Origin: Myxococcota bacterium
GTDB lineage: Bacteria; Myxococcota_A; Bradymonadia; UBA7976; UBA1532
Assembly (NCBI GenBank): GCA_963169045.1
Contig: CAUJDF010000091.1
Span: 62,001 to 126,000 of the forward strand
DNA length: 64,000 bases
Direction of reading: 5' to 3'
The position numbers and the translations under genes were made by a program. Shown piece by piece: positions 1 through 64,000 of the stretch (positions are counted from its first letter, which is position 1; each line of letters starts with the position of its first letter). A model generated the notes under the pieces. That model searched no databases, was not told where the DNA came from, and worked only from the letters and a program-made list of their open reading frames with translations.

Positions 1-293
1 TGGGCGTGCAGGTCCACGCCGGCCATGTACCCATGCTGGCCATCGACCACCTGATACGGCTGGCCCTCCCAGTCTTCGCGCGTCCAGAAGACGGGCACGT
101 CGGCCAGGCCGCCCAGGGCCCCGACCCGCAGCAGCGGGAACGTGCCGACGCGGCTGCCGCCGAGGTATGCGTCGTCGCCCGACGCGGCGGCGGCCCGGGG
201 GGCGCCGCTCGCCAGCATGACGACGACGAGGGCCGCGACGGCGCGAGCGGGGAGGCCGGTCGGCACGGTCGCGCGGGATCGATGACTCGACAT
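1..293 (-). CDS. Secreted protein of unknown function, N-terminal part only
   Basis: The 5' end of a minus-strand gene that runs off the left edge; about 97 residues are visible. It starts at an ATG preceded by an AGGAGCG ribosome site about eight bases away. Residues 1-37 form a signal peptide: basic start, hydrophobic AVAALVVVMLASG core and AAA-type cleavage region. The mature part begins SGDDAYLGGSRVGTFPLLR and contains VPVFWTREDWEGQPY and HGYMAGVDLHA near the edge. I do not recognise the family. Export to periplasm or surface is inferred from the signal peptide. The stop codon and most of the protein lie outside the window. Confidence 0.6.
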   Translation of the reverse strand, partial: MSSHRSRATVPTGLPARAVAALVVVMLASGAPRAAAASGDDAYLGGSRVGTFPLLRVGALGGLADVPVFWTREDWEGQPYQVVDGQHGYMAGVDLHA

Positions 294-388
294 CTCGGGT
301 CGCTCCTGTCTCGCTCGTGGGTCGGCGGGCCTGACTGCGAGACACGTGCCACGGTCGCGGGCGCAGGCCGGACGGCCGGCGCCCGCGT

Positions 389-586
389 GTGTCGTCGCGT
401 TCGAACGCGCGGACGAACGTCCGCCGAACGCTCGGACACGACGCCATCCTCCACCTCGTCGGCGAGATCACCGCCGGGCAGCTCATCGTGACGCCGCGGC
501 CGGGACCGCCCCACGCGAGCAGCGCGTCCGACCAGGAAGTCTTCATTTGGGCGACGACGTGCTCGTGCCCGACATCGCGGGGTCGC
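389..586 (+). pseudogene. Remnant of a Uma2-family (DUF820) endonuclease-like gene
   Basis: One frame reads LGHDAILHLVGEI then GQLIVTPRPGPPHA, which matches the N-terminal Uma2 pattern of VGEI, GEL(V/I)V(T/S)PRP and PHA. The next recognisable Uma2 block, LHLGDDVLVPDIAG, lies only a few codons later but in a different frame. In intact Uma2 proteins (about 190 residues) these blocks are separated by roughly 35 more residues. The gene therefore has an internal deletion plus a frameshift and lacks its C-terminal half, so it cannot encode a working protein. Its end runs into the WYL remnant that follows. Family recognition is from memory of the motifs. Confidence 0.6.
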
Positions 587-960
587 GCAGCACCTCGGGG
601 AGCTGCGCGCGGCCCTCGGAGCTCCGCCGGCCCGCGAGCTTCACCTCGGCGCGGACGCGCCGCGCGGCGTCGCGCACGTCCGCCGGGTGGTTGCGGTGTG
701 CATGCGGCGCTCGCTCGAACCGTCGCTGCGCGAGGCCGAGCGCGTGCTGTCGAGGATGGGCGGCACGCCGCGCGCCGCGTTCGCGTCGCGCGTGCGCTTC
801 CTGCCGCTGGGGCCGCCGCTGTGCGTGCCGCCCGTCGACCGGGGCGTGCTCGACACGCTCGTCGAGGGCCTGTATCGCGGGCGCAAGCTGACGGCGTCGT
901 ATGCGCCGCGGGGCCAGGAAGCGCGCCCCTACACACTGCACCCGCTCGGGCTCGTCTCGA
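583..960 (+). pseudogene. Fragment of a WYL-domain transcriptional regulator
   Basis: A plus-strand reading frame without its own proper start encodes HLGELRAALGAPPARELHL, then LREAERVLSRMGG, then a stretch ending VEGLYRGRKLTASYAPRG and YTLHPLGLV. The last part is the start of a WYL domain, where a basic R/K-rich strand precedes a YTLHPLGLV-type strand. The HTH region upstream and the rest of the WYL domain downstream are missing. The left end joins the Uma2 remnant near 583. The right end joins the truncated DUF5615 toxin near 957, where the strand bearing coding sense switches. Non-functional as it stands. Confidence 0.5.
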
Positions 961-1153
961 AGACCTCGACGAGGACGCCGAAGTCGAGGTCGTGGGTGAA
1001 GACGACGCTGCCCTGCGCGCGCGCCCAGGCCATGATCTCGGCATCCGGGGCGCGTGGATCCCCGACCGCCGTCCAGTGAACGGCGTCCAGCCCGTGCGCG
1101 GCGAAGAAGGCGCACCCGGCCGGTGAGAGGTTCATGTCGACGACGAGCTTCAC
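929..1153 (-). pseudogene. C-terminally truncated DUF5615 (PIN-like) toxin
   Basis: 74 residues from a GTG start. The N-terminus VKLVVDMNLSP followed by GLDAVHWTAVG, APDAEIMAWA and VVFTHDLDFG is the typical DUF5615/Mut7-C-like PIN signature, including the DMNLS and THDLDFG acidic motifs proposed to bind metal. Intact members run to about 110-120 residues; here homology stops just after DLDFGVL and the frame ends in unrelated sequence from the WYL remnant. The GTG overlaps the stop of the DUF433 gene as GTGA, the usual antitoxin-toxin order. The toxin is probably inactive. Stability or residual activity cannot be judged from sequence. Confidence 0.65.
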
Positions 1154-1428
1154 TCGGCGTTCGCCAGCGGAACGTCGAGCGCCTGCGCGCGCCAGGCCGC
1201 GTATTCGAGGGCAGCCTGCAGGTCTCCCGGTTCGAGATACGGGGAGGCGGCCAGGATCTCGGCGTGGGTTCGGCCCCTTGCCATCAGGCCCAGCAACGTG
1301 CCGACCGTGACGCGCATGCCGCGAATGCACGGGCGCCCGCCCATGACGTCCGGATCGAACGTGATGCGCGACTGGCCTGCTCGTACGACCCCGAGAGGTC
1401 GATCGCGATCGACTCGCGGGGCTCGCAC
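1150..1428 (-). CDS. DUF433 antitoxin
   Basis: 92 residues from a GTG start. The core SRITFDPDVMGGRPCIRGMR followed by VTVGTLLGLM and PYLEPGDLQAALEYAAWRA is the standard DUF433 fold, a small winged-helix-like protein that pairs with DUF5615 toxins. The first twenty or so codons look degenerate: intact homologues begin only a few residues before RITFDP, and no start with a good ribosome site lies there. The gene begins 16 bases after the C45 peptidase stop on the same strand and overlaps the toxin by four bases, so it may be read through from the peptidase. With the toxin truncated, the pair looks like a decaying type II system. Confidence 0.7.
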   Translation of the reverse strand: MRAPRVDRDRPLGVVRAGQSRITFDPDVMGGRPCIRGMRVTVGTLLGLMARGRTHAEILAASPYLEPGDLQAALEYAAWRAQALDVPLANAE

Positions 1429-1444
1429 GACCCCCGGCGCGCCA

Positions 1445-2476
1445 CTACTGCCGGAACGGCAGCGCGTACGTCTCGAACGCGTTCGCGGCGGCGGGCGGCG
1501 GCCCCACGGCGAGCTCGAACGCGCGCCGCCGCGGGTAGAACACGATCGCGTGCGCGTTCAGGTCGCCGAGCGCGGCGCGCCGCAGCGCCGCGCGCACCGC
1601 GTCGGCGTCGCGCAGGTCGGCGCCCGCGAGCGCCGCGCGCCGGTCGCGCGCGAAGCCCGGGTTCTCGGCGAAGTGGTTGATCGCGAAGACGCGCTCGCCG
1701 TGGCGGGCCTCGCGCCGCGCGACGTCCTGCTCGAGCCGCATCACGATCATCGACCGCGGATCGGCCAGCAGCAGGTGCTGGAAGGTGAGGATCGGGCCGA
1801 GCAGCTTCTCGGCGTCCTCGACGGTGCGGCCCTCCTCGAGCACGCGCCGGTACACGAGCGACGTCGGCAGCACGTTCGGCGCCGGCGGGCGGTGCTTCTC
1901 GCCGTACACCTCGAGCACCGCCGCGGTGAGGCCGTGCTCGTTCATGCCCGAGTACACGCCGACGAGCATGGGGAACGCGACGCTGGTGAAGCGGTGCTTC
2001 CCCGCGGGCGCGACGTTGAACACGACGGTGTGGCCGTCGAGCCGCTTCGCCTCGTGGTAGTCGAGGTTGCGGCCGACGATGGGCTCGTCGGCGCGCGCGC
2101 CGAGCACCGTGCAGCCGCCGATGCCGCCGGTGCGCGCCCGCTTCAGTAGGTCGGAGAAGGTGTTGGCGAGCAGCACCTGGTCGAACGTGAGGCCCGCCGT
2201 CTCGGCGAGGCCTTCCATCTCCTCGCGCATCGCCGGCGGCAGGTTCGGCACGAAGTGGCGCCGCGCCTGCGCGATGAGCACCGCCTCGCCGCCGGCGGCC
2301 TTCGCCAGCGGGACGATGTAGCTGGCGTACAGCGCGCGCGCCTCGGCGCCGAGCTGCCGGCCGTGGGCGCGGCCGATCTCGCGCGGCGTGCCGGCGAGGT
2401 CGACGACGCGGAAGCCCTTCGCCGACGCGACGCCGGCCACGAGCAGGAGAAAGACGAGCGCCACCCGGACATGCAT
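1445..2476 (-). CDS. Peptidase C45 / acyl-CoA:6-APA acyltransferase family NTN-hydrolase, exported
   Basis: About 343 residues. A signal peptide (VALVFLLLVAGVASA) precedes a C45-type domain with early GTPREIGRAHGRQLGA, then GGCTVLGARADEPIVGRNLDYH. The Cys in GGCTVLG (about residue 122) is the expected N-terminal nucleophile exposed by autocleavage. GMNEHGLTAAVLEV and FAINHFAENPGF are further family signatures. Known members hydrolyse or transfer acyl groups on amides; the substrate here is not predictable. I start at the second in-frame ATG because the hexamer TATCAT lies seven bases before it and overlaps the first ATG (2483-2485); neither ATG has a ribosome site. A degenerate DUF433/DUF5615 pair follows 16 bases downstream. 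Confidence 0.85.
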   Translation of the reverse strand: MHVRVALVFLLLVAGVASAKGFRVVDLAGTPREIGRAHGRQLGAEARALYASYIVPLAKAAGGEAVLIAQARRHFVPNLPPAMREEMEGLAETAGLTFDQVLLANTFSDLLKRARTGGIGGCTVLGARADEPIVGRNLDYHEAKRLDGHTVVFNVAPAGKHRFTSVAFPMLVGVYSGMNEHGLTAAVLEVYGEKHRPPAPNVLPTSLVYRRVLEEGRTVEDAEKLLGPILTFQHLLLADPRSMIVMRLEQDVARREARHGERVFAINHFAENPGFARDRRAALAGADLRDADAVRAALRRAALGDLNAHAIVFYPRRRAFELAVGPPPAAANAFETYALPFRQ

Positions 2477-2483
2477 GGAACCC

Positions 2484-2489
2484 ATGATA
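2484..2489 (-). promoter_or_regulatory. Candidate -10 element of a leaderless transcript (C45 peptidase)
   Basis: On the minus strand TATCAT is followed by seven bases and then the ATG at 2476. Transcription from such a -10 would start at or next to the ATG. The same geometry recurs at three other genes in the window. Confidence 0.4.
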
Positions 2490-2530
2490 GGGGGTCGGGG
2501 CGCCGATTGTCCCTCCCGGGCGACCGGTGG

Positions 2531-2536
2531 TAGGTT
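2531..2536 (+). promoter_or_regulatory. Candidate -10-like TAGGTT box upstream of the sarcosine dehydrogenase gene
   Basis: GGTGGTAGGTT lies about 32 bases before the ATG at 2569. The related GGTGGTAGGCT occurs before the TTG-started gene at 53223, and TAGGCT before the gene at 57134. Recurrence upstream of unrelated genes is the only support. Confidence 0.3.
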
Positions 2537-2568
2537 CGCCGGCTCGCGGACGCAGACGGGGAGGGAGC

Positions 2569-5028
2569 ATGTCCGGTCCGGTCCTGCCGCGGCAGGCGCG
2601 CGTGGTCATCATCGGCGGCGGTGTCATCGGCACGTCGGTCGCCTACCACCTCGGCCACATGGGCTGGAAGGACGTGGTGCTGCTCGAGCGCGACCGCCTG
2701 ACGTCGGGCACGACGTGGCACGCCGCCGGCCTGATGGTCACGTTCGGATCCACGTCCGAGACCTCCACCGAGATGCGCAAGTACACGCGCGACCTCTACG
2801 CGCGGCTCGAGGCCGAGACGGGGCAGGCCACCGGCTTCAAGCCCGTGGGCTTCATCGAGATCGCCAGCGAGCCCGACCGCCTCGAGGAGTACCGCCGCGT
2901 CAGCGCGTTCAACCGCTACTGCGGCGTCGACGTGCACGAGATCTCGCCGTCCGAGGTGCGCGATCTGTTCCCGCTCGCGCGCACGGACGACATCCTCGCC
3001 GGCTTCTACGTGAAGGAAGACGGCCGCGTGAACCCCATCGACGTGACCGTGGCGATGGCCCGCGGCGCGAAGATGCAGGGCGTCACGATCCTCGAGGGCG
3101 TGCCCGCGCTGCACGTGCTGAAGCGCAATGGCCGCGTGTCCGGCGTGCGCACCGCCCACGGCGACATCGAGTGCGAGTACGTCGTGAACTGCGCCGGCAT
3201 GTGGGCCGGCCAGCTCGGCGCGCGCGACGGCGTCAACATCCCGCTGCAGGCCGCCGAGCACTACTACCTCATCACCGACAAGGTCCCCGGCCTCGACCCC
3301 GCGTGGCCCGTCATCGAGGACCCCGCCTGCTACGGCTACTACCGCGAAGAGGGCGGCGGTCTGATGATCGGCATGTTCGAGCCGGAGTCGGCGCCGTGGA
3401 AGGTCGAAGGCATCCCCGAACACTTCTCGTTCGGTGAGATCCCGCCCGACTGGGACCGCATGGGTCCCTACCTCGAGAAGGCGATGAGCCGCGTGCCGAG
3501 CGTGTACGAGCTCGGCATCCGCAAGTTCTTCTGCGGCCCGGAGAGCTTCACGCCGGACCTGCGCCCCGTCGTGGGCGAGGCGCCCGAGATCCGGAACTAC
3601 TTCGTCGCCGCGGGCCTGAATTCCATCGGCATCCTGACCGGCGGCGGCATGGGGCGCGTGCTCGCCCACTGGATCGTGAACGGCCGTCCCGACGTGGACG
3701 TGACCGGCATGAACATCGACCGGCTGCACAAGTACCAGGCCAACCCGGAGTATCGCCGGCATCGCATCGCCGAGTCGCTGGGCATGGTCTACAAGTGCCA
3801 CTACCCGACGAAGTCGCCGGAGACGGCGCGCGGCGCGAAGCGCTCGCCGTTGCACGACCGCCTCGCCGCGCGCGGCGCGTACTTCCGCGACGTCAGCGGC
3901 TGGGAGTCGCCCGACTGGTACGCGCCGCCCGGCGTCGAGCCGCGCGTGGAGCGTCTGTCGTGGGGGCGCCAGAACTGGTTCCCGTACTGGCAGGCGGAGC
4001 ACGAGGCGACGCGCAACGGCGTGATCCTCATGGACATGTCCTTCATGTCCAAGTTCGTGGTGCAGGGGCGCGACGCCGGCCGATGGCTGAATCACATCTC
4101 GGCCAACGACGTGGACGGTCCCTGCGAGCGCATCACCTACACGCAGTGGCTCGACGAGGCGGGTCTGTTGCAGGCGGACCTCACCGTCACGAAGCTCGCC
4201 GACGACCGCTTCTTCGTCGTCGCCACCGACACGGCGCACCGGCACGTCGAGACGTGGATGAAGCGCCACATCCCCGACGATGCCCACGCGTTCGTCACCG
4301 ACGTGACCTCGGCCTACGCCCAGATCAACGTCCAGGGCCCGCTGTCGCGGCGCCTGATGCAGACCGTCACCACCGCCGATCTGTCGGACGCGGCCTTCCC
4401 GTTCCGCACGGCGCGCGAGATCGACGTCGGCTATGCGCGCGTGCTGTGCGTCCGCATCACCTACCTCGGCGAGCTCGGCTACGAGCTCTACGTGCCCGCC
4501 GAGCAGGCGGTGCACGTGTACGACCGGCTCGTCGCCGCCGGCGAGCCGCTCGGCATGCGGCACGCGGGCCTCAAGGCGCTCTCGAGCCTGCGCCTCGAGA
4601 AGGGCTACCGCGACTACGGCCACGACATCGACAACACCGACAACGCCATCGAGACGGGCCTCGGCTTCGCGGTCGATCTGAAGAAGGTCGATGGCTTCAT
4701 CGGGCGCGACGCGGTGCTGCGACAGAAGGCGGAGCCGCCGCGCCGCCGCCTCGTGGGCGTCCTCGTGAACGACCCCGAGCCGCTGATGTTCCACGCCGAG
4801 ATCCTGCGGCGCGACGGCGAGGCCGTGGGCTACCTGCGCGCCGGCTCCTACGGCTTCACGCTCGGCGGCGCCGTCGGCCTGGCGATGGTCGAGGCGAAGG
4901 ACCGCCCCGTCGACGCCGCATGGCTCGCCGAGGGCCGCTGGGAGGTCGAGATCGCCGGCCGCCGCCACCCCGCGTCGGTCTCGCTGCGCCCGCTCTACGA
5001 CCCCACCAACACGAAGATCAAGGGCTGA
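2569..5028 (+). CDS. Sarcosine/dimethylglycine dehydrogenase-type FAD protein with GcvT folate domains
   Basis: 819 residues from the ATG preceded by GGGAGGGA. Oxidative demethylation of an N-methylated glycine with transfer of the one-carbon unit to tetrahydrofolate is the family role. Domain order: Rossmann FAD motif VVIIGGGVIGTSVAYHL (about 12-28); GTTWHAAGL, whose His51 matches the covalent FAD-binding His of SARDH/DMGDH; DAO domain to about 370; FAO_M linker with LGIRKFFCGPESFTPD; GcvT domain (about 430-700) with LGELGYELYVP; GcvT_C to the end. Length fits DMGDH/SARDH (about 820-860). Substrate choice between sarcosine, dimethylglycine and related amines cannot be settled here. No signal peptide, so cytoplasmic. 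No glycine-cleavage neighbours are present. Confidence 0.9.
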   Translation: MSGPVLPRQARVVIIGGGVIGTSVAYHLGHMGWKDVVLLERDRLTSGTTWHAAGLMVTFGSTSETSTEMRKYTRDLYARLEAETGQATGFKPVGFIEIASEPDRLEEYRRVSAFNRYCGVDVHEISPSEVRDLFPLARTDDILAGFYVKEDGRVNPIDVTVAMARGAKMQGVTILEGVPALHVLKRNGRVSGVRTAHGDIECEYVVNCAGMWAGQLGARDGVNIPLQAAEHYYLITDKVPGLDPAWPVIEDPACYGYYREEGGGLMIGMFEPESAPWKVEGIPEHFSFGEIPPDWDRMGPYLEKAMSRVPSVYELGIRKFFCGPESFTPDLRPVVGEAPEIRNYFVAAGLNSIGILTGGGMGRVLAHWIVNGRPDVDVTGMNIDRLHKYQANPEYRRHRIAESLGMVYKCHYPTKSPETARGAKRSPLHDRLAARGAYFRDVSGWESPDWYAPPGVEPRVERLSWGRQNWFPYWQAEHEATRNGVILMDMSFMSKFVVQGRDAGRWLNHISANDVDGPCERITYTQWLDEAGLLQADLTVTKLADDRFFVVATDTAHRHVETWMKRHIPDDAHAFVTDVTSAYAQINVQGPLSRRLMQTVTTADLSDAAFPFRTAREIDVGYARVLCVRITYLGELGYELYVPAEQAVHVYDRLVAAGEPLGMRHAGLKALSSLRLEKGYRDYGHDIDNTDNAIETGLGFAVDLKKVDGFIGRDAVLRQKAEPPRRRLVGVLVNDPEPLMFHAEILRRDGEAVGYLRAGSYGFTLGGAVGLAMVEAKDRPVDAAWLAEGRWEVEIAGRRHPASVSLRPLYDPTNTKIKG

Positions 5029-5117
5029 TCCCCGCCGGACGGCCGACGCGGCGCGCCGCGCGTTCCATCACCGTCGAATTCGGCGGGTCCGAGGCCACCC
5101 ACCAGGGAGGCATGCCC

Positions 5118-5393
5118 ATGGCACCGATGCGTTTCGCGACCTGGGTCGGCGCAGTCTCCGGCGCCCTCGTGTTCGTGGGGGTGGGGGCCGTCCCCGCCGC
5201 GGTGTGGGGCGGCTTCGTCGGGGTGCTCGTGGGGCGCGCGCTGCTCGGGCGGCCCATCGGGCAGGGGGCGACGGACCGCCTCGCGGTGGGCGCCGGCGTG
5301 GCGTGCGGCGTGTTGCTCACGCTGCTCGTCTTCACGGCGGCGGGCGCGTGGCTCGGACGGCGCGTCTCGACGCTCCGGCACGCCCACGGCTGA
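5118..5393 (+). CDS. Small membrane protein, unknown
   Basis: 91 residues. The start is the second of two close ATGs; it sits seven bases after GGGAGG, whereas the first ATG (5112) is only one base away. Two hydrophobic, Gly/Ala/Val-rich segments (about 6-45 with GALVFVGVGAVPAAVWGG, and 55-78 with GVACGVLLTLLVFTAAGAWL) predict two or three membrane spans; the tail RRVSTLRHAHG is basic. No family recognised. It follows the dehydrogenase on the same strand after about 90 bases and its stop TGA abuts the stop of the convergent DUF1552 gene in the palindrome TGATCA. Confidence 0.6.
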   Translation: MAPMRFATWVGAVSGALVFVGVGAVPAAVWGGFVGVLVGRALLGRPIGQGATDRLAVGAGVACGVLLTLLVFTAAGAWLGRRVSTLRHAHG

Positions 5394-6683
5394 TCAGGCG
5401 AGCAGGCCGGGGATGGGTCCCTGGCTGTCCTGTCCGAAGCGATCGAAGCCGGCGCCGAGCGCGCGGCCGATGCTGGCGAACAGATCGCCGTGCCGCCGCC
5501 CGCCGACGTCGATCACACGCCCGGTGCGCACGCCGACCGCGGCGCCGCCGGCGAGCACGAACGGCATGTCGTCGTGCAGGTGGGTGTTGCCGTCGCACAC
5601 CTCGGTGCAGAGCAGGACCACGCTGTGGTCGAGCATGGTGCCGTCGCCCTCGGGGCGCGCGCGCAGCTCGCCGAGCAGGTGGGCGAACTGCTGCGTCCAC
5701 CAGGCGCGCTGCTGCACGTAGGCGCGGAACTCGGCGCGGGCGGGGTCGTGGCGCGCGCCGTAGTGGCTGGCCTGGTGGCTGCGCATGTCGAAGCCGGGGT
5801 CGTGCATCGGCGTCCCCGGGAAGCGGCTCATCACCAGCTCGCTCGTGTGGTGGGAGGCCTGGATGACACCCACCTTCGTCAGACCGCAGGCCATCGCCTG
5901 GACGAGCAGGTCGGTCTGCGCGCGCAGGATCGCGGGGAAGCGCTCCGGCTCGTACAGGCGGTCGTCGACCGCGCCGAGGCTCTCCGGCGCGCCGCAGGCC
6001 TCGGGCACGACGGCAGTGGCGCGGCGCTCCACCTCGCGCACCGCCTCCACGTGCAGGTCGAGGCGGGCGCGCTCGCCGGCGCCGAGGCGGCCGCGCAGGT
6101 CGCGCAGGTCGGCCAGGACGACGTCGAGGACGCTCTGCCGGCCGCGGTCGGCGACGGGCTCGGGCGCGGCGCCGAACAGGCGCGCGAAGGCGCGGCGCGG
6201 GTCGTCCTCGGGCGGCGTCGAGCTGCCCGCGGCCGGGTAGCTGATGTGCTTGTCGCCGGAGGCGTTGTTCTGGTTCGCCATGGCGCCGAGGTAGACGTGC
6301 CGGTGCGGCGCGTCGCGGCCGACGCTCTGGGCGAGCACCTGGTCGATGGAGGCGCCCTGGCCGTGGTCGACGGCGGTGAGCAGCTTCTGCGCGCCGCCGG
6401 GGTGGCTGCCGGCGTCGGTGGGTCCCATGCTCAGGCCGCGAAAGAACACGCAGTCGCGCGCGAAGTCGGCGAGCGGCGCGGTCTGTTCGGTGAGCTGGAT
6501 CGCGCCGTCGCGGCCCGTGGGGTGCCAGGCGCTGCCCATGCCTTCCTGGCTCGGCCCGGCGACGCCGTCCGGGTAGTAGAAGACGATGAACCGCCGGGCG
6601 CGGGCCGACTGGGCGCGGGCGCGGCCGGCGAGCGCGGCGGGGACGGCGAGCGCGGCGAGGCGCAGCAGGTCGCGGCGGTTCAC
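5394..6683 (-). CDS. DUF1552 domain protein, Tat-exported
   Basis: 429 residues from a GTG. The N-terminus MNRRDLLRLAALAVPAALAG is a twin-arginine signal. The mature part contains RFIVFYYPDGVAGPS, FFRGLSMGPTDAGSHPGGA and AQTDLLVQAMACGLTKVGVIQ, the characteristic DUF1552 pattern; these proteins are distant relatives of the DUF1501/sulfatase-like group and have no established activity. The GTG overlaps the DUF1592 stop as GTGA, so translation is coupled. DUF1592 followed by DUF1552 is a pairing known from Planctomycetes and Myxococcota, where a role in degrading complex substrates outside the cytoplasm is suspected but unproven. Confidence 0.85.
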   Translation of the reverse strand: MNRRDLLRLAALAVPAALAGRARAQSARARRFIVFYYPDGVAGPSQEGMGSAWHPTGRDGAIQLTEQTAPLADFARDCVFFRGLSMGPTDAGSHPGGAQKLLTAVDHGQGASIDQVLAQSVGRDAPHRHVYLGAMANQNNASGDKHISYPAAGSSTPPEDDPRRAFARLFGAAPEPVADRGRQSVLDVVLADLRDLRGRLGAGERARLDLHVEAVREVERRATAVVPEACGAPESLGAVDDRLYEPERFPAILRAQTDLLVQAMACGLTKVGVIQASHHTSELVMSRFPGTPMHDPGFDMRSHQASHYGARHDPARAEFRAYVQQRAWWTQQFAHLLGELRARPEGDGTMLDHSVVLLCTEVCDGNTHLHDDMPFVLAGGAAVGVRTGRVIDVGGRRHGDLFASIGRALGAGFDRFGQDSQGPIPGLLA

Positions 6684-8797
6684 GGCGCCTCCTCTTCGGC
6701 GGCGCGCATCAGGAACGCGGGCGACGCCGCCACCGCCACGAGCAGCGCGCGCACGTCGTCAGTCTCGGCGAGGCGCGCGTCGAGCGCGTCGAGCGCGCAC
6801 GCGTCGTCCGGCGTCTCCATCCGGCCGAGCGCGAACCGGAAGACCTGCGTCACGAAGCAGCGGCGCGCGGCGCGGCTCTCGGCGAGCAGCGCCCCGAGCT
6901 CGGGCAGCGAGCGGTACGGGGCGCGCGTGCCGGTGCCGAGCCCCTCGAGGTCGTTCATGTCGCCGAGGCCGTCGATCGGCAGGCCGTTCTCCGTCTCGCG
7001 CCAGCGGCCGACGGCGTCGAAGCGCTCGAAGCCGAAGCCCACGTCGTCGATGTAGCGGTGGCACGAGTGGCAGAACGGGCTCGCGGTGTGCTGCGCGAAG
7101 CGCTCGCGGGTGGTCGCCCCGGGGTCGACGTCGGGCACGCCGCCCGCGTCCGGCGGCGGCGGCGGGAGCGGCTGGCAGAGCAGCGCGCGCCGCACGAAGA
7201 GGCCGCGCCGGATCGGCGACGTCTGATCCGAGTGGGCGTAGGTGGCGAGCACGCTGCCGTGGCCGAGCAGGCCGGCGCGCCGGGCGTCGAGCGCCGTGGG
7301 ATCGCCCGCCGCGAGGCCGTAGTAGGCGGCGAGCGCGGGGGAGGCGAACGTGTAGTCGGCGGTGAAGAGCTCGCCTGTGCCGCCGCCGTCGAAGGCGACG
7401 TGCGTGACGAAGCGGCGCGTCTCCTCGAGCATGTCCTGGCGCAGCGCGTCGCTGAGCGCGGCGTCGCGCGTCACCGTGGGCAGGCTCTCCACGCCGAGCC
7501 ACTGCAGCGCGAAGGCGCCGAGCGTCTCGCGCGCCCGCGGATCGTCGAGCATGCGCCGCGCCTCGGCCTCCACGCCCGCCGCCGTGTCGAGGCGCCCGGC
7601 GTCGGCGGCGGCGTCGAGCGCGGCGTCGGGCGTCGTGCCCCACAGGAAGTACGAGAGCGCGGCCGCCGTCTCGTGGCCCGTCAGTCGATAGGCGTCGCCG
7701 GCCGGCGTCCCGAGCTCGGTGCGGTACAGGAAGTGCGGGGAGGCGAGCATGGCGCGGGCGGCCGTGCGCGCGCCGAGCGGGGCGTAGCGGGCGACCTCCG
7801 CCTCGGTGAGCGGCCGGCGGAAGGCGCGGCGCCCGAAGTCGCGCGCGAACGCCTCCGCGCAGGCGCCGTCGCAGTCGGGAAAGGCCGCGGCGAGGCGCTC
7901 GGCGGCGGCGAGCTGCTCGGCGACGTGCACGCTCGTGACCGCGTTGGCGCCGGCGTGGTCGTCGAACGGAAAGCCCTCGGGACGCGTCTCCGGCGGGAAC
8001 CCGGCGGTCGGGTCGCCGGGCGCCTCGCACGCCACCTCGACGACGGAGTTCACGTTGCCCTGCGCGTCGGTCTCGGTCTCCGGGTTGCCGGGATCGGTCC
8101 GCCAGTCGCGCTCGTCGACCACGAACTTGTAGAGGTGGCGGCCCGGATCGAGGCGCCGGGTGAGCGTCCACGTGTCGCCGCTCGCCGCCATCGCCCAGCC
8201 GCCGGCGTCGACGGTGGGCGCCCAGCCGTTGAAGGTGCCGGCCACGTGGACGGTGCGCGCGCCCGGCGCGTCGAGCCGGAACGTGCGCTCGCCGCACGCC
8301 GGCAGCAAATCGCGGACGGTGCGCGCGTACTCGCGGCGCGTGAGCAGGCGCAGGCGGCGCGGGGTGAAGCGCGCGCAGTCGGGCGGCGCGTCCCACGGGC
8401 GCGCGCGCAGGTGGTCGGCCAGCGTCTCGGCGCAGTCGCGGTCGCAGGCGCCGGGATCGCCGAGCGGCATCGTCTCGTCGATGCGGCGGACGAGGGCCTC
8501 ACGGTCGTCCCACGCGCGGCGGAGCGTCGGACCGGCCCCGCCTTCGCCCGCCGGGCCGTGACAGTGGGCGCACAGCGCGGCGTAGAGCGTGGCCGCCGTG
8601 CGGGTGTCCGCGGGGCGTGCGTCCGGACCGACGGTGACGGCGTCGGCGCCCGGGACTGCGCCGTCGCCGGGCGCGCCCACGTCGGCGTCCGGCCGTCCGG
8701 GCGCGAACGGCGCGTCGGGGTCGTACGCTGCCGAGCCCCCGCCGTCGCAGCCGGCGAGCACGAGCAGAAGTATCGAGATTCGTTGCTGAAACGTCAC
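6680..8797 (-). CDS. DUF1592/DUF1588/DUF1585 cytochrome-like lipoprotein with CBM48-like insert
   Basis: 705 residues from a GTG with GGAG seven bases upstream. Lipobox LVLAGC near residue 16, then an Asp/Pro/Ala linker. A cytochrome c-type CAHCH haem motif sits near residue 75. After DUF1587-like RLLTRREYARTVRDLL comes an insertion (about 180-252) reading VHVAGTFNGW, then RHLYKFVVDERDW, the signature of a CBM48/AMPK glycogen-binding domain. The rest follows DUF1595, DUF1592 (FLYRTELGTP), DUF1588 with FCHSCHRYIDDVGFGFERFD near residue 574, and DUF1585 (FRFALGRMETPDD). Probably periplasmic or surface redox-linked protein partnering the coupled DUF1552 product. Biochemical activity is unknown; the carbohydrate-binding insert is inferred. 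Confidence 0.85.
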   Translation of the reverse strand: MTFQQRISILLLVLAGCDGGGSAAYDPDAPFAPGRPDADVGAPGDGAVPGADAVTVGPDARPADTRTAATLYAALCAHCHGPAGEGGAGPTLRRAWDDREALVRRIDETMPLGDPGACDRDCAETLADHLRARPWDAPPDCARFTPRRLRLLTRREYARTVRDLLPACGERTFRLDAPGARTVHVAGTFNGWAPTVDAGGWAMAASGDTWTLTRRLDPGRHLYKFVVDERDWRTDPGNPETETDAQGNVNSVVEVACEAPGDPTAGFPPETRPEGFPFDDHAGANAVTSVHVAEQLAAAERLAAAFPDCDGACAEAFARDFGRRAFRRPLTEAEVARYAPLGARTAARAMLASPHFLYRTELGTPAGDAYRLTGHETAAALSYFLWGTTPDAALDAAADAGRLDTAAGVEAEARRMLDDPRARETLGAFALQWLGVESLPTVTRDAALSDALRQDMLEETRRFVTHVAFDGGGTGELFTADYTFASPALAAYYGLAAGDPTALDARRAGLLGHGSVLATYAHSDQTSPIRRGLFVRRALLCQPLPPPPPDAGGVPDVDPGATTRERFAQHTASPFCHSCHRYIDDVGFGFERFDAVGRWRETENGLPIDGLGDMNDLEGLGTGTRAPYRSLPELGALLAESRAARRCFVTQVFRFALGRMETPDDACALDALDARLAETDDVRALLVAVAASPAFLMRAAEEEAP

Positions 8798-8939
8798 GGC
8801 GAGGCTCCGCGGCGACGGGGGCGCCGAAGGACCGTGGCGCCGAGGATACTCCACGTCCGCTCGCGGGGGCAGCGCGGCGGAGTGGCGCCGGAAGGGCGAG
8901 TCCGCCGATATTCCGGGAGAACGGCACGCCGGGGGAGGG
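8798..8939. promoter_or_regulatory. Divergent intergenic region with candidate promoters
   Basis: 142 bases between the divergent DUF1592 and lamin-tail genes. On the minus strand TATCCT (8848-8843) could be the -10 of the DUF1592-DUF1552 operon. On the plus strand GATATT (about 8907-8912) could serve the lamin-tail gene. Neither has a convincing -35. Confidence 0.3.
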
Positions 8940-11900
8940 ATGAAGCCCGTGAGACGCTGGTGGTGGAGCGCCCTGTGCTGGGCCGCGATCGTGGGTTGTG
9001 ACGACGGTGGGGGGGAGTCGGCGGCCACGCCGGACGGTGGCGTCGACCCCGACGCGGCGGTCCGGACGGACGCGCGCGTGCCGGACGGCGCGCTGCCCGC
9101 CGAGGACGGATCGCGGCCGGCGGAGGATGGCGCGCCCCCGACGGAGGACGGCGCGCCGCCGGCCGAGGACGGCGCGCCGCCGGTCGAAGACGCTGCGCCG
9201 CCGACCGAGGACGCCGCGCCCCCGGCCGAGGACGGCGCCCCGCCCGATGGGGCGGTCGATCCGTGCGTGGGTGTGGTGTGCGACGCGCCGCCCGCGCCCA
9301 CGTGCGTCGGCATGGACCGCGTGGTGTTCGGCGCCGGGCAGTGCCGCGTCACCGACGGCGAGCTCGTCTGCGAATACGCCGAGATGCGCGTGCCGTGCGG
9401 CGCCGGCGAGGCGTGCGCCGAGGGCGTGTGCGTCGCCGCGGCGCCGCCGCCCACGCCGGGCGAGATCGTCATCACCGAGGTGATGTACGACCCGATCGAC
9501 CCGCTGATCGACGAGACCGCGGAGTGGATCGAGCTGCACAACCGGGCCGACGCCGCGCGCAACCTCGCCGGCTGCACGGTGGCCGAGACGGACCGCGCCT
9601 CCGTGATCGAGGGCCTGCAGGTGGCGGCGGGCGCCTACGTCGTCGTCGCGCGCAGCCGGGATCGGGCCGAGAACGGCGGCGTGCGCGCCGACGCCGTCTT
9701 CGGCTTCGGCCTCGGCAACGAGAGCGAGACGCTCCGCCTCGACTGCGGCGGCCAGGTGATCGACGAGCTCGCGTGGGACGAGACCGCGGGCTGGCCCGAG
9801 GCCCGCGGCGCCGCCCTGGCGCTCGACCCCGGCGCCGGGGCGGGCCCCGATTCATGGTGCGCGTCCGACGTGCCGTACTTCGGCGAGGGCGCGGGCACCC
9901 ACTTCGGCACCCCCGGCGCCGCGAACCCCGCCTGCCCGCCGCCCGATCTCGACGTCGACGCGTGCCGGCTGGTGGAGCCGGTGGACCTCGCGGCCGGCGC
10001 CGGCACGATGTTCGCGATCGTCGGCCGCGTGCGCGAGGCCGGCGTCACCGACCGCACCGACGGCGTCGACCTCGACCCGGCCCTGCGCGCCGAGGCCGGC
10101 TTCGCGCCCGCGGGCGCGGCGCCCGAAGCCTTCACGTGGTTGCCGGCCGCGGGCACGCCCGGGTGGGATGCGGCCGCCGACGGCGACGAGGGCGAGGACG
10201 AGTACCGCGTCCGGACGCGCGCGCCGGCGCCGGGCGCCTACGACGTCGCGTTCCGCTTCTCGAAGAACGGCGGCGCCACCTGGACGATCTGTGACCGCGA
10301 CGGCGGCGAGCTCGACGCGCCGGGGCGCCTCGTGAGCCGCGACGGGCCTTGCGCCGAAGAGCGGTGCGACACGCCGCCGCCGCCGGTGTGCGGCGACGAC
10401 ACCACGCGCATCGCGTGGGAGGGCCCGGGCGATTGCGTCGAGGCCGACGGCGCGGCGGCCTGCCAGTTCCTCGAGGTCCGCACCGACTGCACCGAGCTCG
10501 GGGGCGAGTGCCTGGGCGGCGAGTGCATCGGCAGCTGGCCGGTGGCGGGCGCCGGCGACGTCGTCTTCACCGAGATCCTGTACGACGCCGCCGGTCCCCT
10601 GATCGACGACGGCGCCGAGTGGTTCGAGATCCAGAACGTCGCGGACGGCCCCCGGTCGCTGCACGGCTGCCGCCTCGAGGACTCGAGCAACGTCGAGGAG
10701 CTCCGTCGCTTGGTGCTGCAGCCGGGCCAGATCCTGCTGTTCGGGCACACCGTCGACGCGATGGCCAACGGCGGCATCTCGCCCGACGTGCTGTTCGGGT
10801 TCGGCCTCGGCAACGACGGCGACACGCTCACGATCCGCTGCGGCGACGTCATCGTGGACCGCGTCACATGGGACGACGCGTTCCCGGCGGCGCGTAAGGT
10901 CTCGATCGCGCTCGATCCCGCGGCGCGGAACGAAGACGCCAACGACGACGCCGGCAACTGGTGTCTCGGCCGGGAGGCGTACTTCGTCGCGCCGCCCGAC
11001 GACGACCACCGCGGTACGCCCGGCGCGCCCAACCCGCCCTGCGGCGCGCCGTCGTGCGATCCGAACCCGTGCCTCGACCCGCCGCCCACCGACTGCGCCG
11101 ACGACCGCACGCTGCGTCGCTACCCGCGGCCGGGGGCGTGCGCCCTCGTCGGTGAGGCGACCGAGTGCCGGTATGCGCCGATGCTCGAGGCCTGCCCCGA
11201 CGCGCGCGTGTGCCGTCGCGGCGCCTGCGTCCTGCCGGACCGCCAGCCGCCGCTGCCCGGCGAGGTGGTGTTCACCGAGATCATGCCCGATCCCGGCCAC
11301 GACCTCGTCGACGACAACGCCGAGTGGTTCGAGCTGCACAACCGGACGGGCGGACGCCTGACGCTCGACGGCTGCGAGATCGTCGACGAGGCCGGCATCC
11401 CGGAGCGCATCGTCGGCGGGCTGATGGAGCCGAGCGGATACCTGCTGTTCGCGCGCAGCGCCAACGGCGCCCTCAACGGCGGTCTGCGCCCCGACCACCT
11501 GTTCACGTTCCGGCTCGGCGCCGACGGCGACCGGCTGCGGCTGCGCTGCGGGGGCCAGCTGATCGACGAGGTGGACTACGACAAGTTCCGGACGGGGTCC
11601 GCGCGCGCGCTGAACCTCGATCCGGGGTCGACGAACGCCGAGGCGAACGACGCCGCGGGCGCCTGGTGCCTCTCGCGGCAGGCCTACTACCGCGACGGCG
11701 ACGGCGACAACTTCGGGACGCCGCGCGCGCCGAACCACGCGTGCGCCGTGCCGGTGGGCGCGTGCTCGTACGTCGAAGGCGACCCGCTGTCGGGCTCGCC
11801 GTTCGCGATCGTGAGCGGCTTCGGGACGGTGCAGGTGCCCGGCGTGACGGACCGCACGCCGCGCGTCGACCCCGCGCCCGATCTGCGCGGGCAGATCGGC

Positions 11901-12668
11901 CTGACCCGCGAAGGCGAGGCGACGCGCTGGTTCGAGGCGGTGCCCGACCCGACCTGGGACGCGACCGCCGCCGGCCAGCCCGGCGTCGACCGCTACCGCG
12001 GCCCGTTCGTCGTGCCGCGCGAGGGCCAGTGGGGGGTCGTCTTCCGCTTCAGCGCCGACGGCGGCTTCGGCTGGCGCGACTGCGCCGGCGCCGGCGCGCT
12101 GAACGTGCGCGACGACGACCCGTGCGTCGGCGCGGGCTGCGCGCCGACGCAGCCGGGCGAGATCGTGATCACCGAGATCATGTACGACCCGCAGTTCGGA
12201 CTCGACGACGACGCCGCCGAGTGGATCGAGCTGTACAACGCCAGCCTGCGGCCGGTGGACCTCGACGGCTGCGTGCTCGCCGACGACCCCGACCTGCCCG
12301 AGGCGTTGACCATCCGCGATCTCGTGCTCGAGCCGGGTGAGCTCGCGGTGTTCGCGCGCAGCGCCAACCCTGCGCTCAACGGCGGCCTCGCCGTGGCGCA
12401 GACGTTCGCGTTCGCGCTCGGGAACGAAGGCGACGTCGTGGAGCTGATCTGCGACGACGTGAAGATCGACCGGGTCGAGTACGACGACGGTCCCGACTTC
12501 CCCGACGCCGCCGCGCGCAGCCTCAGCCTCGACCCCGACGCGCTCGACGCCGACGACGACGACGGCGCCGCCTGGTGCCTCGGCGCCACACCCTACTTCC
12601 GCGACCCCGTCGGCGCCGACCGCGACAACTTCGGCACCCCCGGCGCGCTCAACCCCGCCTGCCCCTGA
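8940..12668 (+). CDS. Giant lipoprotein with four lamin-tail domains
   Basis: 1242 residues. Signal peptide with lipobox AAIVGC (about residue 20), then a linker of EDGAPPT-type repeats to about 105. Four lamin-tail (LTD) domains start near residues 173, 537, 774 and 1070; each begins GEIV(I/F)TEI(M/L)YDP and has EW(I/F)EL(H/Y)N, then a conserved LDGC, an A(R/V)SxNxxxNGG strand, FGLGNxGD and a final FGTPGAxNPxCP. Small Cys-rich modules of CDxPPPPVCGDDTTR type separate them. LTDs are immunoglobulin-like folds often found on surface proteins and nucleases; here no catalytic domain is visible, so adhesion or scaffolding is inferred. A GTG nine bases downstream (8949) has better spacing from GGGGGAGGG and may be the real start. 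Confidence 0.85.
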   Translation: MKPVRRWWWSALCWAAIVGCDDGGGESAATPDGGVDPDAAVRTDARVPDGALPAEDGSRPAEDGAPPTEDGAPPAEDGAPPVEDAAPPTEDAAPPAEDGAPPDGAVDPCVGVVCDAPPAPTCVGMDRVVFGAGQCRVTDGELVCEYAEMRVPCGAGEACAEGVCVAAAPPPTPGEIVITEVMYDPIDPLIDETAEWIELHNRADAARNLAGCTVAETDRASVIEGLQVAAGAYVVVARSRDRAENGGVRADAVFGFGLGNESETLRLDCGGQVIDELAWDETAGWPEARGAALALDPGAGAGPDSWCASDVPYFGEGAGTHFGTPGAANPACPPPDLDVDACRLVEPVDLAAGAGTMFAIVGRVREAGVTDRTDGVDLDPALRAEAGFAPAGAAPEAFTWLPAAGTPGWDAAADGDEGEDEYRVRTRAPAPGAYDVAFRFSKNGGATWTICDRDGGELDAPGRLVSRDGPCAEERCDTPPPPVCGDDTTRIAWEGPGDCVEADGAAACQFLEVRTDCTELGGECLGGECIGSWPVAGAGDVVFTEILYDAAGPLIDDGAEWFEIQNVADGPRSLHGCRLEDSSNVEELRRLVLQPGQILLFGHTVDAMANGGISPDVLFGFGLGNDGDTLTIRCGDVIVDRVTWDDAFPAARKVSIALDPAARNEDANDDAGNWCLGREAYFVAPPDDDHRGTPGAPNPPCGAPSCDPNPCLDPPPTDCADDRTLRRYPRPGACALVGEATECRYAPMLEACPDARVCRRGACVLPDRQPPLPGEVVFTEIMPDPGHDLVDDNAEWFELHNRTGGRLTLDGCEIVDEAGIPERIVGGLMEPSGYLLFARSANGALNGGLRPDHLFTFRLGADGDRLRLRCGGQLIDEVDYDKFRTGSARALNLDPGSTNAEANDAAGAWCLSRQAYYRDGDGDNFGTPRAPNHACAVPVGACSYVEGDPLSGSPFAIVSGFGTVQVPGVTDRTPRVDPAPDLRGQIGLTREGEATRWFEAVPDPTWDATAAGQPGVDRYRGPFVVPREGQWGVVFRFSADGGFGWRDCAGAGALNVRDDDPCVGAGCAPTQPGEIVITEIMYDPQFGLDDDAAEWIELYNASLRPVDLDGCVLADDPDLPEALTIRDLVLEPGELAVFARSANPALNGGLAVAQTFAFALGNEGDVVELICDDVKIDRVEYDDGPDFPDAAARSLSLDPDALDADDDDGAAWCLGATPYFRDPVGADRDNFGTPGALNPACP
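9085..9250 (+). repeat. In-frame 21-base tandem repeat encoding EDGAPPx units
   Basis: Seven to eight imperfect copies of a 21-base unit (GAGGACGGCGCGCCGCCGxxx) encode the linker after the lipobox of the four-LTD lipoprotein. Copy number could change by slippage without breaking the frame. Confidence 0.7.
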
Positions 12669-12686
12669 CCGCGGGTCGCTGCGCCG

Positions 12687-15600
12687 TCAGGGGGAGCGCA
12701 GCCGGCCCTGCGGGTCGTAGACGGCGAGGCCGGCGCCGTCGGGCTGGAGCGCGCCGCGCCAGTTGCCTTGCACGAAGAGGGCGCGGCCGCCGTTGGCGGC
12801 GCGGAAGGCGCGGGCGTCGGCGACGACGTGCAGCACGCCGCGCGCGGGCAGGACGGTGCCGGGGTCGAAGACGTGCTCGATGCCGCCGCCGGCGAGGCGC
12901 CAGCCGCTCACGTCGACGGCGTCCTCGCCGGGGTTGGTCACGAGGACGTGGGCCTCGCCGGGCGCCGGGTCGAAGGCGGCGATCTGCACGACCGCGTCTG
13001 GGGACTGCGGGCCCGGCAGGGGTCCGCCGCCGCCGGGCGCGCCGCTGACGACCTCGAAGGCGAGCAGCAGGTCGCCCGGATCCGCTGCGCTGTCGAAGAC
13101 CTGGACGGCGAGCACGTTCTCGCCGGCCCGCAGGCGCGCGGCGCCCGCGCCGAGGTCGACGTCCTCCCAGCGGGCGGCGGCCACGTCGGGGTGGTCCGCG
13201 GCGAGCGCGTTCCACGCGGGCGCGCCCTGGAGGTTGCGGCGCGCCACCTCGACGCCGTTGAGCCACGCGACGTAGCCGTCGTCGTAGCGGACGCGCAGGA
13301 AGAGGCGCGCCACCGCGGCCGGGTCGTCGACGGTGAACCGCGCGCGCGCCTGCACGGTCGTCGCGGCGGGATCCGCGTCCGGCGGGCGCGTCTCGGTCAG
13401 CAGCAGCGCCGCGTAGCGCGCCGGACCCTCCTCGTACCCCAGCCCCTGCGCGCCCTCGTCCCAGCCCGCGTCGTCGAAGTCGGGCGCGACCCACGCCGGG
13501 TCGTCGTCGAGCGGCACGCGCCAGCGCACGAGCTCGTCGGCGGAGAGCAGCACCTGCACCGCCGCGCCCGGCTGCGCGAGCCGGTCGACATACTGCGGCC
13601 GCCGCGCGAGGTAGCCGTTCTTCAGGTTCGCGACGCCCTCGTCGAAGGTCTGCCGCTGGCCCCACGTGGCCCACGACGCGTTGTCCTGGTCGGCGTCGGC
13701 CCGCATCCGCGCGACGTAGTCGTCGATGAACGGCTCGAGCGGCCAGGCGCCGCCCGGCAGGCCCAGGATCTCGTCCACGACCGTGCGTGTGCGCCGGTAG
13801 AACATCTCCATGAACTCGGGGCTCTCGAACAGCGCCGTCATCAGCGTGTTCACGGCGCCGGCGCCGCGCCCGAGGAACGGGCGCTCGTAATACATCGTGT
13901 CGTCGAAGTAGTTGCCCGTCCACACGCGACCGAAGCTCAGGTCCACGTCCCACGGGAACATCCACCACTCGTCGGTGCGGCCGGTGTCCCGATACACGTA
14001 GTAGTTCTTGTGGCAGCAGTCGACGTGCTGGATCACGAACATCATGGCCAGGAAGTTCGCCATCCGCGCCAGGTTCACGTGGTCGAAGATGAAGGTGCGG
14101 CGGCTCGCCGCGTCGAGCCGCAGGCCGGCGATGAACGACTGCAGGTCCGAGCGGTCTTCGTCCCGGCGCGTCTTCTTCTCGCTCCGGTTCGGGTCGACGA
14201 GGTTGTCGTACACCTTGTAGAGGGACCCGGCCGGCAGGGGCAGACCGAGACGCTCGATCCAGCGCTCGTCCGGATCCTCGACGAGCTCGTACACGGCATA
14301 GAACTGCCCGTTGCGGTGTACGCGCATCGGCAGCGCCAGGTGGTGCTCGTGCCCCGACCGCCGGAAGGCCTCGTGCCCGAGCGTGTTGCGCAGCTTCGAC
14401 TTGTCCGCGTAGTTCGTGAGGAGGTTGAAGTCCTTCATGCGCGGCAGGTCGTCGCGCAGGCGGAAGCGGTGGTCCTGCGGCAGGTCGACGTCGTGGCTCT
14501 TCTTGGGGAAGCCGCGCGTGGACTGGCCGTGGATGTCGACGCGCGTGTTGTCGTAGAGCTCGCCGTCGAACCAGAACGTCGCGCGCCCGCCGTTCACCGT
14601 GGCGGCCTGGTCCGGGAACTCCATGAACCAGTGGAGCACCGGCAGCTCGCTCCGGAGGGACGGGTCGTCGACGACGGTGCCGTAGTAGCGCTCACTGTCG
14701 AGCGGATCGGCGAACGCGGGCGCGCGCGACGTCGCCCCGCGGGCATCGGTGGCCGTCACCGCCCAGCGCACGAGCTCGCCCGGCGCGGCGACGTCGCCCG
14801 GGATCGTCGCCGTGTACCGGTGCTCGCCGTCGGGCTCCATGGCGACGGTCACCTCGGCGTCGAAGCGCACGCGCCACGTCAGCGTGACGCCGGTGACGGG
14901 CGCCAGCGTCTCGTACACGTGGGCGACGACCTCGATCGGCTCGCCGGGCGCCACCGCGGGGTCGCGCGTCACGCTGCCCAGGAGCGGTCCGAGCTCGCCG
15001 TCGGCCACATTGTCGGCGCCGGGCGTGGGCACCGGCAGGTAGCGGGGGCGTGCCGTGTCGAACGTGCGCGCCTGCGCCTCGAGTGCCGGCTCGACGAGCA
15101 GGCGGCCGTCGTCGGCGGGCCCGTCGAAGACCTGGATGGCGAGCACGTTGAGGCCGGGGCGCAGCGCGTCGCGGGGGACGTCGAGCTCGACGGGGACGAC
15201 CGCCTCGGCGGTGGGACGGTCCTCGGTGGCGGCGGCGCCCGGCGCGGGCGGATCCGGGGCCCGGTCCGCGGCGACGGGCGCGCCGTTCAGCCAGGCCGCG
15301 AACCCGTCGTCGTAGCGCATCCGCAGCCGCAATCCCTCGATCCGCGCGGGATCGTCGACCGAGAACGGCAGCCGCACCCAGAGCCCGTCGGCGTCGCCGA
15401 CGTCGGTGGCGATGTAGGGGCCGAACGCGGCGGCGCCGTGGATCGTGGCCGTCAGGACCGCGCCGTCGGCGACGTCCGCGGGGTCGCCGCCGGGACCCGT
15501 CGGGTCGATCGCGAAGTCGATGCGGTCGCCGATCCGCACGTCCTCGAGCACGACCTCGCGGCTCGCGCCGACGAAGTCGCTGCCGTCGATGGCCACCGCG

Positions 15601-17687
15601 TCGACCGGGCGCCCCTCGAAGAAGACGCGGCCGGTGAGGCCGCCGCCGTCGGGGACGCTCTTGGCGACGCGCCAGCGCACGACGACGGTGCCCTCGACGT
15701 CGCTCGTCCAGCGGCGGACGGCCCAGTGCTCGGCGCCGCTGTTCACGCCGCTCGGGTGCATCTCCTCGCGCCCGACGCCGGTGAAGGGCGGGCTGCCGCC
15801 GAACCAGTCCCACGACGCGCCGGACCAGAAGTTCACGGCGCTCCACGGTCCGCCGTCGCCGGGGAACGGGCGGAAGTCGTCGGGCGCGAACGCGCCGTCG
15901 CCGTCGGCGCTGCGGTCGAACCACCCGTACGTCCAGCCGGCGTGGCCCTGCTGACCGTCGGCGGACCAGTCGGCCACCGAGTCGGCGAGGACAGGGCCGA
16001 GCGCGTCGGCGGCGCGTCCCGGCAGCACGATGCGCGCGGTGAAGGCGGTGCCGTCGCCGAGGTCGTTGCCCGCGGGGCCCGGATCGATGGCGAAGTCGAC
16101 CGCCGCGCCCTCGGTCACCTCGGCCTGGACGTCGTACGGCATGCTCGACCCGTTCACCGCGCCGGCGAAGACCTCCACGCCGTCGACGAGGATGCGGCCG
16201 ACGACCCCGTCGCCGTTCACCGCCGGGTTGTTCAACGTGCCGGTGATGCGGACGCGGTCGGCGACGGGGCTCACCCAGCGGCGCACGGCCCAGTGCAGCG
16301 CGCCGTTGTTCGCGCCGTTGGGCCGGGCGCCCGTCGCGTTGAGCTCGGTGAACGGCGGGTCGCCGTCGAACCACTTCCAGCGGGCGCCGTCCCAGAAGTT
16401 GCCGGGCCCCGCGCCGCCCTGTCCCCAGGGGAACGGCGTGAAGTCGGTGGCCGGCGCGTAGCGACCGTCGGCGTCGGCGCCGGCGTTCCAGTAGCCGTAG
16501 AACCAGCCGGCCTGCCCCTGCCGTCCCGAGAAATCCGCAATTGAATCGGCCAGTTGCACCATCGCGCGCGGGAGCGGCGCGCGGTCGCGGCCCAGGCCGA
16601 CGAGACCTGCCTGCCAGGGAGCCGCCGCGTCGTCGAGGTCGGGATCGGTGAAGACGGCGTCGAGCGCGCCCTCGAGCGTGGGCACGGCCCAGCGCGCGAC
16701 GTCGCCGGGGCCGACGAGCGGCGTCGCGTCGATGCGGGTCGTGAAGCCGAAGGTCGCGCTCGCGATCTGCGGCGGCCAGCCGTTGAGGTCGTGGACCACC
16801 TCGCCGTCCGGCGTGAGCAGCGCCAGGTAGTCGCCCTCGGCGGCGAGCTGGAAGTCGGTGTGGAGCGGGAGGCCGGCGAAGCGGCGGTCCTTGCCCGAGG
16901 CGAAGACGACGAGGTAGCCGCGCGGCGGGATCGTGGCGCCGGCGGGGAACGTCCAGGGGCGGCGCTCGTCGGGCGCGTCGGCGAGGCGCCAGCCGCCGAG
17001 GTCGAAGGGCGCGCCGTTCGGGTTGTGGATCTCGATCCAGTCGGAGGCGGCGCCGTCCTCGTCGGGCAGGGCGCCGCGGGCGGCGATCTCGGTGATGAGG
17101 GGCGGCAGGAGCGGCGGCGGGCCCGGATCGTGCGGCGTGGCGTCCGCCTCGGCGACGGCGGCGTCGGGCGGCGGCGCCGCGTCCTCGGGGGCGGCGTCCA
17201 CGGGCGGCGGCGGGGCGGCGTCCACGGGCGGCGGCGGGGCGGCGTCCACGGGCGGCGCGGCAGCGTCCACGGGCGCCGGCGGGGCGGCGTCCACGGGCGG
17301 CGGCGCGGCGTCCACGGGCGGGGGCGCGGCGTCCACGGGCGGGGGCGCGGCGTCCACGTGGGCGGCATCGACCGGCGGCGGCGCGGCGTCCGGCGGCGCG
17401 GCATCGACCGGCGGCGGCACGGCGTCCGGCCCGGCGTCTGCCGGCGCCCCATCGGCGGTCGGCGCGGCGTCGCGTGGCGGGGCCCCGTCGGCGGTCGGCC
17501 CCGCGTCCCCACCGCGCGCCGCGTCCGGCGTCTGGCCGTCGGGCCGGGCGCCGTCCCGGGCGCCACCGTCGGCGCCACCATCCCGGGCGACCCCGCCGAG
17601 ATCCACCTCGGCGGTCGAGCCCCCGGACCCATCGCAGCCGGCGATCACGACCGCGGCTGCCAGCACCCACCACCTGAAAAATTCCAT
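12687..17687 (-). CDS. CotH-kinase lipoprotein with lamin-tail domains
   Basis: 1666 residues. Lipobox VVIAGC near residue 18, then about 170 residues of VDAAPPP repeats. An LTD follows (about 196-310: LITEIAARG, SDWIEIHNPNG). Two copies of a domain beginning ADS(I/V)AD(F/W)S.GQ.GW.YG(Y/W) cover about 375-560 and 565-750. CotH kinase domain about 1010-1317: VDIHGQSTRGFPKKSHDVD, then LLTNYADKSKLRN, VDCCHKNYYVYRD and MFPWDVDLSFG, the acidic catalytic motif. Two DDGxxAWLNG beta-domains flank it, and a C-terminal LTD ends the protein. CotH proteins are atypical protein kinases; in Bacillus CotH phosphorylates spore-coat proteins. A surface phosphorylating or assembly role is inferred. It converges on the four-LTD gene with an 18-base gap. 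Confidence 0.87.
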   Translation of the reverse strand: MEFFRWWVLAAAVVIAGCDGSGGSTAEVDLGGVARDGGADGGARDGARPDGQTPDAARGGDAGPTADGAPPRDAAPTADGAPADAGPDAVPPPVDAAPPDAAPPPVDAAHVDAAPPPVDAAPPPVDAAPPPVDAAPPAPVDAAAPPVDAAPPPPVDAAPPPPVDAAPEDAAPPPDAAVAEADATPHDPGPPPLLPPLITEIAARGALPDEDGAASDWIEIHNPNGAPFDLGGWRLADAPDERRPWTFPAGATIPPRGYLVVFASGKDRRFAGLPLHTDFQLAAEGDYLALLTPDGEVVHDLNGWPPQIASATFGFTTRIDATPLVGPGDVARWAVPTLEGALDAVFTDPDLDDAAAPWQAGLVGLGRDRAPLPRAMVQLADSIADFSGRQGQAGWFYGYWNAGADADGRYAPATDFTPFPWGQGGAGPGNFWDGARWKWFDGDPPFTELNATGARPNGANNGALHWAVRRWVSPVADRVRITGTLNNPAVNGDGVVGRILVDGVEVFAGAVNGSSMPYDVQAEVTEGAAVDFAIDPGPAGNDLGDGTAFTARIVLPGRAADALGPVLADSVADWSADGQQGHAGWTYGWFDRSADGDGAFAPDDFRPFPGDGGPWSAVNFWSGASWDWFGGSPPFTGVGREEMHPSGVNSGAEHWAVRRWTSDVEGTVVVRWRVAKSVPDGGGLTGRVFFEGRPVDAVAIDGSDFVGASREVVLEDVRIGDRIDFAIDPTGPGGDPADVADGAVLTATIHGAAAFGPYIATDVGDADGLWVRLPFSVDDPARIEGLRLRMRYDDGFAAWLNGAPVAADRAPDPPAPGAAATEDRPTAEAVVPVELDVPRDALRPGLNVLAIQVFDGPADDGRLLVEPALEAQARTFDTARPRYLPVPTPGADNVADGELGPLLGSVTRDPAVAPGEPIEVVAHVYETLAPVTGVTLTWRVRFDAEVTVAMEPDGEHRYTATIPGDVAAPGELVRWAVTATDARGATSRAPAFADPLDSERYYGTVVDDPSLRSELPVLHWFMEFPDQAATVNGGRATFWFDGELYDNTRVDIHGQSTRGFPKKSHDVDLPQDHRFRLRDDLPRMKDFNLLTNYADKSKLRNTLGHEAFRRSGHEHHLALPMRVHRNGQFYAVYELVEDPDERWIERLGLPLPAGSLYKVYDNLVDPNRSEKKTRRDEDRSDLQSFIAGLRLDAASRRTFIFDHVNLARMANFLAMMFVIQHVDCCHKNYYVYRDTGRTDEWWMFPWDVDLSFGRVWTGNYFDDTMYYERPFLGRGAGAVNTLMTALFESPEFMEMFYRRTRTVVDEILGLPGGAWPLEPFIDDYVARMRADADQDNASWATWGQRQTFDEGVANLKNGYLARRPQYVDRLAQPGAAVQVLLSADELVRWRVPLDDDPAWVAPDFDDAGWDEGAQGLGYEEGPARYAALLLTETRPPDADPAATTVQARARFTVDDPAAVARLFLRVRYDDGYVAWLNGVEVARRNLQGAPAWNALAADHPDVAAARWEDVDLGAGAARLRAGENVLAVQVFDSAADPGDLLLAFEVVSGAPGGGGPLPGPQSPDAVVQIAAFDPAPGEAHVLVTNPGEDAVDVSGWRLAGGGIEHVFDPGTVLPARGVLHVVADARAFRAANGGRALFVQGNWRGALQPDGAGLAVYDPQGRLRSP
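17150..17420 (-). repeat. In-frame tandem repeat encoding VDAAPPP
   Basis: About ten imperfect 21- to 24-base copies built on TCCACGGGCGGCGGCG (plus strand) encode the proline/alanine linker of the CotH lipoprotein. Some neighbouring units are identical, a sign of recent duplication or slippage. Confidence 0.7.
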
Positions 17688-17736
17688 TCCTCATGGTGCC
17701 GGGGGCGACGCCGTCCCGGCAACTCCGGGCAGGCGC

Positions 17737-18519
17737 TCAGCGCGAGACGAGGCGCACGAGCGCGCGTGCGGCGCAGGCGCGCACCTCGGGGTGCGGGTCC
17801 GCGGTGCGGGCGACGAGGTCCGGGACCGCGGCCGGGTCGCCGTGGTCGCCGAGGACGAGCGCGGCGACCGCGCGGACGCCCGGATGGGCGTCGGCGAGCC
17901 CGGCGCGGGCCGTGGCGAGGACGGCGGCGGGCGCGCAGCGCGGCAGGGCGCGCAGGACGGCGGCGCGCGTCTCGGCGTCCGGGTCGGCGGCGCGCGCGAG
18001 CAGGGCGGTGCCCGCGGCGGTGGCGCCGAGCTCGGCGAGGGCGCGCGCCGCGTGCTGCCGGACGGGCGCGCACGGATCAGCGAGCGCCGCGGCGAGGAGC
18101 GGGGCGGCGGTCTCGTCGCGCAGCCGGCCGAGCGCGCGGGCGGCCTGGGCGCGCACGTCGTCGTCGCCGCGGGCGAGCGCGTCGCGCAGCGCGGGCGCGG
18201 CGCCGGCCATGCGCAGCCAGCCGCAGGTGCGGGCGGCGACGGCGCGCACCGCCGCGCACGCGTCGGTCTCGAGCGCGCCGATGAGCGCGGGATCGGGATC
18301 GGCGACGACGGCGAGCGCGGCGGCGGCCTCCCGGCGGACGCCGGCGTCGGGATCGGCGAGCGCGGCGCGCAGGGCAGGGTCGGGGCGGCGGAGCCACGAG
18401 AGGGCGCGGCAGGCCATGGCGCGCACGGCGGCGTCCCGATGCCTCAGGGCGAGGGCGAGGGCGGGGGCGTGGGCAGGATCGCGGGCGAGGCCGAGCGCCT
18501 TGACCTCGCGCGGGGTCAC
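17737..18519 (-). CDS. HEAT-repeat protein
   Basis: 260 residues from a GTG, almost entirely HEAT repeats of about 31 residues: successive units contain DPDAGVRREAAAALAVVAD, DDVRAQAARALGRLRDE, CAPVRQHAARALAELGA and PEVRACAARALVRL. Such solenoids bind proteins; no catalytic residue or signal peptide is visible. It starts 34 bases after the NUDIX stop on the same strand and is probably the last gene of that operon; the CotH gene begins 49 bases further on. PBS-lyase-type HEAT proteins look similar, but nothing suggests a pigment role here. Confidence 0.8.
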   Translation of the reverse strand: MTPREVKALGLARDPAHAPALALALRHRDAAVRAMACRALSWLRRPDPALRAALADPDAGVRREAAAALAVVADPDPALIGALETDACAAVRAVAARTCGWLRMAGAAPALRDALARGDDDVRAQAARALGRLRDETAAPLLAAALADPCAPVRQHAARALAELGATAAGTALLARAADPDAETRAAVLRALPRCAPAAVLATARAGLADAHPGVRAVAALVLGDHGDPAAVPDLVARTADPHPEVRACAARALVRLVSR

Positions 18520-18553
18520 CCGAGCACGAGCATGAGCACGGGACGGGGCACCG

Positions 18554-19402
18554 TCAGAAGCCGGCGCCTTCGGAGATCCACCGGCCGTCGCGCGCGACGA
18601 TGCGGTTGCGCGCGCCCGCAGCGCCGTCGAGCTCGCCGTCGCCGGGCAGCAAGAGCTGCAGCTCCGCGCCGGCGACCTGCGCGCGCGGCAAGACGGGCGC
18701 GGGGATCGCCGCCCGCAGCGCGAGCACCGCCGCCACGTCGGGCAACTGCGCGATCTCGCTGAGGATCCGCAGCGTCGGCGGCGCGAGCTCGATGCGTCGC
18801 GCGGCGTACTCGGCGAGCGCCTCCGCCGGCGACATCCACGCGCTGTCGGTCGTCTCGACGCCCTCGTGCAGCGGCCGCTGCCCCTCCGGCGCGCGCGTCG
18901 CGAGGAAGCGGGTGTCGTACCGCTTCGGCTCGACCTCGGGCGTGATCCAGTGCGCGAAGAAGCCGAGCCGATCGACCGCCAGTCGCAGATCCTCGGCCGC
19001 GACGATCGCCGCCAGCGTCGTCTCGCCGGCGTTCAGGGCGTCGCGGTGCCGCTGGAACCGCGCGGCCTCGTCGGGCGCCCGCAGGTCGAGCATCGCTCCG
19101 CCGCGGCACGCCAGCAGCACGCCGGCCTCCTCGAACGTCTCGCGCACGCCGGCCACGAGCAGGCCCAGCGCCCGCGCGCCGTCGTCCATGCCCATCCGCG
19201 TCGCCGCCTCGGCCGGCGTCAGCGCGCACCGTTCGGCGAGCGCGCCGTCCGCGTCGTCGAGCCGCCCGCCGGGGAACACCATCGCGCTCGCCATGAACGA
19301 CGCTTTGTTCGTGCGCCGCACGAGGAAGACCTCGTAGCCCCCCACCGCGCGATCGCGCAGCAGCAGCACCGTCGCGGCGTCCCTCACGGGCGGGGTGCTC
19401 AC
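18554..19402 (-). CDS. NUDIX hydrolase, NUDT19-like
   Basis: 282 residues from a GTG. The N-terminus has AATVLLLRDRAVGGYEVFLVRR followed by MVFPGGRLDDAD and, after a long insertion, GVRETFEEAGVLLA. The split Nudix box (FPGG...RETFEEAG) with about 30 intervening residues is typical of the NUDT19/acyl-CoA diphosphatase branch. The family cleaves a nucleoside diphosphate bond; the exact substrate (coenzyme A ester, nucleotide sugar or other) cannot be told. No signal peptide. The GTG overlaps the ABC1 kinase stop as GTGA, so it is translationally coupled in the ygfZ-ABC1-NUDIX operon. Confidence 0.85.
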   Translation of the reverse strand: MSTPPVRDAATVLLLRDRAVGGYEVFLVRRTNKASFMASAMVFPGGRLDDADGALAERCALTPAEAATRMGMDDGARALGLLVAGVRETFEEAGVLLACRGGAMLDLRAPDEAARFQRHRDALNAGETTLAAIVAAEDLRLAVDRLGFFAHWITPEVEPKRYDTRFLATRAPEGQRPLHEGVETTDSAWMSPAEALAEYAARRIELAPPTLRILSEIAQLPDVAAVLALRAAIPAPVLPRAQVAGAELQLLLPGDGELDGAAGARNRIVARDGRWISEGAGF

Positions 19403-20745
19403 GGCATCACCCCGCGGCGCACGCACTGCGCCTCGGCCAGCGTGCGCAGGTCGATGCGCGCGCTCATGCGCGTCAGCAGCCCCTTCAGCCCGGCGAGCAC
19501 GCGCAGGTAAAGCAGCAGCTCCGCCGGTGGCACCAGCTTCACCATGTCCATGTGCTCGCGCAGGAAGCGCCGGATGCGCTGGTGCACCTGCCATGCGCCG
19601 AAGTCGAACTCGCCGTACTCGAGGATGGGCTCGAGGATGAGCCGGTGATAGTCGCGCACCAGCTCCGGCGGCGGGAGCGTGCCGTCGGGCGTGCCGAAGC
19701 CCATGCGCCGGTAGCACGCCATCTGCGAATCGATGTCGTCGCGCCAGAAGGCGGCCAGCAGCCGCAGCACCTCGTCGCCGGTCTCCGGCTTGAAGTCGCG
19801 GACGCAGCCGAAGTCGAGCAGGACGATGCGCCCCTCCGGGTCGAGCAGGAAGTTGCCGGGGTGCGGGTCGCAGTGCAGCACGTGCCGCTCGTGGAACATG
19901 CGCACGAACGTCTCGACGAACCGCGCCACGAGCCGGTTCCGCTCGGCCGGGTCCTCGATGGCCGCCAGCGCGTCGTCCAGCTTCTCGCCGGACACGAACT
20001 CCATCGTGAGCACGGAGGTCGCGGTGAGCTCGAAGTACGGCTCCGGCAGGCGCAGGTCGCGCTCGTTCGCCAGAATGCGGCGGAATCTCATGAGGTTGCG
20101 AGCCTCGAGGGTGTAGTCTGCCTCCTCGAGCATCGCCGTGCGCACCTCGCCGAGGAACTCGCGCAGGCGCTCCTTCGACACGAACACGCGCGCGACCTGC
20201 AGCACGTTGCCGAGCAGCGACAGGTCGCTCTCGAGCGAGTCGACGATGCCGGGGTACTGCACCTTGACCGCGGCGACGCGCCCGTCGCGCAGCGTGGCCC
20301 GGTGCACCTGCCCGATGCTCGCCGAGCCGACCGGCCGCTCCTCGAAGGACGCGAAGGCCTCTTCCAGCGGCCGCCCGAGCGCCGACTCCACCTGGGCCTT
20401 CACCGTGGCGAAGTCCATCGGCGGCGCGTTGCGGTGCAGGAGCGAGAGGTGCTGCGAGAACTCGGATGACAGGAAGTCGGGGTCGGTCCCGAGGATCTGC
20501 CCGATCTTCATCGCCGCGCCCTTCATCTGCCCCATCACCCGCGCGATCTCGCCCGCGTTGCGGATGACGGCCGCCGTGGCCGCGGAGTGCTCGTCCTTGT
20601 TCCCGCCGAACGGACGCTTGAGCGCGCCCACCAGCGTCGAGCCGGTGACCCGGGACGCGAGCTTGCCGATCTGAAAGGCCCGCCCGAACTTCCCCGTGGC
20701 GACGGGCTTGCCCGCGCCCTCCGGCTCGTCGCCGTCGTTCCTCAT
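19399..20745 (-). CDS. ABC1/UbiB-family atypical kinase
   Basis: 448 residues. ABC1/ADCK family features in order: MKGAAMKIGQILGTD (the KxGQ motif), an Ala-rich nucleotide loop FEERPVGSASIGQVHRATL, VAAVKVQYPG with the catalytic Lys, LHCDPHPGNFLL (catalytic loop) and IVLLDFGCVRDF (metal-binding Asp). Members are ATPases/kinases that support ubiquinone and lipid metabolism. No C-terminal membrane helix as in UbiB is obvious, closer to the ADCK/archaeal-type soluble members. The ATG overlaps the YgfZ stop by ATGA and its own stop overlaps the NUDIX GTG, giving a tightly coupled unit. Confidence 0.88.
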   Translation of the reverse strand: MRNDGDEPEGAGKPVATGKFGRAFQIGKLASRVTGSTLVGALKRPFGGNKDEHSAATAAVIRNAGEIARVMGQMKGAAMKIGQILGTDPDFLSSEFSQHLSLLHRNAPPMDFATVKAQVESALGRPLEEAFASFEERPVGSASIGQVHRATLRDGRVAAVKVQYPGIVDSLESDLSLLGNVLQVARVFVSKERLREFLGEVRTAMLEEADYTLEARNLMRFRRILANERDLRLPEPYFELTATSVLTMEFVSGEKLDDALAAIEDPAERNRLVARFVETFVRMFHERHVLHCDPHPGNFLLDPEGRIVLLDFGCVRDFKPETGDEVLRLLAAFWRDDIDSQMACYRRMGFGTPDGTLPPPELVRDYHRLILEPILEYGEFDFGAWQVHQRIRRFLREHMDMVKLVPPAELLLYLRVLAGLKGLLTRMSARIDLRTLAEAQCVRRGVMP

Positions 20746-21767
20746 CGGGCTCCCGTCCGCGGCGCGCGCCGCGTCGCGAGGGCGCCGGCCACCGCCAGCG
20801 CCTCGTTGCTCTCCGCGGCGCGCCGCTTCACGAGCGCCAGCGCCGCGCGCGTCCCGTCGGGCAGCGCGGCGACGCTCGTCAGCTGCCCGACCACGTCGTC
20901 GCCCGCCGTCACCTCGGCCCCCACGGCCGCGTCGGCCGCCAGCGTCAGCGCCACCAGCTGCCGCGGCGGCCGCCCGAGCGAGATCAGCCGCTCGACGACC
21001 TCCTGGCCCGGGTAGCAGCCCTTGCGGTCGGTGATGCCCTCCATCCCGCTCACCTCGAGCGGGATGACACCCTCGGCGTACTCGTGGCCCCACGCCGGCA
21101 GACCGGCCTCGACCCGCAAGCTCTCGAGCGCCCGCCCGCCCGCCGGGTGCGCCCCGGCGTCGGCCAGCGCCTCGAACACCGCGCCGCAGGCGCCCCGCGG
21201 CGCCCACACGTCGAACCCGTCGGTGCCGGTGCGGTCGATACGCGCCACGCGGACGTCGACCCCGACCAGCCGTGCCGGCTCGTGGCTCCACAGCGCGGCG
21301 GGCGGGTGCAGCTCGAGCCGCCGCAGCACGTCCGCGGCCCCCGGCCCCTGCACCGAGAGCAGCGACCAGCGCTCGCGCAGCGGCTGGATCTCGACGCGCT
21401 CGCCGAACAGGTAGAAGTCGAGCGACTCCGCGAACCGGCCGCCCACGCCCGCCGCCATCTCCACCCAGAAGTCGTCCTCGGCGATCCGCAGCAGGTGGAA
21501 CGCCGCCTGGATCTTGCCCGTGCTCGACAGCAGGAACGCGCGCCCGCCGCCGCCGACCGGCATGCGATCGATCGCCACCGTGACCAGTCGGTGCAGGAAG
21601 GCGGGCGCGTCGGCGCCCCGCACGGCGACGCGGTCGCGGTCCGTCAGGTCGAAGACGCCGGCGCGCAATCGCACCGCCGCGTGCTCGGCCGCAGGGTCGC
21701 CGAACGACGACACCGCGCCCCCGTCGAGGACGGCGCCGTACCGGGTCAGCATCTCGAGGTGCTTCAT
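20742..21767 (-). CDS. ygfZ: YgfZ/CAF17-type folate-binding protein (GcvT-like)
   Basis: 341 residues. The C-terminal third contains TDRKGCYPGQEVVERL, the K-G-C-Y-x-G-Q-E signature of YgfZ/IBA57, which acts with folate in iron-sulfur cluster assembly and repair. The N-terminal part has the GcvT-like barrel with GVFDLTDRDRVAVRG and FLHRLVTVAID. GAGG lies about ten bases before the ATG, and the preceding gene ends ten bases upstream, so the two are co-transcribed; the 3' end overlaps the ABC1 gene. It differs from true aminomethyltransferase in length and in the KGCYPGQE motif. A cytoplasmic role in Fe-S maturation is family knowledge; no Fe-S partner is encoded next to it. Confidence 0.87.
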   Translation of the reverse strand: MKHLEMLTRYGAVLDGGAVSSFGDPAAEHAAVRLRAGVFDLTDRDRVAVRGADAPAFLHRLVTVAIDRMPVGGGGRAFLLSSTGKIQAAFHLLRIAEDDFWVEMAAGVGGRFAESLDFYLFGERVEIQPLRERWSLLSVQGPGAADVLRRLELHPPAALWSHEPARLVGVDVRVARIDRTGTDGFDVWAPRGACGAVFEALADAGAHPAGGRALESLRVEAGLPAWGHEYAEGVIPLEVSGMEGITDRKGCYPGQEVVERLISLGRPPRQLVALTLAADAAVGAEVTAGDDVVGQLTSVAALPDGTRAALALVKRRAAESNEALAVAGALATRRAPRTGAR

Positions 21768-21777
21768 CGCGAGGACC

Positions 21778-22452
21778 TCACGCCAGCGAGTGTCCGATCT
21801 CGATGATCTCGGCCAACGTGCGGCCGCGGAAGTGCTCGGGGTTCATCTCGGCGAGGAAGTCGTACAGGAAGCGCCCGTACTTCGTGATCACCACCGGCAT
21901 GTCGTTGTACCAGCGGCCCTCGCGCAGCGTGCGGTCGGCGTAGATGCGGTCGAGCAGGTCCTTGAACAGCGTGCCGCCCTTCTCGAGGTCGCTCTCGAGC
22001 CGGCGCCGCTTCAGCGTCAGCTCGTCGATCTCGCGGGCCAGCTGGTCGCGCCGGGTCTTCTCCTCCCAGCGCTGCGTCTTCGTCTTGAGCAGGTTCGCGA
22101 AGCCGCTCTCCTGATCCTTGTCGGCCTTCTTCAGCCGCACCTGCATGGTGCGCAGGCGGCGGTAGACGTCCTGCAGCTCCGTCCGCGTCTTCTCCGCCTC
22201 GGCCTCGAGATGCCGGAAGCGGTCGATCTGATTGCGGATCTCGGTGGGGACGTCCAGGAACTCCTGCTCGACGAGGTACAGGAACGCGTCCTCGTCGACG
22301 AACGCGGGCTCCTCGGTCGCAGAGCGGGCCGGGAACTTGTTGGTCGCCGCCTCGTACAGGTTGCCGCCGTCGGCGACGGCCTCGAGCGTGCGGTAGATGC
22401 GCTCGGCGTCGACGAAGCCCTGGTCGGACTGTTGACCGGAAAGCCAGCTCAC
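21778..22452 (-). CDS. Coiled-coil protein of unknown function
   Basis: 224 residues from a GTG. Residues about 75-165 are highly charged heptad-like sequence (RHLEAEAEKTRTELQDVYRR, LREGRW further on), predicting a long coiled coil; the C-terminus is globular with GRWYNDMPVVITKYGRFLYD and NPEHFRGRTLAEIIEIG. The N-terminus begins SWLSGQQSDQGFVDAERIYR. No signal peptide or membrane segment. I do not recognise the family. First gene of the operon with ygfZ, ABC1, NUDIX and HEAT. The start lacks a ribosome site, but CATGCT lies six bases upstream, resembling the leaderless pattern seen elsewhere. Confidence 0.7.
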   Translation of the reverse strand: MSWLSGQQSDQGFVDAERIYRTLEAVADGGNLYEAATNKFPARSATEEPAFVDEDAFLYLVEQEFLDVPTEIRNQIDRFRHLEAEAEKTRTELQDVYRRLRTMQVRLKKADKDQESGFANLLKTKTQRWEEKTRRDQLAREIDELTLKRRRLESDLEKGGTLFKDLLDRIYADRTLREGRWYNDMPVVITKYGRFLYDFLAEMNPEHFRGRTLAEIIEIGHSLA

Positions 22453-22520
22453 GGCGGAAGCATGGCCGCTCGGTCCCGACCCGTCAACCGGGCCGAACGG
22501 CGTACGGAAGTACCGGATCG

Positions 22521-22543
22521 CCCCGCGGGCGATATGATGCGCG
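22521..22543 (+). promoter_or_regulatory. Promoter-like motif containing TATGAT
   Basis: The stretch has the form CCCCGCG-G-GCGATATGATGCGC and differs by one base from 27601-27623. It lies in the 141-base divergent region before the nucleotide-sugar genes, with TATGAT at 22533-22538, about 55 bases before the ATG at 22594. An in-frame ATG also exists inside the motif (22534), giving a possible 20-residue longer protein. Confidence 0.45.
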
Positions 22544-22593
22544 CCCTCGGGGTCTGCTCCAGAACCGACCCGGAACGTCCGAAAGCGCGTGTG

Positions 22594-23880
22594 ATGACCG
22601 GAACCGCCTTCGAATTCGACGTGTGCATCCTCGGCACGGGCCGCGTGGGCCTGCCGCTCGGCCTCTCGTTCGTCGAGGCCGGCGTGAACGCGGTCGGCGT
22701 CGACCTCGACGCCCAGCTGCGCGACGCCGTCAACGCGGGCCGCATGCCGTTCCACGAACCGGGCTACGACGATCTCGTCGCCTCGCGGCGCTTCGTCGTC
22801 CACGGGACGCCCGAGGTCTGCGCTCGCAGTCGGGCGCTCGTGATCACCGTCGGCACCCCGCTGCACAACCACATCGAGACCGATCTCTCGCAGATCCAGC
22901 GCGTGCTCGAGGGCCTCGGCCCGTACCTGCGCCCGGGCCAGCTCGTCTGCCTGCGCAGCACGGTGGCGCCCGGCACGACGCACTTCGTCCGCCGGTGGAT
23001 CGAGCGCAACACCGAGCGCCGCGTCGGGCAGGACCTGCTCCTGGCCTTCTGTCCCGAGCGCATCGCCGAGGGCAAGGCCTACGAGGAGCTGCACAGCCTG
23101 CCGCAGATCGTCGGCGCCGAGGACGACGCGAGCCGCGACGCCGCCGTCGCGCTCTTCTCACGCCTCGCGCCCGAGCTGATGCCGACGAACTACGTGACAG
23201 CCGAATTGGTGAAGCTCTTCAACAACATCGCCAGATATGTGCACTTCGCGCTGGCGAACCAGTTCGCCCTCGTCGCCGACACGTTCGGGGCCAACATCTA
23301 CGAGATCCGCCGCCTGGCGAACCACAAGTACCCTCGCAACACCCTGGCCATGCCGGGCCTGACCGCCGGCACCTGCCTGCGCAAGGACTTCGGGATGATC
23401 AACGAGTGGTCGCCGTACCCCGACATGCTGCTGTCCGCCTGGAAGATGAACGAGTACATCCCGGCCTTCCTCGTGGAGCACCTGCGCAAGCGCACGAGCA
23501 TCCACGGGCGGCGCGTGGCCCTGCTCGGCTACAGCTTCAAGGCCGACACCGACGACATCCGCGACAGCCTCGCGCCCAAGCTGTACCGCTACATCGAGCG
23601 TCAGCTCCCGCTCGACATCTTCGTCACCGACCACCACCTGCCCGACCCCATCCCCGACCCGGCGAACGGCAAGGTGAAGAACTGGTCCGTCGAAGAGGCG
23701 CTCGCGCAGGCCGAGTGTGTGTTCGTGGCGACGAACCACTCCAACTACGGAGAAGTGCTCAGGAATCTGGCGCGCCGCAGCCCGGGAGCGTGGATCGCCG
23801 ACATCTGGAACTGCGGCGGGATCGACCAGATCTTCTACCAGGCGGGCGCGCTCGTGGCCGCCGATCGCGAGGTGAACTGA
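22594..23880 (+). CDS. Nucleotide-sugar (UDP-glucose/UDP-HexNAc type) dehydrogenase
   Basis: 428 residues. The N-terminal Rossmann motif VCILGTGRVGLPLGLSFVEAG binds NAD; VITVGTPLHNH, LRSTVAPGTT and FCPERIAEGKAY follow in family order; the catalytic Cys is in LTAGTCLRKDFGMINE (usual form G-x-CLPKD, here Arg replaces Pro); the C-terminal domain has LGYSFKADTDDIRDSLAPKL. These enzymes oxidise a UDP-sugar C6 hydroxyl to the uronic acid in two NAD-dependent steps, supplying capsule or O-antigen sugars. The precise sugar is not predictable. Its stop overlaps the next ATG as TGATG, starting a three-gene sugar operon. Confidence 0.87.
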   Translation: MTGTAFEFDVCILGTGRVGLPLGLSFVEAGVNAVGVDLDAQLRDAVNAGRMPFHEPGYDDLVASRRFVVHGTPEVCARSRALVITVGTPLHNHIETDLSQIQRVLEGLGPYLRPGQLVCLRSTVAPGTTHFVRRWIERNTERRVGQDLLLAFCPERIAEGKAYEELHSLPQIVGAEDDASRDAAVALFSRLAPELMPTNYVTAELVKLFNNIARYVHFALANQFALVADTFGANIYEIRRLANHKYPRNTLAMPGLTAGTCLRKDFGMINEWSPYPDMLLSAWKMNEYIPAFLVEHLRKRTSIHGRRVALLGYSFKADTDDIRDSLAPKLYRYIERQLPLDIFVTDHHLPDPIPDPANGKVKNWSVEEALAQAECVFVATNHSNYGEVLRNLARRSPGAWIADIWNCGGIDQIFYQAGALVAADREVN

Positions 23881-24848
23881 TGCGCGTCCTCGTCACCGGC
23901 GGGAGCGGCTTCCTCGGCGCGGCGCTCGTCCGCGAGCTCGTGGCGGCGGGCCGGCAGGTCCGCGTGCTCGACGACCACTCGCGCGGCCGCCCGGAGCGCC
24001 TGCGCGACCTGCTGCAGGACATCGAGCTCGTCGACGGCGACGTCCGTGACGCCGCCGCCGTCCATCGCGCCACCGAGGGCTGCGAGGTCGTCTGGCACCT
24101 CGCCTACATCAACGGGACGCGCTTCTTCTACGAGCGCCCCGACGACGTGCTCGAGGTGGGCGTCAAGGGCGCGCTGAACACGATCGAGGCCGCGCTGGCG
24201 ACCGGCGTGCGCCGCTACGTGCTGGCGAGCACGAGCGAGACCTACAACGCGCCGACGCACGTGCCGACCACCGAGTCGGAGCGGCTGATGATCCCCGACG
24301 TCACCAACCCGCGCTTCAGCTACGGCGGCGGCAAGATCGCCAGCGAGCTGCTGACCCTGCACCTCGGCGGCAAGCGCGGGCTCGAGACGGTCATCTTCCG
24401 GCCGCACAACTTCTTCGGCCCGGACATGGGCTTCGAGCACGTCATCCCGGAGGTCGTGGAGCGGATCGTGCGGCTCTCGGGCGGCCTGCGGCACAAGCAG
24501 ATCGCGCTGCCCATCCAGGGCGATGGCAGCGAGACGCGCTCGTTCTGTTTCGTCGACGACGGCGCGCGCGGCTCGTTCCTGGCGGGCGAGCGGGGCGAGC
24601 CGGGCCACATCTATCACGTGGGGACGGAGCGCGAGGTCAGCATCCGCGACCTGATCCTGGGCATCGGTCGCGCCCTGGGGGTCGAGATCGAGATCGTGCC
24701 CGGCGAGCTGCGGCCGGGCGGCACGCTGCGCCGCTGCCCCGCCATCGGCAAGCTGGCCGCGCTCGGCTACGCCCCGCGGGTCGATCTCGAGGAGGGCCTC
24801 GCCCGCACCGCGCGCTGGTACGCGGACCACTGGCTGCAGAAGCGGTGA
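23880..24848 (+). CDS. NAD-dependent nucleotide-sugar epimerase/dehydratase (SDR)
   Basis: 322 residues. MRVLVTGGSGFLGAALVREL is the Rossmann GxxGxxG; VVWHLAYINGTRFFYERP follows. The catalytic triad is visible as ASTSETYN plus SYGGGKIASELL (YxxxK). IFRPHNFFGPDMG and the C-terminal substrate loops are typical of extended SDRs acting on UDP-glucuronate, GlcNAc or related sugars. It overlaps the dehydrogenase by one base and the next gene by four (GTGA), so all three products are made together. The likely substrate is the uronic acid made by the preceding enzyme, but this is an inference from order. Confidence 0.87.
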   Translation: MRVLVTGGSGFLGAALVRELVAAGRQVRVLDDHSRGRPERLRDLLQDIELVDGDVRDAAAVHRATEGCEVVWHLAYINGTRFFYERPDDVLEVGVKGALNTIEAALATGVRRYVLASTSETYNAPTHVPTTESERLMIPDVTNPRFSYGGGKIASELLTLHLGGKRGLETVIFRPHNFFGPDMGFEHVIPEVVERIVRLSGGLRHKQIALPIQGDGSETRSFCFVDDGARGSFLAGERGEPGHIYHVGTEREVSIRDLILGIGRALGVEIEIVPGELRPGGTLRRCPAIGKLAALGYAPRVDLEEGLARTARWYADHWLQKR

Positions 24849-25789
24849 GCGCCCTCGAGCTGAAGGGGCGCCGCGTCGTCGTCACCGGCGGCCGCGGCTT
24901 CCTCGGCCGCTTCGTCACGTGCGCCTTCGCCGAGCGCGGCGCCGACGTCGTCGCGCTCGGCCGCGCCGACCACGACCTGACCGAGCAGTCCGAGATCCGC
25001 ACGATGTACGCGAAGTTGCGGCCATCGATCGTCGTGCACCTCGCGGCGGCCTGCGGCGGCATCGGCGCCAACGTCGCGAATCCCGGCCGCTTCCTCTACG
25101 AGAACGCGCTGATGGGCCTCGCCGTCCTCGAGGAGGGGCGCCGCGCCGGCATCGACCGGCTCGTGCTCGTCAGCACCACCTGCGCGTACCCGCAGGACGC
25201 GCCGCTGCCGCTCCACGAGGAGACGCTGTGGGACGGCCCGCCCACCGGCGCCACCGGCCCCTACGGCATGGCCAAGCGCCTGCTGCACGAAGCCTGCGCC
25301 ACCTACGCGAAGCAGTACGGCTTCGAGAGCGCCGTGCTGATCCCGGCCAACCTGTACGGCCCCGAGGACCACTTCGACCTCGAGGCGGGGCACGTCATCC
25401 CCGCGCTGATCCGCCGCTACGTCGAGGCGGCGGAGCGCGGCGCGCCGTCGGTGGTGAACTGGGGCACGGGCCGCCCGACGCGCGAGTTCCTGCACGTGCG
25501 CGACGCGGCGCGGGCGATCGTGCTCGCCGCGGAGCGCCTGGGCGATCCGGCGCCGATCAACCTCGGCACGGGCGTGGAGACGTCGATCGCCGACCTCGCG
25601 ACCCTCGTGGCCGGCGCCGCCGGCTACCGCGGACGCCTCGAGTGGGACACGACGAAGCCCGACGGACAGCCGCGGCGCTTCCTCGACGTATCGCGGGCGC
25701 GCGAGCGCCTGGGCTTCACCGCCGCCGTCCCGCTGGCCGAGGGCCTCGCCGAGACCGTCGCCTGGTACCGGCAGCACCGCCCGCGCTGA
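24845..25789 (+). CDS. GDP-L-fucose synthase-like SDR epimerase/reductase
   Basis: 314 residues from a GTG. RVVVTGGRGFLGRFV is the NAD(P) motif. The block HLAAACGGIGANVANPGRF, then LVSTTCAYPQDAPLPLHEE, then TGPYGMAKRLLHE carries the GFS-type features: GGIGAN.ANPG, the Ser-Thr-Cys-x-YP strand, and the YGMAK catalytic pair. GDP-L-fucose synthase converts GDP-4-keto-6-deoxymannose to GDP-L-fucose, but close relatives act on other nucleotide sugars, so the product is uncertain. No GDP-mannose dehydratase is present in the window, which weakens a fucose-specific call. Last gene of the nucleotide-sugar operon. Confidence 0.82.
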   Translation: MSALELKGRRVVVTGGRGFLGRFVTCAFAERGADVVALGRADHDLTEQSEIRTMYAKLRPSIVVHLAAACGGIGANVANPGRFLYENALMGLAVLEEGRRAGIDRLVLVSTTCAYPQDAPLPLHEETLWDGPPTGATGPYGMAKRLLHEACATYAKQYGFESAVLIPANLYGPEDHFDLEAGHVIPALIRRYVEAAERGAPSVVNWGTGRPTREFLHVRDAARAIVLAAERLGDPAPINLGTGVETSIADLATLVAGAAGYRGRLEWDTTKPDGQPRRFLDVSRARERLGFTAAVPLAEGLAETVAWYRQHRPR

Positions 25790-25835
25790 CGCCGCGACGA
25801 GCCACCGGCCACTCGGGGCGCCAGGGCCGCCGGCG

Positions 25836-25850
25836 CCGCTCACGGAGCGG
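25836..25850 (+). terminator. Possible hairpin after the nucleotide-sugar operon
   Basis: CCGCTC-ACG-GAGCGG forms a perfect six-pair stem 47 bases after the last stop. No T-tract follows, so terminator function is only possible. The remaining convergent spacer to 25986 shows nothing else I can name. Confidence 0.25.
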
Positions 25851-25986
25851 TGACGCTGGCACAACCGCTGCAGCACGATGGGCCGACCCGGCGACGTCGC
25901 GAGCGATCTCGAGTCCCCCCCAAGCGCTCGCCGAGGCCGCCGGGTCGAATTCCCGTATTACCCGAAAAATGCACGGCGGCAAACCC

Positions 25987-26808
25987 TCACGGGCGGCAGC
26001 CGCCGATCCACCGCGTGTCGCGGCACTGCAGGTCGCAGCCGCGGCCCTCGACGCACCCGTCGCGGCAGTGGACGGGCGCCGACCAGCCGAGCGCGCCGTC
26101 GCCCAGCTCATCGCAGTAGACGGCGGTCGCGGCGTCGAGGCAGGTGGCGGCGTCGGGATCGGCGCAGCCGCCGGGACGGACGCAGCCGACGGCGTCCATG
26201 CAGGCGCTGCCCTCCGGACAATCGACCACCTCGCTCCAGACGTTGGCCATGCCGTCCTCGACGCAGCGCTGGATGCCGCCGTCGACGCAGCGGGGCGGGC
26301 GCCCGGGCCGGCAGTCGAGCCCCACCTCGTGCTCGTTGGGGCAGCCCTCGCCGTGGACGCAGGGAATGTGCGCGGGGCACGTCTCTGCCCACGTCCAGCC
26401 GCCGTCGCCGCCGCAGGTGAAGGCGTCCCGGCCCGCGCAGGCGACGAGGCCCTCGCCGCCGCAATCGGGCAGGGGGGCGCAGCCGAAGCCCGCGGCGCAT
26501 TGCTGGCCGTCGCGGCAGGGGCCGCGGTCCATCCAGCGGGCGCCGCCGACGCCCTCGCGGCAGAAGACGACGTGGCCGCCGAGACATGCGAATTCCCCAG
26601 GAGATCCGCAGGCTTCGCCCGGGGCGGGGTCGACCGACACCGGCGGAGGCTCCGGCCGCGGCCGGCCCTCGTCCGCCTTCCCCGGCGGCGCGCCGGCGTC
26701 GGCCTCGACCTCCGCGACCTCGAGGGGAGATGCCGCGTCCTCGCCGCCGCACGCCGCGAGGGCGAGCGCGAAGAGAGCCGCCGGCAGGAGGACGTGTCGT
26801 TCGTTCAC
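25987..26808 (-). CDS. Cysteine-rich lipoprotein
   Basis: 273 residues from a GTG preceded by AAGGAGGTCCC, the strongest ribosome site in the window, which fixes the start. Signal peptide with lipobox ALAAC at residue 20. After an acidic/proline linker (to about 60) come five to six units of roughly 40 residues, each with a C...C...C pattern such as CGSPGEFACLGGHVVFC, CGGEGLVACAGRDAFTC and CADPDAATCLDAATAVYC. No enzyme motif. Probably a disulfide-stabilised surface or periplasmic protein; partner unknown. It is the distal convergent neighbour of the sugar operon. Confidence 0.75.
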   Translation of the reverse strand: MNERHVLLPAALFALALAACGGEDAASPLEVAEVEADAGAPPGKADEGRPRPEPPPVSVDPAPGEACGSPGEFACLGGHVVFCREGVGGARWMDRGPCRDGQQCAAGFGCAPLPDCGGEGLVACAGRDAFTCGGDGGWTWAETCPAHIPCVHGEGCPNEHEVGLDCRPGRPPRCVDGGIQRCVEDGMANVWSEVVDCPEGSACMDAVGCVRPGGCADPDAATCLDAATAVYCDELGDGALGWSAPVHCRDGCVEGRGCDLQCRDTRWIGGCRP

Positions 26809-26851
26809 GGGACCTCCTTCTCTCCATCCGATGCCGGAGCCGGCCGAAGCG

Positions 26852-27517
26852 TCAAGGAAACGTGGGTGAGGCCCCGATGTTCGGGGTCTCGTCGGACCCC
26901 CCGATGCCGGCCGCGCGCGACCGGGAAGCGTCCGCGTCGGGCCGGAGCGCGGCGCGGCCGCCGCGCGCCGTGCGGGCGAGCCGCGGCCAGAACATGCCGG
27001 CGCGGCGCTGGTAGCGCGCGTACTCCGCCGCCAGCGGGCTCGCGGCGAACTTCGCTTCCTCGAAGCGCGCGGCCCGCACGTAGAGGAACCCCATGCCGGC
27101 GACCGTCACCAGCAGCCAGGCCTGGCCGCTCGCCAGCGTGCCCGCCATCCAGGCCAGCAGGTACGCGGCGTAGAAGGGATGTCGGATGCGGGCGTACGGC
27201 CCGACCGTGAGCAGGTGCCGGGGCCGGTCGGTCGAGAACGCGATCGACAGCGGTCGGGCGGCGGTGACGCCGACCGCGCTCCAGAACAGCGCCAGCGCGA
27301 CGGCGTAGAGCACGAGGCCCGGCGCCGCGAGGGGTCCCGGCTCGGCGGCGGCGAGCGCCGCGAGGTGCAGGGCCATGCTCACCGCGCCGCCGGCGGCGAT
27401 GGCCCGCATGCCGCCGCGCAGGCCGCCGGTGGCCACGAACAGGCGCCGGATGGCCCACACGAAGCTGACGAAGGTGAGCAGAGCGAGCCCCAGGGCGGCC
27501 AGGCGCAGCGTGTCCAT
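26852..27517 (-). CDS. Isoprenylcysteine/phospholipid methyltransferase-family membrane protein
   Basis: 221 residues; GGAGGT lies five bases before the ATG. Four to five hydrophobic segments precede VGPYARIRHPFYAAYLLAW, the GPY..xRHPxY motif that binds S-adenosylmethionine in the ICMT/PEMT superfamily. The conserved E-E-x-F-like EEAKFAASPLAAEYARYQRR follows. A 35-residue charged tail after FWPRLAR is unusual and of no known function. Bacterial members methylate lipids, isoprenoids or small thiols; the substrate is not predictable. Membrane location is clear from hydrophobicity. Confidence 0.8.
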   Translation of the reverse strand: MDTLRLAALGLALLTFVSFVWAIRRLFVATGGLRGGMRAIAAGGAVSMALHLAALAAAEPGPLAAPGLVLYAVALALFWSAVGVTAARPLSIAFSTDRPRHLLTVGPYARIRHPFYAAYLLAWMAGTLASGQAWLLVTVAGMGFLYVRAARFEEAKFAASPLAAEYARYQRRAGMFWPRLARTARGGRAALRPDADASRSRAAGIGGSDETPNIGASPTFP

Positions 27518-27600
27518 CGCGACCTCCGGGCCCCCGGCGGGCCCCTCCTGCCGAACGGAGGCGGAGGGGGTCGCGGTGAACGTCGCGGGTCGCCTCTCAC

Positions 27601-27623
27601 CCCCGCGCGCGATATGATGCGCC
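27601..27623 (+). promoter_or_regulatory. Promoter-like motif with TATGAT, near-leaderless
   Basis: Same motif as 22521-22543 with one mismatch. TATGAT is at 27613-27618 and the ATG follows at 27628, nine bases later, so a transcript started from it would have almost no leader. No ribosome site precedes that ATG, which fits. Confidence 0.5.
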
Positions 27624-27627
27624 CGCC

Positions 27628-27981
27628 ATGAGCGACAAGAAGAAGCGTCCGAAGAGCAAGGCGGCCCAGGCCACGCAGGCCGCCCGTGAAGCCCGTCAGC
27701 CTGCGCGCCCGACGCCGCCTCCGCGCCCCGCCGCCGAACAGGCGGCGAGCCTGCCCGAGCGGGGAGAGCCCGTCGTCGCCGCGCCCCACGACGACATCCC
27801 CGCCCGCTTCCGCACCAACGCGCCCGATTCGACCGAGTACCGCGGCGGCCTCCTCAGCGGCATGCGCGGCGGCTTCCAGTCGGCGGTGGGCGGCGGCCCG
27901 CGCAAGAAGAGCATGACGGGCACGATCATCTACATCCTGCTGATCATGGCCCTGGTCGCCTTCATCTGGGGCGGTTATTGA
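27628..27981 (+). CDS. Small C-terminally anchored membrane protein
   Basis: 117 residues. Highly basic and Ala/Pro-rich start (MSDKKKRPKSKAAQATQAAR), a middle part with PARFRTNAPDSTEYRGG, and a single C-terminal hydrophobic segment GTIIYILLIMALVAFIWGG, so a tail-anchored cytoplasmic protein. No family recognised. Its TGA overlaps the TTG start of the following hydrolase (TTGA), making the two a coupled pair; a scaffold or membrane-tethering role for the hydrolase is a guess only. Confidence 0.65.
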   Translation: MSDKKKRPKSKAAQATQAAREARQPARPTPPPRPAAEQAASLPERGEPVVAAPHDDIPARFRTNAPDSTEYRGGLLSGMRGGFQSAVGGGPRKKSMTGTIIYILLIMALVAFIWGGY

Positions 27982-28862
27982 CGCGTCAGCGCCCGGCGCC
28001 GGCGGCGCAGGCCGTCGTCGCCAACGACCTGCGCCATCACCTGACGGTCTGGGACGGCGGCGGATCGACGACGGTGCTGCTGCTGCACGGCTGGCTCGAC
28101 CACGGCCGCACCTGGGACTTCTTCGTCGACGCGCTGCCCGCGGGCACCGGGGACTGGCACCTCGTGGCGCCCGACTGGCGCGGGCACGGCCGCTCCGACC
28201 GCGTCGGGGCCGGTGGCTACTACCACTTCGCCGACTACGTGCGCGACCTGCACGTCATCGCGGCGCGGGTGCGGCGCGACCGACTGTACGTGGTGGCGCA
28301 CTCGATGGGCGCCGGCGTGGCCGCGCTCTGGCTGGGCGCCTGCCCCGGCGCCGCCGATCGGCTCGTCCTGGTCGACGGCCTCGGCCCGCCGCCGTTCGAC
28401 GCGCGCGACGCCCCGGACCGCATGGCGCAGTGGCTGACGGAGGCGGCGCCGTTCGAGGCCGCGCGCTTCGAGAAGCCGCTCGAGGACGTCGAGCACGCCG
28501 CGGCGCGGCTCCGCCGGGCCGATCCGCTGCTGACGGGTCCCGTCGCCGAGCACCTCGCGCGGCACGGGACCGAGCCTGTGCCCGGGGGCGGCGTCCGGTG
28601 GCGCTACGACCCGCTGCACCGAACGCGCTCGCCACTGCCGATGGTGCCCGCCGTCGCCGACGCGTTCTTCGCCCGCATCCGCGTGCCGACGCTGTACGTC
28701 GGCGGCGCCGCGAGCCCCTGGAACCGCCCCGAGTGGCTCGCGCGCCTCGACGCGATGCCCCACGTTCGGCGTCAACTCTTGCCGGGCGCCGGTCACATGG
28801 TCCAACATCACGAGCCGTCCGCGCTCGCGCGCGAGGTGGCGGCCTTCCTGACCGAAACCTGA
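27978..28862 (+). CDS. Alpha/beta hydrolase
   Basis: 294 residues from a TTG that overlaps the upstream stop (TTGA). Canonical fold features: VLLLHGWLDHGRTWDFF (oxyanion-loop HG), APDWRGHGRSDR, nucleophile elbow VVAHSMGAGVAAL with the catalytic Ser, and GAGHMVQHHEPSALA with the catalytic His; the acid is probably in PTLYVGG-following residues. No signal peptide. Members include esterases, lactonases and haloalkane dehalogenases; nothing in the sequence fixes the substrate. The TTG start is unusual but is supported by the frame and the overlap. Confidence 0.83.
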   Translation: MTRQRPAPAAQAVVANDLRHHLTVWDGGGSTTVLLLHGWLDHGRTWDFFVDALPAGTGDWHLVAPDWRGHGRSDRVGAGGYYHFADYVRDLHVIAARVRRDRLYVVAHSMGAGVAALWLGACPGAADRLVLVDGLGPPPFDARDAPDRMAQWLTEAAPFEAARFEKPLEDVEHAAARLRRADPLLTGPVAEHLARHGTEPVPGGGVRWRYDPLHRTRSPLPMVPAVADAFFARIRVPTLYVGGAASPWNRPEWLARLDAMPHVRRQLLPGAGHMVQHHEPSALAREVAAFLTET

Positions 28863-28907
28863 GCGGCCCGTAGCGCATCGAACACCACCCCCCGGAGGAG
28901 GACCGCC

Positions 28908-29237
28908 ATGGCCACCATCATCACGGACGAGTGCATCAACTGCGGGGCTTGCGAGCCGGAGTGCCCGAACAACGCCATCAGCGAGGGCAATGACATCTAC
29001 GTCATCGACCCGAACAAGTGCACCGAGTGCGTCGGCTTCCACGGCGACGAGGCGTGCCAGTCGGTGTGCCCGGTCGAGTGCTGCGTGCCCAACCCCGATC
29101 TCCGCGAGTCCGAGGCCCAGCTGCTCGCCCGGGCGATCAAGCTGCACCCCGAGCAGTCCTTCCCGGAGGTGAGCGACCTCGACGAGACGACGTCCCGCTT
29201 CCGCAATCCGAACTGGATCAACGCCGGCCGCGAGTGA
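28908..29237 (+). CDS. Two-[4Fe-4S] ferredoxin, YfhL-like
   Basis: 109 residues with GGAGGAGG before the ATG. The first cluster motif is CINCGACEPECP. The second is CTECVGFHGDEACQSVCP, with the enlarged C-x2-C-x8-C-x3-C spacing typical of YfhL/Allochromatium-type ferredoxins. The C-terminal 45 residues (AQLLARAIKLHPEQSFPEV and beyond) extend past the usual 85-residue length. Electron carrier in the cytoplasm; its partner is unknown. The stop TGA lies one base from the stop of the convergent gene at 29239. Confidence 0.9.
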   Translation: MATIITDECINCGACEPECPNNAISEGNDIYVIDPNKCTECVGFHGDEACQSVCPVECCVPNPDLRESEAQLLARAIKLHPEQSFPEVSDLDETTSRFRNPNWINAGRE

Positions 29238-29238
29238 G

Positions 29239-29658
29239 TCAGGCGGGCTCGAGCCGCCCCGTCGCCCGCCGCACCCCCCCCAGCGACAGCACGCCCACCC
29301 GCGCCACCACCAGCGCCGCGTCGCAATCCGACGGCACCGTCACCGCCTCCCCGCGCCGCAGGGAGGCCGCCTCGTCCGGCGTCAGGTCGAGCGCGTTGCG
29401 CTTCGCCTCGGAGCCGATGAGCGCGAGCGCCGCCGGCGTGGCCGCGCCCCCGGGCAGCGGCGCGTCGAGCACCGCCCAGCCGATGTTCGCCAGATCATTG
29501 GAATCATTGGGGTTCTGGGCCCCCGCCGTCACCATCCACACCCGCGGATCGCCGTCGGTCGCCCAGAAGGTGAGCTCGGCGAAGAGCTTCTCGGACACGC
29601 CGTAGGTGTGGGCGAACCAGGCCGCGTGCGGCTTCCAGGGGAGGGCGTGCAGGCCCAT
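29239..29658 (-). CDS. Hypothetical protein, last gene of the EttA operon
   Basis: 139 residues. MGLHALPWKPHAAWFAHTYG then LFAELTFWATDGDPRVWMVT and a Leu/Ala-rich C-terminus. No signal peptide, membrane span or known motif; I do not recognise it. The ATG overlaps the stop of the upstream small membrane protein by one base (TGATG), so it is certainly translated in that operon. SMI1/KNR4-like folds came to mind from the ELTFWATDGDP region, but the match is too weak to claim. Confidence 0.6.
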   Translation of the reverse strand: MGLHALPWKPHAAWFAHTYGVSEKLFAELTFWATDGDPRVWMVTAGAQNPNDSNDLANIGWAVLDAPLPGGAATPAALALIGSEAKRNALDLTPDEAASLRRGEAVTVPSDCDAALVVARVGVLSLGGVRRATGRLEPA

Positions 29659-29918
29659 CAGCGCATCGGGGGCAGCTTGGGCGGCGAGAGGCCGGCGTAG
29701 AGGGCCACGCCGGCCAGGAGCAGGCCGAGCACGGCGAGGCCCACGGCCGCCTTGCGGTACCGCGTGGCGCGGCGCGCGGCGATGTTCAGGAACAGCGGGC
29801 TCGCCAGCACGAAGAAGTCGCCGCTGCCGGCCTTGGCCTGGAACTGCAGGAAGGCCGCGGCGGCGCAGAGGACGAGGGTGAGCCAGAACGTGATTTCGAT
29901 GATCAGCTGCGGGCGCAT
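29658..29918 (-). CDS. Small membrane protein in the EttA operon
   Basis: 86 residues with two hydrophobic segments: EITFWLTLVLCAAAAFLQFQ (about 7-26) and AVGLAVLGLLLAGVALYAGL (about 57-76), with basic residues RRATRYRK between, predicting a hairpin with the loop inside. No family recognised. Both ends overlap neighbours by one base (TGATG), linking it to the TPR gene before and the hypothetical gene after. Confidence 0.6.
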   Translation of the reverse strand: MRPQLIIEITFWLTLVLCAAAAFLQFQAKAGSGDFFVLASPLFLNIAARRATRYRKAAVGLAVLGLLLAGVALYAGLSPPKLPPMR

Positions 29919-31116
29919 CAGAGTCCGGTGAGGCCGGCGCTCTCGAGCGCGGCCCGGTGGAAGGCCGGGTCCTGCCCGGCGGCGGCGACGAGCTCGGGCG
30001 CGAAAAGCGTGACCTTGGCGTGGGCGCGCAGCGCGTCGAGCACCGCGCGGGGATCGTCGGACGGCGCGAGCGTCACGCCGAGGCGCGTGCCGCGGTCGCC
30101 GGGGCCGGCGAGGCCCGTCCAGTCGGCGACGGCGAAGCCGCGGGCGCGCAGGTCGTCGACGAGCGCCCCGACCGCCTCGCGAGGCGCGTCGGGGCCGGCC
30201 AGTCGGTAGAGCGTGCCGGGCTTGCGCTCGAACACGTCGAGGAAGGCCAGGATGGGCGTGTCCTGGTGGGCGCCGCGTACCTCGCCCACCGTCACGCCGT
30301 CGACGAGCACCACGTCGCCGAAGCCGGCGGGGCCGCCGAAGCGGGGCATGCCGGTGAGGGCGACGCGGGCGGGGCAGATCTGGACGCCCCACACCACCTC
30401 CCAGCGGCGGGGCGCGCCCTCCGCGGTCGGCAACCGCACCGGCCGCGACTCGCCGGGGGCGGCGAAGTCGCCTTCGGCCGGCGGCACGGCGACGCCGAGC
30501 GCCGTCCAGGCGGCCCGCGCGGCGTCCCAGTCGCCGAGGGCGGTGCAGGCGATGCCCAGGTTCCAGCGCGCGGCGGGGCTCGGCTGCACGCGCAGCACGA
30601 GCTCGAAGCTCTCGCGGCACGCGGCCCAGCAGCGCGCGTGCTTCTGCACGATGCCGAGGTTGAAGCGCGCGCTCATGTCGCCCGGTTGCCGCTTCGCCGC
30701 CGCCTCGACGAGCGGCGCCGCGACCTCGAAGAGCTCCCACTGCAGCAGCAGGTCCCCGAGGTCGGTCTGGAAGTGGGCGCCGCGCTTCAGCGAGTCCTCG
30801 GCGATGAGCCATGCGGCTTCGGTGGCCGCGTCGCGGTCGCCGAGGCCGTGCAGGATGGTGCCGATCCAGTCGGCGGCGACGCGCCCGGCGAGCGGATCGG
30901 GCAGCGCCGCGCCCCACGCCGTCGCCAGCACGTGGAGCGACACGGGGTACGCCCCCGCGTCGCGCAGCGCGTCGAGCATGCCGACCAGGTCGTCGGCCGG
31001 GCGGCCGTCGACCCAGTCGACGAGATCGGAGGCGATCTGCTCGGGGTCCTCGCCGTCGCCGGCGAGGAAGGCCTGGACGCGCGCCCAGACCGCGGGCGGG
31101 ATCGGGTTCGGCTCGC

Positions 31117-31120
<4 letters not shown>
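29918..31120 (-). CDS. TPR-repeat protein, cytoplasmic
   Basis: 400 residues from a TTG overlapping the EttA stop (TTGA). Middle part (about 95-225) contains TPR-like helices such as LGDLLLQWELFEVAAPLVEA, MSARFNLGIVQKHARCW and AARWNLGIACTALGDWDAA. The C-terminal half (from about 240) is a separate globular region with WEVVWGVQICPARVALTG and repeated GFGDVVLVDG-like strands; it is not a known enzyme. No signal peptide. Coupling to EttA suggests, but does not prove, a ribosome or stress-linked role. Confidence 0.7.
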
Positions 31121-32796
<1,676 letters not shown>

Positions 32797-32835
32797 GGAC
32801 CGGGGCACCTCCGCTTCGGAAAGATTCGGGCCGCG

Positions 32836-32845
32836 AGAATAGGTG
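32836..32845. promoter_or_regulatory. Shared divergent promoter centre between ettA and metH
   Basis: AGAATAGGTG reads as TATTCT on the minus strand, about 40 bases before the ettA ATG. On the plus strand the AATAGG/TAGGTG region lies within ten bases of the metH ATG, which has no ribosome site. The two -10-like hexamers overlap, so the promoters may share the same melted region. Confidence 0.35.
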
Positions 32846-32849
32846 TGGA

Positions 32850-36521
<3,672 letters not shown>

Positions 36522-36532
36522 CGCAGGCGCCG

Positions 36533-37756
36533 TCAGGCGGCGACGTCGCGCTCGAAGTTGCGGCGCAGCGCGGCGATCGCGTCGTCGCGCACGCCGCACG
36601 CCCGGAAGTGCGCCTCCCAGCCGGTGGCGACCGCGTCGCGCAGCTCTTCGGCCAGCGCGCGGGCCTCGGCGGCGTCCAGGCGGAAGCGCTCGAACGCGGA
36701 CAGCGCGTTGCGCAGCGTGGCGGCCTTGCCCTCCGCGCCGGCCTCCATCGCGAGGAACCACGACTCGCCCGTCACGGAGGCGGGCACGACGTCGTAGAGC
36801 GGCGACAGACGCCAGCGGCCGCCGCCGGCGTGCAGGAAGCCGAAGTTGCGCGGGTGGTCGTCGTTGTTCAGCACGAGGATGTTGAAGACGAGGCGCCGGA
36901 ACAGCTCGCGCAGGTCGCGCTCGGGATCGGGCGCGTGGCGCGCGATGGCATCGCACAGGCGCAGGTAGCTCCAGTCGCGGTAGTCGCTCTCGTGCAAGCC
37001 CGTGGCGGTCAGACCCGAGATGAAGCCCACGGGCTCCCCGTCGCCGCCGCGGTCGAAGCGCCGCACGAGGTACACGCTGCGGCCGTCGACCTCGGCGAAG
37101 GAGAGGTCGGGCACGTCGAGGCCGCACCGCTGCGCGAGCGACATGGTGGCGTACTCGAGGCGCGGCTCGTCGCGCGCGTCGAGCGAGAACGAGAACTTGG
37201 CGAGGTGCGGCGCGCCGTTCCAGACGACGGTCGCCTTGGGGCGCGCGCCGCCGAGCGAGGGGCCGTACTCGAGCAGGCGGCGGAGCCTCGACGTCTCTTC
37301 GTCCCGCACGGCGTCCTCGATCGCGCCGGCGCAGGCGGCGAGGTCCGGGCGTTCGGGCTCGGGCGGCGCGAAGCCGCCGGGCGACCACCGGCCCGGAGGG
37401 GCGTCGGGGGAGGGGGCGAAGGCCAGCGCGCCGACGCGGTCCGACGTCGTCGCGGCCACGTACTCGAGCTCGTCGAGCCCGCGTCCGAAGCGCCGGTCGA
37501 GCAGGTACCGGCCCCAGCGGTCGGGGCCGGCGTCCCGGACGCCGTTGAACAGCGCGAAGCCGGACTCGGTCTCGAGCTGCGCGTCGCGCAGCGGGAGCTG
37601 CACGGGATCGAGGGCGTACGCGTCGGGGCGCTCGAGGTAGCGCCGGCCGTAGCGGAATGCGCTGTGCGGGTCGCGACCCGCGGCGGCGTGGCGCAGGAGG
37701 CCGGCGGGCACCCATGCGCCGTCGAGGCGGACCTGCACCACGACCTGCGCGAGCAT
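36533..37756 (-). CDS. hipA: HipA-type serine/threonine kinase toxin
   Basis: 407 residues. The couple/HipA_N part is followed by YGPSLGGARPKATVVWNG (P-loop-like SLGGARPK), LAKFSFSLDARDEPRLEYATM, VRRFDRG and NILVLNNDDHPRNFGFLHAG with the catalytic NNDDHPRN motif, then LSPLYDVVP (DFG-equivalent). E. coli HipA phosphorylates glutamyl-tRNA synthetase and triggers dormancy; other members have different targets, and the target here is unknown. Its ATG overlaps the HipB stop (TGATG). All catalytic residues appear present, unlike the decayed DUF433/DUF5615 pair at 929-1428. Confidence 0.9.
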   Translation of the reverse strand: MLAQVVVQVRLDGAWVPAGLLRHAAAGRDPHSAFRYGRRYLERPDAYALDPVQLPLRDAQLETESGFALFNGVRDAGPDRWGRYLLDRRFGRGLDELEYVAATTSDRVGALAFAPSPDAPPGRWSPGGFAPPEPERPDLAACAGAIEDAVRDEETSRLRRLLEYGPSLGGARPKATVVWNGAPHLAKFSFSLDARDEPRLEYATMSLAQRCGLDVPDLSFAEVDGRSVYLVRRFDRGGDGEPVGFISGLTATGLHESDYRDWSYLRLCDAIARHAPDPERDLRELFRRLVFNILVLNNDDHPRNFGFLHAGGGRWRLSPLYDVVPASVTGESWFLAMEAGAEGKAATLRNALSAFERFRLDAAEARALAEELRDAVATGWEAHFRACGVRDDAIAALRRNFERDVAA

Positions 37757-38106
37757 CAGAAGTCGACCTCGTCGTCGCCGATGGAGGGGGCGCGCCGCTT
37801 GCCGCGGCGGATCTGGCGCACGGCCTCGAGCGCCGCCTCGACGTCGTGCTCGGGCGCGACGACCTCCGCGAAGCCGCGGGCGAGGTTCAGGAGGTCGAGC
37901 GCCTGTAGCAGCAGGCCCACCGACACGGTGGGATCGCCGGCCTCGAGGCGGGCGAGCGTGCGTCGATCGACGCCGGCGCGCCGCGCCAGCTCGGCCGCCG
38001 ACAGACCGCGGCGCTCACGGGCGACGCGCAGATGCCCGCCGAGGCGGCGGAGCTCCTCCCGCGCCTCGACGCTGAGCAGACGAGTCCAGGCGGTCCGCTT
38101 CTCCAT
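37756..38106 (-). CDS. hipB: HipB-type XRE antitoxin
   Basis: 116 residues. An XRE helix-turn-helix spans about 22-78: LGGHLRVARERRGLSAAELA, then RAGVDRRTLARLEAG. The C-terminal tail (LEAVRQIRRGKRRAPSIGDD) is basic then acidic. Start at the ATG with no ribosome site; TACACT lies seven bases upstream. It binds DNA and should neutralise the HipA kinase translated directly after it. The region just upstream carries two inverted repeats that are good operator candidates. Confidence 0.87.
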   Translation of the reverse strand: MEKRTAWTRLLSVEAREELRRLGGHLRVARERRGLSAAELARRAGVDRRTLARLEAGDPTVSVGLLLQALDLLNLARGFAEVVAPEHDVEAALEAVRQIRRGKRRAPSIGDDEVDF

Positions 38107-38164
38107 GGCGGTGAGTGTACATTGGATTGCGCAGATGTCTGCGAAGATGTGCACTCCAATGTAC
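38107..38164 (-). promoter_or_regulatory. hipBA promoter and operator
   Basis: Perfect inverted repeat GTACATTGGA (38117-38126) and TCCAATGTAC (38155-38164), separated by 28 bases. A second smaller repeat GCAGA-TG-TCTGC sits at 38131-38142. On the minus strand TACACT (38119-38114) with seven bases to the ATG is the probable -10, overlapping the outer repeat. Binding of HipB would block transcription of its own operon. Confidence 0.6.
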
Positions 38165-38299
38165 GAGCGCCGCGATCCGTGCGCCGAGGCACGCTCGCTG
38201 CGGTCGGCTTCACGAGGCGGTGGCGCGGGGGCGTTCGAGTGTGCTGCAATCCACAGACGGACGCCGCGAGACAGGGGGCTGGCTCGAGGAGCGTCGCGT

Positions 38300-38316
38300 G
38301 GACACCGCGCGTGTCC
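38300..38316 (+). promoter_or_regulatory. Hairpin in the leader of the CTHRC1-like gene
   Basis: GGACAC, five-base loop, GTGTCC, ending about 19 bases before the ATG and just upstream of the GAGAGGGGGG ribosome site. May affect translation or be chance in GC-rich DNA. Confidence 0.25.
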
Positions 38317-38334
38317 GTGCGAGAGGGGGGTCTC

Positions 38335-41055
38335 ATGTCGTTCCGCTTCGGCCTGGCAGCATCGCTGCTGGGACTCATGCCGTTCGCCGCCGCGGCGCTG
38401 CCGAACCATTACATGCAGGAAGGCCTGCTGATCGACGCGCAGGGCGCGCCGGTCGAGGGGCGCCACTCGTTCCGCGTGCGGCTGTGGGACCGCGCGCTGG
38501 CGGGGCAGGTGCTCTTCGACGAGGAGCACCTCGACGTCCAGCTGGTCCAGGGCTACTACGCCGTGGCCGTCGGGAGCGTGCGCGCGCTCGATCCGGCGCT
38601 CTTCCAGCGCCCCGACCTGTACCTGGGCCTCACGATCGACGGCGGGCAGGAGCTCGCGCCGCGTGTGCGCCTGACGAAGGTGCCGGCGGCGTTCGTCGCC
38701 GAGGTGGCCGTCGACGCGGTCGGCGACATCCACCCGCGGACAGTGTCGATCGGGGCGCGCCTCGTCATCGACGCCAACGGGCGCTGGGTCGGCGATCCCA
38801 CGGGGCTGGTCGGGCCGGCGGGCCCGGCGGGGCCGGCGGGACCGGCGGGGCCACCCGGACAGGCGGGCGGCGCCGGCTCGCCCGACACGCCGGCGCAGGT
38901 GCTCACGAAGCTGGCGCAGGTGGACGGGGCCAACTCGGGCCTCGACGCGGACCGGCTCGACGGCATCGACTCGAACGGCTTCGTGCGGTCGGGCGCGCCC
39001 ATCGACGCCGCCACCCTCCAGGGCCACCCCGCGGCCGACTTCGTCCGGACAGCGCAGCAGGTCCTGCAGCTGCTCACGACGGTCGACGGCGCCAACTCGG
39101 GGGTCGACGCAGATCGCCTCGACGGCTTCGACAGCGGCGTGTTCGTGCGGACGGCGCAGCAGGTCCTGGAGCTGCTCACGACCGTGGACGGCGCCAACTC
39201 CGGCATCGACGCGGACCGGCTCGACGGCGTCGACAGCACCCAGTTCCTGCAGCCCGCGGCCGCCAACGCGGGCGCCACAGTGATGGGCCTCGTCACCGGG
39301 AACGACGGCCCGAACTCCGGCCTCGACGCGGATCGCCTCGACGGCCTCGACAGCACCCGCTTCATGCGCGTCGACCAGAACACCGGGACCACCGGCGTGC
39401 TCACCGCCGACCGCCTCGAGGTGCACCCGGCAGAGATGGGCGGCACGCTGCGCCCATGGATGGTCGACGGCCTGCGCGTCGGCGCCGCCGGATCCGACGG
39501 TGCCTACTTCGGCCTGAAGGACGAGGGCGACAACCAGGCCGACACGGTGGTCGCGTGGGGCGACGACGTCGGCGACGACCTGCGCTTCATCTTCGGTCGC
39601 TCGGGGGGCGCGGCGGAGGGCGAGGAGCACATGCGCGTGACGTCCAACGGCCTGGTCGGCGTGGCGCGGCCCAACCCCCAGCACCGGCTGGACGTCAACG
39701 GCACCATCGCCGCCACCGCGCTGAAGCTCGAGCCCCTGGCGGCGCCGCCGGCCAACCCCCAGACGGGCATGGTCTACCTCGACTCGACGTCGCTGGGGCT
39801 GAAGATCTACGACGGCCAGCGATGGGCCTCGCTCACCGGGAGCGCCAAGGCCCCGCGGCTCGCCTACGGCGTCTGGGACAGCCTGAACGATGGCAGCGAT
39901 CCCACGACGCGCCTCCCGATCTCGGTCCAGTACGACAAGCAAGAGGCCAATTCGCTCCTGCGCCTCACCTTCAGCTCGAACCTGCGCACCGCCGGTGGCG
40001 TGGGCAGCTGCTGTCGCTGGGGCCTGCGCGTCAACGGACAGCACTGCGCGCCGGCGGTCAACGGCAACGTCTACATCAACCCCGCCGGCAACTATCACCA
40101 GCACCACACGATCAACGGCATCTGCCGCAACATCCCCGCCGGCCGCGTGACGGTCGAGCCTTGGGTGGAGCAGTGCCCCGGCTATGGCAACCACGACTGT
40201 TACACCGGCTGGCAGAGCATGACGTCGCTCATCGTCGAGGAGATCCCCGCCGCCGAGCCGATGACGTTCAACTCCTGGGACGCGCTCAACCTGGAACACG
40301 ACGCCACGCAGGCGCTGCCGATTTCGGTGACGCACAACAAGCGCGATCCCAACTCCCTGCTCGAAGTCATCTTCACGTCGAGCATGCGGACGTATCCCAA
40401 CAATGGCACGTGCTGCCGCTGGGGCCTGCGCTTCAACGGCGCGCAGTGCAACCCGCCGATCAACGGCAACGTCTACATCAGCCCCGCCGGCGATCCGCAT
40501 CACATTCGAACGATCACGGGCATGTGCCCCGGCCTCGGCGCCGGCAACGTGACCGTGCAGCCGTGGGTGGAGCTGTGCCCGGGTTACGGGGTCGTCGATT
40601 GCTACACCGGCTGGCAGAGTACGACGGCGCTCATCGTGCGCGAGCGTTCGCCCGACCGGGTGGGATACGCCGCGGTCACCAACCTGGAGAACGGCAGCGA
40701 CGCCACGAACCCGGTGAACATCTCGGTCAACTACAACAAGAAGGACGCCGACACACCGCTCCGCCTGACTTTCAGCTCCAATCTGCGCACGAACGGCGGC
40801 GCCGGCAGCTGCTGCCGCTGGTCGGTTCGTGTGAACGGGCAGAACTGTCGCGAGCCGGTGAACGGCAACGTCTACATCGAGCCCGGCGGCAACTATCACC
40901 AGCACCGGACGATCACCGGCATGTGCACCGGCGTCGGCGCCGGACCCATCACGGTGCAGCCGTGGGTGGAGCAGTGCCCCGGCTACGGCGTCCACGACTG
41001 CCACACCGGGTGGAACAGCACGAGCTGGCTGATGGTGGAAGAGGGGCCCTTCTGA
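38335..41055 (+). CDS. Secreted collagen-like protein with three CTHRC1-type C-terminal domains
   Basis: 906 residues from an ATG after GAGAGGGGGG. Signal peptide 1-21. Residues 22-155 include LPNHYMQEGLLIDAQG and LVQGYYAVAVGS. A short collagen-like GPAGPAGPAGPAGPPG run lies at about 160-180. Then four NSGxDADRLDGxDS units (about 200-345) as in phage and surface fibres, and a FGLKDEGDNQADTVVAWGD region. Three tandem domains at about 510-638, 644-770 and 778-906 each contain W/TxLNxGxD, L(R/E)(L/V)xF(S/T)S(N/S)(L/M)RT, CCRWxxRxNGxxC, GNVYIxP, ITG(M/I)C, VxPWVExCPGYG and TGWxS. That order matches the C-terminal domain of animal CTHRC1, which also follows a collagen stretch. Six Cys per copy suggest disulfides. 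Probably an extracellular trimeric fibre; function unknown. Confidence 0.85.
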   Translation: MSFRFGLAASLLGLMPFAAAALPNHYMQEGLLIDAQGAPVEGRHSFRVRLWDRALAGQVLFDEEHLDVQLVQGYYAVAVGSVRALDPALFQRPDLYLGLTIDGGQELAPRVRLTKVPAAFVAEVAVDAVGDIHPRTVSIGARLVIDANGRWVGDPTGLVGPAGPAGPAGPAGPPGQAGGAGSPDTPAQVLTKLAQVDGANSGLDADRLDGIDSNGFVRSGAPIDAATLQGHPAADFVRTAQQVLQLLTTVDGANSGVDADRLDGFDSGVFVRTAQQVLELLTTVDGANSGIDADRLDGVDSTQFLQPAAANAGATVMGLVTGNDGPNSGLDADRLDGLDSTRFMRVDQNTGTTGVLTADRLEVHPAEMGGTLRPWMVDGLRVGAAGSDGAYFGLKDEGDNQADTVVAWGDDVGDDLRFIFGRSGGAAEGEEHMRVTSNGLVGVARPNPQHRLDVNGTIAATALKLEPLAAPPANPQTGMVYLDSTSLGLKIYDGQRWASLTGSAKAPRLAYGVWDSLNDGSDPTTRLPISVQYDKQEANSLLRLTFSSNLRTAGGVGSCCRWGLRVNGQHCAPAVNGNVYINPAGNYHQHHTINGICRNIPAGRVTVEPWVEQCPGYGNHDCYTGWQSMTSLIVEEIPAAEPMTFNSWDALNLEHDATQALPISVTHNKRDPNSLLEVIFTSSMRTYPNNGTCCRWGLRFNGAQCNPPINGNVYISPAGDPHHIRTITGMCPGLGAGNVTVQPWVELCPGYGVVDCYTGWQSTTALIVRERSPDRVGYAAVTNLENGSDATNPVNISVNYNKKDADTPLRLTFSSNLRTNGGAGSCCRWSVRVNGQNCREPVNGNVYIEPGGNYHQHRTITGMCTGVGAGPITVQPWVEQCPGYGVHDCHTGWNSTSWLMVEEGPF
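38930..39370 (+). repeat. NSGxDADRLDGxDS coding repeats
   Basis: Four related blocks at spacings of about 105-180 bases encode (V/N)DGxNSGxDADRLDGxDSxxF in the CTHRC1-like protein; the second and third also share the preceding VRTAQQVL(Q/E)LLTTVDGANSG. Such repeats occur in trimeric phage tail fibres and bacterial surface proteins. Confidence 0.75.
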
Positions 41056-41079
41056 CCCCCGCGGCGTCGGCGGCGCGCG

Positions 41080-44000
41080 TCAGCGGACGGTGAGGCGCAG
41101 CGTCGGGACGTCGGGCGAGAAGGTCTGCAGGACGACGTACCAGGTGCCGGCGGCGAGGGGCAGGTCGGTCAGCTCGGGGGCGCCGGACAGCGCGCAGAAC
41201 GACTCGGAGCGGGGGTCGGCGCAGGTGGAGCGGAGGGCGACGGCGCTGCCCGGCGAGGACTCGAAGGTGACGGTGCCGGGGGCGGCGAGGGTGAAGGTGG
41301 CGACGTAGTCGCGGCTGAGCCCCTCGAAGCCGAAGCCGCACGAGTGGGCGAAGCGCAGGACCGGCAGCGTCAGCGGCAGGACCTCGCGCTGGCCCGGCGC
41401 GAGGCGCAACGGCGCGACGCAGGCCGCCGCCTCGGCATTCGGCGCGGCGGCGACGCCGATCTGCAGCTCCACGTCGCGGCGCGCGGCCACGCCGGGGGCG
41501 CGGGCGCGCAGCAGGTGCCGGCCGGCGGTGGCGACGTCGGCGGCGAGCGCCCAGCCGTCACCTTCGGCGATCGCCGCGACGAGCGGCGCCTCCCGGCCGT
41601 CGAGCAGCGCGAGGTCGAGCTCGAGCGGTCCGCCGGCCGGCCGCGCGCGGGCCGTCAGGCGCGTGCCGGCGGCGAGCTCGAGCGCGAACCAGTCTTCGTC
41701 CTCCGGACAGAGGGACAGCGCGTGCGCCCCGACGTCGAGGCCGACCGCGCGCGCCGCGTCGTCGTTGCCGGAGACGCCCTCGAAGGCGTCCGGCGCGCAA
41801 GCGTCGTGCGGCAGGCGCTCCACGGTGAGGGTGTAGGGCGTCGAGAAGCCGGGACGGCCCGACACGACGATGTGCAGCGGGCGCGCCAGCGCGTCGCCCG
41901 GGGCCTGCACCGCCTCGACGCCGAGCGTGCCGTCGCTGCGTCCGAGTGGCTGCGCGAGCGGCGGCCCGGTCTGCAGGTCGAGGCTCAGATCCCCCGCGTC
42001 GGCGTCGTGTCGCAGGACGACGCGGATGCCTTCGCCGGCGCGCTGCTCCACGACGAAGCGATCCTGGGTGCCATCGCACAGGAGCAGGCCGCCGTGGGTG
42101 CGCGCCGCCAGGGTCGGCACGGTGCCATCGAAGCGGTCGCCGGGGCAGCCATCGGCCGGGCGACACAGCCCGTCCTGGCCGCAGGCGCGGTCGCCGGGAC
42201 AGTCTTCGTCCCCGTCGCAGCCGCCGAGGTAGACGCAGCGCCCGCCGTCGCATCGCTCGCCCGGTTGGCAGTGGGCGTCGACCGCGCACACCACGCATAG
42301 ACCGTCGGCCACCGAACACACCGGCGTCCCGTCCGGACAGTCGGCGTCGGCGCGACAGGCCTGATCCAGCACGCAGACGCCCGCACGCGCGCAGACCTGC
42401 GCGCCGGGACACTCGCCGTCGGCGACGCAGTCGGCCGGTGCCGCCGCCGCGCACGTCTCGTCGACACAGGCGCCCTCGTCGCAGTCGGCGTTCTCCGCGC
42501 ACTCGGGCGTGAAGCACCGCCCGTCGTAGCGGCACTGGCGCAGGCCGGCGCAGTCCTCGGGGGCACCGCACTCGGCGGGCTCGCGGCAGTGGCCGTTCGC
42601 CGCGATGCAGATCTGGGCGCCGGGGCAATCGTCGTCGTCGCCGCAGCGCGGGTGGCAGAGGCCGCCGTCGCACACGGCGCCGCCGGCGCAGTCCGCGTCG
42701 CCGTCGCAGGGCGTCCGGGCCTCGACGGTGACCGTCGGTCGCGCGCCGGTCGCGCTCTTCACGATGGCGAACCAGTCGCCCGCCGGCAGCGCGAGGCCAT
42801 CGAGGCGATCGCCGGCGGCGCAGGCCTGCTCGCTCTCGAAGTCGGCGCAGTCGCGGCGCAGCGCGAGCGCGGTGGCGCCGGCGGCGCGCACGCTCACCAC
42901 GGCGGGGCGCGGCAGCGTGAAGCGCACGAGCGCGTCGGCCTCGAGCTCGCCGCTGCACGCGACGGTGAAGCGTTGGATGGGCAGGCTCGCGGGCACCGTC
43001 AGCGGTCGGCCGGGCTCGAGGACCAGCGGCTGCGCGCAGGCCGCCGCCTCGCCGAGCGACCACGCCGCGATGGAGAGGGACAGCGGCACCGCTGCCGCCG
43101 CGCCGGGCGCGCGCACGCGCAGCAGATGGCGCCCGGCCGCGGCGGCGTCGAACGCGAGCTCGGCTTCGTCGCGCACGGAGGCGGCCTGGGCCCCGTCGGG
43201 CCCGAAGAGCGTCAGCTCGGCACCCACGGCCGACGCCCGGGCCGAAAGGTGGGCGCCGGCGGGCAGGTGGAGCGCGAGCCAGTCCTCCTCGCCGGGGCAG
43301 AGCTCGAGGGCGTGCTCGCCGAGCCCGACGGCGGGCGCGCGGGCCCGCTCGTCGTTGCCGAGCGGGCCCTCGAGGGCGTCCGGGATGCACGCGCCCTCGG
43401 GCAGCCGCTCCAGCGTCAGCGTGTACGGGACGGTGAAGCCGGGCCGCCCGGTGACGCGCAGCTCGAGCGCGCGCGGCGCGTCGCCCGGCTGGAGGCCCAC
43501 GGTCTCGACGCCGTGGCGGCCGTCGCTCGCCGAGAGCACCTGCTGCGTGCTCGGATCCACGAGCGCGACGGCGAGGTCGCCCGCCTCCGCGGCGTGGCGC
43601 GCGACGATGCGGAGGCCGGCGCCCGCGGGCTGGTCGAGGGTGAAGCGGTCGGTCGCGCCGTCGCAGAGCACGAGGCCGGTGTAGGTGCGCAGGACGAGCA
43701 TGGCCGAGGCCGGATCGCGGTCGAAGCGGTCGCCCGCGCACGCCGCGCCGGGCACGCACGCGCCGGCCTGGCAGACGCGGTCGCCGGGGCAGTCGCCGTC
43801 GGCGGCGCACGCGCCGTGGAAGCGACAGACGCCGTCGACGCAAGCCTCGGCCGCGGCGCAGTCGGCTTGACCGAGACAGACCACGCAGCGCCCGCCGGCG
43901 ACATCGCAGCGCGGCGCGCCCGCCGGGCAGGCCGCGTCGGCGGCGCACGGACCGTCGAGCACGCAGCCGCCGTCCGCGCAGACCAGGTCGCCGGGGCAGG

Positions 44001-45354
44001 GGGCGGCGGCGTCGCAGGCGGCGGGCGGCGCCGACGCGCAGGCGCGGTCGACGCAGGCGCCCTCGGCGCAGTCGGCGTTCACCTCGCACGCTGGCTCGAA
44101 GCACACCCCGGCGGGCCCGCACAGCTGCAGTCCGGGGCAGTCGTCGTCGCCGACACAGCCTGCCGGCGCGCGACAGTGTCCCGTGTCGACCTGGCAGGTC
44201 TGCGCCCCGCCGCAGTCGCGGTCGTTCGCGCAGCGGGCGTGGCAGGCGCCGCCGTCGCACACGCGCCCGTCGACACAATCGGCGTCGCCCTCGCAGACCG
44301 CCGGCTCGACGCAGATGGCGAGCGCCTGGTCGCAGCGCTGCCGGCCGGGGCAGACATCGGCGCCGACACATCCCTGGACGCAGCGGCCGCCGCTGCACTC
44401 CCGGCCGCCGTCGCAGTCTTCGTTCAACACGCAGACGGGGGGCGGCGGGCAGACGCCCGAGACGAGGTCGCACTGCCGGGTGCCCGCGCAGTCGAGGTCG
44501 CCCTGGCAGCGCTCGGCGCACTGGCCGTCGCCGCAGACGCGCTCGCCCTCGCAGTCGGCGTGGTCGACGCATCGTCCGCTCTCGCGACACACGCCGGCCT
44601 CGCAGCGCTGCAGGCCGGGGCAGTCGGCGTCGCCGCCGCACGACGCCCGGCACTCGCCGTCGGCGCAGGCGCGGCCGTCGTCGCAGTCGTCGGCCCCGAA
44701 GCAGACCGCGGGCTCGGGGCAGCGGCCACCGACACACGCGCGCGTGCCGGCACAGTCGGCGTCGTCGACGCACTCGGGTGTCGCGAGGCAGGCGCCATCG
44801 ACGCAGATCTCGTCGTCGGCGCATCCGGCGTCGCCGGCGCACGGCTCGACACACGCGCCGTCGCCACAGACGCGCGGGGCGTCGCAGTCGTCGGGGCCGA
44901 AGCAGACCTCCGGCTCGGGGCAGCCGCCGTCGACGCAGATGCGCGCGCCGGGGCAGTCGGTGTCTTCGCGGCAGGCGCCGTCGGCGGCGCACTCGCCGGA
45001 CTCGAGGCAGACCTGCCCCTCGGGGCAGGGGCGCAACGGACCGCATCCCACGGGCGCGCCGTCGGGTTCCGGTGCCGCGTCCGCGGCGGCGTCGGATGGC
45101 GCGGCGTCCGCGGCGGCGTCGCCCGTCGGCGGCGGCTCCCCGTCGACGGGCGCGGCGTCGCCCGGCGGGGGCGGCCGGGCGTCGCCCTCGCCCTCGACGC
45201 ACGTCCCGTCAGCCGAACAGACGAGCCCGTCGTCGCATGTGCCGTTGCCGTAGCACGCGGCGCCGAGGAACCCGGCCCCGGCGCTGGCGCCGCCCCCCCC
45301 ACCGTCGTCGCACGCCGCGCACGCGGCGAGCGCCAACCACAGACGCATCCTCAT
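41080..45354 (-). CDS. Giant cysteine-rich lipoprotein with internal duplication
   Basis: 1424 residues from an ATG after GAGGGGGT. Lipobox LAACAAC near residue 15. A PDAA-type linker to about 105. Cys-rich block 1 (about 105-540) has over twenty C(x)DxDC..R.C..G.C units such as CREDTDCPGARICVDGGC. A beta-rich region (540-880) follows, starting near CAGDRFDRD, with GRPGFTVPYTLTLERLPEG. A second Cys block (880-1065) and a second beta region (1068-1424) repeat the same plan, including CPGDRFD and GRPGFSTPYTLTVERLP. The beta parts resemble bacterial pre-peptidase (PPC) domains. No enzyme motif. Surface-anchored structural or binding protein; role unknown. Confidence 0.8.
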   Translation of the reverse strand: MRMRLWLALAACAACDDGGGGGASAGAGFLGAACYGNGTCDDGLVCSADGTCVEGEGDARPPPPGDAAPVDGEPPPTGDAAADAAPSDAAADAAPEPDGAPVGCGPLRPCPEGQVCLESGECAADGACREDTDCPGARICVDGGCPEPEVCFGPDDCDAPRVCGDGACVEPCAGDAGCADDEICVDGACLATPECVDDADCAGTRACVGGRCPEPAVCFGADDCDDGRACADGECRASCGGDADCPGLQRCEAGVCRESGRCVDHADCEGERVCGDGQCAERCQGDLDCAGTRQCDLVSGVCPPPPVCVLNEDCDGGRECSGGRCVQGCVGADVCPGRQRCDQALAICVEPAVCEGDADCVDGRVCDGGACHARCANDRDCGGAQTCQVDTGHCRAPAGCVGDDDCPGLQLCGPAGVCFEPACEVNADCAEGACVDRACASAPPAACDAAAPCPGDLVCADGGCVLDGPCAADAACPAGAPRCDVAGGRCVVCLGQADCAAAEACVDGVCRFHGACAADGDCPGDRVCQAGACVPGAACAGDRFDRDPASAMLVLRTYTGLVLCDGATDRFTLDQPAGAGLRIVARHAAEAGDLAVALVDPSTQQVLSASDGRHGVETVGLQPGDAPRALELRVTGRPGFTVPYTLTLERLPEGACIPDALEGPLGNDERARAPAVGLGEHALELCPGEEDWLALHLPAGAHLSARASAVGAELTLFGPDGAQAASVRDEAELAFDAAAAGRHLLRVRAPGAAAAVPLSLSIAAWSLGEAAACAQPLVLEPGRPLTVPASLPIQRFTVACSGELEADALVRFTLPRPAVVSVRAAGATALALRRDCADFESEQACAAGDRLDGLALPAGDWFAIVKSATGARPTVTVEARTPCDGDADCAGGAVCDGGLCHPRCGDDDDCPGAQICIAANGHCREPAECGAPEDCAGLRQCRYDGRCFTPECAENADCDEGACVDETCAAAAPADCVADGECPGAQVCARAGVCVLDQACRADADCPDGTPVCSVADGLCVVCAVDAHCQPGERCDGGRCVYLGGCDGDEDCPGDRACGQDGLCRPADGCPGDRFDGTVPTLAARTHGGLLLCDGTQDRFVVEQRAGEGIRVVLRHDADAGDLSLDLQTGPPLAQPLGRSDGTLGVEAVQAPGDALARPLHIVVSGRPGFSTPYTLTVERLPHDACAPDAFEGVSGNDDAARAVGLDVGAHALSLCPEDEDWFALELAAGTRLTARARPAGGPLELDLALLDGREAPLVAAIAEGDGWALAADVATAGRHLLRARAPGVAARRDVELQIGVAAAPNAEAAACVAPLRLAPGQREVLPLTLPVLRFAHSCGFGFEGLSRDYVATFTLAAPGTVTFESSPGSAVALRSTCADPRSESFCALSGAPELTDLPLAAGTWYVVLQTFSPDVPTLRLTVR

Positions 45355-45375
45355 GGCAGGACCCCCTCGCGAGGC

Positions 45376-45381
45376 ATCGTA
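45376..45381 (-). promoter_or_regulatory. Candidate -10 element for the Cys-rich lipoprotein gene
   Basis: TACGAT on the minus strand, 21 bases before the ATG at 45354, leaving a short leader with the GAGGGGGT ribosome site. The 187-base divergent spacer shows no equally clear box for the plus-strand gene. Confidence 0.35.
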
Positions 45382-45541
45382 AGCGCCGTTCCGACGCGAC
45401 CGCAACGGCGGCGACGCGCACGTGACCGCGAACCCTGTCCGCGCGGACGGCGCCGGCGAAAGGGAGCGGAATCTGCTGCGGACCTCGCCGGCGGACGTCG
45501 CGTACAGCACGCGTCAGAAGACACCACCGAGGGGGGAGACC

Positions 45542-47347
45542 ATGCGCACCCGACTTCTCGCGCTGCTGGGGGCCGCTGCCATCGCGACGGCGTGTGACGA
45601 CGGCGGCACGTCCGCGGAGGACACGACCGGCGACGCCGGTCTGCCGGACGGCGGGAGCGGCGACGCCGCGCCGCCGTTCAACTACATCCCACTCAACGAC
45701 GACGCTTGCGAGCTCGAGGAGGCGGCGCCCGCGGTGGCGGCCGGGGCTGAACGCGTGCTGGCGGCGCTCGCAGCACAGCCGACGTATGTCGGCGAGGGGC
45801 TCGAGGTGTGCAGCGAGGTGCCGAAGAATGGCTGCCCCGCGTGCGCCGGCGCCGACAACCCGATGGGCCGCCTGCTGGCCGACACGGACCGCATGCTCGG
45901 GGACTACGTCGCCGAGATCACCGACGAGGTCGACCTGCGCGACGGCCTCGTCGCCTACTTCCAGCGCGCGCTCGCCTATCCGTACCGTTACCTGGTGGTG
46001 ACGGTCTCCGACTGCGGCGCGCCCGGCGCCGGCGTGTGCCCGCCCGGCAGCCGCGTCCGCGTGGCGCTGACGCAGGGCAAGCGGCAGCCGTGCACGGGCG
46101 GCGGTGCGTGCAACCACTTCAGCCTCGAGGGCGAGTCGCTGGCGTCGACGTGCGACGCCGTCCCGATGACGCTCTTCGGCGCGGCCCCGTCCGACGCGGG
46201 CGGTCGCCGCGGCTACGAGGCGCGGCTGTTCGAGGACGCGCGCGACGACGTGACGTTCGGCTTCATCGTGCCGCTGACGAACGCGCTCCCCGCCGACCCC
46301 GAGTCCTTGTCGGGCGCGGCGCTCGAGGCCTGGCTCGACGAGCTCGAGACGCTCGAGAACCGGATGGACGTCCGTCTCTCGGATCCGGTGGTGAAGGTGT
46401 CGCTCGCCGCCGACGGCAGCGGCGGCTGCGGCACGCTCTCCGGCCTCGTGCCGCGGACGCTCTTCGACAAGTACTTCGCCGACGAGGCGCCGCAGCTGAT
46501 GCAGGTGTTCTCGAACACCATCGTGCCGCGCTACGTCGATCCGGAGAACCCCGACTTCATCCGCGCCGTGCTCAGCTTCCGCCTCGATCCGGGCACGTTC
46601 GTCTCCGGCGCCGCCTGCCGGCCATCGTCGTGCGCGCAGCCGGCAACCTCCTGCGAGGGCAACACGCTGAAGACGCGCTCCCCGAACGAGGCGTGCACGT
46701 TGCCGCGCCCCGCCGGATACCGGAGCGGCGCGCCGATCGCACCGTCGTGCGCGCCGGGCGCGCCCATCGACTGGTCCATCGACTGCGCTGCCGCCGGGGG
46801 GGCCTGCCAGGCCGACGCCTGCACCACGGAGTGGTTCACGCCCCAGCCGGGCGAGGTCGTGTTCAGCGAGCTCTTCGCCGAACCGGGCGAGGGTGGCGAG
46901 GAGTGGTTCGAGCTGACCAGCACGGCCGGCTTCCCCGTGGACCTCTCCGGCTGCCAGCTCAGCGGCCGCGAGGGCCTCATCGGCGAGAAGGTGACCTTCC
47001 GCACGGCGGGCCCGCTCGTCGTCGCGCCCGGCGGGGCCGTCGTCGTCGCCACGACCCTGGACGCGGGGCTCCCGGGCGGCGTCCGGGCCGCGTACGCAAA
47101 GGGCGACGACCTGTCGCTCGCCGGCAGCGCCGGGGACGAGGACGTGCTCCAGCTCTTCTGCGGCGGCCAGCTCGTCGACGAGGTGCGTTGGCACGCCGAC
47201 GCGTTCGGCTTCCAGGACGGTCGGGCGCTGCAGCTCGACCCTGCGCGCACCGACGCCGCCGGCAACGACGACGCGGCGAGCTGGTGCGTCTCGCCCGCCA
47301 ACGCCGGCGCCGGCTCGCCGGGCCAGCCGAATCCCGCCTGCCCTTGA
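45542..47347 (+). CDS. Lipoprotein with C-terminal lamin-tail domain
   Basis: 601 residues; GGGGGGAGACC precedes the ATG. Lipobox IATAC near residue 18. Residues 50-440 form an unrecognised globular region with GCPACAGADNPMGRLLADTD, YPYRYLVVTVSDCGAP, FGFIVPLTNALPADPESLSG and PRTLFDKYFADEAPQLMQVF; it is rich in paired Cys. The C-terminal 165 residues are an LTD: GEVVFSELFAEPGEGGEEWF, VDLSGCQLSG, LVVAPGGAVVVATTLDAGLP and a final GSPGQPNPACP. Related in architecture to the lamin-tail lipoproteins at 8940-17687. Export and surface anchoring are inferred. Confidence 0.8.
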   Translation: MRTRLLALLGAAAIATACDDGGTSAEDTTGDAGLPDGGSGDAAPPFNYIPLNDDACELEEAAPAVAAGAERVLAALAAQPTYVGEGLEVCSEVPKNGCPACAGADNPMGRLLADTDRMLGDYVAEITDEVDLRDGLVAYFQRALAYPYRYLVVTVSDCGAPGAGVCPPGSRVRVALTQGKRQPCTGGGACNHFSLEGESLASTCDAVPMTLFGAAPSDAGGRRGYEARLFEDARDDVTFGFIVPLTNALPADPESLSGAALEAWLDELETLENRMDVRLSDPVVKVSLAADGSGGCGTLSGLVPRTLFDKYFADEAPQLMQVFSNTIVPRYVDPENPDFIRAVLSFRLDPGTFVSGAACRPSSCAQPATSCEGNTLKTRSPNEACTLPRPAGYRSGAPIAPSCAPGAPIDWSIDCAAAGGACQADACTTEWFTPQPGEVVFSELFAEPGEGGEEWFELTSTAGFPVDLSGCQLSGREGLIGEKVTFRTAGPLVVAPGGAVVVATTLDAGLPGGVRAAYAKGDDLSLAGSAGDEDVLQLFCGGQLVDEVRWHADAFGFQDGRALQLDPARTDAAGNDDAASWCVSPANAGAGSPGQPNPACP

Positions 47348-49531
47348 TCAGGGGCGCGTGTAGAACTCGTCGGCGAAGTGGGCGTCGAGGTCGCCGTAGG
47401 CCTCGGCGTTGTACACGCTGGCATGGGAGCCGGAGACGTCGAGGTAGACGTCCCGGTACATCCCGAGGAGGGACGGGCGGTCGCCCTGTTCGAGGCGCTC
47501 GGCGTAGGACAGGGCGAACTCGTCGCCGACCCATGCGCGCAGCTGCGGGTCGTAGGCGGCGGCGAGCGACGTCTCGCGCGTGTTGGCCGCCGCCAGCACC
47601 AGCACGCCCTCGAGGGGCAGGCCGTCGGGGCAGCCCGCTTCGACGCCGCCGTACTCGGCGTCGCCGAACACCCCCGAGTAGCAGGACTCGACGACCACGA
47701 GCGCGCGCCGCAGCCGGCCGTCGCGCCGGAGCGTGCAGAGCGCCTCGCGCAGATCGGACGGGCTGAACGTGCGCTCGGCGCCCCCGCCGACGACGCCGGC
47801 CTCGGTCGTCTCGGCGCCGAGCCCGAGGCCGGTGGCACCGCCGTGCCCCACGAGGAACACGAGCAGGTTGGTGTCGGCGTCGGTGTCGAGCACGGCGGGC
47901 GTGGTCGGCGATGCGGCGCCGAGCAGGACGCGCTTCAGCGTCTCCACCTTCGCCGAGCCGTCGTAGTCGTACACCGCCCCCGCGCGCACGTCGGGACCGC
48001 CGGCCACGTTGCGCACGACGCCCGGCGCGCGGTTCTCGGGCGACGTCGCCAGATCGTCGGCGCCGATCATCACGATGTCGTCGTCGGCGACACCGGCGGC
48101 GCGCAGCCGCTGGTACTGACGGAGCGCGTCGGCCTGGTGGCGGTAGTTGTCCCAGCCGCTCGAGGCGGCGACGATCAGCGCGTTCAGCCGACGGGGCGGC
48201 CCCGCGGGCGCGAAGCCCGCGCCGGTGGGGGGCGGCACGAAGTCGGCGGCGCCCGGCCGGCGGTCCGGCGCCGGTGGCGGCTCGTCGCCCGCGCCGATGC
48301 GGGCGGTGCGGTCGTATGCAAGCGGCGGCCGCACGATCCAGTGGGCGAAGGTGCCGGTGACGAGGTCGACGCCCACCTCCGGGTCATACTCGAGCGGGCC
48401 GGTGGCGCCGGTGACGTCCGGCGATTCGCCGGCGCGGATCAGCGACAGCGCGGTGGCGAGGCCCGCGGCGTCCCACGAGACGGGCGCGCCGCGCCCGGCG
48501 ACGACCGCCTTCATCGCGTCGGCGAGGGCCTCGCCGCCCTGACCCCCCGACCTCTCGAGCCCCAGCGCGATCAGCAGGACGGCGTCGTACGCGGAGGCGC
48601 CGTTGTTCGGGTGGCCCACCCCGAAGCGCGCCCGCCAGGCGTCGCTGAAGCCGCTGTCGGGGTCGGGGGCGGCGTTCCAGCCTTCGAGGCCGACGGCCCT
48701 GGGGCCCGCCATCGCGATGGGCTTGTTCGTCTCGAGCCCGGTGTCGGCCACCACCATCCGCACCGGTGGCGGCGGCATGCCGGGCCGCGGCGCACGCGCG
48801 GCGCCGTACGCGCCCACGAAGCACTCGAACGCCGGCGGCGAGTCGGGCACGGCGATGATGCGGTCGACGCCGGCGGCGAGGATCGCCTGCGTCGCCTCCG
48901 CGCACGGGCGGCCCTCGCCGTAGACCTCGACGACCACGTCCTCCTCGGCGTAGCCCTCGCTCACCGCGAGGAACGGAAACCAGTTGAAGAACGTGCTGCC
49001 CGCGGCGCCGGCGCTCGTGACGAGGCCGACGCGCCGAGCCCCGAGGCGGCGGGCCTCGCGGACGAGCCACTCCACCTGGGCGGTGTCGGTGAGCTTGGTG
49101 CGCCACACGTACTTCGACCCCCGGAAGGCCCGCAGCACGTCGCCCGAGGTCGCGGTGAACGACACCAGCGGCTTCCTGGCCTGGACCATGATCGCGGCCA
49201 CGTCGAGCATCTCGTCCGACGAGCCCGGGCCGATGACCGCGAGCACCTGCGGATCGTCGGCCAGCAGCTGCGCGAGCGCGACGACCTCCTCGCGCGACCT
49301 GCCGTTCGTGTCGACGGCGCGCAGGCGGAGCGGGACGTCGCCGAGGATGCCGCCGCCGGCGTTGACGTTCTCCACCGCCCAGGCGAGGTCGATGTGCACG
49401 CCGCTCGGCGGCAGCGGCATGAGCACGCCGACGACGAGCTCGTCCGGGTGGTCGGACCGTGGGGTCGAGCGCTCGCCGTCGCAGGCGGAGAGGCCGGCGG
49501 CGGCGAGCAGGCAGGCGAGGAGCGGGCGCAT
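47348..49531 (-). CDS. Lipoprotein fusing a LivK-type binding protein to a legumain-like (C13) cysteine protease
   Basis: 727 residues. Lipobox LSAC near residue 17. About 30-400 is a type I periplasmic binding protein: VVGVLMPLPPSGVHIDLAWA, VIGPGSSDEMLDVAAIM and WRTKLTDTAQVEWLVREA. From about 450 the sequence follows legumain: ALIVAASSGWDNYRHQADAL, then AGVADDDIVMIGADDLA and ENRAPGVVRNVAGG, FLVGHGGATG with His563, and VVVESCYSGVFGD with Cys617, giving the C13 His-Cys dyad. The fusion suggests ligand sensing or capture next to proteolysis at the surface. Ligand and substrate are unknown; legumains prefer Asn/Asp at P1. No ribosome site at the ATG. Abuts the convergent lamin-tail gene through TGATCA. 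Confidence 0.85.
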   Translation of the reverse strand: MRPLLACLLAAAGLSACDGERSTPRSDHPDELVVGVLMPLPPSGVHIDLAWAVENVNAGGGILGDVPLRLRAVDTNGRSREEVVALAQLLADDPQVLAVIGPGSSDEMLDVAAIMVQARKPLVSFTATSGDVLRAFRGSKYVWRTKLTDTAQVEWLVREARRLGARRVGLVTSAGAAGSTFFNWFPFLAVSEGYAEEDVVVEVYGEGRPCAEATQAILAAGVDRIIAVPDSPPAFECFVGAYGAARAPRPGMPPPPVRMVVADTGLETNKPIAMAGPRAVGLEGWNAAPDPDSGFSDAWRARFGVGHPNNGASAYDAVLLIALGLERSGGQGGEALADAMKAVVAGRGAPVSWDAAGLATALSLIRAGESPDVTGATGPLEYDPEVGVDLVTGTFAHWIVRPPLAYDRTARIGAGDEPPPAPDRRPGAADFVPPPTGAGFAPAGPPRRLNALIVAASSGWDNYRHQADALRQYQRLRAAGVADDDIVMIGADDLATSPENRAPGVVRNVAGGPDVRAGAVYDYDGSAKVETLKRVLLGAASPTTPAVLDTDADTNLLVFLVGHGGATGLGLGAETTEAGVVGGGAERTFSPSDLREALCTLRRDGRLRRALVVVESCYSGVFGDAEYGGVEAGCPDGLPLEGVLVLAAANTRETSLAAAYDPQLRAWVGDEFALSYAERLEQGDRPSLLGMYRDVYLDVSGSHASVYNAEAYGDLDAHFADEFYTRP

Positions 49532-49808
49532 GCGCGCATCGTCGGTGCGGAGGAGGCGCGCTCGCAAGCCCCGCGCGCGGCGTCGTCAGCGCCAGCGCCG
49601 TCCGGCGAGGCCCGTCGAGCATGGTCAGGCCGATCGATCGTTCGGCGCCGGTGGAGCGGCCGGCGACTTTCTGCGCGCAGGCGATGGCGGTGACAGACCG
49701 TCCGGCAGCCATCGCCGACGTCGGCCCGGCGGATCACTCCTGTGTCGCCCTGGTCGCGCCCTCCGGATTCCATGACGGTTCCGGTAGACGTGTCCGCCAC
49801 GGAGCGTC

Positions 49809-50753
49809 ATGCTTCGGCTCATGTCGCCGCGACGCGATGACTGCAACAGATGGCGAAGGGCAGGCTGCCTCTGTCTCGCCGCCGTGCTGCTCGCATCGCC
49901 TCTGTCTCGGGCCGACGCCTGCTCCTGCGCCCACCGGTCCAAGCCGTTCGAGCTGCTGACCGAGGCCGGCGAAGTGTTCCCGGCCAACCCGCAGCTCGTC
50001 ATCCGCAATGAGACGTTCCGCCCGGCGATCCGCGTTCGCGCCCCGGCGCCGCCGGGCGTGCCGGCGCTCGTGCCGGCGCTCGACCAGGCCGACCTCGCCG
50101 ATCTGACGATCGTGCTGCGGCCGACCAGCGGGCCCGCCGTGACGACGAAGGCCCACGCCGTGTCCGCCGGCGCCGCGCGCTACATCGTCGCGCGTCCGGC
50201 CGCGCCGCTGCCGCCGGGCCGTTACGTGGTCGAGATCCAGCGGCGCGTGCGACCGCCCTGGCGCGTGCGCGAGCCGCTGCCGAGCGCGGCGACCGAGACT
50301 GACGTCACCCGCGCCGCGCTGACGCCGGGCGGCGCCGGGACGCCCGCCGAGGTGGAGATGACGCGCCGCATCGGCGAGGTGCGCGTCGAGAGTGGCCGCG
50401 ACGACCTCCCGCCCCGGTGGACGGGCCTGACGTCGACGCCCACCGTGCGCCGCGAAGCCTGCCCCTTCGGGCCGGCGCTCTCCTTCGGCATCGACCCGCC
50501 GGAGGGCGCCCACAAGGCCAACGGCGGCGCGCTGATCGCGCTCTGGTTCGGCGCGGGACGCCCGCCGTCTTTCGCCGGGCCGCCGTCCGTCTACGCCGTC
50601 GGCCGGAAGGGCGTCGTCCTGTGGAGCGACGACACCTGCGCCGTCGCCGACTGGAACGGCCCGCCCGAGGGGGACTGGTACGTCGGCGCCCGCGCCGTCG
50701 ACGCCGCCGGCAACCTCAGCGAGCCTTTCGTCCGCAAGGTCGAGGCGCGCTGA
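49809..50753 (+). CDS. Secreted protein of unknown function
   Basis: 314 residues. An N-region with several Arg (MLRLMSPRRDDCNRWRRAG) and CLCLAAVLLASPLSRADA form a signal peptide; the mature part starts near CSCAHRSKPF. Beta-rich sequence with PPGRYVVEIQRRVRPPW and two late segments (PEGAHKANGGALIALWFGAG and DWYVGARAVDAAGNLSEPF) looks like Ig-like domains. No catalytic motif, family not recognised. The M5 ATG is an alternative start. Its stop abuts that of the nucleotidyltransferase gene within TGATCA. The 278-base spacer before it shows no clear signal. Confidence 0.65.
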   Translation: MLRLMSPRRDDCNRWRRAGCLCLAAVLLASPLSRADACSCAHRSKPFELLTEAGEVFPANPQLVIRNETFRPAIRVRAPAPPGVPALVPALDQADLADLTIVLRPTSGPAVTTKAHAVSAGAARYIVARPAAPLPPGRYVVEIQRRVRPPWRVREPLPSAATETDVTRAALTPGGAGTPAEVEMTRRIGEVRVESGRDDLPPRWTGLTSTPTVRREACPFGPALSFGIDPPEGAHKANGGALIALWFGAGRPPSFAGPPSVYAVGRKGVVLWSDDTCAVADWNGPPEGDWYVGARAVDAAGNLSEPFVRKVEAR

Positions 50754-51086
50754 TCAGGGCACGCGGATGCCGTCGCGCCGCGCGTCCTGCAAGAACGGCT
50801 CGCTCGACGTCTCGAAGCGCGACTCCTCGATGGGGAGGAGGCCCACCGTGAAGCCCGCTTCGAAGGCGAGCGACCAGACGGCGTCCTCGGTGCGCAGGAT
50901 CTCGCGCATGGCGTCGATGGGGCCGTCGAGCAGCAGGATCACGTCGACGCGGTTGCTGTGGCGGGCCTCGCCGCGGGCCTGCGCGCCGTGGAGCACCAGG
51001 CCGCGGTAGCGCTTGCGGTACAAGGCGCGGAGGCTCTGGTCGAGCCGCTCGAGCAGGGCGGTGAGCTTCGGGGACACGGTCTTCAT
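50754..51086 (-). CDS. MNT-like minimal nucleotidyltransferase, degenerate active site
   Basis: 110 residues. LERLDQSLRALYRKRYRGLV leads to LHGAQARGEARHSNRVDVIL. In active MNT-type enzymes this stretch is GS(x)ARG(x)A..(S)D(I/V)D; here the Ser is Ala and the first Asp of the DxD pair is Arg, so catalysis is doubtful. The C-terminal part (SLAFEAGFTVGLLPIEESRF) fits the family. These proteins often pair with HEPN toxins and act as antitoxins, but no HEPN gene is beside it. GGAG directly precedes the ATG, an unusually short spacing. Function could be non-catalytic binding. Confidence 0.65.
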   Translation of the reverse strand: MKTVSPKLTALLERLDQSLRALYRKRYRGLVLHGAQARGEARHSNRVDVILLLDGPIDAMREILRTEDAVWSLAFEAGFTVGLLPIEESRFETSSEPFLQDARRDGIRVP

Positions 51087-51121
51087 TCTCCGCGGATGGC
51101 CGACGGGGTTCGTCGGTCGCG

Positions 51122-52354
51122 TCACTCGAGGCGCAGGACGCTCGCGGCATTGTCCCACTCGTCCTTCGTCGTGACCAGACGGACGCGGCGACCGACGAAG
51201 GCGCGGGTGGGATCGGCGGGGGCGTAGTCGTCGGGCAGCAGCAGCGGACCGTCGGCGAGGCGCTCGAACTGTCCGTCGCCGGAGGGGCCCTGGCGCAGGA
51301 CGTCGCGCGCGCCGTCGTCCCAGGCGACGTGCAGGGCGAGGCTCGGCGCGCCTTCGTCCTCCGCCGGCGCCTCGAGCGTCACGTCGGCCACGCGCCCGCC
51401 CCGGGCGCCCGCGAGCCGCGCCCCGTCGCGGGGCGGCTCGGTGGCGTGCACCTCGGTGCGGGCGTCGCCGAGCATGCGCACGAGGTCGTAGAGGCGGTCC
51501 GACTCGGGCGGCGCGGCGTCCAGACGCCGGAAGCTCTCGAGCAGGCGGCGCGCGAGCAGCGGCTCGCCGCTCCGGACGAGCGCGCCCTCGGACCAGCGCC
51601 ACCGGCGCCCGACGAGGTACGTGCCCTCGCCGCGCAGCGGGTCGTCGAGCCACTCCCACGCGGTCGCCAGCACGTGACAACCGCGCTCGGCCGCGAGGAG
51701 CGTCCCGATGCCGTAGTCCTCGACGCCGAACAGCGTCGGGTGGAAGGCGTCCGGCTCGAGCACGGCCAGACGCCAGTGCGCGATGCCGAGGCCGTTGCCG
51801 ACCGTCACCACCCAGGCGACGACCAGCTCCTCGTCGCCGTCGCCGTCGAGATCGGCGTCGCGGGCCTCCCAGAGCGTCGACTCGCCCATGAACGGGGACG
51901 CCGGCCAGCGGACGACCGCGCCGTCGGCGCGGGTGAGCACGAAGCGGTCGTGACCCTCGGCGGGCCCGACGCACACGCACAGGCGCTCGCCCCCGCGCGC
52001 GGCGCAGGCGGCGCGCCCGCAATCGCCCTCCTCGACAGGCGCCGGCGCCGGCCAGCGCGCGCTCGGACACGCGCGCAGCGTGTCTTCGAGCGTCGGTGTC
52101 GGGCGCCACGCGGGGAGGTCGTCGGTGAACGGCGGGTTGTCGGGGATCAGCAGCCCGGCCCCGAGGCGGATGACGTCGGGGCTCACAAGGCGGTTGATCG
52201 CGACGAGCGCCCGCACGCCGCCGGGCACGCGGTACGTCACCGCGAGGTCACCGAGGGTCTCCCCGGCGGTGACGCGGTGGACCAGCAGACCGGTCCGGGA
52301 TTCGCCCTCGCAGCCGAGGACGAGCAGCATGGCCAGGAGCGCGCGGCGGGACAT
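51122..52354 (-). CDS. LysM-domain lipoprotein
   Basis: 410 residues; GGAGG precedes the ATG. Lipobox LVLGC near residue 15. Residues 25-70 are a LysM module: VHRVTAGETLGDLAVTYRVP, then VAINRLVSPDVIRLGAGLLI, which binds peptidoglycan or chitin-type glycans. The remaining 330 residues include a short Cys-rich segment, DADLDGDGDEELVVAWVV (an FG-GAP/EF-hand-like Ca-binding look) and further beta-rich sequence. No enzyme motif. Probably anchored in the outer membrane and bound to the wall. Confidence 0.8.
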   Translation of the reverse strand: MSRRALLAMLLVLGCEGESRTGLLVHRVTAGETLGDLAVTYRVPGGVRALVAINRLVSPDVIRLGAGLLIPDNPPFTDDLPAWRPTPTLEDTLRACPSARWPAPAPVEEGDCGRAACAARGGERLCVCVGPAEGHDRFVLTRADGAVVRWPASPFMGESTLWEARDADLDGDGDEELVVAWVVTVGNGLGIAHWRLAVLEPDAFHPTLFGVEDYGIGTLLAAERGCHVLATAWEWLDDPLRGEGTYLVGRRWRWSEGALVRSGEPLLARRLLESFRRLDAAPPESDRLYDLVRMLGDARTEVHATEPPRDGARLAGARGGRVADVTLEAPAEDEGAPSLALHVAWDDGARDVLRQGPSGDGQFERLADGPLLLPDDYAPADPTRAFVGRRVRLVTTKDEWDNAASVLRLE

Positions 52355-52638
52355 CGGGGCCTCCGCGCGCCCCTCCGTGCGGTTATCGTGCCAGCGCTCG
52401 CGGCCTGGAAGAACGTCGGTCGGGACGGACGCATTCTACGAATCGAAGCGCGAAGTCGTCGATTCGCAGCGTTCAGAGTCGAGTCTTCGCCATTTCGGCG
52501 TCGACGAGGCCGAGCAACGACCGAGTCGCAGCAAGGAGCAAGGCGAGTTTCGGTCGAAGGCGTGCTTGATTGCGCCGCGCGACGCAGCGGCGGCCGGTCG
52601 GGGCCGGCCGCAGGCAGGCGAAAATGGCGAAACTCGAG
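52355..52638. other. Non-coding spacer with inverted repeats and lower GC
   Basis: Visibly less GC-rich than its surroundings. CGAATCG (52439-52445) and CGATTCG (52460-52466) form a seven-base stem. A longer imperfect pair, built on TCGAGTCTTCGCCATTTCG near 52478-52497 and CGAAAATGGCGAAACTCGAGT near 52619-52640, points inwards and brackets about 120 bases. GGCCGG-loop-CCGGCC at about 52593-52611 is another hairpin. No reading frame with coding character. May be a small decayed mobile element or an RNA structure. Confidence 0.4.
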
Positions 52639-53151
52639 TCAGAGGTCGAAGAAGGGGAGGTCGCCGAGGAAGTCGCGTTTGCCCACCTCGACGCCGTTGT
52701 GGCGGAGGATCGCGTAGGCGGTCGTCGCGTGGAAGTACATGTTCGGCAGGGCGTAGGTGACGAGGTAGTCGAAGCCGCGCAGGGCCTTGTTGGGGTAGTA
52801 GGGCAGCGTGACGGTACGCTCGGCGGCGCCCTCGAACTGCGCCGGCTCGAGCGTGCGCAAGAAGGCGATCGTCTTGTCGACGCGGGCGTGCAGCTCGCCG
52901 AACGTCTTCTCGTCGTCGGCGAACACCGGCGGCGTCAGGCCGGCGAGGCGGGCGGCGGCGCCTTTGGCGTTGTCCGAGAAGATCTGGATCTGCCGCACGA
53001 ACGCGAACTGGTCGGGCGCGAGGCGCGCGTTCAGGAGCACCCCCGGATCGAACTTCTTCCGCTCGGCGTGCGTCTGGGCGAGGTCGAGCCAGGCGTGCAC
53101 CTGGCCGAGCGAGCGGATGAACTGGGGGACGGTCAGGTCGTACAGGTTCAT
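52639..53151 (-). CDS. DUF1993 family protein
   Basis: 170 residues; GGAGGTGACC before the ATG is an excellent ribosome site. MNLYDLTVPQFIRSLGQVHAWL, then FDPGVLLNARLAPDQFAFVR and LPNMYFHATTAYAILRHNGV are the hallmark segments of DUF1993, a DinB-like four-helix bundle family without a known reaction. YFHATTAYAILRHNGVEVGK is the most conserved part. Cytoplasmic, no signal peptide. Monocistronic; the next gene diverges with a TAGGCT box between them. Confidence 0.85.
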   Translation of the reverse strand: MNLYDLTVPQFIRSLGQVHAWLDLAQTHAERKKFDPGVLLNARLAPDQFAFVRQIQIFSDNAKGAAARLAGLTPPVFADDEKTFGELHARVDKTIAFLRTLEPAQFEGAAERTVTLPYYPNKALRGFDYLVTYALPNMYFHATTAYAILRHNGVEVGKRDFLGDLPFFDL

Positions 53152-53198
53152 GGTCACCTCCGTGGTGGGGCGGGAAGGTACCACGACCGCGCCGGTGG

Positions 53199-53204
53199 TA
53201 GGCT
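53199..53204 (+). promoter_or_regulatory. Candidate -10-like TAGGCT box
   Basis: GGTGGTAGGCT 18 bases before the TTG start at 53223; GGAGGTGGCGA between them is the ribosome site. Same word as upstream of 2569 and 57134. Confidence 0.3.
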
Positions 53205-53222
53205 CCGGTCCGGAGGTGGCGA

Positions 53223-54074
53223 TTGGCGCAGCCCGACGATGTCTTGCGGTCCTATGTCGAAGCGCTGACGAGGCGGCTCGAGGCGGGGCCCGAGGTGCCG
53301 TCGCGGGCGGAGCTCGCGGCCATCGCGCGCGAGCTCGGCGTGTCGGCGGCGGACCTCGAGGCGCTCGACGCGGCGGCGCAGGCGGGCCTGGAACGCGGGC
53401 GCGGCTATCTGCGTCATGCGCTGTTCGACGACGCCGTGCGGGAGCTCACCGAGGTCGCCTCGCTGACCCCCTGGGACGCGGCGGCGCTGGTGTCGCTGGC
53501 CGAGGCCCACGCGGGCCGCTTCGGAACGCGCCGCGACCCCGAAGACCGCGACCGCGCCTCGGCGCTCGCCCGCCGCGCGCTGCGCATCGACCCGCGGGCC
53601 GAGGCGGCGTTCGCCGTGTTGAACGCCCTCGGACGGCGCCGCCAGCCCGTGGCCGGCGACGTGGCCGCGCCCGGCCCCGGCGGACCGCTGCGCAAGATGT
53701 TCTGGGCGTGCTTCGGGCTCGCGGCGTTCGGCGCCATCTACATCTACGGCTTCCGCTTCAACCACATGTCGGAGACCGAGCTCGTCCGGTGGTCCGGTGC
53801 GTGGCTCTACCCGCTCCTCTTCGGCGCGTACGGCGTCGTCACCGACCGCCGGCGCACCGCGCTCGGTACGAAGGGCGCGGCGAGCGTGGCCGAGGCCGTC
53901 GCGATGTGGTTCGGCACGTTCACGGTGCTCGGCGTGCTCGGCATGTGGCCGTACCTGTTGCTCCCGTTCTTCGCGCGCATCCTCAACCCGCTGGCCGCCG
54001 CCGCCGCAGCCACCGCGTTCTGGGTGTTCTGCATCCAGTTCCTCTTCTTCGAGGGCCTGTGGCACGCCCTCTGA
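53223..54074 (+). CDS. TPR-like membrane protein
   Basis: 283 residues from a TTG with GGAGGT five bases upstream. Residues 1-140 are helical and include GYLRHALFDDAVRELTEVAS, LVSLAEAHAGRF and RASALARRALRIDPRAEAAF, which look like TPRs. Four hydrophobic segments follow: KMFWACFGLAAFGAIYIYGF, WSGAWLYPLLFGAYGVVTD, MWFGTFTVLGVLGMWPYLLL and AAAAATAFWVFCIQFLFFEG. The soluble half should be cytoplasmic. Its end overlaps the next gene by 16 bases, so it is co-translated with a tethered thioredoxin. No named family recognised. Confidence 0.72.
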   Translation: MAQPDDVLRSYVEALTRRLEAGPEVPSRAELAAIARELGVSAADLEALDAAAQAGLERGRGYLRHALFDDAVRELTEVASLTPWDAAALVSLAEAHAGRFGTRRDPEDRDRASALARRALRIDPRAEAAFAVLNALGRRRQPVAGDVAAPGPGGPLRKMFWACFGLAAFGAIYIYGFRFNHMSETELVRWSGAWLYPLLFGAYGVVTDRRRTALGTKGAASVAEAVAMWFGTFTVLGVLGMWPYLLLPFFARILNPLAAAAAATAFWVFCIQFLFFEGLWHAL

Positions 54075-54568
54075 CGACCCGGTTGCGGCGCTGGCTCGTC
54101 GAGGGCCTCGTCGTCGTCGCGCTCGTGACGGCGATCGGGCTGTGGCAGACCCGGCACCTCGTCGCGTCGGGCGAGCCGCTGCCCCCGGTCGATCTCCGCG
54201 ACCTGCGAGGGGAGAGGCACACCTCCGATGCCTGGCGGGGGCGGCCGACGTTGCTCGTGCTGTGGGCGCCGTGGTGCGGCGTATGCGGCGCCGAGTCCGA
54301 CAACGTGTCGCGCGTCCGCCGCTGGCTCGGCGACCGGGTGAACGTGGTCTCGATCGCGCTCGACGCGTCCGACCGCGCGGAGGTCGAGCGCTTCGTCGCC
54401 GATCACGACGTCGACTACCCCGTCCTGCTCGGCGACGCGGCGACGGCGCGCGCCTTTCGCGTCTCGTCGTACCCGACCGCCTACGTCGTCGACGCCGAGG
54501 GCCGCGTCGAGCACACCGTCGCCGGCTACACGACGACCCTCGGGCTGTGGTGGCGCCTACGGTTCTGA
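54059..54568 (+). CDS. Membrane-anchored thioredoxin-like protein (TlpA/ResA type)
   Basis: 169 residues from a GTG that overlaps the preceding gene by 16 bases; GAGG lies just upstream. One N-terminal hydrophobic helix (LVEGLVVVALVTAIGLW) anchors the protein with the thioredoxin fold outside. VDLRDLRGERHTSDAWRGR, then TLLVLWAPWCGVCGAESDN carries the redox pair Cys73/Cys76 (CGVC). VSSYPTAYVVDAEGRVEHTV has the cis-Pro loop. Members reduce disulfides in cytochrome c maturation or other periplasmic targets. The final 12 bases overlap the end of the convergent lipoprotein gene. Confidence 0.82.
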   Translation: MARPLTTRLRRWLVEGLVVVALVTAIGLWQTRHLVASGEPLPPVDLRDLRGERHTSDAWRGRPTLLVLWAPWCGVCGAESDNVSRVRRWLGDRVNVVSIALDASDRAEVERFVADHDVDYPVLLGDAATARAFRVSSYPTAYVVDAEGRVEHTVAGYTTTLGLWWRLRF

Positions 54569-55498
54569 GTCGCGGATGATGACGACGATCCACTCGGCGC
54601 TCGTCGGGTCGAAGGCGCCGACGCTGCGCGCGTAGCGGACGACGGCGCCGGCGAGGCGGCCCCCGGGCGCCGCCATGCGGTGCGCGAGGCCGGTGCGGGC
54701 GACGGCGTCCCAGGCCGCGAAGAAGAGGCGGCGGTCGGCGGCGTCGGCGTCGACGAGGTCGGTGAAGCGGAGGGAGGCGGCGTCGGCGGCGGCGCACCCC
54801 TCGCTGCCGACGTCGGCGGCGAGCTCGGCGTCGGCGGGGGTCTCCACGTCGCCGCGACCGTCCCAGACCGTGGTGCCGGCGAAGAGGAGCGGATCGGCGT
54901 CGCCGCCGGCCAGGGCCGAGATCACGGCGCCGCGCCCGAAGTCGAGGGGCGGCTCCCAGAAGACGAAGACGTCGCGCGCGTCGGCGGGCGTGACGAGCCG
55001 GTCCGCGGGCAGGCCGGCTCGCGCCGCGGCAGCCTCGACGGACAGCGGCAGCGCCGGGGCGTCGAAGCAGCGCGCCACGTGGCCGCGGCGGGCGAGGGTC
55101 GTGTGGTCGAGACGGAAGGTGACCACGCAGCGGCCGCACGGCGCGGGGCCGCACGGGTCGACCGCCGGCGGCTCGCACGGGGGCGGCGGTCCCGCGTCGG
55201 GGCTGCCGGCGTCGGGCAGCGCGGCGTCTCCGGTCGCGGCGTCGTCTGCGGGGGCCGCGGCGTCGCTCGCGGCGCCCGCGTCGGGCTGCGGGGCGGCGTC
55301 GGGCCCGGACGGGGCGGCGTCGGGCAGGGCGCCGTCGGGCGCGTTCACGCTGCCGTCGACACGGGGGCCGATGGCGGCGTCGGGCGCGCCGGCGCCGCCG
55401 CCGTCGAGGTCGAAGCGGGCCTTCTCGGGCTCCGGCGTCCAGCCACAGCCCGAGAGCAGCGCCACGAGGAGCAGCGTGCGGCGTCGTTCAGCGGCCAT
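54557..55498 (-). CDS. Lipoprotein of unknown function
   Basis: 313 residues. Lipobox LLSGC near residue 18. A PDAA-rich linker covers about 30-105, then a CEPPAVDPCGPAPCGRC cluster and a folded domain of about 190 residues with CVVTFRLDHTTLARRGHVAR, VFVFWEPPLDFGRGAVISAL and LFFAAWDAVARTGLAHRMAA. Family not recognised. Its start lies inside the last codons of the HD-domain gene (11-base overlap), so it depends on that gene for translation, an odd coupling of a cytoplasmic alarmone-type enzyme with an exported protein. Stop is TAG. Confidence 0.7.
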   Translation of the reverse strand: MAAERRRTLLLVALLSGCGWTPEPEKARFDLDGGGAGAPDAAIGPRVDGSVNAPDGALPDAAPSGPDAAPQPDAGAASDAAAPADDAATGDAALPDAGSPDAGPPPPCEPPAVDPCGPAPCGRCVVTFRLDHTTLARRGHVARCFDAPALPLSVEAAAARAGLPADRLVTPADARDVFVFWEPPLDFGRGAVISALAGGDADPLLFAGTTVWDGRGDVETPADAELAADVGSEGCAAADAASLRFTDLVDADAADRRLFFAAWDAVARTGLAHRMAAPGGRLAGAVVRYARSVGAFDPTSAEWIVVIIRDSEP

Positions 55499-56036
55499 AG
55501 GCCTCGAGCTTCTCCGCGAAGCGCGCGGCGAGGACAGGGCTCGCCGGGCCGAGCGCGGCGAGGATCACGGCGGCCTCGTCGCGGTAGGCCGCAACCTTCG
55601 TCGGCGTCCAGTGGGCGGGCGGCGGCTGCAGGTTGGTGATGCGGTCCGCCAGCTTGACCAGCCACACCTCGCGGGGCTGCCGGCGGATGCGGTCGAGGCT
55701 GTCGCGCATGGCGTCCGCCTTCGGCAGCGATCCGTCCTTCGTCAGCGCGGCGACCCCGGCGGCCACCCGCTCGCCGAAGGCCTCGCGCAGGCGCGCGAGC
55801 GGCGTGGCGGTGTCCTCGAGCACGTCGTGCAGGAGCGCGCAAGCCACGGCGAGGTCCGGATCGTCGGCGCCCTCTGCGGCGACGCAGGCGCTCGTCTCCA
55901 TCGCGACAGACGTCACGTGCACGACGTAAGGCAGCGCGGTGCCGGGCACCTTCTGCTCGCCGTGGGCCAGGGCGGCGAAGCGCAGGGCGCGCAGGTAGAC
56001 ATCCTGGGACCACAGGTTCGGCATGGCCGCCATCAT
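55488..56036 (-). CDS. HD-domain protein, small (p)ppGpp-hydrolase-like
   Basis: 182 residues from the first ATG; a start at the ATG 56024 (178 residues) is as likely because CATGAT sits seven bases before it. HGEQKVPGTALPYVVHVTSV supplies the first His, ACALLHDVLEDTATPLARL the HD pair with EDT, and VKLADRITNLQPPPAHWTP the later Asp. This order is that of SpoT/MESH1-type hydrolases, which cleave the 3'-pyrophosphate of ppGpp. No synthetase or TGS domain is present, so it would only hydrolyse. It could protect the cell against a small-synthetase toxin, but none is next to it. Confidence 0.8.
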   Translation of the reverse strand: MMAAMPNLWSQDVYLRALRFAALAHGEQKVPGTALPYVVHVTSVAMETSACVAAEGADDPDLAVACALLHDVLEDTATPLARLREAFGERVAAGVAALTKDGSLPKADAMRDSLDRIRRQPREVWLVKLADRITNLQPPPAHWTPTKVAAYRDEAAVILAALGPASPVLAARFAEKLEAYGR

Positions 56037-56152
56037 GGCGCACCCGGCGGCGGCGAGGGAAGCGTGGCGGTTTGACCGAAACGGGGGGGCGGGCGACCAT
56101 GCGCGCGAAGGGACCGGCGGCTCGGAACGACGCGCGCCGGTAGGAGGTGGCC

Positions 56153-57058
56153 ATGCGTGGAATCTTCGAAGGCATCGTGGCGTCGGCGCTGCTGGCGGCC
56201 GCGCCGGCGGTCGCGGACGAGGCGGCGGTGGCCGAGCCGATGGCCGGGCTCTGGCGCGTCACCTGGACGGGGACGATCAACGCCACACGCAACCTGCGCA
56301 TCGTGGCCGCCGAGCGCGGCTTCAGCGGTCGGTACGAGGGGATCGCCAACAGCAGCGTCTTCGAGGGGCGCAGCCTCACGGCGCGCGGCCGCACCCTCGT
56401 CTTCATGACGCAGACGCTCGACCAGGGCGGCGAGACGTACCACAGTGTCTTCTCGGGCGTGTTGGACGGCGATGTCATGCAGGGCGCGTGGCACGACGTG
56501 GCCGGAGGGCGGGCCGAGATCGTCATGCGGCGCGTGCCGGCCCGCGGGAACGCGCCCGTGGGGGCGAAGGCCGACGCGCCGGCGGCGGACGCGGCGGGAT
56601 CGGTCGTCGCCATCGGCGGCGAGCCGGTGCAGCCCGCGGCCGAGGTGAAGCCCGCGCCCGAGGAGAAGGGCAAGGGAAAGAGCGCCAAGAAGGACGACGG
56701 CAAGCAGGACAAGGGCGAGGGCGGCGCGCAGGTCGTCGCCGCCGACACGGCGCCGCCGGCGCCCGCGGGGCCCACCTGCGAGTCCGTGCTCGTCGAGAAG
56801 GGCCACCCGGCCGGCATGGTCGGCAATTGCCGCGGCGCCGAGTCCGCGTGCGCGATCGCCCTGCTGCGCGCCGGCCACCACCCGAGCCACCTCTCCAAGT
56901 GCGATCCGGCGCTGCCGGCCGGGTGCCTCCTGGCGGTGATCAAGGCCGGCCACCATCCCAGCCTGCTGTCCGCATGTCGGGGCGCCGACGAGGCCTGCGC
57001 CGTCACGCTGCTCGAGCGCGGCGATCACCCCTCGGCCCTGCGGAGCTGCCGCCGCTGA
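56153..57058 (+). CDS. Secreted GHHPS-repeat protein
   Basis: 301 residues from the ATG eight bases after GGAGGTGG. Signal peptide MRGIFEGIVASALLAAAPAVA. Residues 25-135 form a beta-rich domain (PMAGLWRVTWTGTINATRNL, GGETYHSVFSGVLDGDVMQG) like a lipocalin-type extracytoplasmic domain. A Lys/Glu-rich linker (about 165-200) follows. The C-terminal 95 residues are four copies of a 24-25-residue unit, C-x-(V/I/A)xL(L/V)(x)(K/R)(A/K)GHHPSxLxxC with G-H-H-P-S or G-H-P-A, G-D-H-P-S variants. The paired Cys suggest disulfides. No family recognised; metal binding by the His pairs is a guess. Confidence 0.75.
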   Translation: MRGIFEGIVASALLAAAPAVADEAAVAEPMAGLWRVTWTGTINATRNLRIVAAERGFSGRYEGIANSSVFEGRSLTARGRTLVFMTQTLDQGGETYHSVFSGVLDGDVMQGAWHDVAGGRAEIVMRRVPARGNAPVGAKADAPAADAAGSVVAIGGEPVQPAAEVKPAPEEKGKGKSAKKDDGKQDKGEGGAQVVAADTAPPAPAGPTCESVLVEKGHPAGMVGNCRGAESACAIALLRAGHHPSHLSKCDPALPAGCLLAVIKAGHHPSLLSACRGADEACAVTLLERGDHPSALRSCRR

Positions 57059-57086
57059 ACGCGTGCGCGGAACGCCCTGGATCGAA

Positions 57087-57092
57087 TAGGCT
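57087..57092 (+). promoter_or_regulatory. Candidate -10-like TAGGCT box
   Basis: GAATAGGCTTCCGG, 41 bases before the ATG at 57134, matches the TAGGYT boxes upstream of 2569 and 53223. Confidence 0.3.
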
Positions 57093-57133
57093 TCCGGCCC
57101 AAGCTCAACGCGGACGTCCGGGGAGGTCGGAGG

Positions 57134-59569
<2,436 letters not shown>

Positions 59570-59629
59570 GCCCGCCCGCCCGCCGATCGGCGCGCCCGGG
59601 CTGGCAACCGGGGGCGCCGCCGTGCTGAG

Positions 59630-60391
59630 ATGCCTGCGATGTTCGACCGCGCGTGCGTGCTGGGGCTGTGCTCCGTGCTGGTGTGTCCGGCGGCGGGGGC
59701 CGACGAGGGGTGGACCCGGCTGGGGTCCGGGCTCGAGCACCGTCGCGAGGCGCACGGCTGGTCCACCTACGAGCTGGTGCGGGTCGATCTGCGCCGCTTC
59801 CGCCTGGTGGCCGCCGACGCGCGTCGCGAGGGGCGCGCGCGGGCGTCCCTGCCCGCGCTGCTCGCCGAGGCGGGCGGCGTCGCGGCGATCAACGGCACGT
59901 TCTTCGATGCCGACGACCGGCCGCTCGGCCTCCTGGTGTCCGACGGCCGCCAGCTGAACCCGCTCAAGCGCATCTCGTGGTGGGCGGTGCTCGGCGTCTA
60001 CGAGGAGGGCGGGACGCGGCGGGCGGACGTCCAGCTCACCGCCGACTTCCTCGCGCAGCCGCCGGAGCGGCGCGCGGCGCTTCGTTTCGGTCTCCAGGTG
60101 GGGCCGCGCACCGTGGCCGACGGCGCGCCGCTGAAGCTCAAGGTACAGACCGCGGACCGGTCGGCCGTGTGTTTGCGCGGCCCCGAGGAGCTGGTGCTCG
60201 TCGCCACCCACGGCGCCGGCGTGGAGTCGAACGCGCTCGCCGCCTGGATGGCCGGGCCGCTGGGCTGCAGCGCCGGCCTCATGCTCGACGGCGGCCCGTC
60301 GACGGCGCTCCGGGTGAGCGGCGAGCCGCCCATCGACGTCGCCGGCGGCGCCGACGTGGCGAACGCGCTGGTCGTCGTGCCCCTCCGCTGA
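59630..60391 (+). CDS. Secreted phosphodiester glycosidase-family protein (NAGPA-like)
   Basis: 253 residues. Signal peptide with CVLGLCSVLVCPAAGA. VAAINGTFFDADDRPLGLLV, then SDGRQLNPL, and SAGLMLDGGPSTALRV are the signatures of PF09992 phosphodiester glycosidases, relatives of the human uncovering enzyme that removes GlcNAc from mannose-6-phosphate. Bacterial members act on exopolysaccharide or other glycoconjugates. The probable catalytic residues are in NGTFFD and LDGGPS. The ATG 59639 (MFDRA) is an alternative start. It sits alone between two surface lipoproteins. Confidence 0.85.
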   Translation: MPAMFDRACVLGLCSVLVCPAAGADEGWTRLGSGLEHRREAHGWSTYELVRVDLRRFRLVAADARREGRARASLPALLAEAGGVAAINGTFFDADDRPLGLLVSDGRQLNPLKRISWWAVLGVYEEGGTRRADVQLTADFLAQPPERRAALRFGLQVGPRTVADGAPLKLKVQTADRSAVCLRGPEELVLVATHGAGVESNALAAWMAGPLGCSAGLMLDGGPSTALRVSGEPPIDVAGGADVANALVVVPLR

Positions 60392-60433
60392 CTTCGCCTT
60401 GTGGCGGCGGGGGATCGGTGTTCCGATGACCCC

Positions 60434-62620
60434 ATGCGCCAACTCTCGATTTGTCTCACAGTGGCAATGGCGGCCGGCTGGGGCTGTGCCACCGACGCTG
60501 GATCCGGCTCCGATGGGGCCGATGGAGCGCGCCCGCTGGCGCGGGACGGCGAGGTGGACGCGCGCCTCGTCGACGCGGCGCCCGCCGACGCGGCCGAGGC
60601 CGCCGATGCGCGCGCCGCCGACGCGGCGGAGGCCGCGGACGCCGCGGCGGATCCCGACGCCGCCGCCGATCCCGACGCGGCGCCGACGATGCCCGACGCA
60701 GCGCCGCCGATGCCCGACGCGGCGCTGGCGTCGCCGTGCCGCGACGAGGGCGCCCAGCGCGCCTGCCCGCCGGACGAGCGCGCCGCGTGCCCCGACGGGG
60801 TGCAGACGTGCACCGACGGCTTCTGGTCGGCCTGCACCGGCCCCGCCGAGCGCTGCAACGGCGAGGACGACGACTGCAACGGCGTCGCCGATGACGGGCT
60901 CGGCCTCGGCGACGAGTGCACGAGCGGGGTGGGCGCCTGCGGCCGACCCGGCGTCGTCGTCTGCGCCGATGATGGGTCCACGCGCTGCGACGGCCCGGTG
61001 GGACCGCCCGGCGTCGAGGCCTGCAACGGCATCGACGACGACTGCGATGGCACGATCGACGACGGCTTCGGCCTCGGCCAGCCCTGCGTCGTCGGCGAGG
61101 GCGCCTGCCGCCGCGAGGGGACGCTGATCTGCGACGCCGCCGGCCAGCCGGTGTGCAGCGAGGTGTCCGGGCAGCCGGCGCCGGAGACCTGTGACGGCAC
61201 GGACGAGGACTGCGACGGCGTGGTGGACGAGGGCTTCGCGCTCGGCATGGACTGCGTGGTGGGCGTGGGCGCGTGCGAGCGCCGCGGGCGCATCGCCTGC
61301 ACGCCCGCCCGTGAGGCGGCGTGCAACGCGACGCCCGGCGAGCCCGCGGCCGCCGAGCGCTGCGACGCCCGCGACGACGACTGCGACGGTGAGGTCGACG
61401 AGGACTTCGACCTCGGCGTGCCCTGCGCCGCCGGCGAGGGCGAGTGCCGCAACGAGGGCGTGATGATCTGCGGTCCCGAGGGCGATCTCGTGTGCAGCGT
61501 GCGTCCCGGCGCGCCCGAGGTGTGCGACGGCGTCGACAACGACTGCAACGGCGAGACGGACGAGGGCTTCGACGTGGGCGCGCCGTGCCGCGTCGGCGCC
61601 GGCGCGTGTCAGGCCGACGGCCGCATCGCCTGCGACGCCCTCGGCCGCGGCGTCTGCGACGCGGAGAGTCCGTTTTCGCTGGACACCGGCGACGGATCGG
61701 ACGGGGACCTCGTGGTGGACGCGCCGCTCGCGCTCGAGGCGGGCCGCGCCTACCAGTTCGAGAGCGTGACGATCGTCGCCGGTGGCGTGCTGACGGTCGC
61801 CGCCGGCGCCGCGGACGGCGGGCGCCTCGACCTGCGCGTGCGCGGCCGGTTCGTCGTCGAGGCCGGCGGCGCCGTCGACCTCGACCGCCGCGGCTACGCG
61901 GGCGGCGCGGCGAACCCCATGGTCGTGCGGCAGTACGAAGGCATCTGGACGAACGGCGGCGGCACGACCGGGTTCCATGGCGCCGGCCCCGGTGGTGGGG
62001 GCGGCGGCTGGGCGGCGCCCCAGCAGACCGTCGGCGCCGGCGGGGGCGGCGGCCACGCCGCGGCGGGCGGCGCGGGCGTCGCGTGCGGCGCCGACGACCG
62101 CAACTACACGGTGTGGGACTCGAACGACGACGTGCCGCGGCCCATCGCCGCCCCGCCGGCGCGGTTCTCCGCGGGCGGCCCGGCGAACGGCGTCGCCGAC
62201 TTCGCCGATTTTTCGCCGGGTTCCGGTGGCGGTAGCGGCGGCAACAACTACGACGGCGGCCCCAACGGCGTGGGCGGCGCGGGCGGCGCGGGCGGCGGCG
62301 CGATCCGCGTCGTCGCCGGCGAGATCCTCGTGCAGGGCGAGATCCGCGCCGGCGGCGGCGCAGGCGAGCCGGGCCAGGCCGGCCAGTACGTCGGCGGCGG
62401 CGGCGGCGGCGCGGGCGGCTCCATCTACCTCGTCGCGCCGGCGGTCGTCGTCGAGGGCGCGCTCCGGGCGCCGGGGGGAGCGGGCGCGGCGGGCACGAAC
62501 GGGAGCGTCGGCGGTGCCGGCTCGCCGGGTCGCGTCCGCGTCGACGCGGCGGTGTTCGAGCCTCTCGGCGCCATCGATCCCGCGCCCGGCCTGGTGGGGG
62601 TCCTGCCCTGCGATCGCTGA
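60434..62620 (+). CDS. MopE-like repeat lipoprotein with glycine-rich C-terminus
   Basis: 728 residues from the ATG chosen because the signal MRQLSICLTVAMAAGWGC starts there; the lipobox AGWGC is atypical. A DAAxAADA linker to about 100. Then about six CNGxDDDC(N/D)G..DDGF repeats (about 130-400), such as CNGEDDDCNGVADDGLGLGD, which are the putative metal-binding motifs of MopE. The second half (400-728) has a beta domain and long Gly-rich loops (GAGPGGGGGGWA, GGGGGGAGGS). In Methylococcus MopE binds copper at the surface, but here the copper site residues cannot be identified. Surface anchoring inferred. Confidence 0.8.
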   Translation: MRQLSICLTVAMAAGWGCATDAGSGSDGADGARPLARDGEVDARLVDAAPADAAEAADARAADAAEAADAAADPDAAADPDAAPTMPDAAPPMPDAALASPCRDEGAQRACPPDERAACPDGVQTCTDGFWSACTGPAERCNGEDDDCNGVADDGLGLGDECTSGVGACGRPGVVVCADDGSTRCDGPVGPPGVEACNGIDDDCDGTIDDGFGLGQPCVVGEGACRREGTLICDAAGQPVCSEVSGQPAPETCDGTDEDCDGVVDEGFALGMDCVVGVGACERRGRIACTPAREAACNATPGEPAAAERCDARDDDCDGEVDEDFDLGVPCAAGEGECRNEGVMICGPEGDLVCSVRPGAPEVCDGVDNDCNGETDEGFDVGAPCRVGAGACQADGRIACDALGRGVCDAESPFSLDTGDGSDGDLVVDAPLALEAGRAYQFESVTIVAGGVLTVAAGAADGGRLDLRVRGRFVVEAGGAVDLDRRGYAGGAANPMVVRQYEGIWTNGGGTTGFHGAGPGGGGGGWAAPQQTVGAGGGGGHAAAGGAGVACGADDRNYTVWDSNDDVPRPIAAPPARFSAGGPANGVADFADFSPGSGGGSGGNNYDGGPNGVGGAGGAGGGAIRVVAGEILVQGEIRAGGGAGEPGQAGQYVGGGGGGAGGSIYLVAPAVVVEGALRAPGGAGAAGTNGSVGGAGSPGRVRVDAAVFEPLGAIDPAPGLVGVLPCDR

Positions 62621-62627
62621 ACGCGTG

Positions 62628-62633
62628 TATGCT
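62628..62633 (+). promoter_or_regulatory. Candidate -10 element of a leaderless transcript
   Basis: GTGTATGCTCCGCGCC ends directly at the ATG of the last gene; TATGCT is seven bases from it and no ribosome site is present. Confidence 0.45.
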
Positions 62634-62640
62634 CCGCGCC

Positions 62641-64000
62641 ATGAAGCGCATCGTCTGCTGGATGGGGCTGGGTCTTGCGGCCTGCGGCGGGGGTGCCTCC
62701 GACGAGGCGCCGCCCGACGCGGACGCGGGCGCGCCGGCGCCGCGCGCGCCGACGGTCGTGCCCGGCGAGGTCGAGCCCATCGTGCTCGGCGTGTTCGCGG
62801 CGGCCCGCGACGACGTGTGGTTCGTCGGCGGCGGGCAGGGGGCCCATGGTGGCCTGCTCGCGCACTTCGACGGGGTGGCCCTGCGGCGCGTGTCGGCGCC
62901 GCCCGGCGGGCCGCTGTGGTGGATCTGGGGCGCCGACGCGAGCCGGCTCTGGGCCGTGGGTGAGCAGGGCCGCGTGCTCGCCCGCCGCGGTGAGGCGTGG
63001 GTGCCCGAGACCACCGGCCTCGACCCGGCGGCGCGCCTCTGGGGCGTGTGGGGCAGCGGCCCCGGCGATCTGTGGGCCGTCGGCGGATCGCTCGTGTTCG
63101 GCGGGCCCAAGGGGCTCGTCCTGCGCTCCACCGGCGACGGCACCTGGACGCGCCTCGAGGATCCGGCCCTGCCGGCCGACGCCAACCTGTTCAAGGTCTG
63201 GGGCAGCGGCCCGGACGACGTCTTCCTCGTCGGCGAGGCCGGCGTGACCCTCCGCTGGGACGGCAAGGCCCTGCGCCGCGTCGATGCGCCGTTCCCCGAC
63301 CAGCTCTTCACGGTGCATGGCCGCCCCGGCGGCCCGGTGCTGGCCGTCGGCGGCAACGCGGTCGGGCGCGCGGTGCGCTGGGAGAGCGGACGCTGGGTGG
63401 ACGACGCGCCGCCCCCGTCGGCGCCCTTCAACGGGGTGTGGGTCCGCGACGACGGCTCGGCCGTCGTCACCGGCGCCGACAGCACGATCCTCGAGCGGTC
63501 CGCGGCGGGGGCCTGGTCCCGGGTGCGCGTCGAGGGCGCCGACCGCATGACGGCCCGGATGACGTTCCACGCGGTCTCGGCGGCGGACGACCTCTGGGCC
63601 GTCGGCGGCGACCTGAACGTCGGCGCGCCGGGGGTCATCGTCACCGATCGGCGGCCGCTGCCGTCGCTCGACATCGGACCGGCGCCGGTGCCCGACGCCG
63701 GCGCGTCCACGCCGGACGCCGGGCCGGTGGACGCGGCCGTCGGCGACGCGCGGCCGGCGGACGCGGCGCTCGCCGACGCCGCCCCCGCGGACGCGACGCC
63801 GGTGGCCGACGGGACGCCTGTGGACGGCGGTCCCGTCCGGGATGCCGCGCCCTCGGACGCCGCCCCCGTCGACGCGACGCTCCCGGACATGGCCCCGCCC
63901 GACGTGGGCCCGCCGGCGGCGGGGCCGGGCGAGCCCTGCCCGATGGGCCTCTGCCAGGGCGACCTCCAGTGTATGCCGATCGCCTGGGACGGCTGGCAGC
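62641..64000 (+). CDS. Beta-propeller-like lipoprotein, C-terminus outside window
   Basis: At least 453 residues, open to the right edge. Lipobox GLAAC near residue 15. Residues 45-340 contain repeats of about 45-50 residues with a W(x)G(A/S)(D/G)(P/A)xD(L/V)(W/F)xVG core: DDVWFVGGGQ, WGADASRLWAVGE, WGSGPGDLWAVGGS, WGSGPDDVFLVGEAG and VSAADDLWAVGGD. This is typical of six- or seven-bladed propellers such as those in myxobacterial surface proteins. A PDAA linker (about 345-430) then leads into a Cys-rich segment (CPMGLCQGDLQC) cut by the window end. Binding role inferred; no enzyme motif. Confidence 0.8.
   Translation, partial: MKRIVCWMGLGLAACGGGASDEAPPDADAGAPAPRAPTVVPGEVEPIVLGVFAAARDDVWFVGGGQGAHGGLLAHFDGVALRRVSAPPGGPLWWIWGADASRLWAVGEQGRVLARRGEAWVPETTGLDPAARLWGVWGSGPGDLWAVGGSLVFGGPKGLVLRSTGDGTWTRLEDPALPADANLFKVWGSGPDDVFLVGEAGVTLRWDGKALRRVDAPFPDQLFTVHGRPGGPVLAVGGNAVGRAVRWESGRWVDDAPPPSAPFNGVWVRDDGSAVVTGADSTILERSAAGAWSRVRVEGADRMTARMTFHAVSAADDLWAVGGDLNVGAPGVIVTDRRPLPSLDIGPAPVPDAGASTPDAGPVDAAVGDARPADAALADAAPADATPVADGTPVDGGPVRDAAPSDAAPVDATLPDMAPPDVGPPAAGPGEPCPMGLCQGDLQCMPIAWDGWQ

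Follow-up and report, generated by a model that had tools for sequence, protein, structure and literature searches.

A Myxococcota mosaic-fibre-like protein with three CTHRC1 domains predicted to form a single-chain head

Bdellovibrio bacteriovorus has 21 mosaic adhesive trimer (MAT) fibres, the tips of which include TNF/C1q-like domains, one of them glycan-binding (PMC10769870). The TNF-like MAT tip Bd2439 binds glycans between its protomers (PMC10769870), as the TNF-like lectin PLTL does with its sugar (PMC12914763). The C-terminal domain of CTHRC1, a secreted animal protein, was found in bacterial metagenomes by Leclere et al. (2020), sometimes together with collagen; its pairing with collagen was judged to be independent in bacteria and animals, and lateral transfer was favoured for the bacterial and dinoflagellate domains (PMC7058181). 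In the engineered single-chain C1q (5hkj) and APRIL-BAFF-BAFF (4zch), short linkers connect three C1q or TNF domains, which form one trimeric head. In single-chain C1q the N- and C-termini emerge at the base of the trimer, so that linkers of 3 residues suffice (PMC4774423). A natural chain with three tandem domains of the C1q superfamily is HcC1qDC6 from the pearl mussel, which differs from the protein reported here in being an animal protein of 444 aa with canonical C1q domains and without a long fibre part (PMC5519582).

We analysed a gene from a Myxococcota bacterium for which a preliminary description, made from the sequence of the window (the whole stretch of DNA that was analysed, 64,000 nucleotides), had proposed three tandem CTHRC1-like domains at 39864-41055. 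The following features were assigned:

38335..41055, + strand: whole gene, coding for a secreted fibre protein of 906 aa that has three CTHRC1_C domains, from the open frame and Pfam, with a start that agrees with the starts of paralogues in the same genome and a stop codon at 41053-41055
38335..38397, + strand: signal peptide, about aa 1-21, MSFRFGLAASLLGLMPFAAAA, read by eye from n-, h- and c-region, with A-A-A before LPNHY
38386..38804, + strand: N-terminal anchor domain, distantly Bdello_MAT_N-like (NF053851, 18.8-21.4 bits; cut-off 60), with a VIDANGRWVG motif at its end
38803..38883, + strand: collagen-like run of nine Gly-X-Y triplets, aa 157-183, from the sequence (Pfam Collagen 12.4 bits, under cut-off)
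38884..39849, + strand: shaft resembling phage tail fibres, with four DADRLDG repeats and, at its end, 'VNGTI...GMVYLDS...YDGQRW', from PHROG tail fibre families
39856..40251, + strand: CTHRC1_C copy 1, aa 508-639, 82.3 bits; AlphaFold2 pLDDT 89.5, pTM 0.84
40258..40653, + strand: CTHRC1_C copy 2, aa 642-773, 74.5 bits
40654..41052, + strand: CTHRC1_C copy 3, aa 774-906, 79.7 bits

The surroundings of the gene comprise metH, a hipA-like kinase gene (36533-38103, - strand) with an HTH gene in front, forming a hipBA type pair divergent from the fibre gene, and a convergent gene whose 1476-aa product is rich in cysteine, contains DUF7107 repeats and matches PPC weakly (41080-45510, - strand). No functional link to the fibre was found among these neighbours.

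The whole protein matched Pfam PF25815 (CTHRC1_C) with 218.7 bits (E 4.1e-65) in three stretches, the position of the copies agrees with the proposed 39864-41055, and each copy alone reached 74-82 bits at a gathering cut-off of 27, so that a chance match is excluded and the proposed domains are confirmed. The comparison with CTHRC1 was made through the profile in place of the human sequence. Two of the claimed motifs need a small correction: the LN-G-D turn is exact in copy 1 only (LNLEHD in copy 2, LENGSD in copy 3), and the cysteine motif is CCRW, not CCQRW, in all three copies. Each copy contains six cysteines. Protein identity to copy 1 is 62% for copy 3 and 55-56% for copy 2, and DNA identity among the three copies is 65-73%; these values rule out that the triplet arose by recent duplication or as an artefact of the assembly. 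Contamination, which the preliminary description had dismissed because of the divergence of the copies and the codon use of the gene, is ruled out on both grounds (GC3 of the copies 0.89-0.93, close to 0.96 for the nearby metH and 0.97 for hipA) and also by the fusion to an anchor domain common to paralogues of the same genome.

The collagen-like run had been taken as a further likeness to CTHRC1. Nine Gly-X-Y triplets are indeed present, but they score 12.4 bits with Pfam Collagen (cut-off 27.2), and they are kept apart from the CTHRC1_C domains by a shaft about 320 residues long, whereas in CTHRC1 the collagen repeat stands directly before the domain. As the collagen pairing was judged to be independent in bacteria and animals (PMC7058181), the common layout would not amount to homology of the whole protein. 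Metazoan CTHRC1 and the fibre protein share the PF25815 domain, the upstream Gly-X-Y run, secretion and a C1q-like fold, which is our prediction for the bacterial domain and a model from PMC7058181 for CTHRC1; the fibre protein differs in its three copies per chain, its N-terminus and the tail-fibre-like shaft between collagen and domain. This shaft matched tail fibre families in PHROG, with a best E of 5.6e-15 at aa 182-221 and several matches across aa 182-352, and its DADRLDG repeats lie at aa 204, 258, 292 and 331. A triplicated bacterial form had been called unexpected; a bacterial form as such is not, since bacterial CTHRC1 domains were already published in 2020 (PMC7058181). What is added here are the triplet, its setting in a mosaic fibre and the distribution of the domain.

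The N-terminal domain of about 130 residues, which ends with VIDANGRWVG, gave a single NCBIfam match, to Bdello_MAT_N ('mosaic adhesive trimer family chimeric fiber protein'), with 18.8 bits at a cut-off of 60. Similarly, all eight N-domains tested from the same genome matched this family (best E 5.3e-9), all under the cut-off of 60, so the relation to Bdello_MAT_N is a distant one. With a profile of the anchor domain, 22 loci were detected across the genome, of which 17 scored at least 87 bits; 19 paralogue regions were read and 20 paralogues were scanned with Pfam. Collagen was found in nine of the 20 above the Pfam cut-off and more weakly in four more. The C-termini carry RCC1 propellers (L066, L068, L070), an extracellular link domain (Xlink; L056), P-domains (L069, L071), collar-like ends recognised by eye (L062, L064, L069), Cys-rich repeats (L057) or a duplicated unclassified module (L063), and others gave no Pfam match. 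When the fibre protein was compared with its paralogues by BLAST, nearly all similarity lay in the DADRLDG repeats and the N-terminal ~220 aa. Many paralogues of this genome thus have a common N-terminus and swapped C-terminal tips, the pattern that marks the MAT superfamily. The set is a tip-swapping repertoire of about twenty fibres in which the CTHRC1 triplet is one exchangeable tip. Three adjacent paralogues at C42:94704-97962 (L074) are shorter anchor-domain proteins of 324-365 aa with Cys-containing C-termini.

The likeness to the Bdellovibrio fibres of NS74 type (PMC10769870) comprises a conserved and probably beta-rich N-domain after a signal peptide, a shaft, C-terminal tips that are exchangeable and in part TNF/C1q-like, and about 20 members per genome. 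The Myxococcota fibres are unlike them in an N-domain that scores under the family cut-off, in their collagen runs, in the tandem-triplet tip and in the phylum. The anchor domain was found at E <= 1e-10 in 62 of 112 sampled Myxococcota genomes, several of which have 25-31 matches (the upper count meaning at least 31), and in one of 75 genomes of the Achromatium class sample. The MAT-like anchor, the tail-fibre shaft, the repertoire of paralogues and the probable trimer within one chain, discussed below, had all been missed in the preliminary description.

Structure prediction of copy 1 with AlphaFold2, based on an alignment of 20 sequences, led to an all-beta model with a pLDDT of 89.5 and a pTM of 0.84. 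A Foldseek search of the PDB with this single copy ranked PLTL (9ib9, TM 0.71) and the N-domain of BC2L-C (2wq4, TM 0.69) first, and further matches included Pgp3, the Bdellovibrio MAT tip Bd2734 (8okw), BxpB and TNF. The fold check that had been proposed thus came out as expected, and a single copy is predicted to be a jelly roll of the TNF/C1q type. PLTL and BC2L-C are the closest solved folds (TM about 0.7) and are likewise bacterial and extracellular; they differ in having one domain per chain and forming real trimers, identity is about 10-13%, and conservation of their sugar site is hypothetical. A search of a PDB copy for a solved CTHRC1 structure yielded none; the matches obtained look like histidine-rich tag artefacts.

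For the triplet (aa 506-906, 401 aa), AlphaFold2 gave a pTM of 0.82 and a mean pLDDT of 80 (72-76 for the other four models), from an alignment in which the relatives cover copy 1 only, as MAFFT had placed all single-domain relatives there. Before the fold search with the triplet, a match to engineered single-chain trimers had been predicted for the case that the copies pack as a trimer. The top PDB match was the engineered single-chain C1q 5hkj over the full length (E 4.7e-12, TM 0.56/0.56), a moderate match with a TM of 0.56 at 6.9 A, and the single-chain APRIL-BAFF-BAFF 4zch followed at ranks 3 and 4 with TM 0.50-0.57 (best 0.57/0.55). Beyond these two structures, none among the PDB matches listed reached a TM of 0.5 over the triplet query. 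Both are man-made, whereas in the fibre protein such an arrangement would be natural and built from CTHRC1-type domains. The strands of neighbouring copies lie only 5 and 4 residues apart in the model. As AlphaFold2 was given one chain, a trimer interface could be satisfied only inside that chain, which biases the packing towards a pseudo-trimer. With this in mind, the model suggests that the three copies most likely form a natural single-chain pseudo-trimeric head. The triplet was also matched over its full length in BFVD by predicted proteins of giant viruses and uncultured phages that are about 370-425 residues long (A0A3G4ZPZ6, A0A3G5A5N8, A0A3G5A5X5, A0A6J5LW36, A0A6J5RA88; TM 0.53-0.70), so single-chain packing of the C1q/TNF type may recur elsewhere.

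The same three copies could be arranged differently. If three chains trimerised along the whole fibre, copies 1, 2 and 3 would each form a homotrimeric C1q-like head, one stacked on another, and stalk and head would then have one symmetry. The other bacterial relatives read, in which a presumed trimeric shaft ends in one copy, speak for such an arrangement insofar as they make homotrimeric heads the likely ancestral state. However, both termini of C1q-type folds lie at the base (PMC4774423), so that in a stack each linker would have to span the height of a head; with linkers of 4-5 residues three homotrimeric heads appear sterically unlikely, and the triplet pTM of 0.82 and the full-length match to single-chain C1q favour packing in one plane. 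We therefore regard stacking as improbable. The short linkers and the high pTM also speak against the possibility that the copies are three independent, monomeric CTHRC1-like carbohydrate-binding modules which increase avidity in the way tandem CBMs do. Binding modules in tandem are frequent among secreted bacterial proteins, and the single domain of L012 has a weak CBM-like Pfam match of 21 bits, under the cut-off, but C1q/TNF domains are almost always trimeric, and we consider independent modules to be quite unlikely.

A further explanation concerns the origin of the domain, namely acquisition from an animal by lateral transfer, with an action on a eukaryotic partner as that of CTHRC1 in animals. 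In the survey of Myxococcota and other bacteria that had been suggested, PF25815 was detected in nine of 379 genomes of the Myxococcota sample, a count that may or may not include the window's genome, and in no other genome of the window's family. A genome-wide scan outside the phylum detected CTHRC1_C in Candidatus Parabeggiatoa and Achromatium, with up to four loci per genome; in the Achromatium class two of 369 genomes had it. All other bacterial copies read are single, and a second triple tandem was found in none of the genomes searched. An N-domain similar to the anchor precedes CTHRC1_C in L004, L007-L009, L012 and L013. Some bacterial versions are very near to PF25815, as the single domains of family f12 (L007:1483-1923, L008:1480-1923 and L009:1492-1932) reach 132-148 bits compared to 74-82 for the window copies. 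By this measure animal CTHRC1 may have its closest bacterial relatives among them, and a transfer would agree with the view of Leclere et al. (PMC7058181). The f12 domains also have extra cysteines ahead of their CCKRW motif. Against a transfer, Myxococcota and giant sulfur bacteria have diverse and divergent versions of the domain, which argues for its old presence in bacteria (the tree being unrooted and without animal sequences). In this tree of 21 domains, the window copies form one clade (96/90) that is sister to the f12 domains (97/91), and they are part of a bacterial fibre family. An origin from an animal is thus very unlikely in our view. A viral, phage or plasmid origin was rejected, as the triplet gave no match to viral contigs, phages or plasmids. 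Since the three window copies are monophyletic, the triplication took place within the window's own lineage.

Taken together, we read the gene, with a probability of roughly 55%, as encoding a secreted and surface-associated adhesive fibre of the MAT-like mosaic type that ends in a single-chain pseudo-trimeric CTHRC1_C triplet. In such a fibre the conserved N-terminal domain would serve as anchor, the short collagen run and the tail-fibre-like shaft may build a trimeric stalk, and the target would be recognised by the C-terminal tip, which is exchangeable. The three diverged CTHRC1_C domains of one chain would fold into a pseudo-trimer with the geometry of a C1q/TNF head, and this single-chain head would stand in for one that is normally assembled from three separate chains. 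On a trimeric stalk there would then be three complete heads, and every head would have three clefts between its domains, no two of them identical; related bacterial TNF-like lectins bind sugar in such clefts. By analogy with PLTL and Bd2439, which bind sugar between protomers, the head probably binds a glycan or a cell surface. With a chance slightly short of even, the protein would be a natural single-chain heterotrimer of the C1q/TNF type with three different clefts, on a three-headed trident fibre, within a large Myxococcota mosaic-fibre family of which we found no description.

The predicted single-chain head and the fibre repertoire are the new parts, while the function and the oligomeric state of the head are what we infer. 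Engineers join three C1q or TNF domains to obtain defined heterotrimeric heads, and the triplet, if our reading is true, would be a natural bacterial example. In addition, the bacterial single-domain relatives should be tractable for structural and ligand work on CTHRC1, an animal protein of unsettled origin. The idea of mosaic fibres would reach from one predator, Bdellovibrio, to a phylum, where recognition of other cells becomes testable and where the fibre family merits a study of its own.
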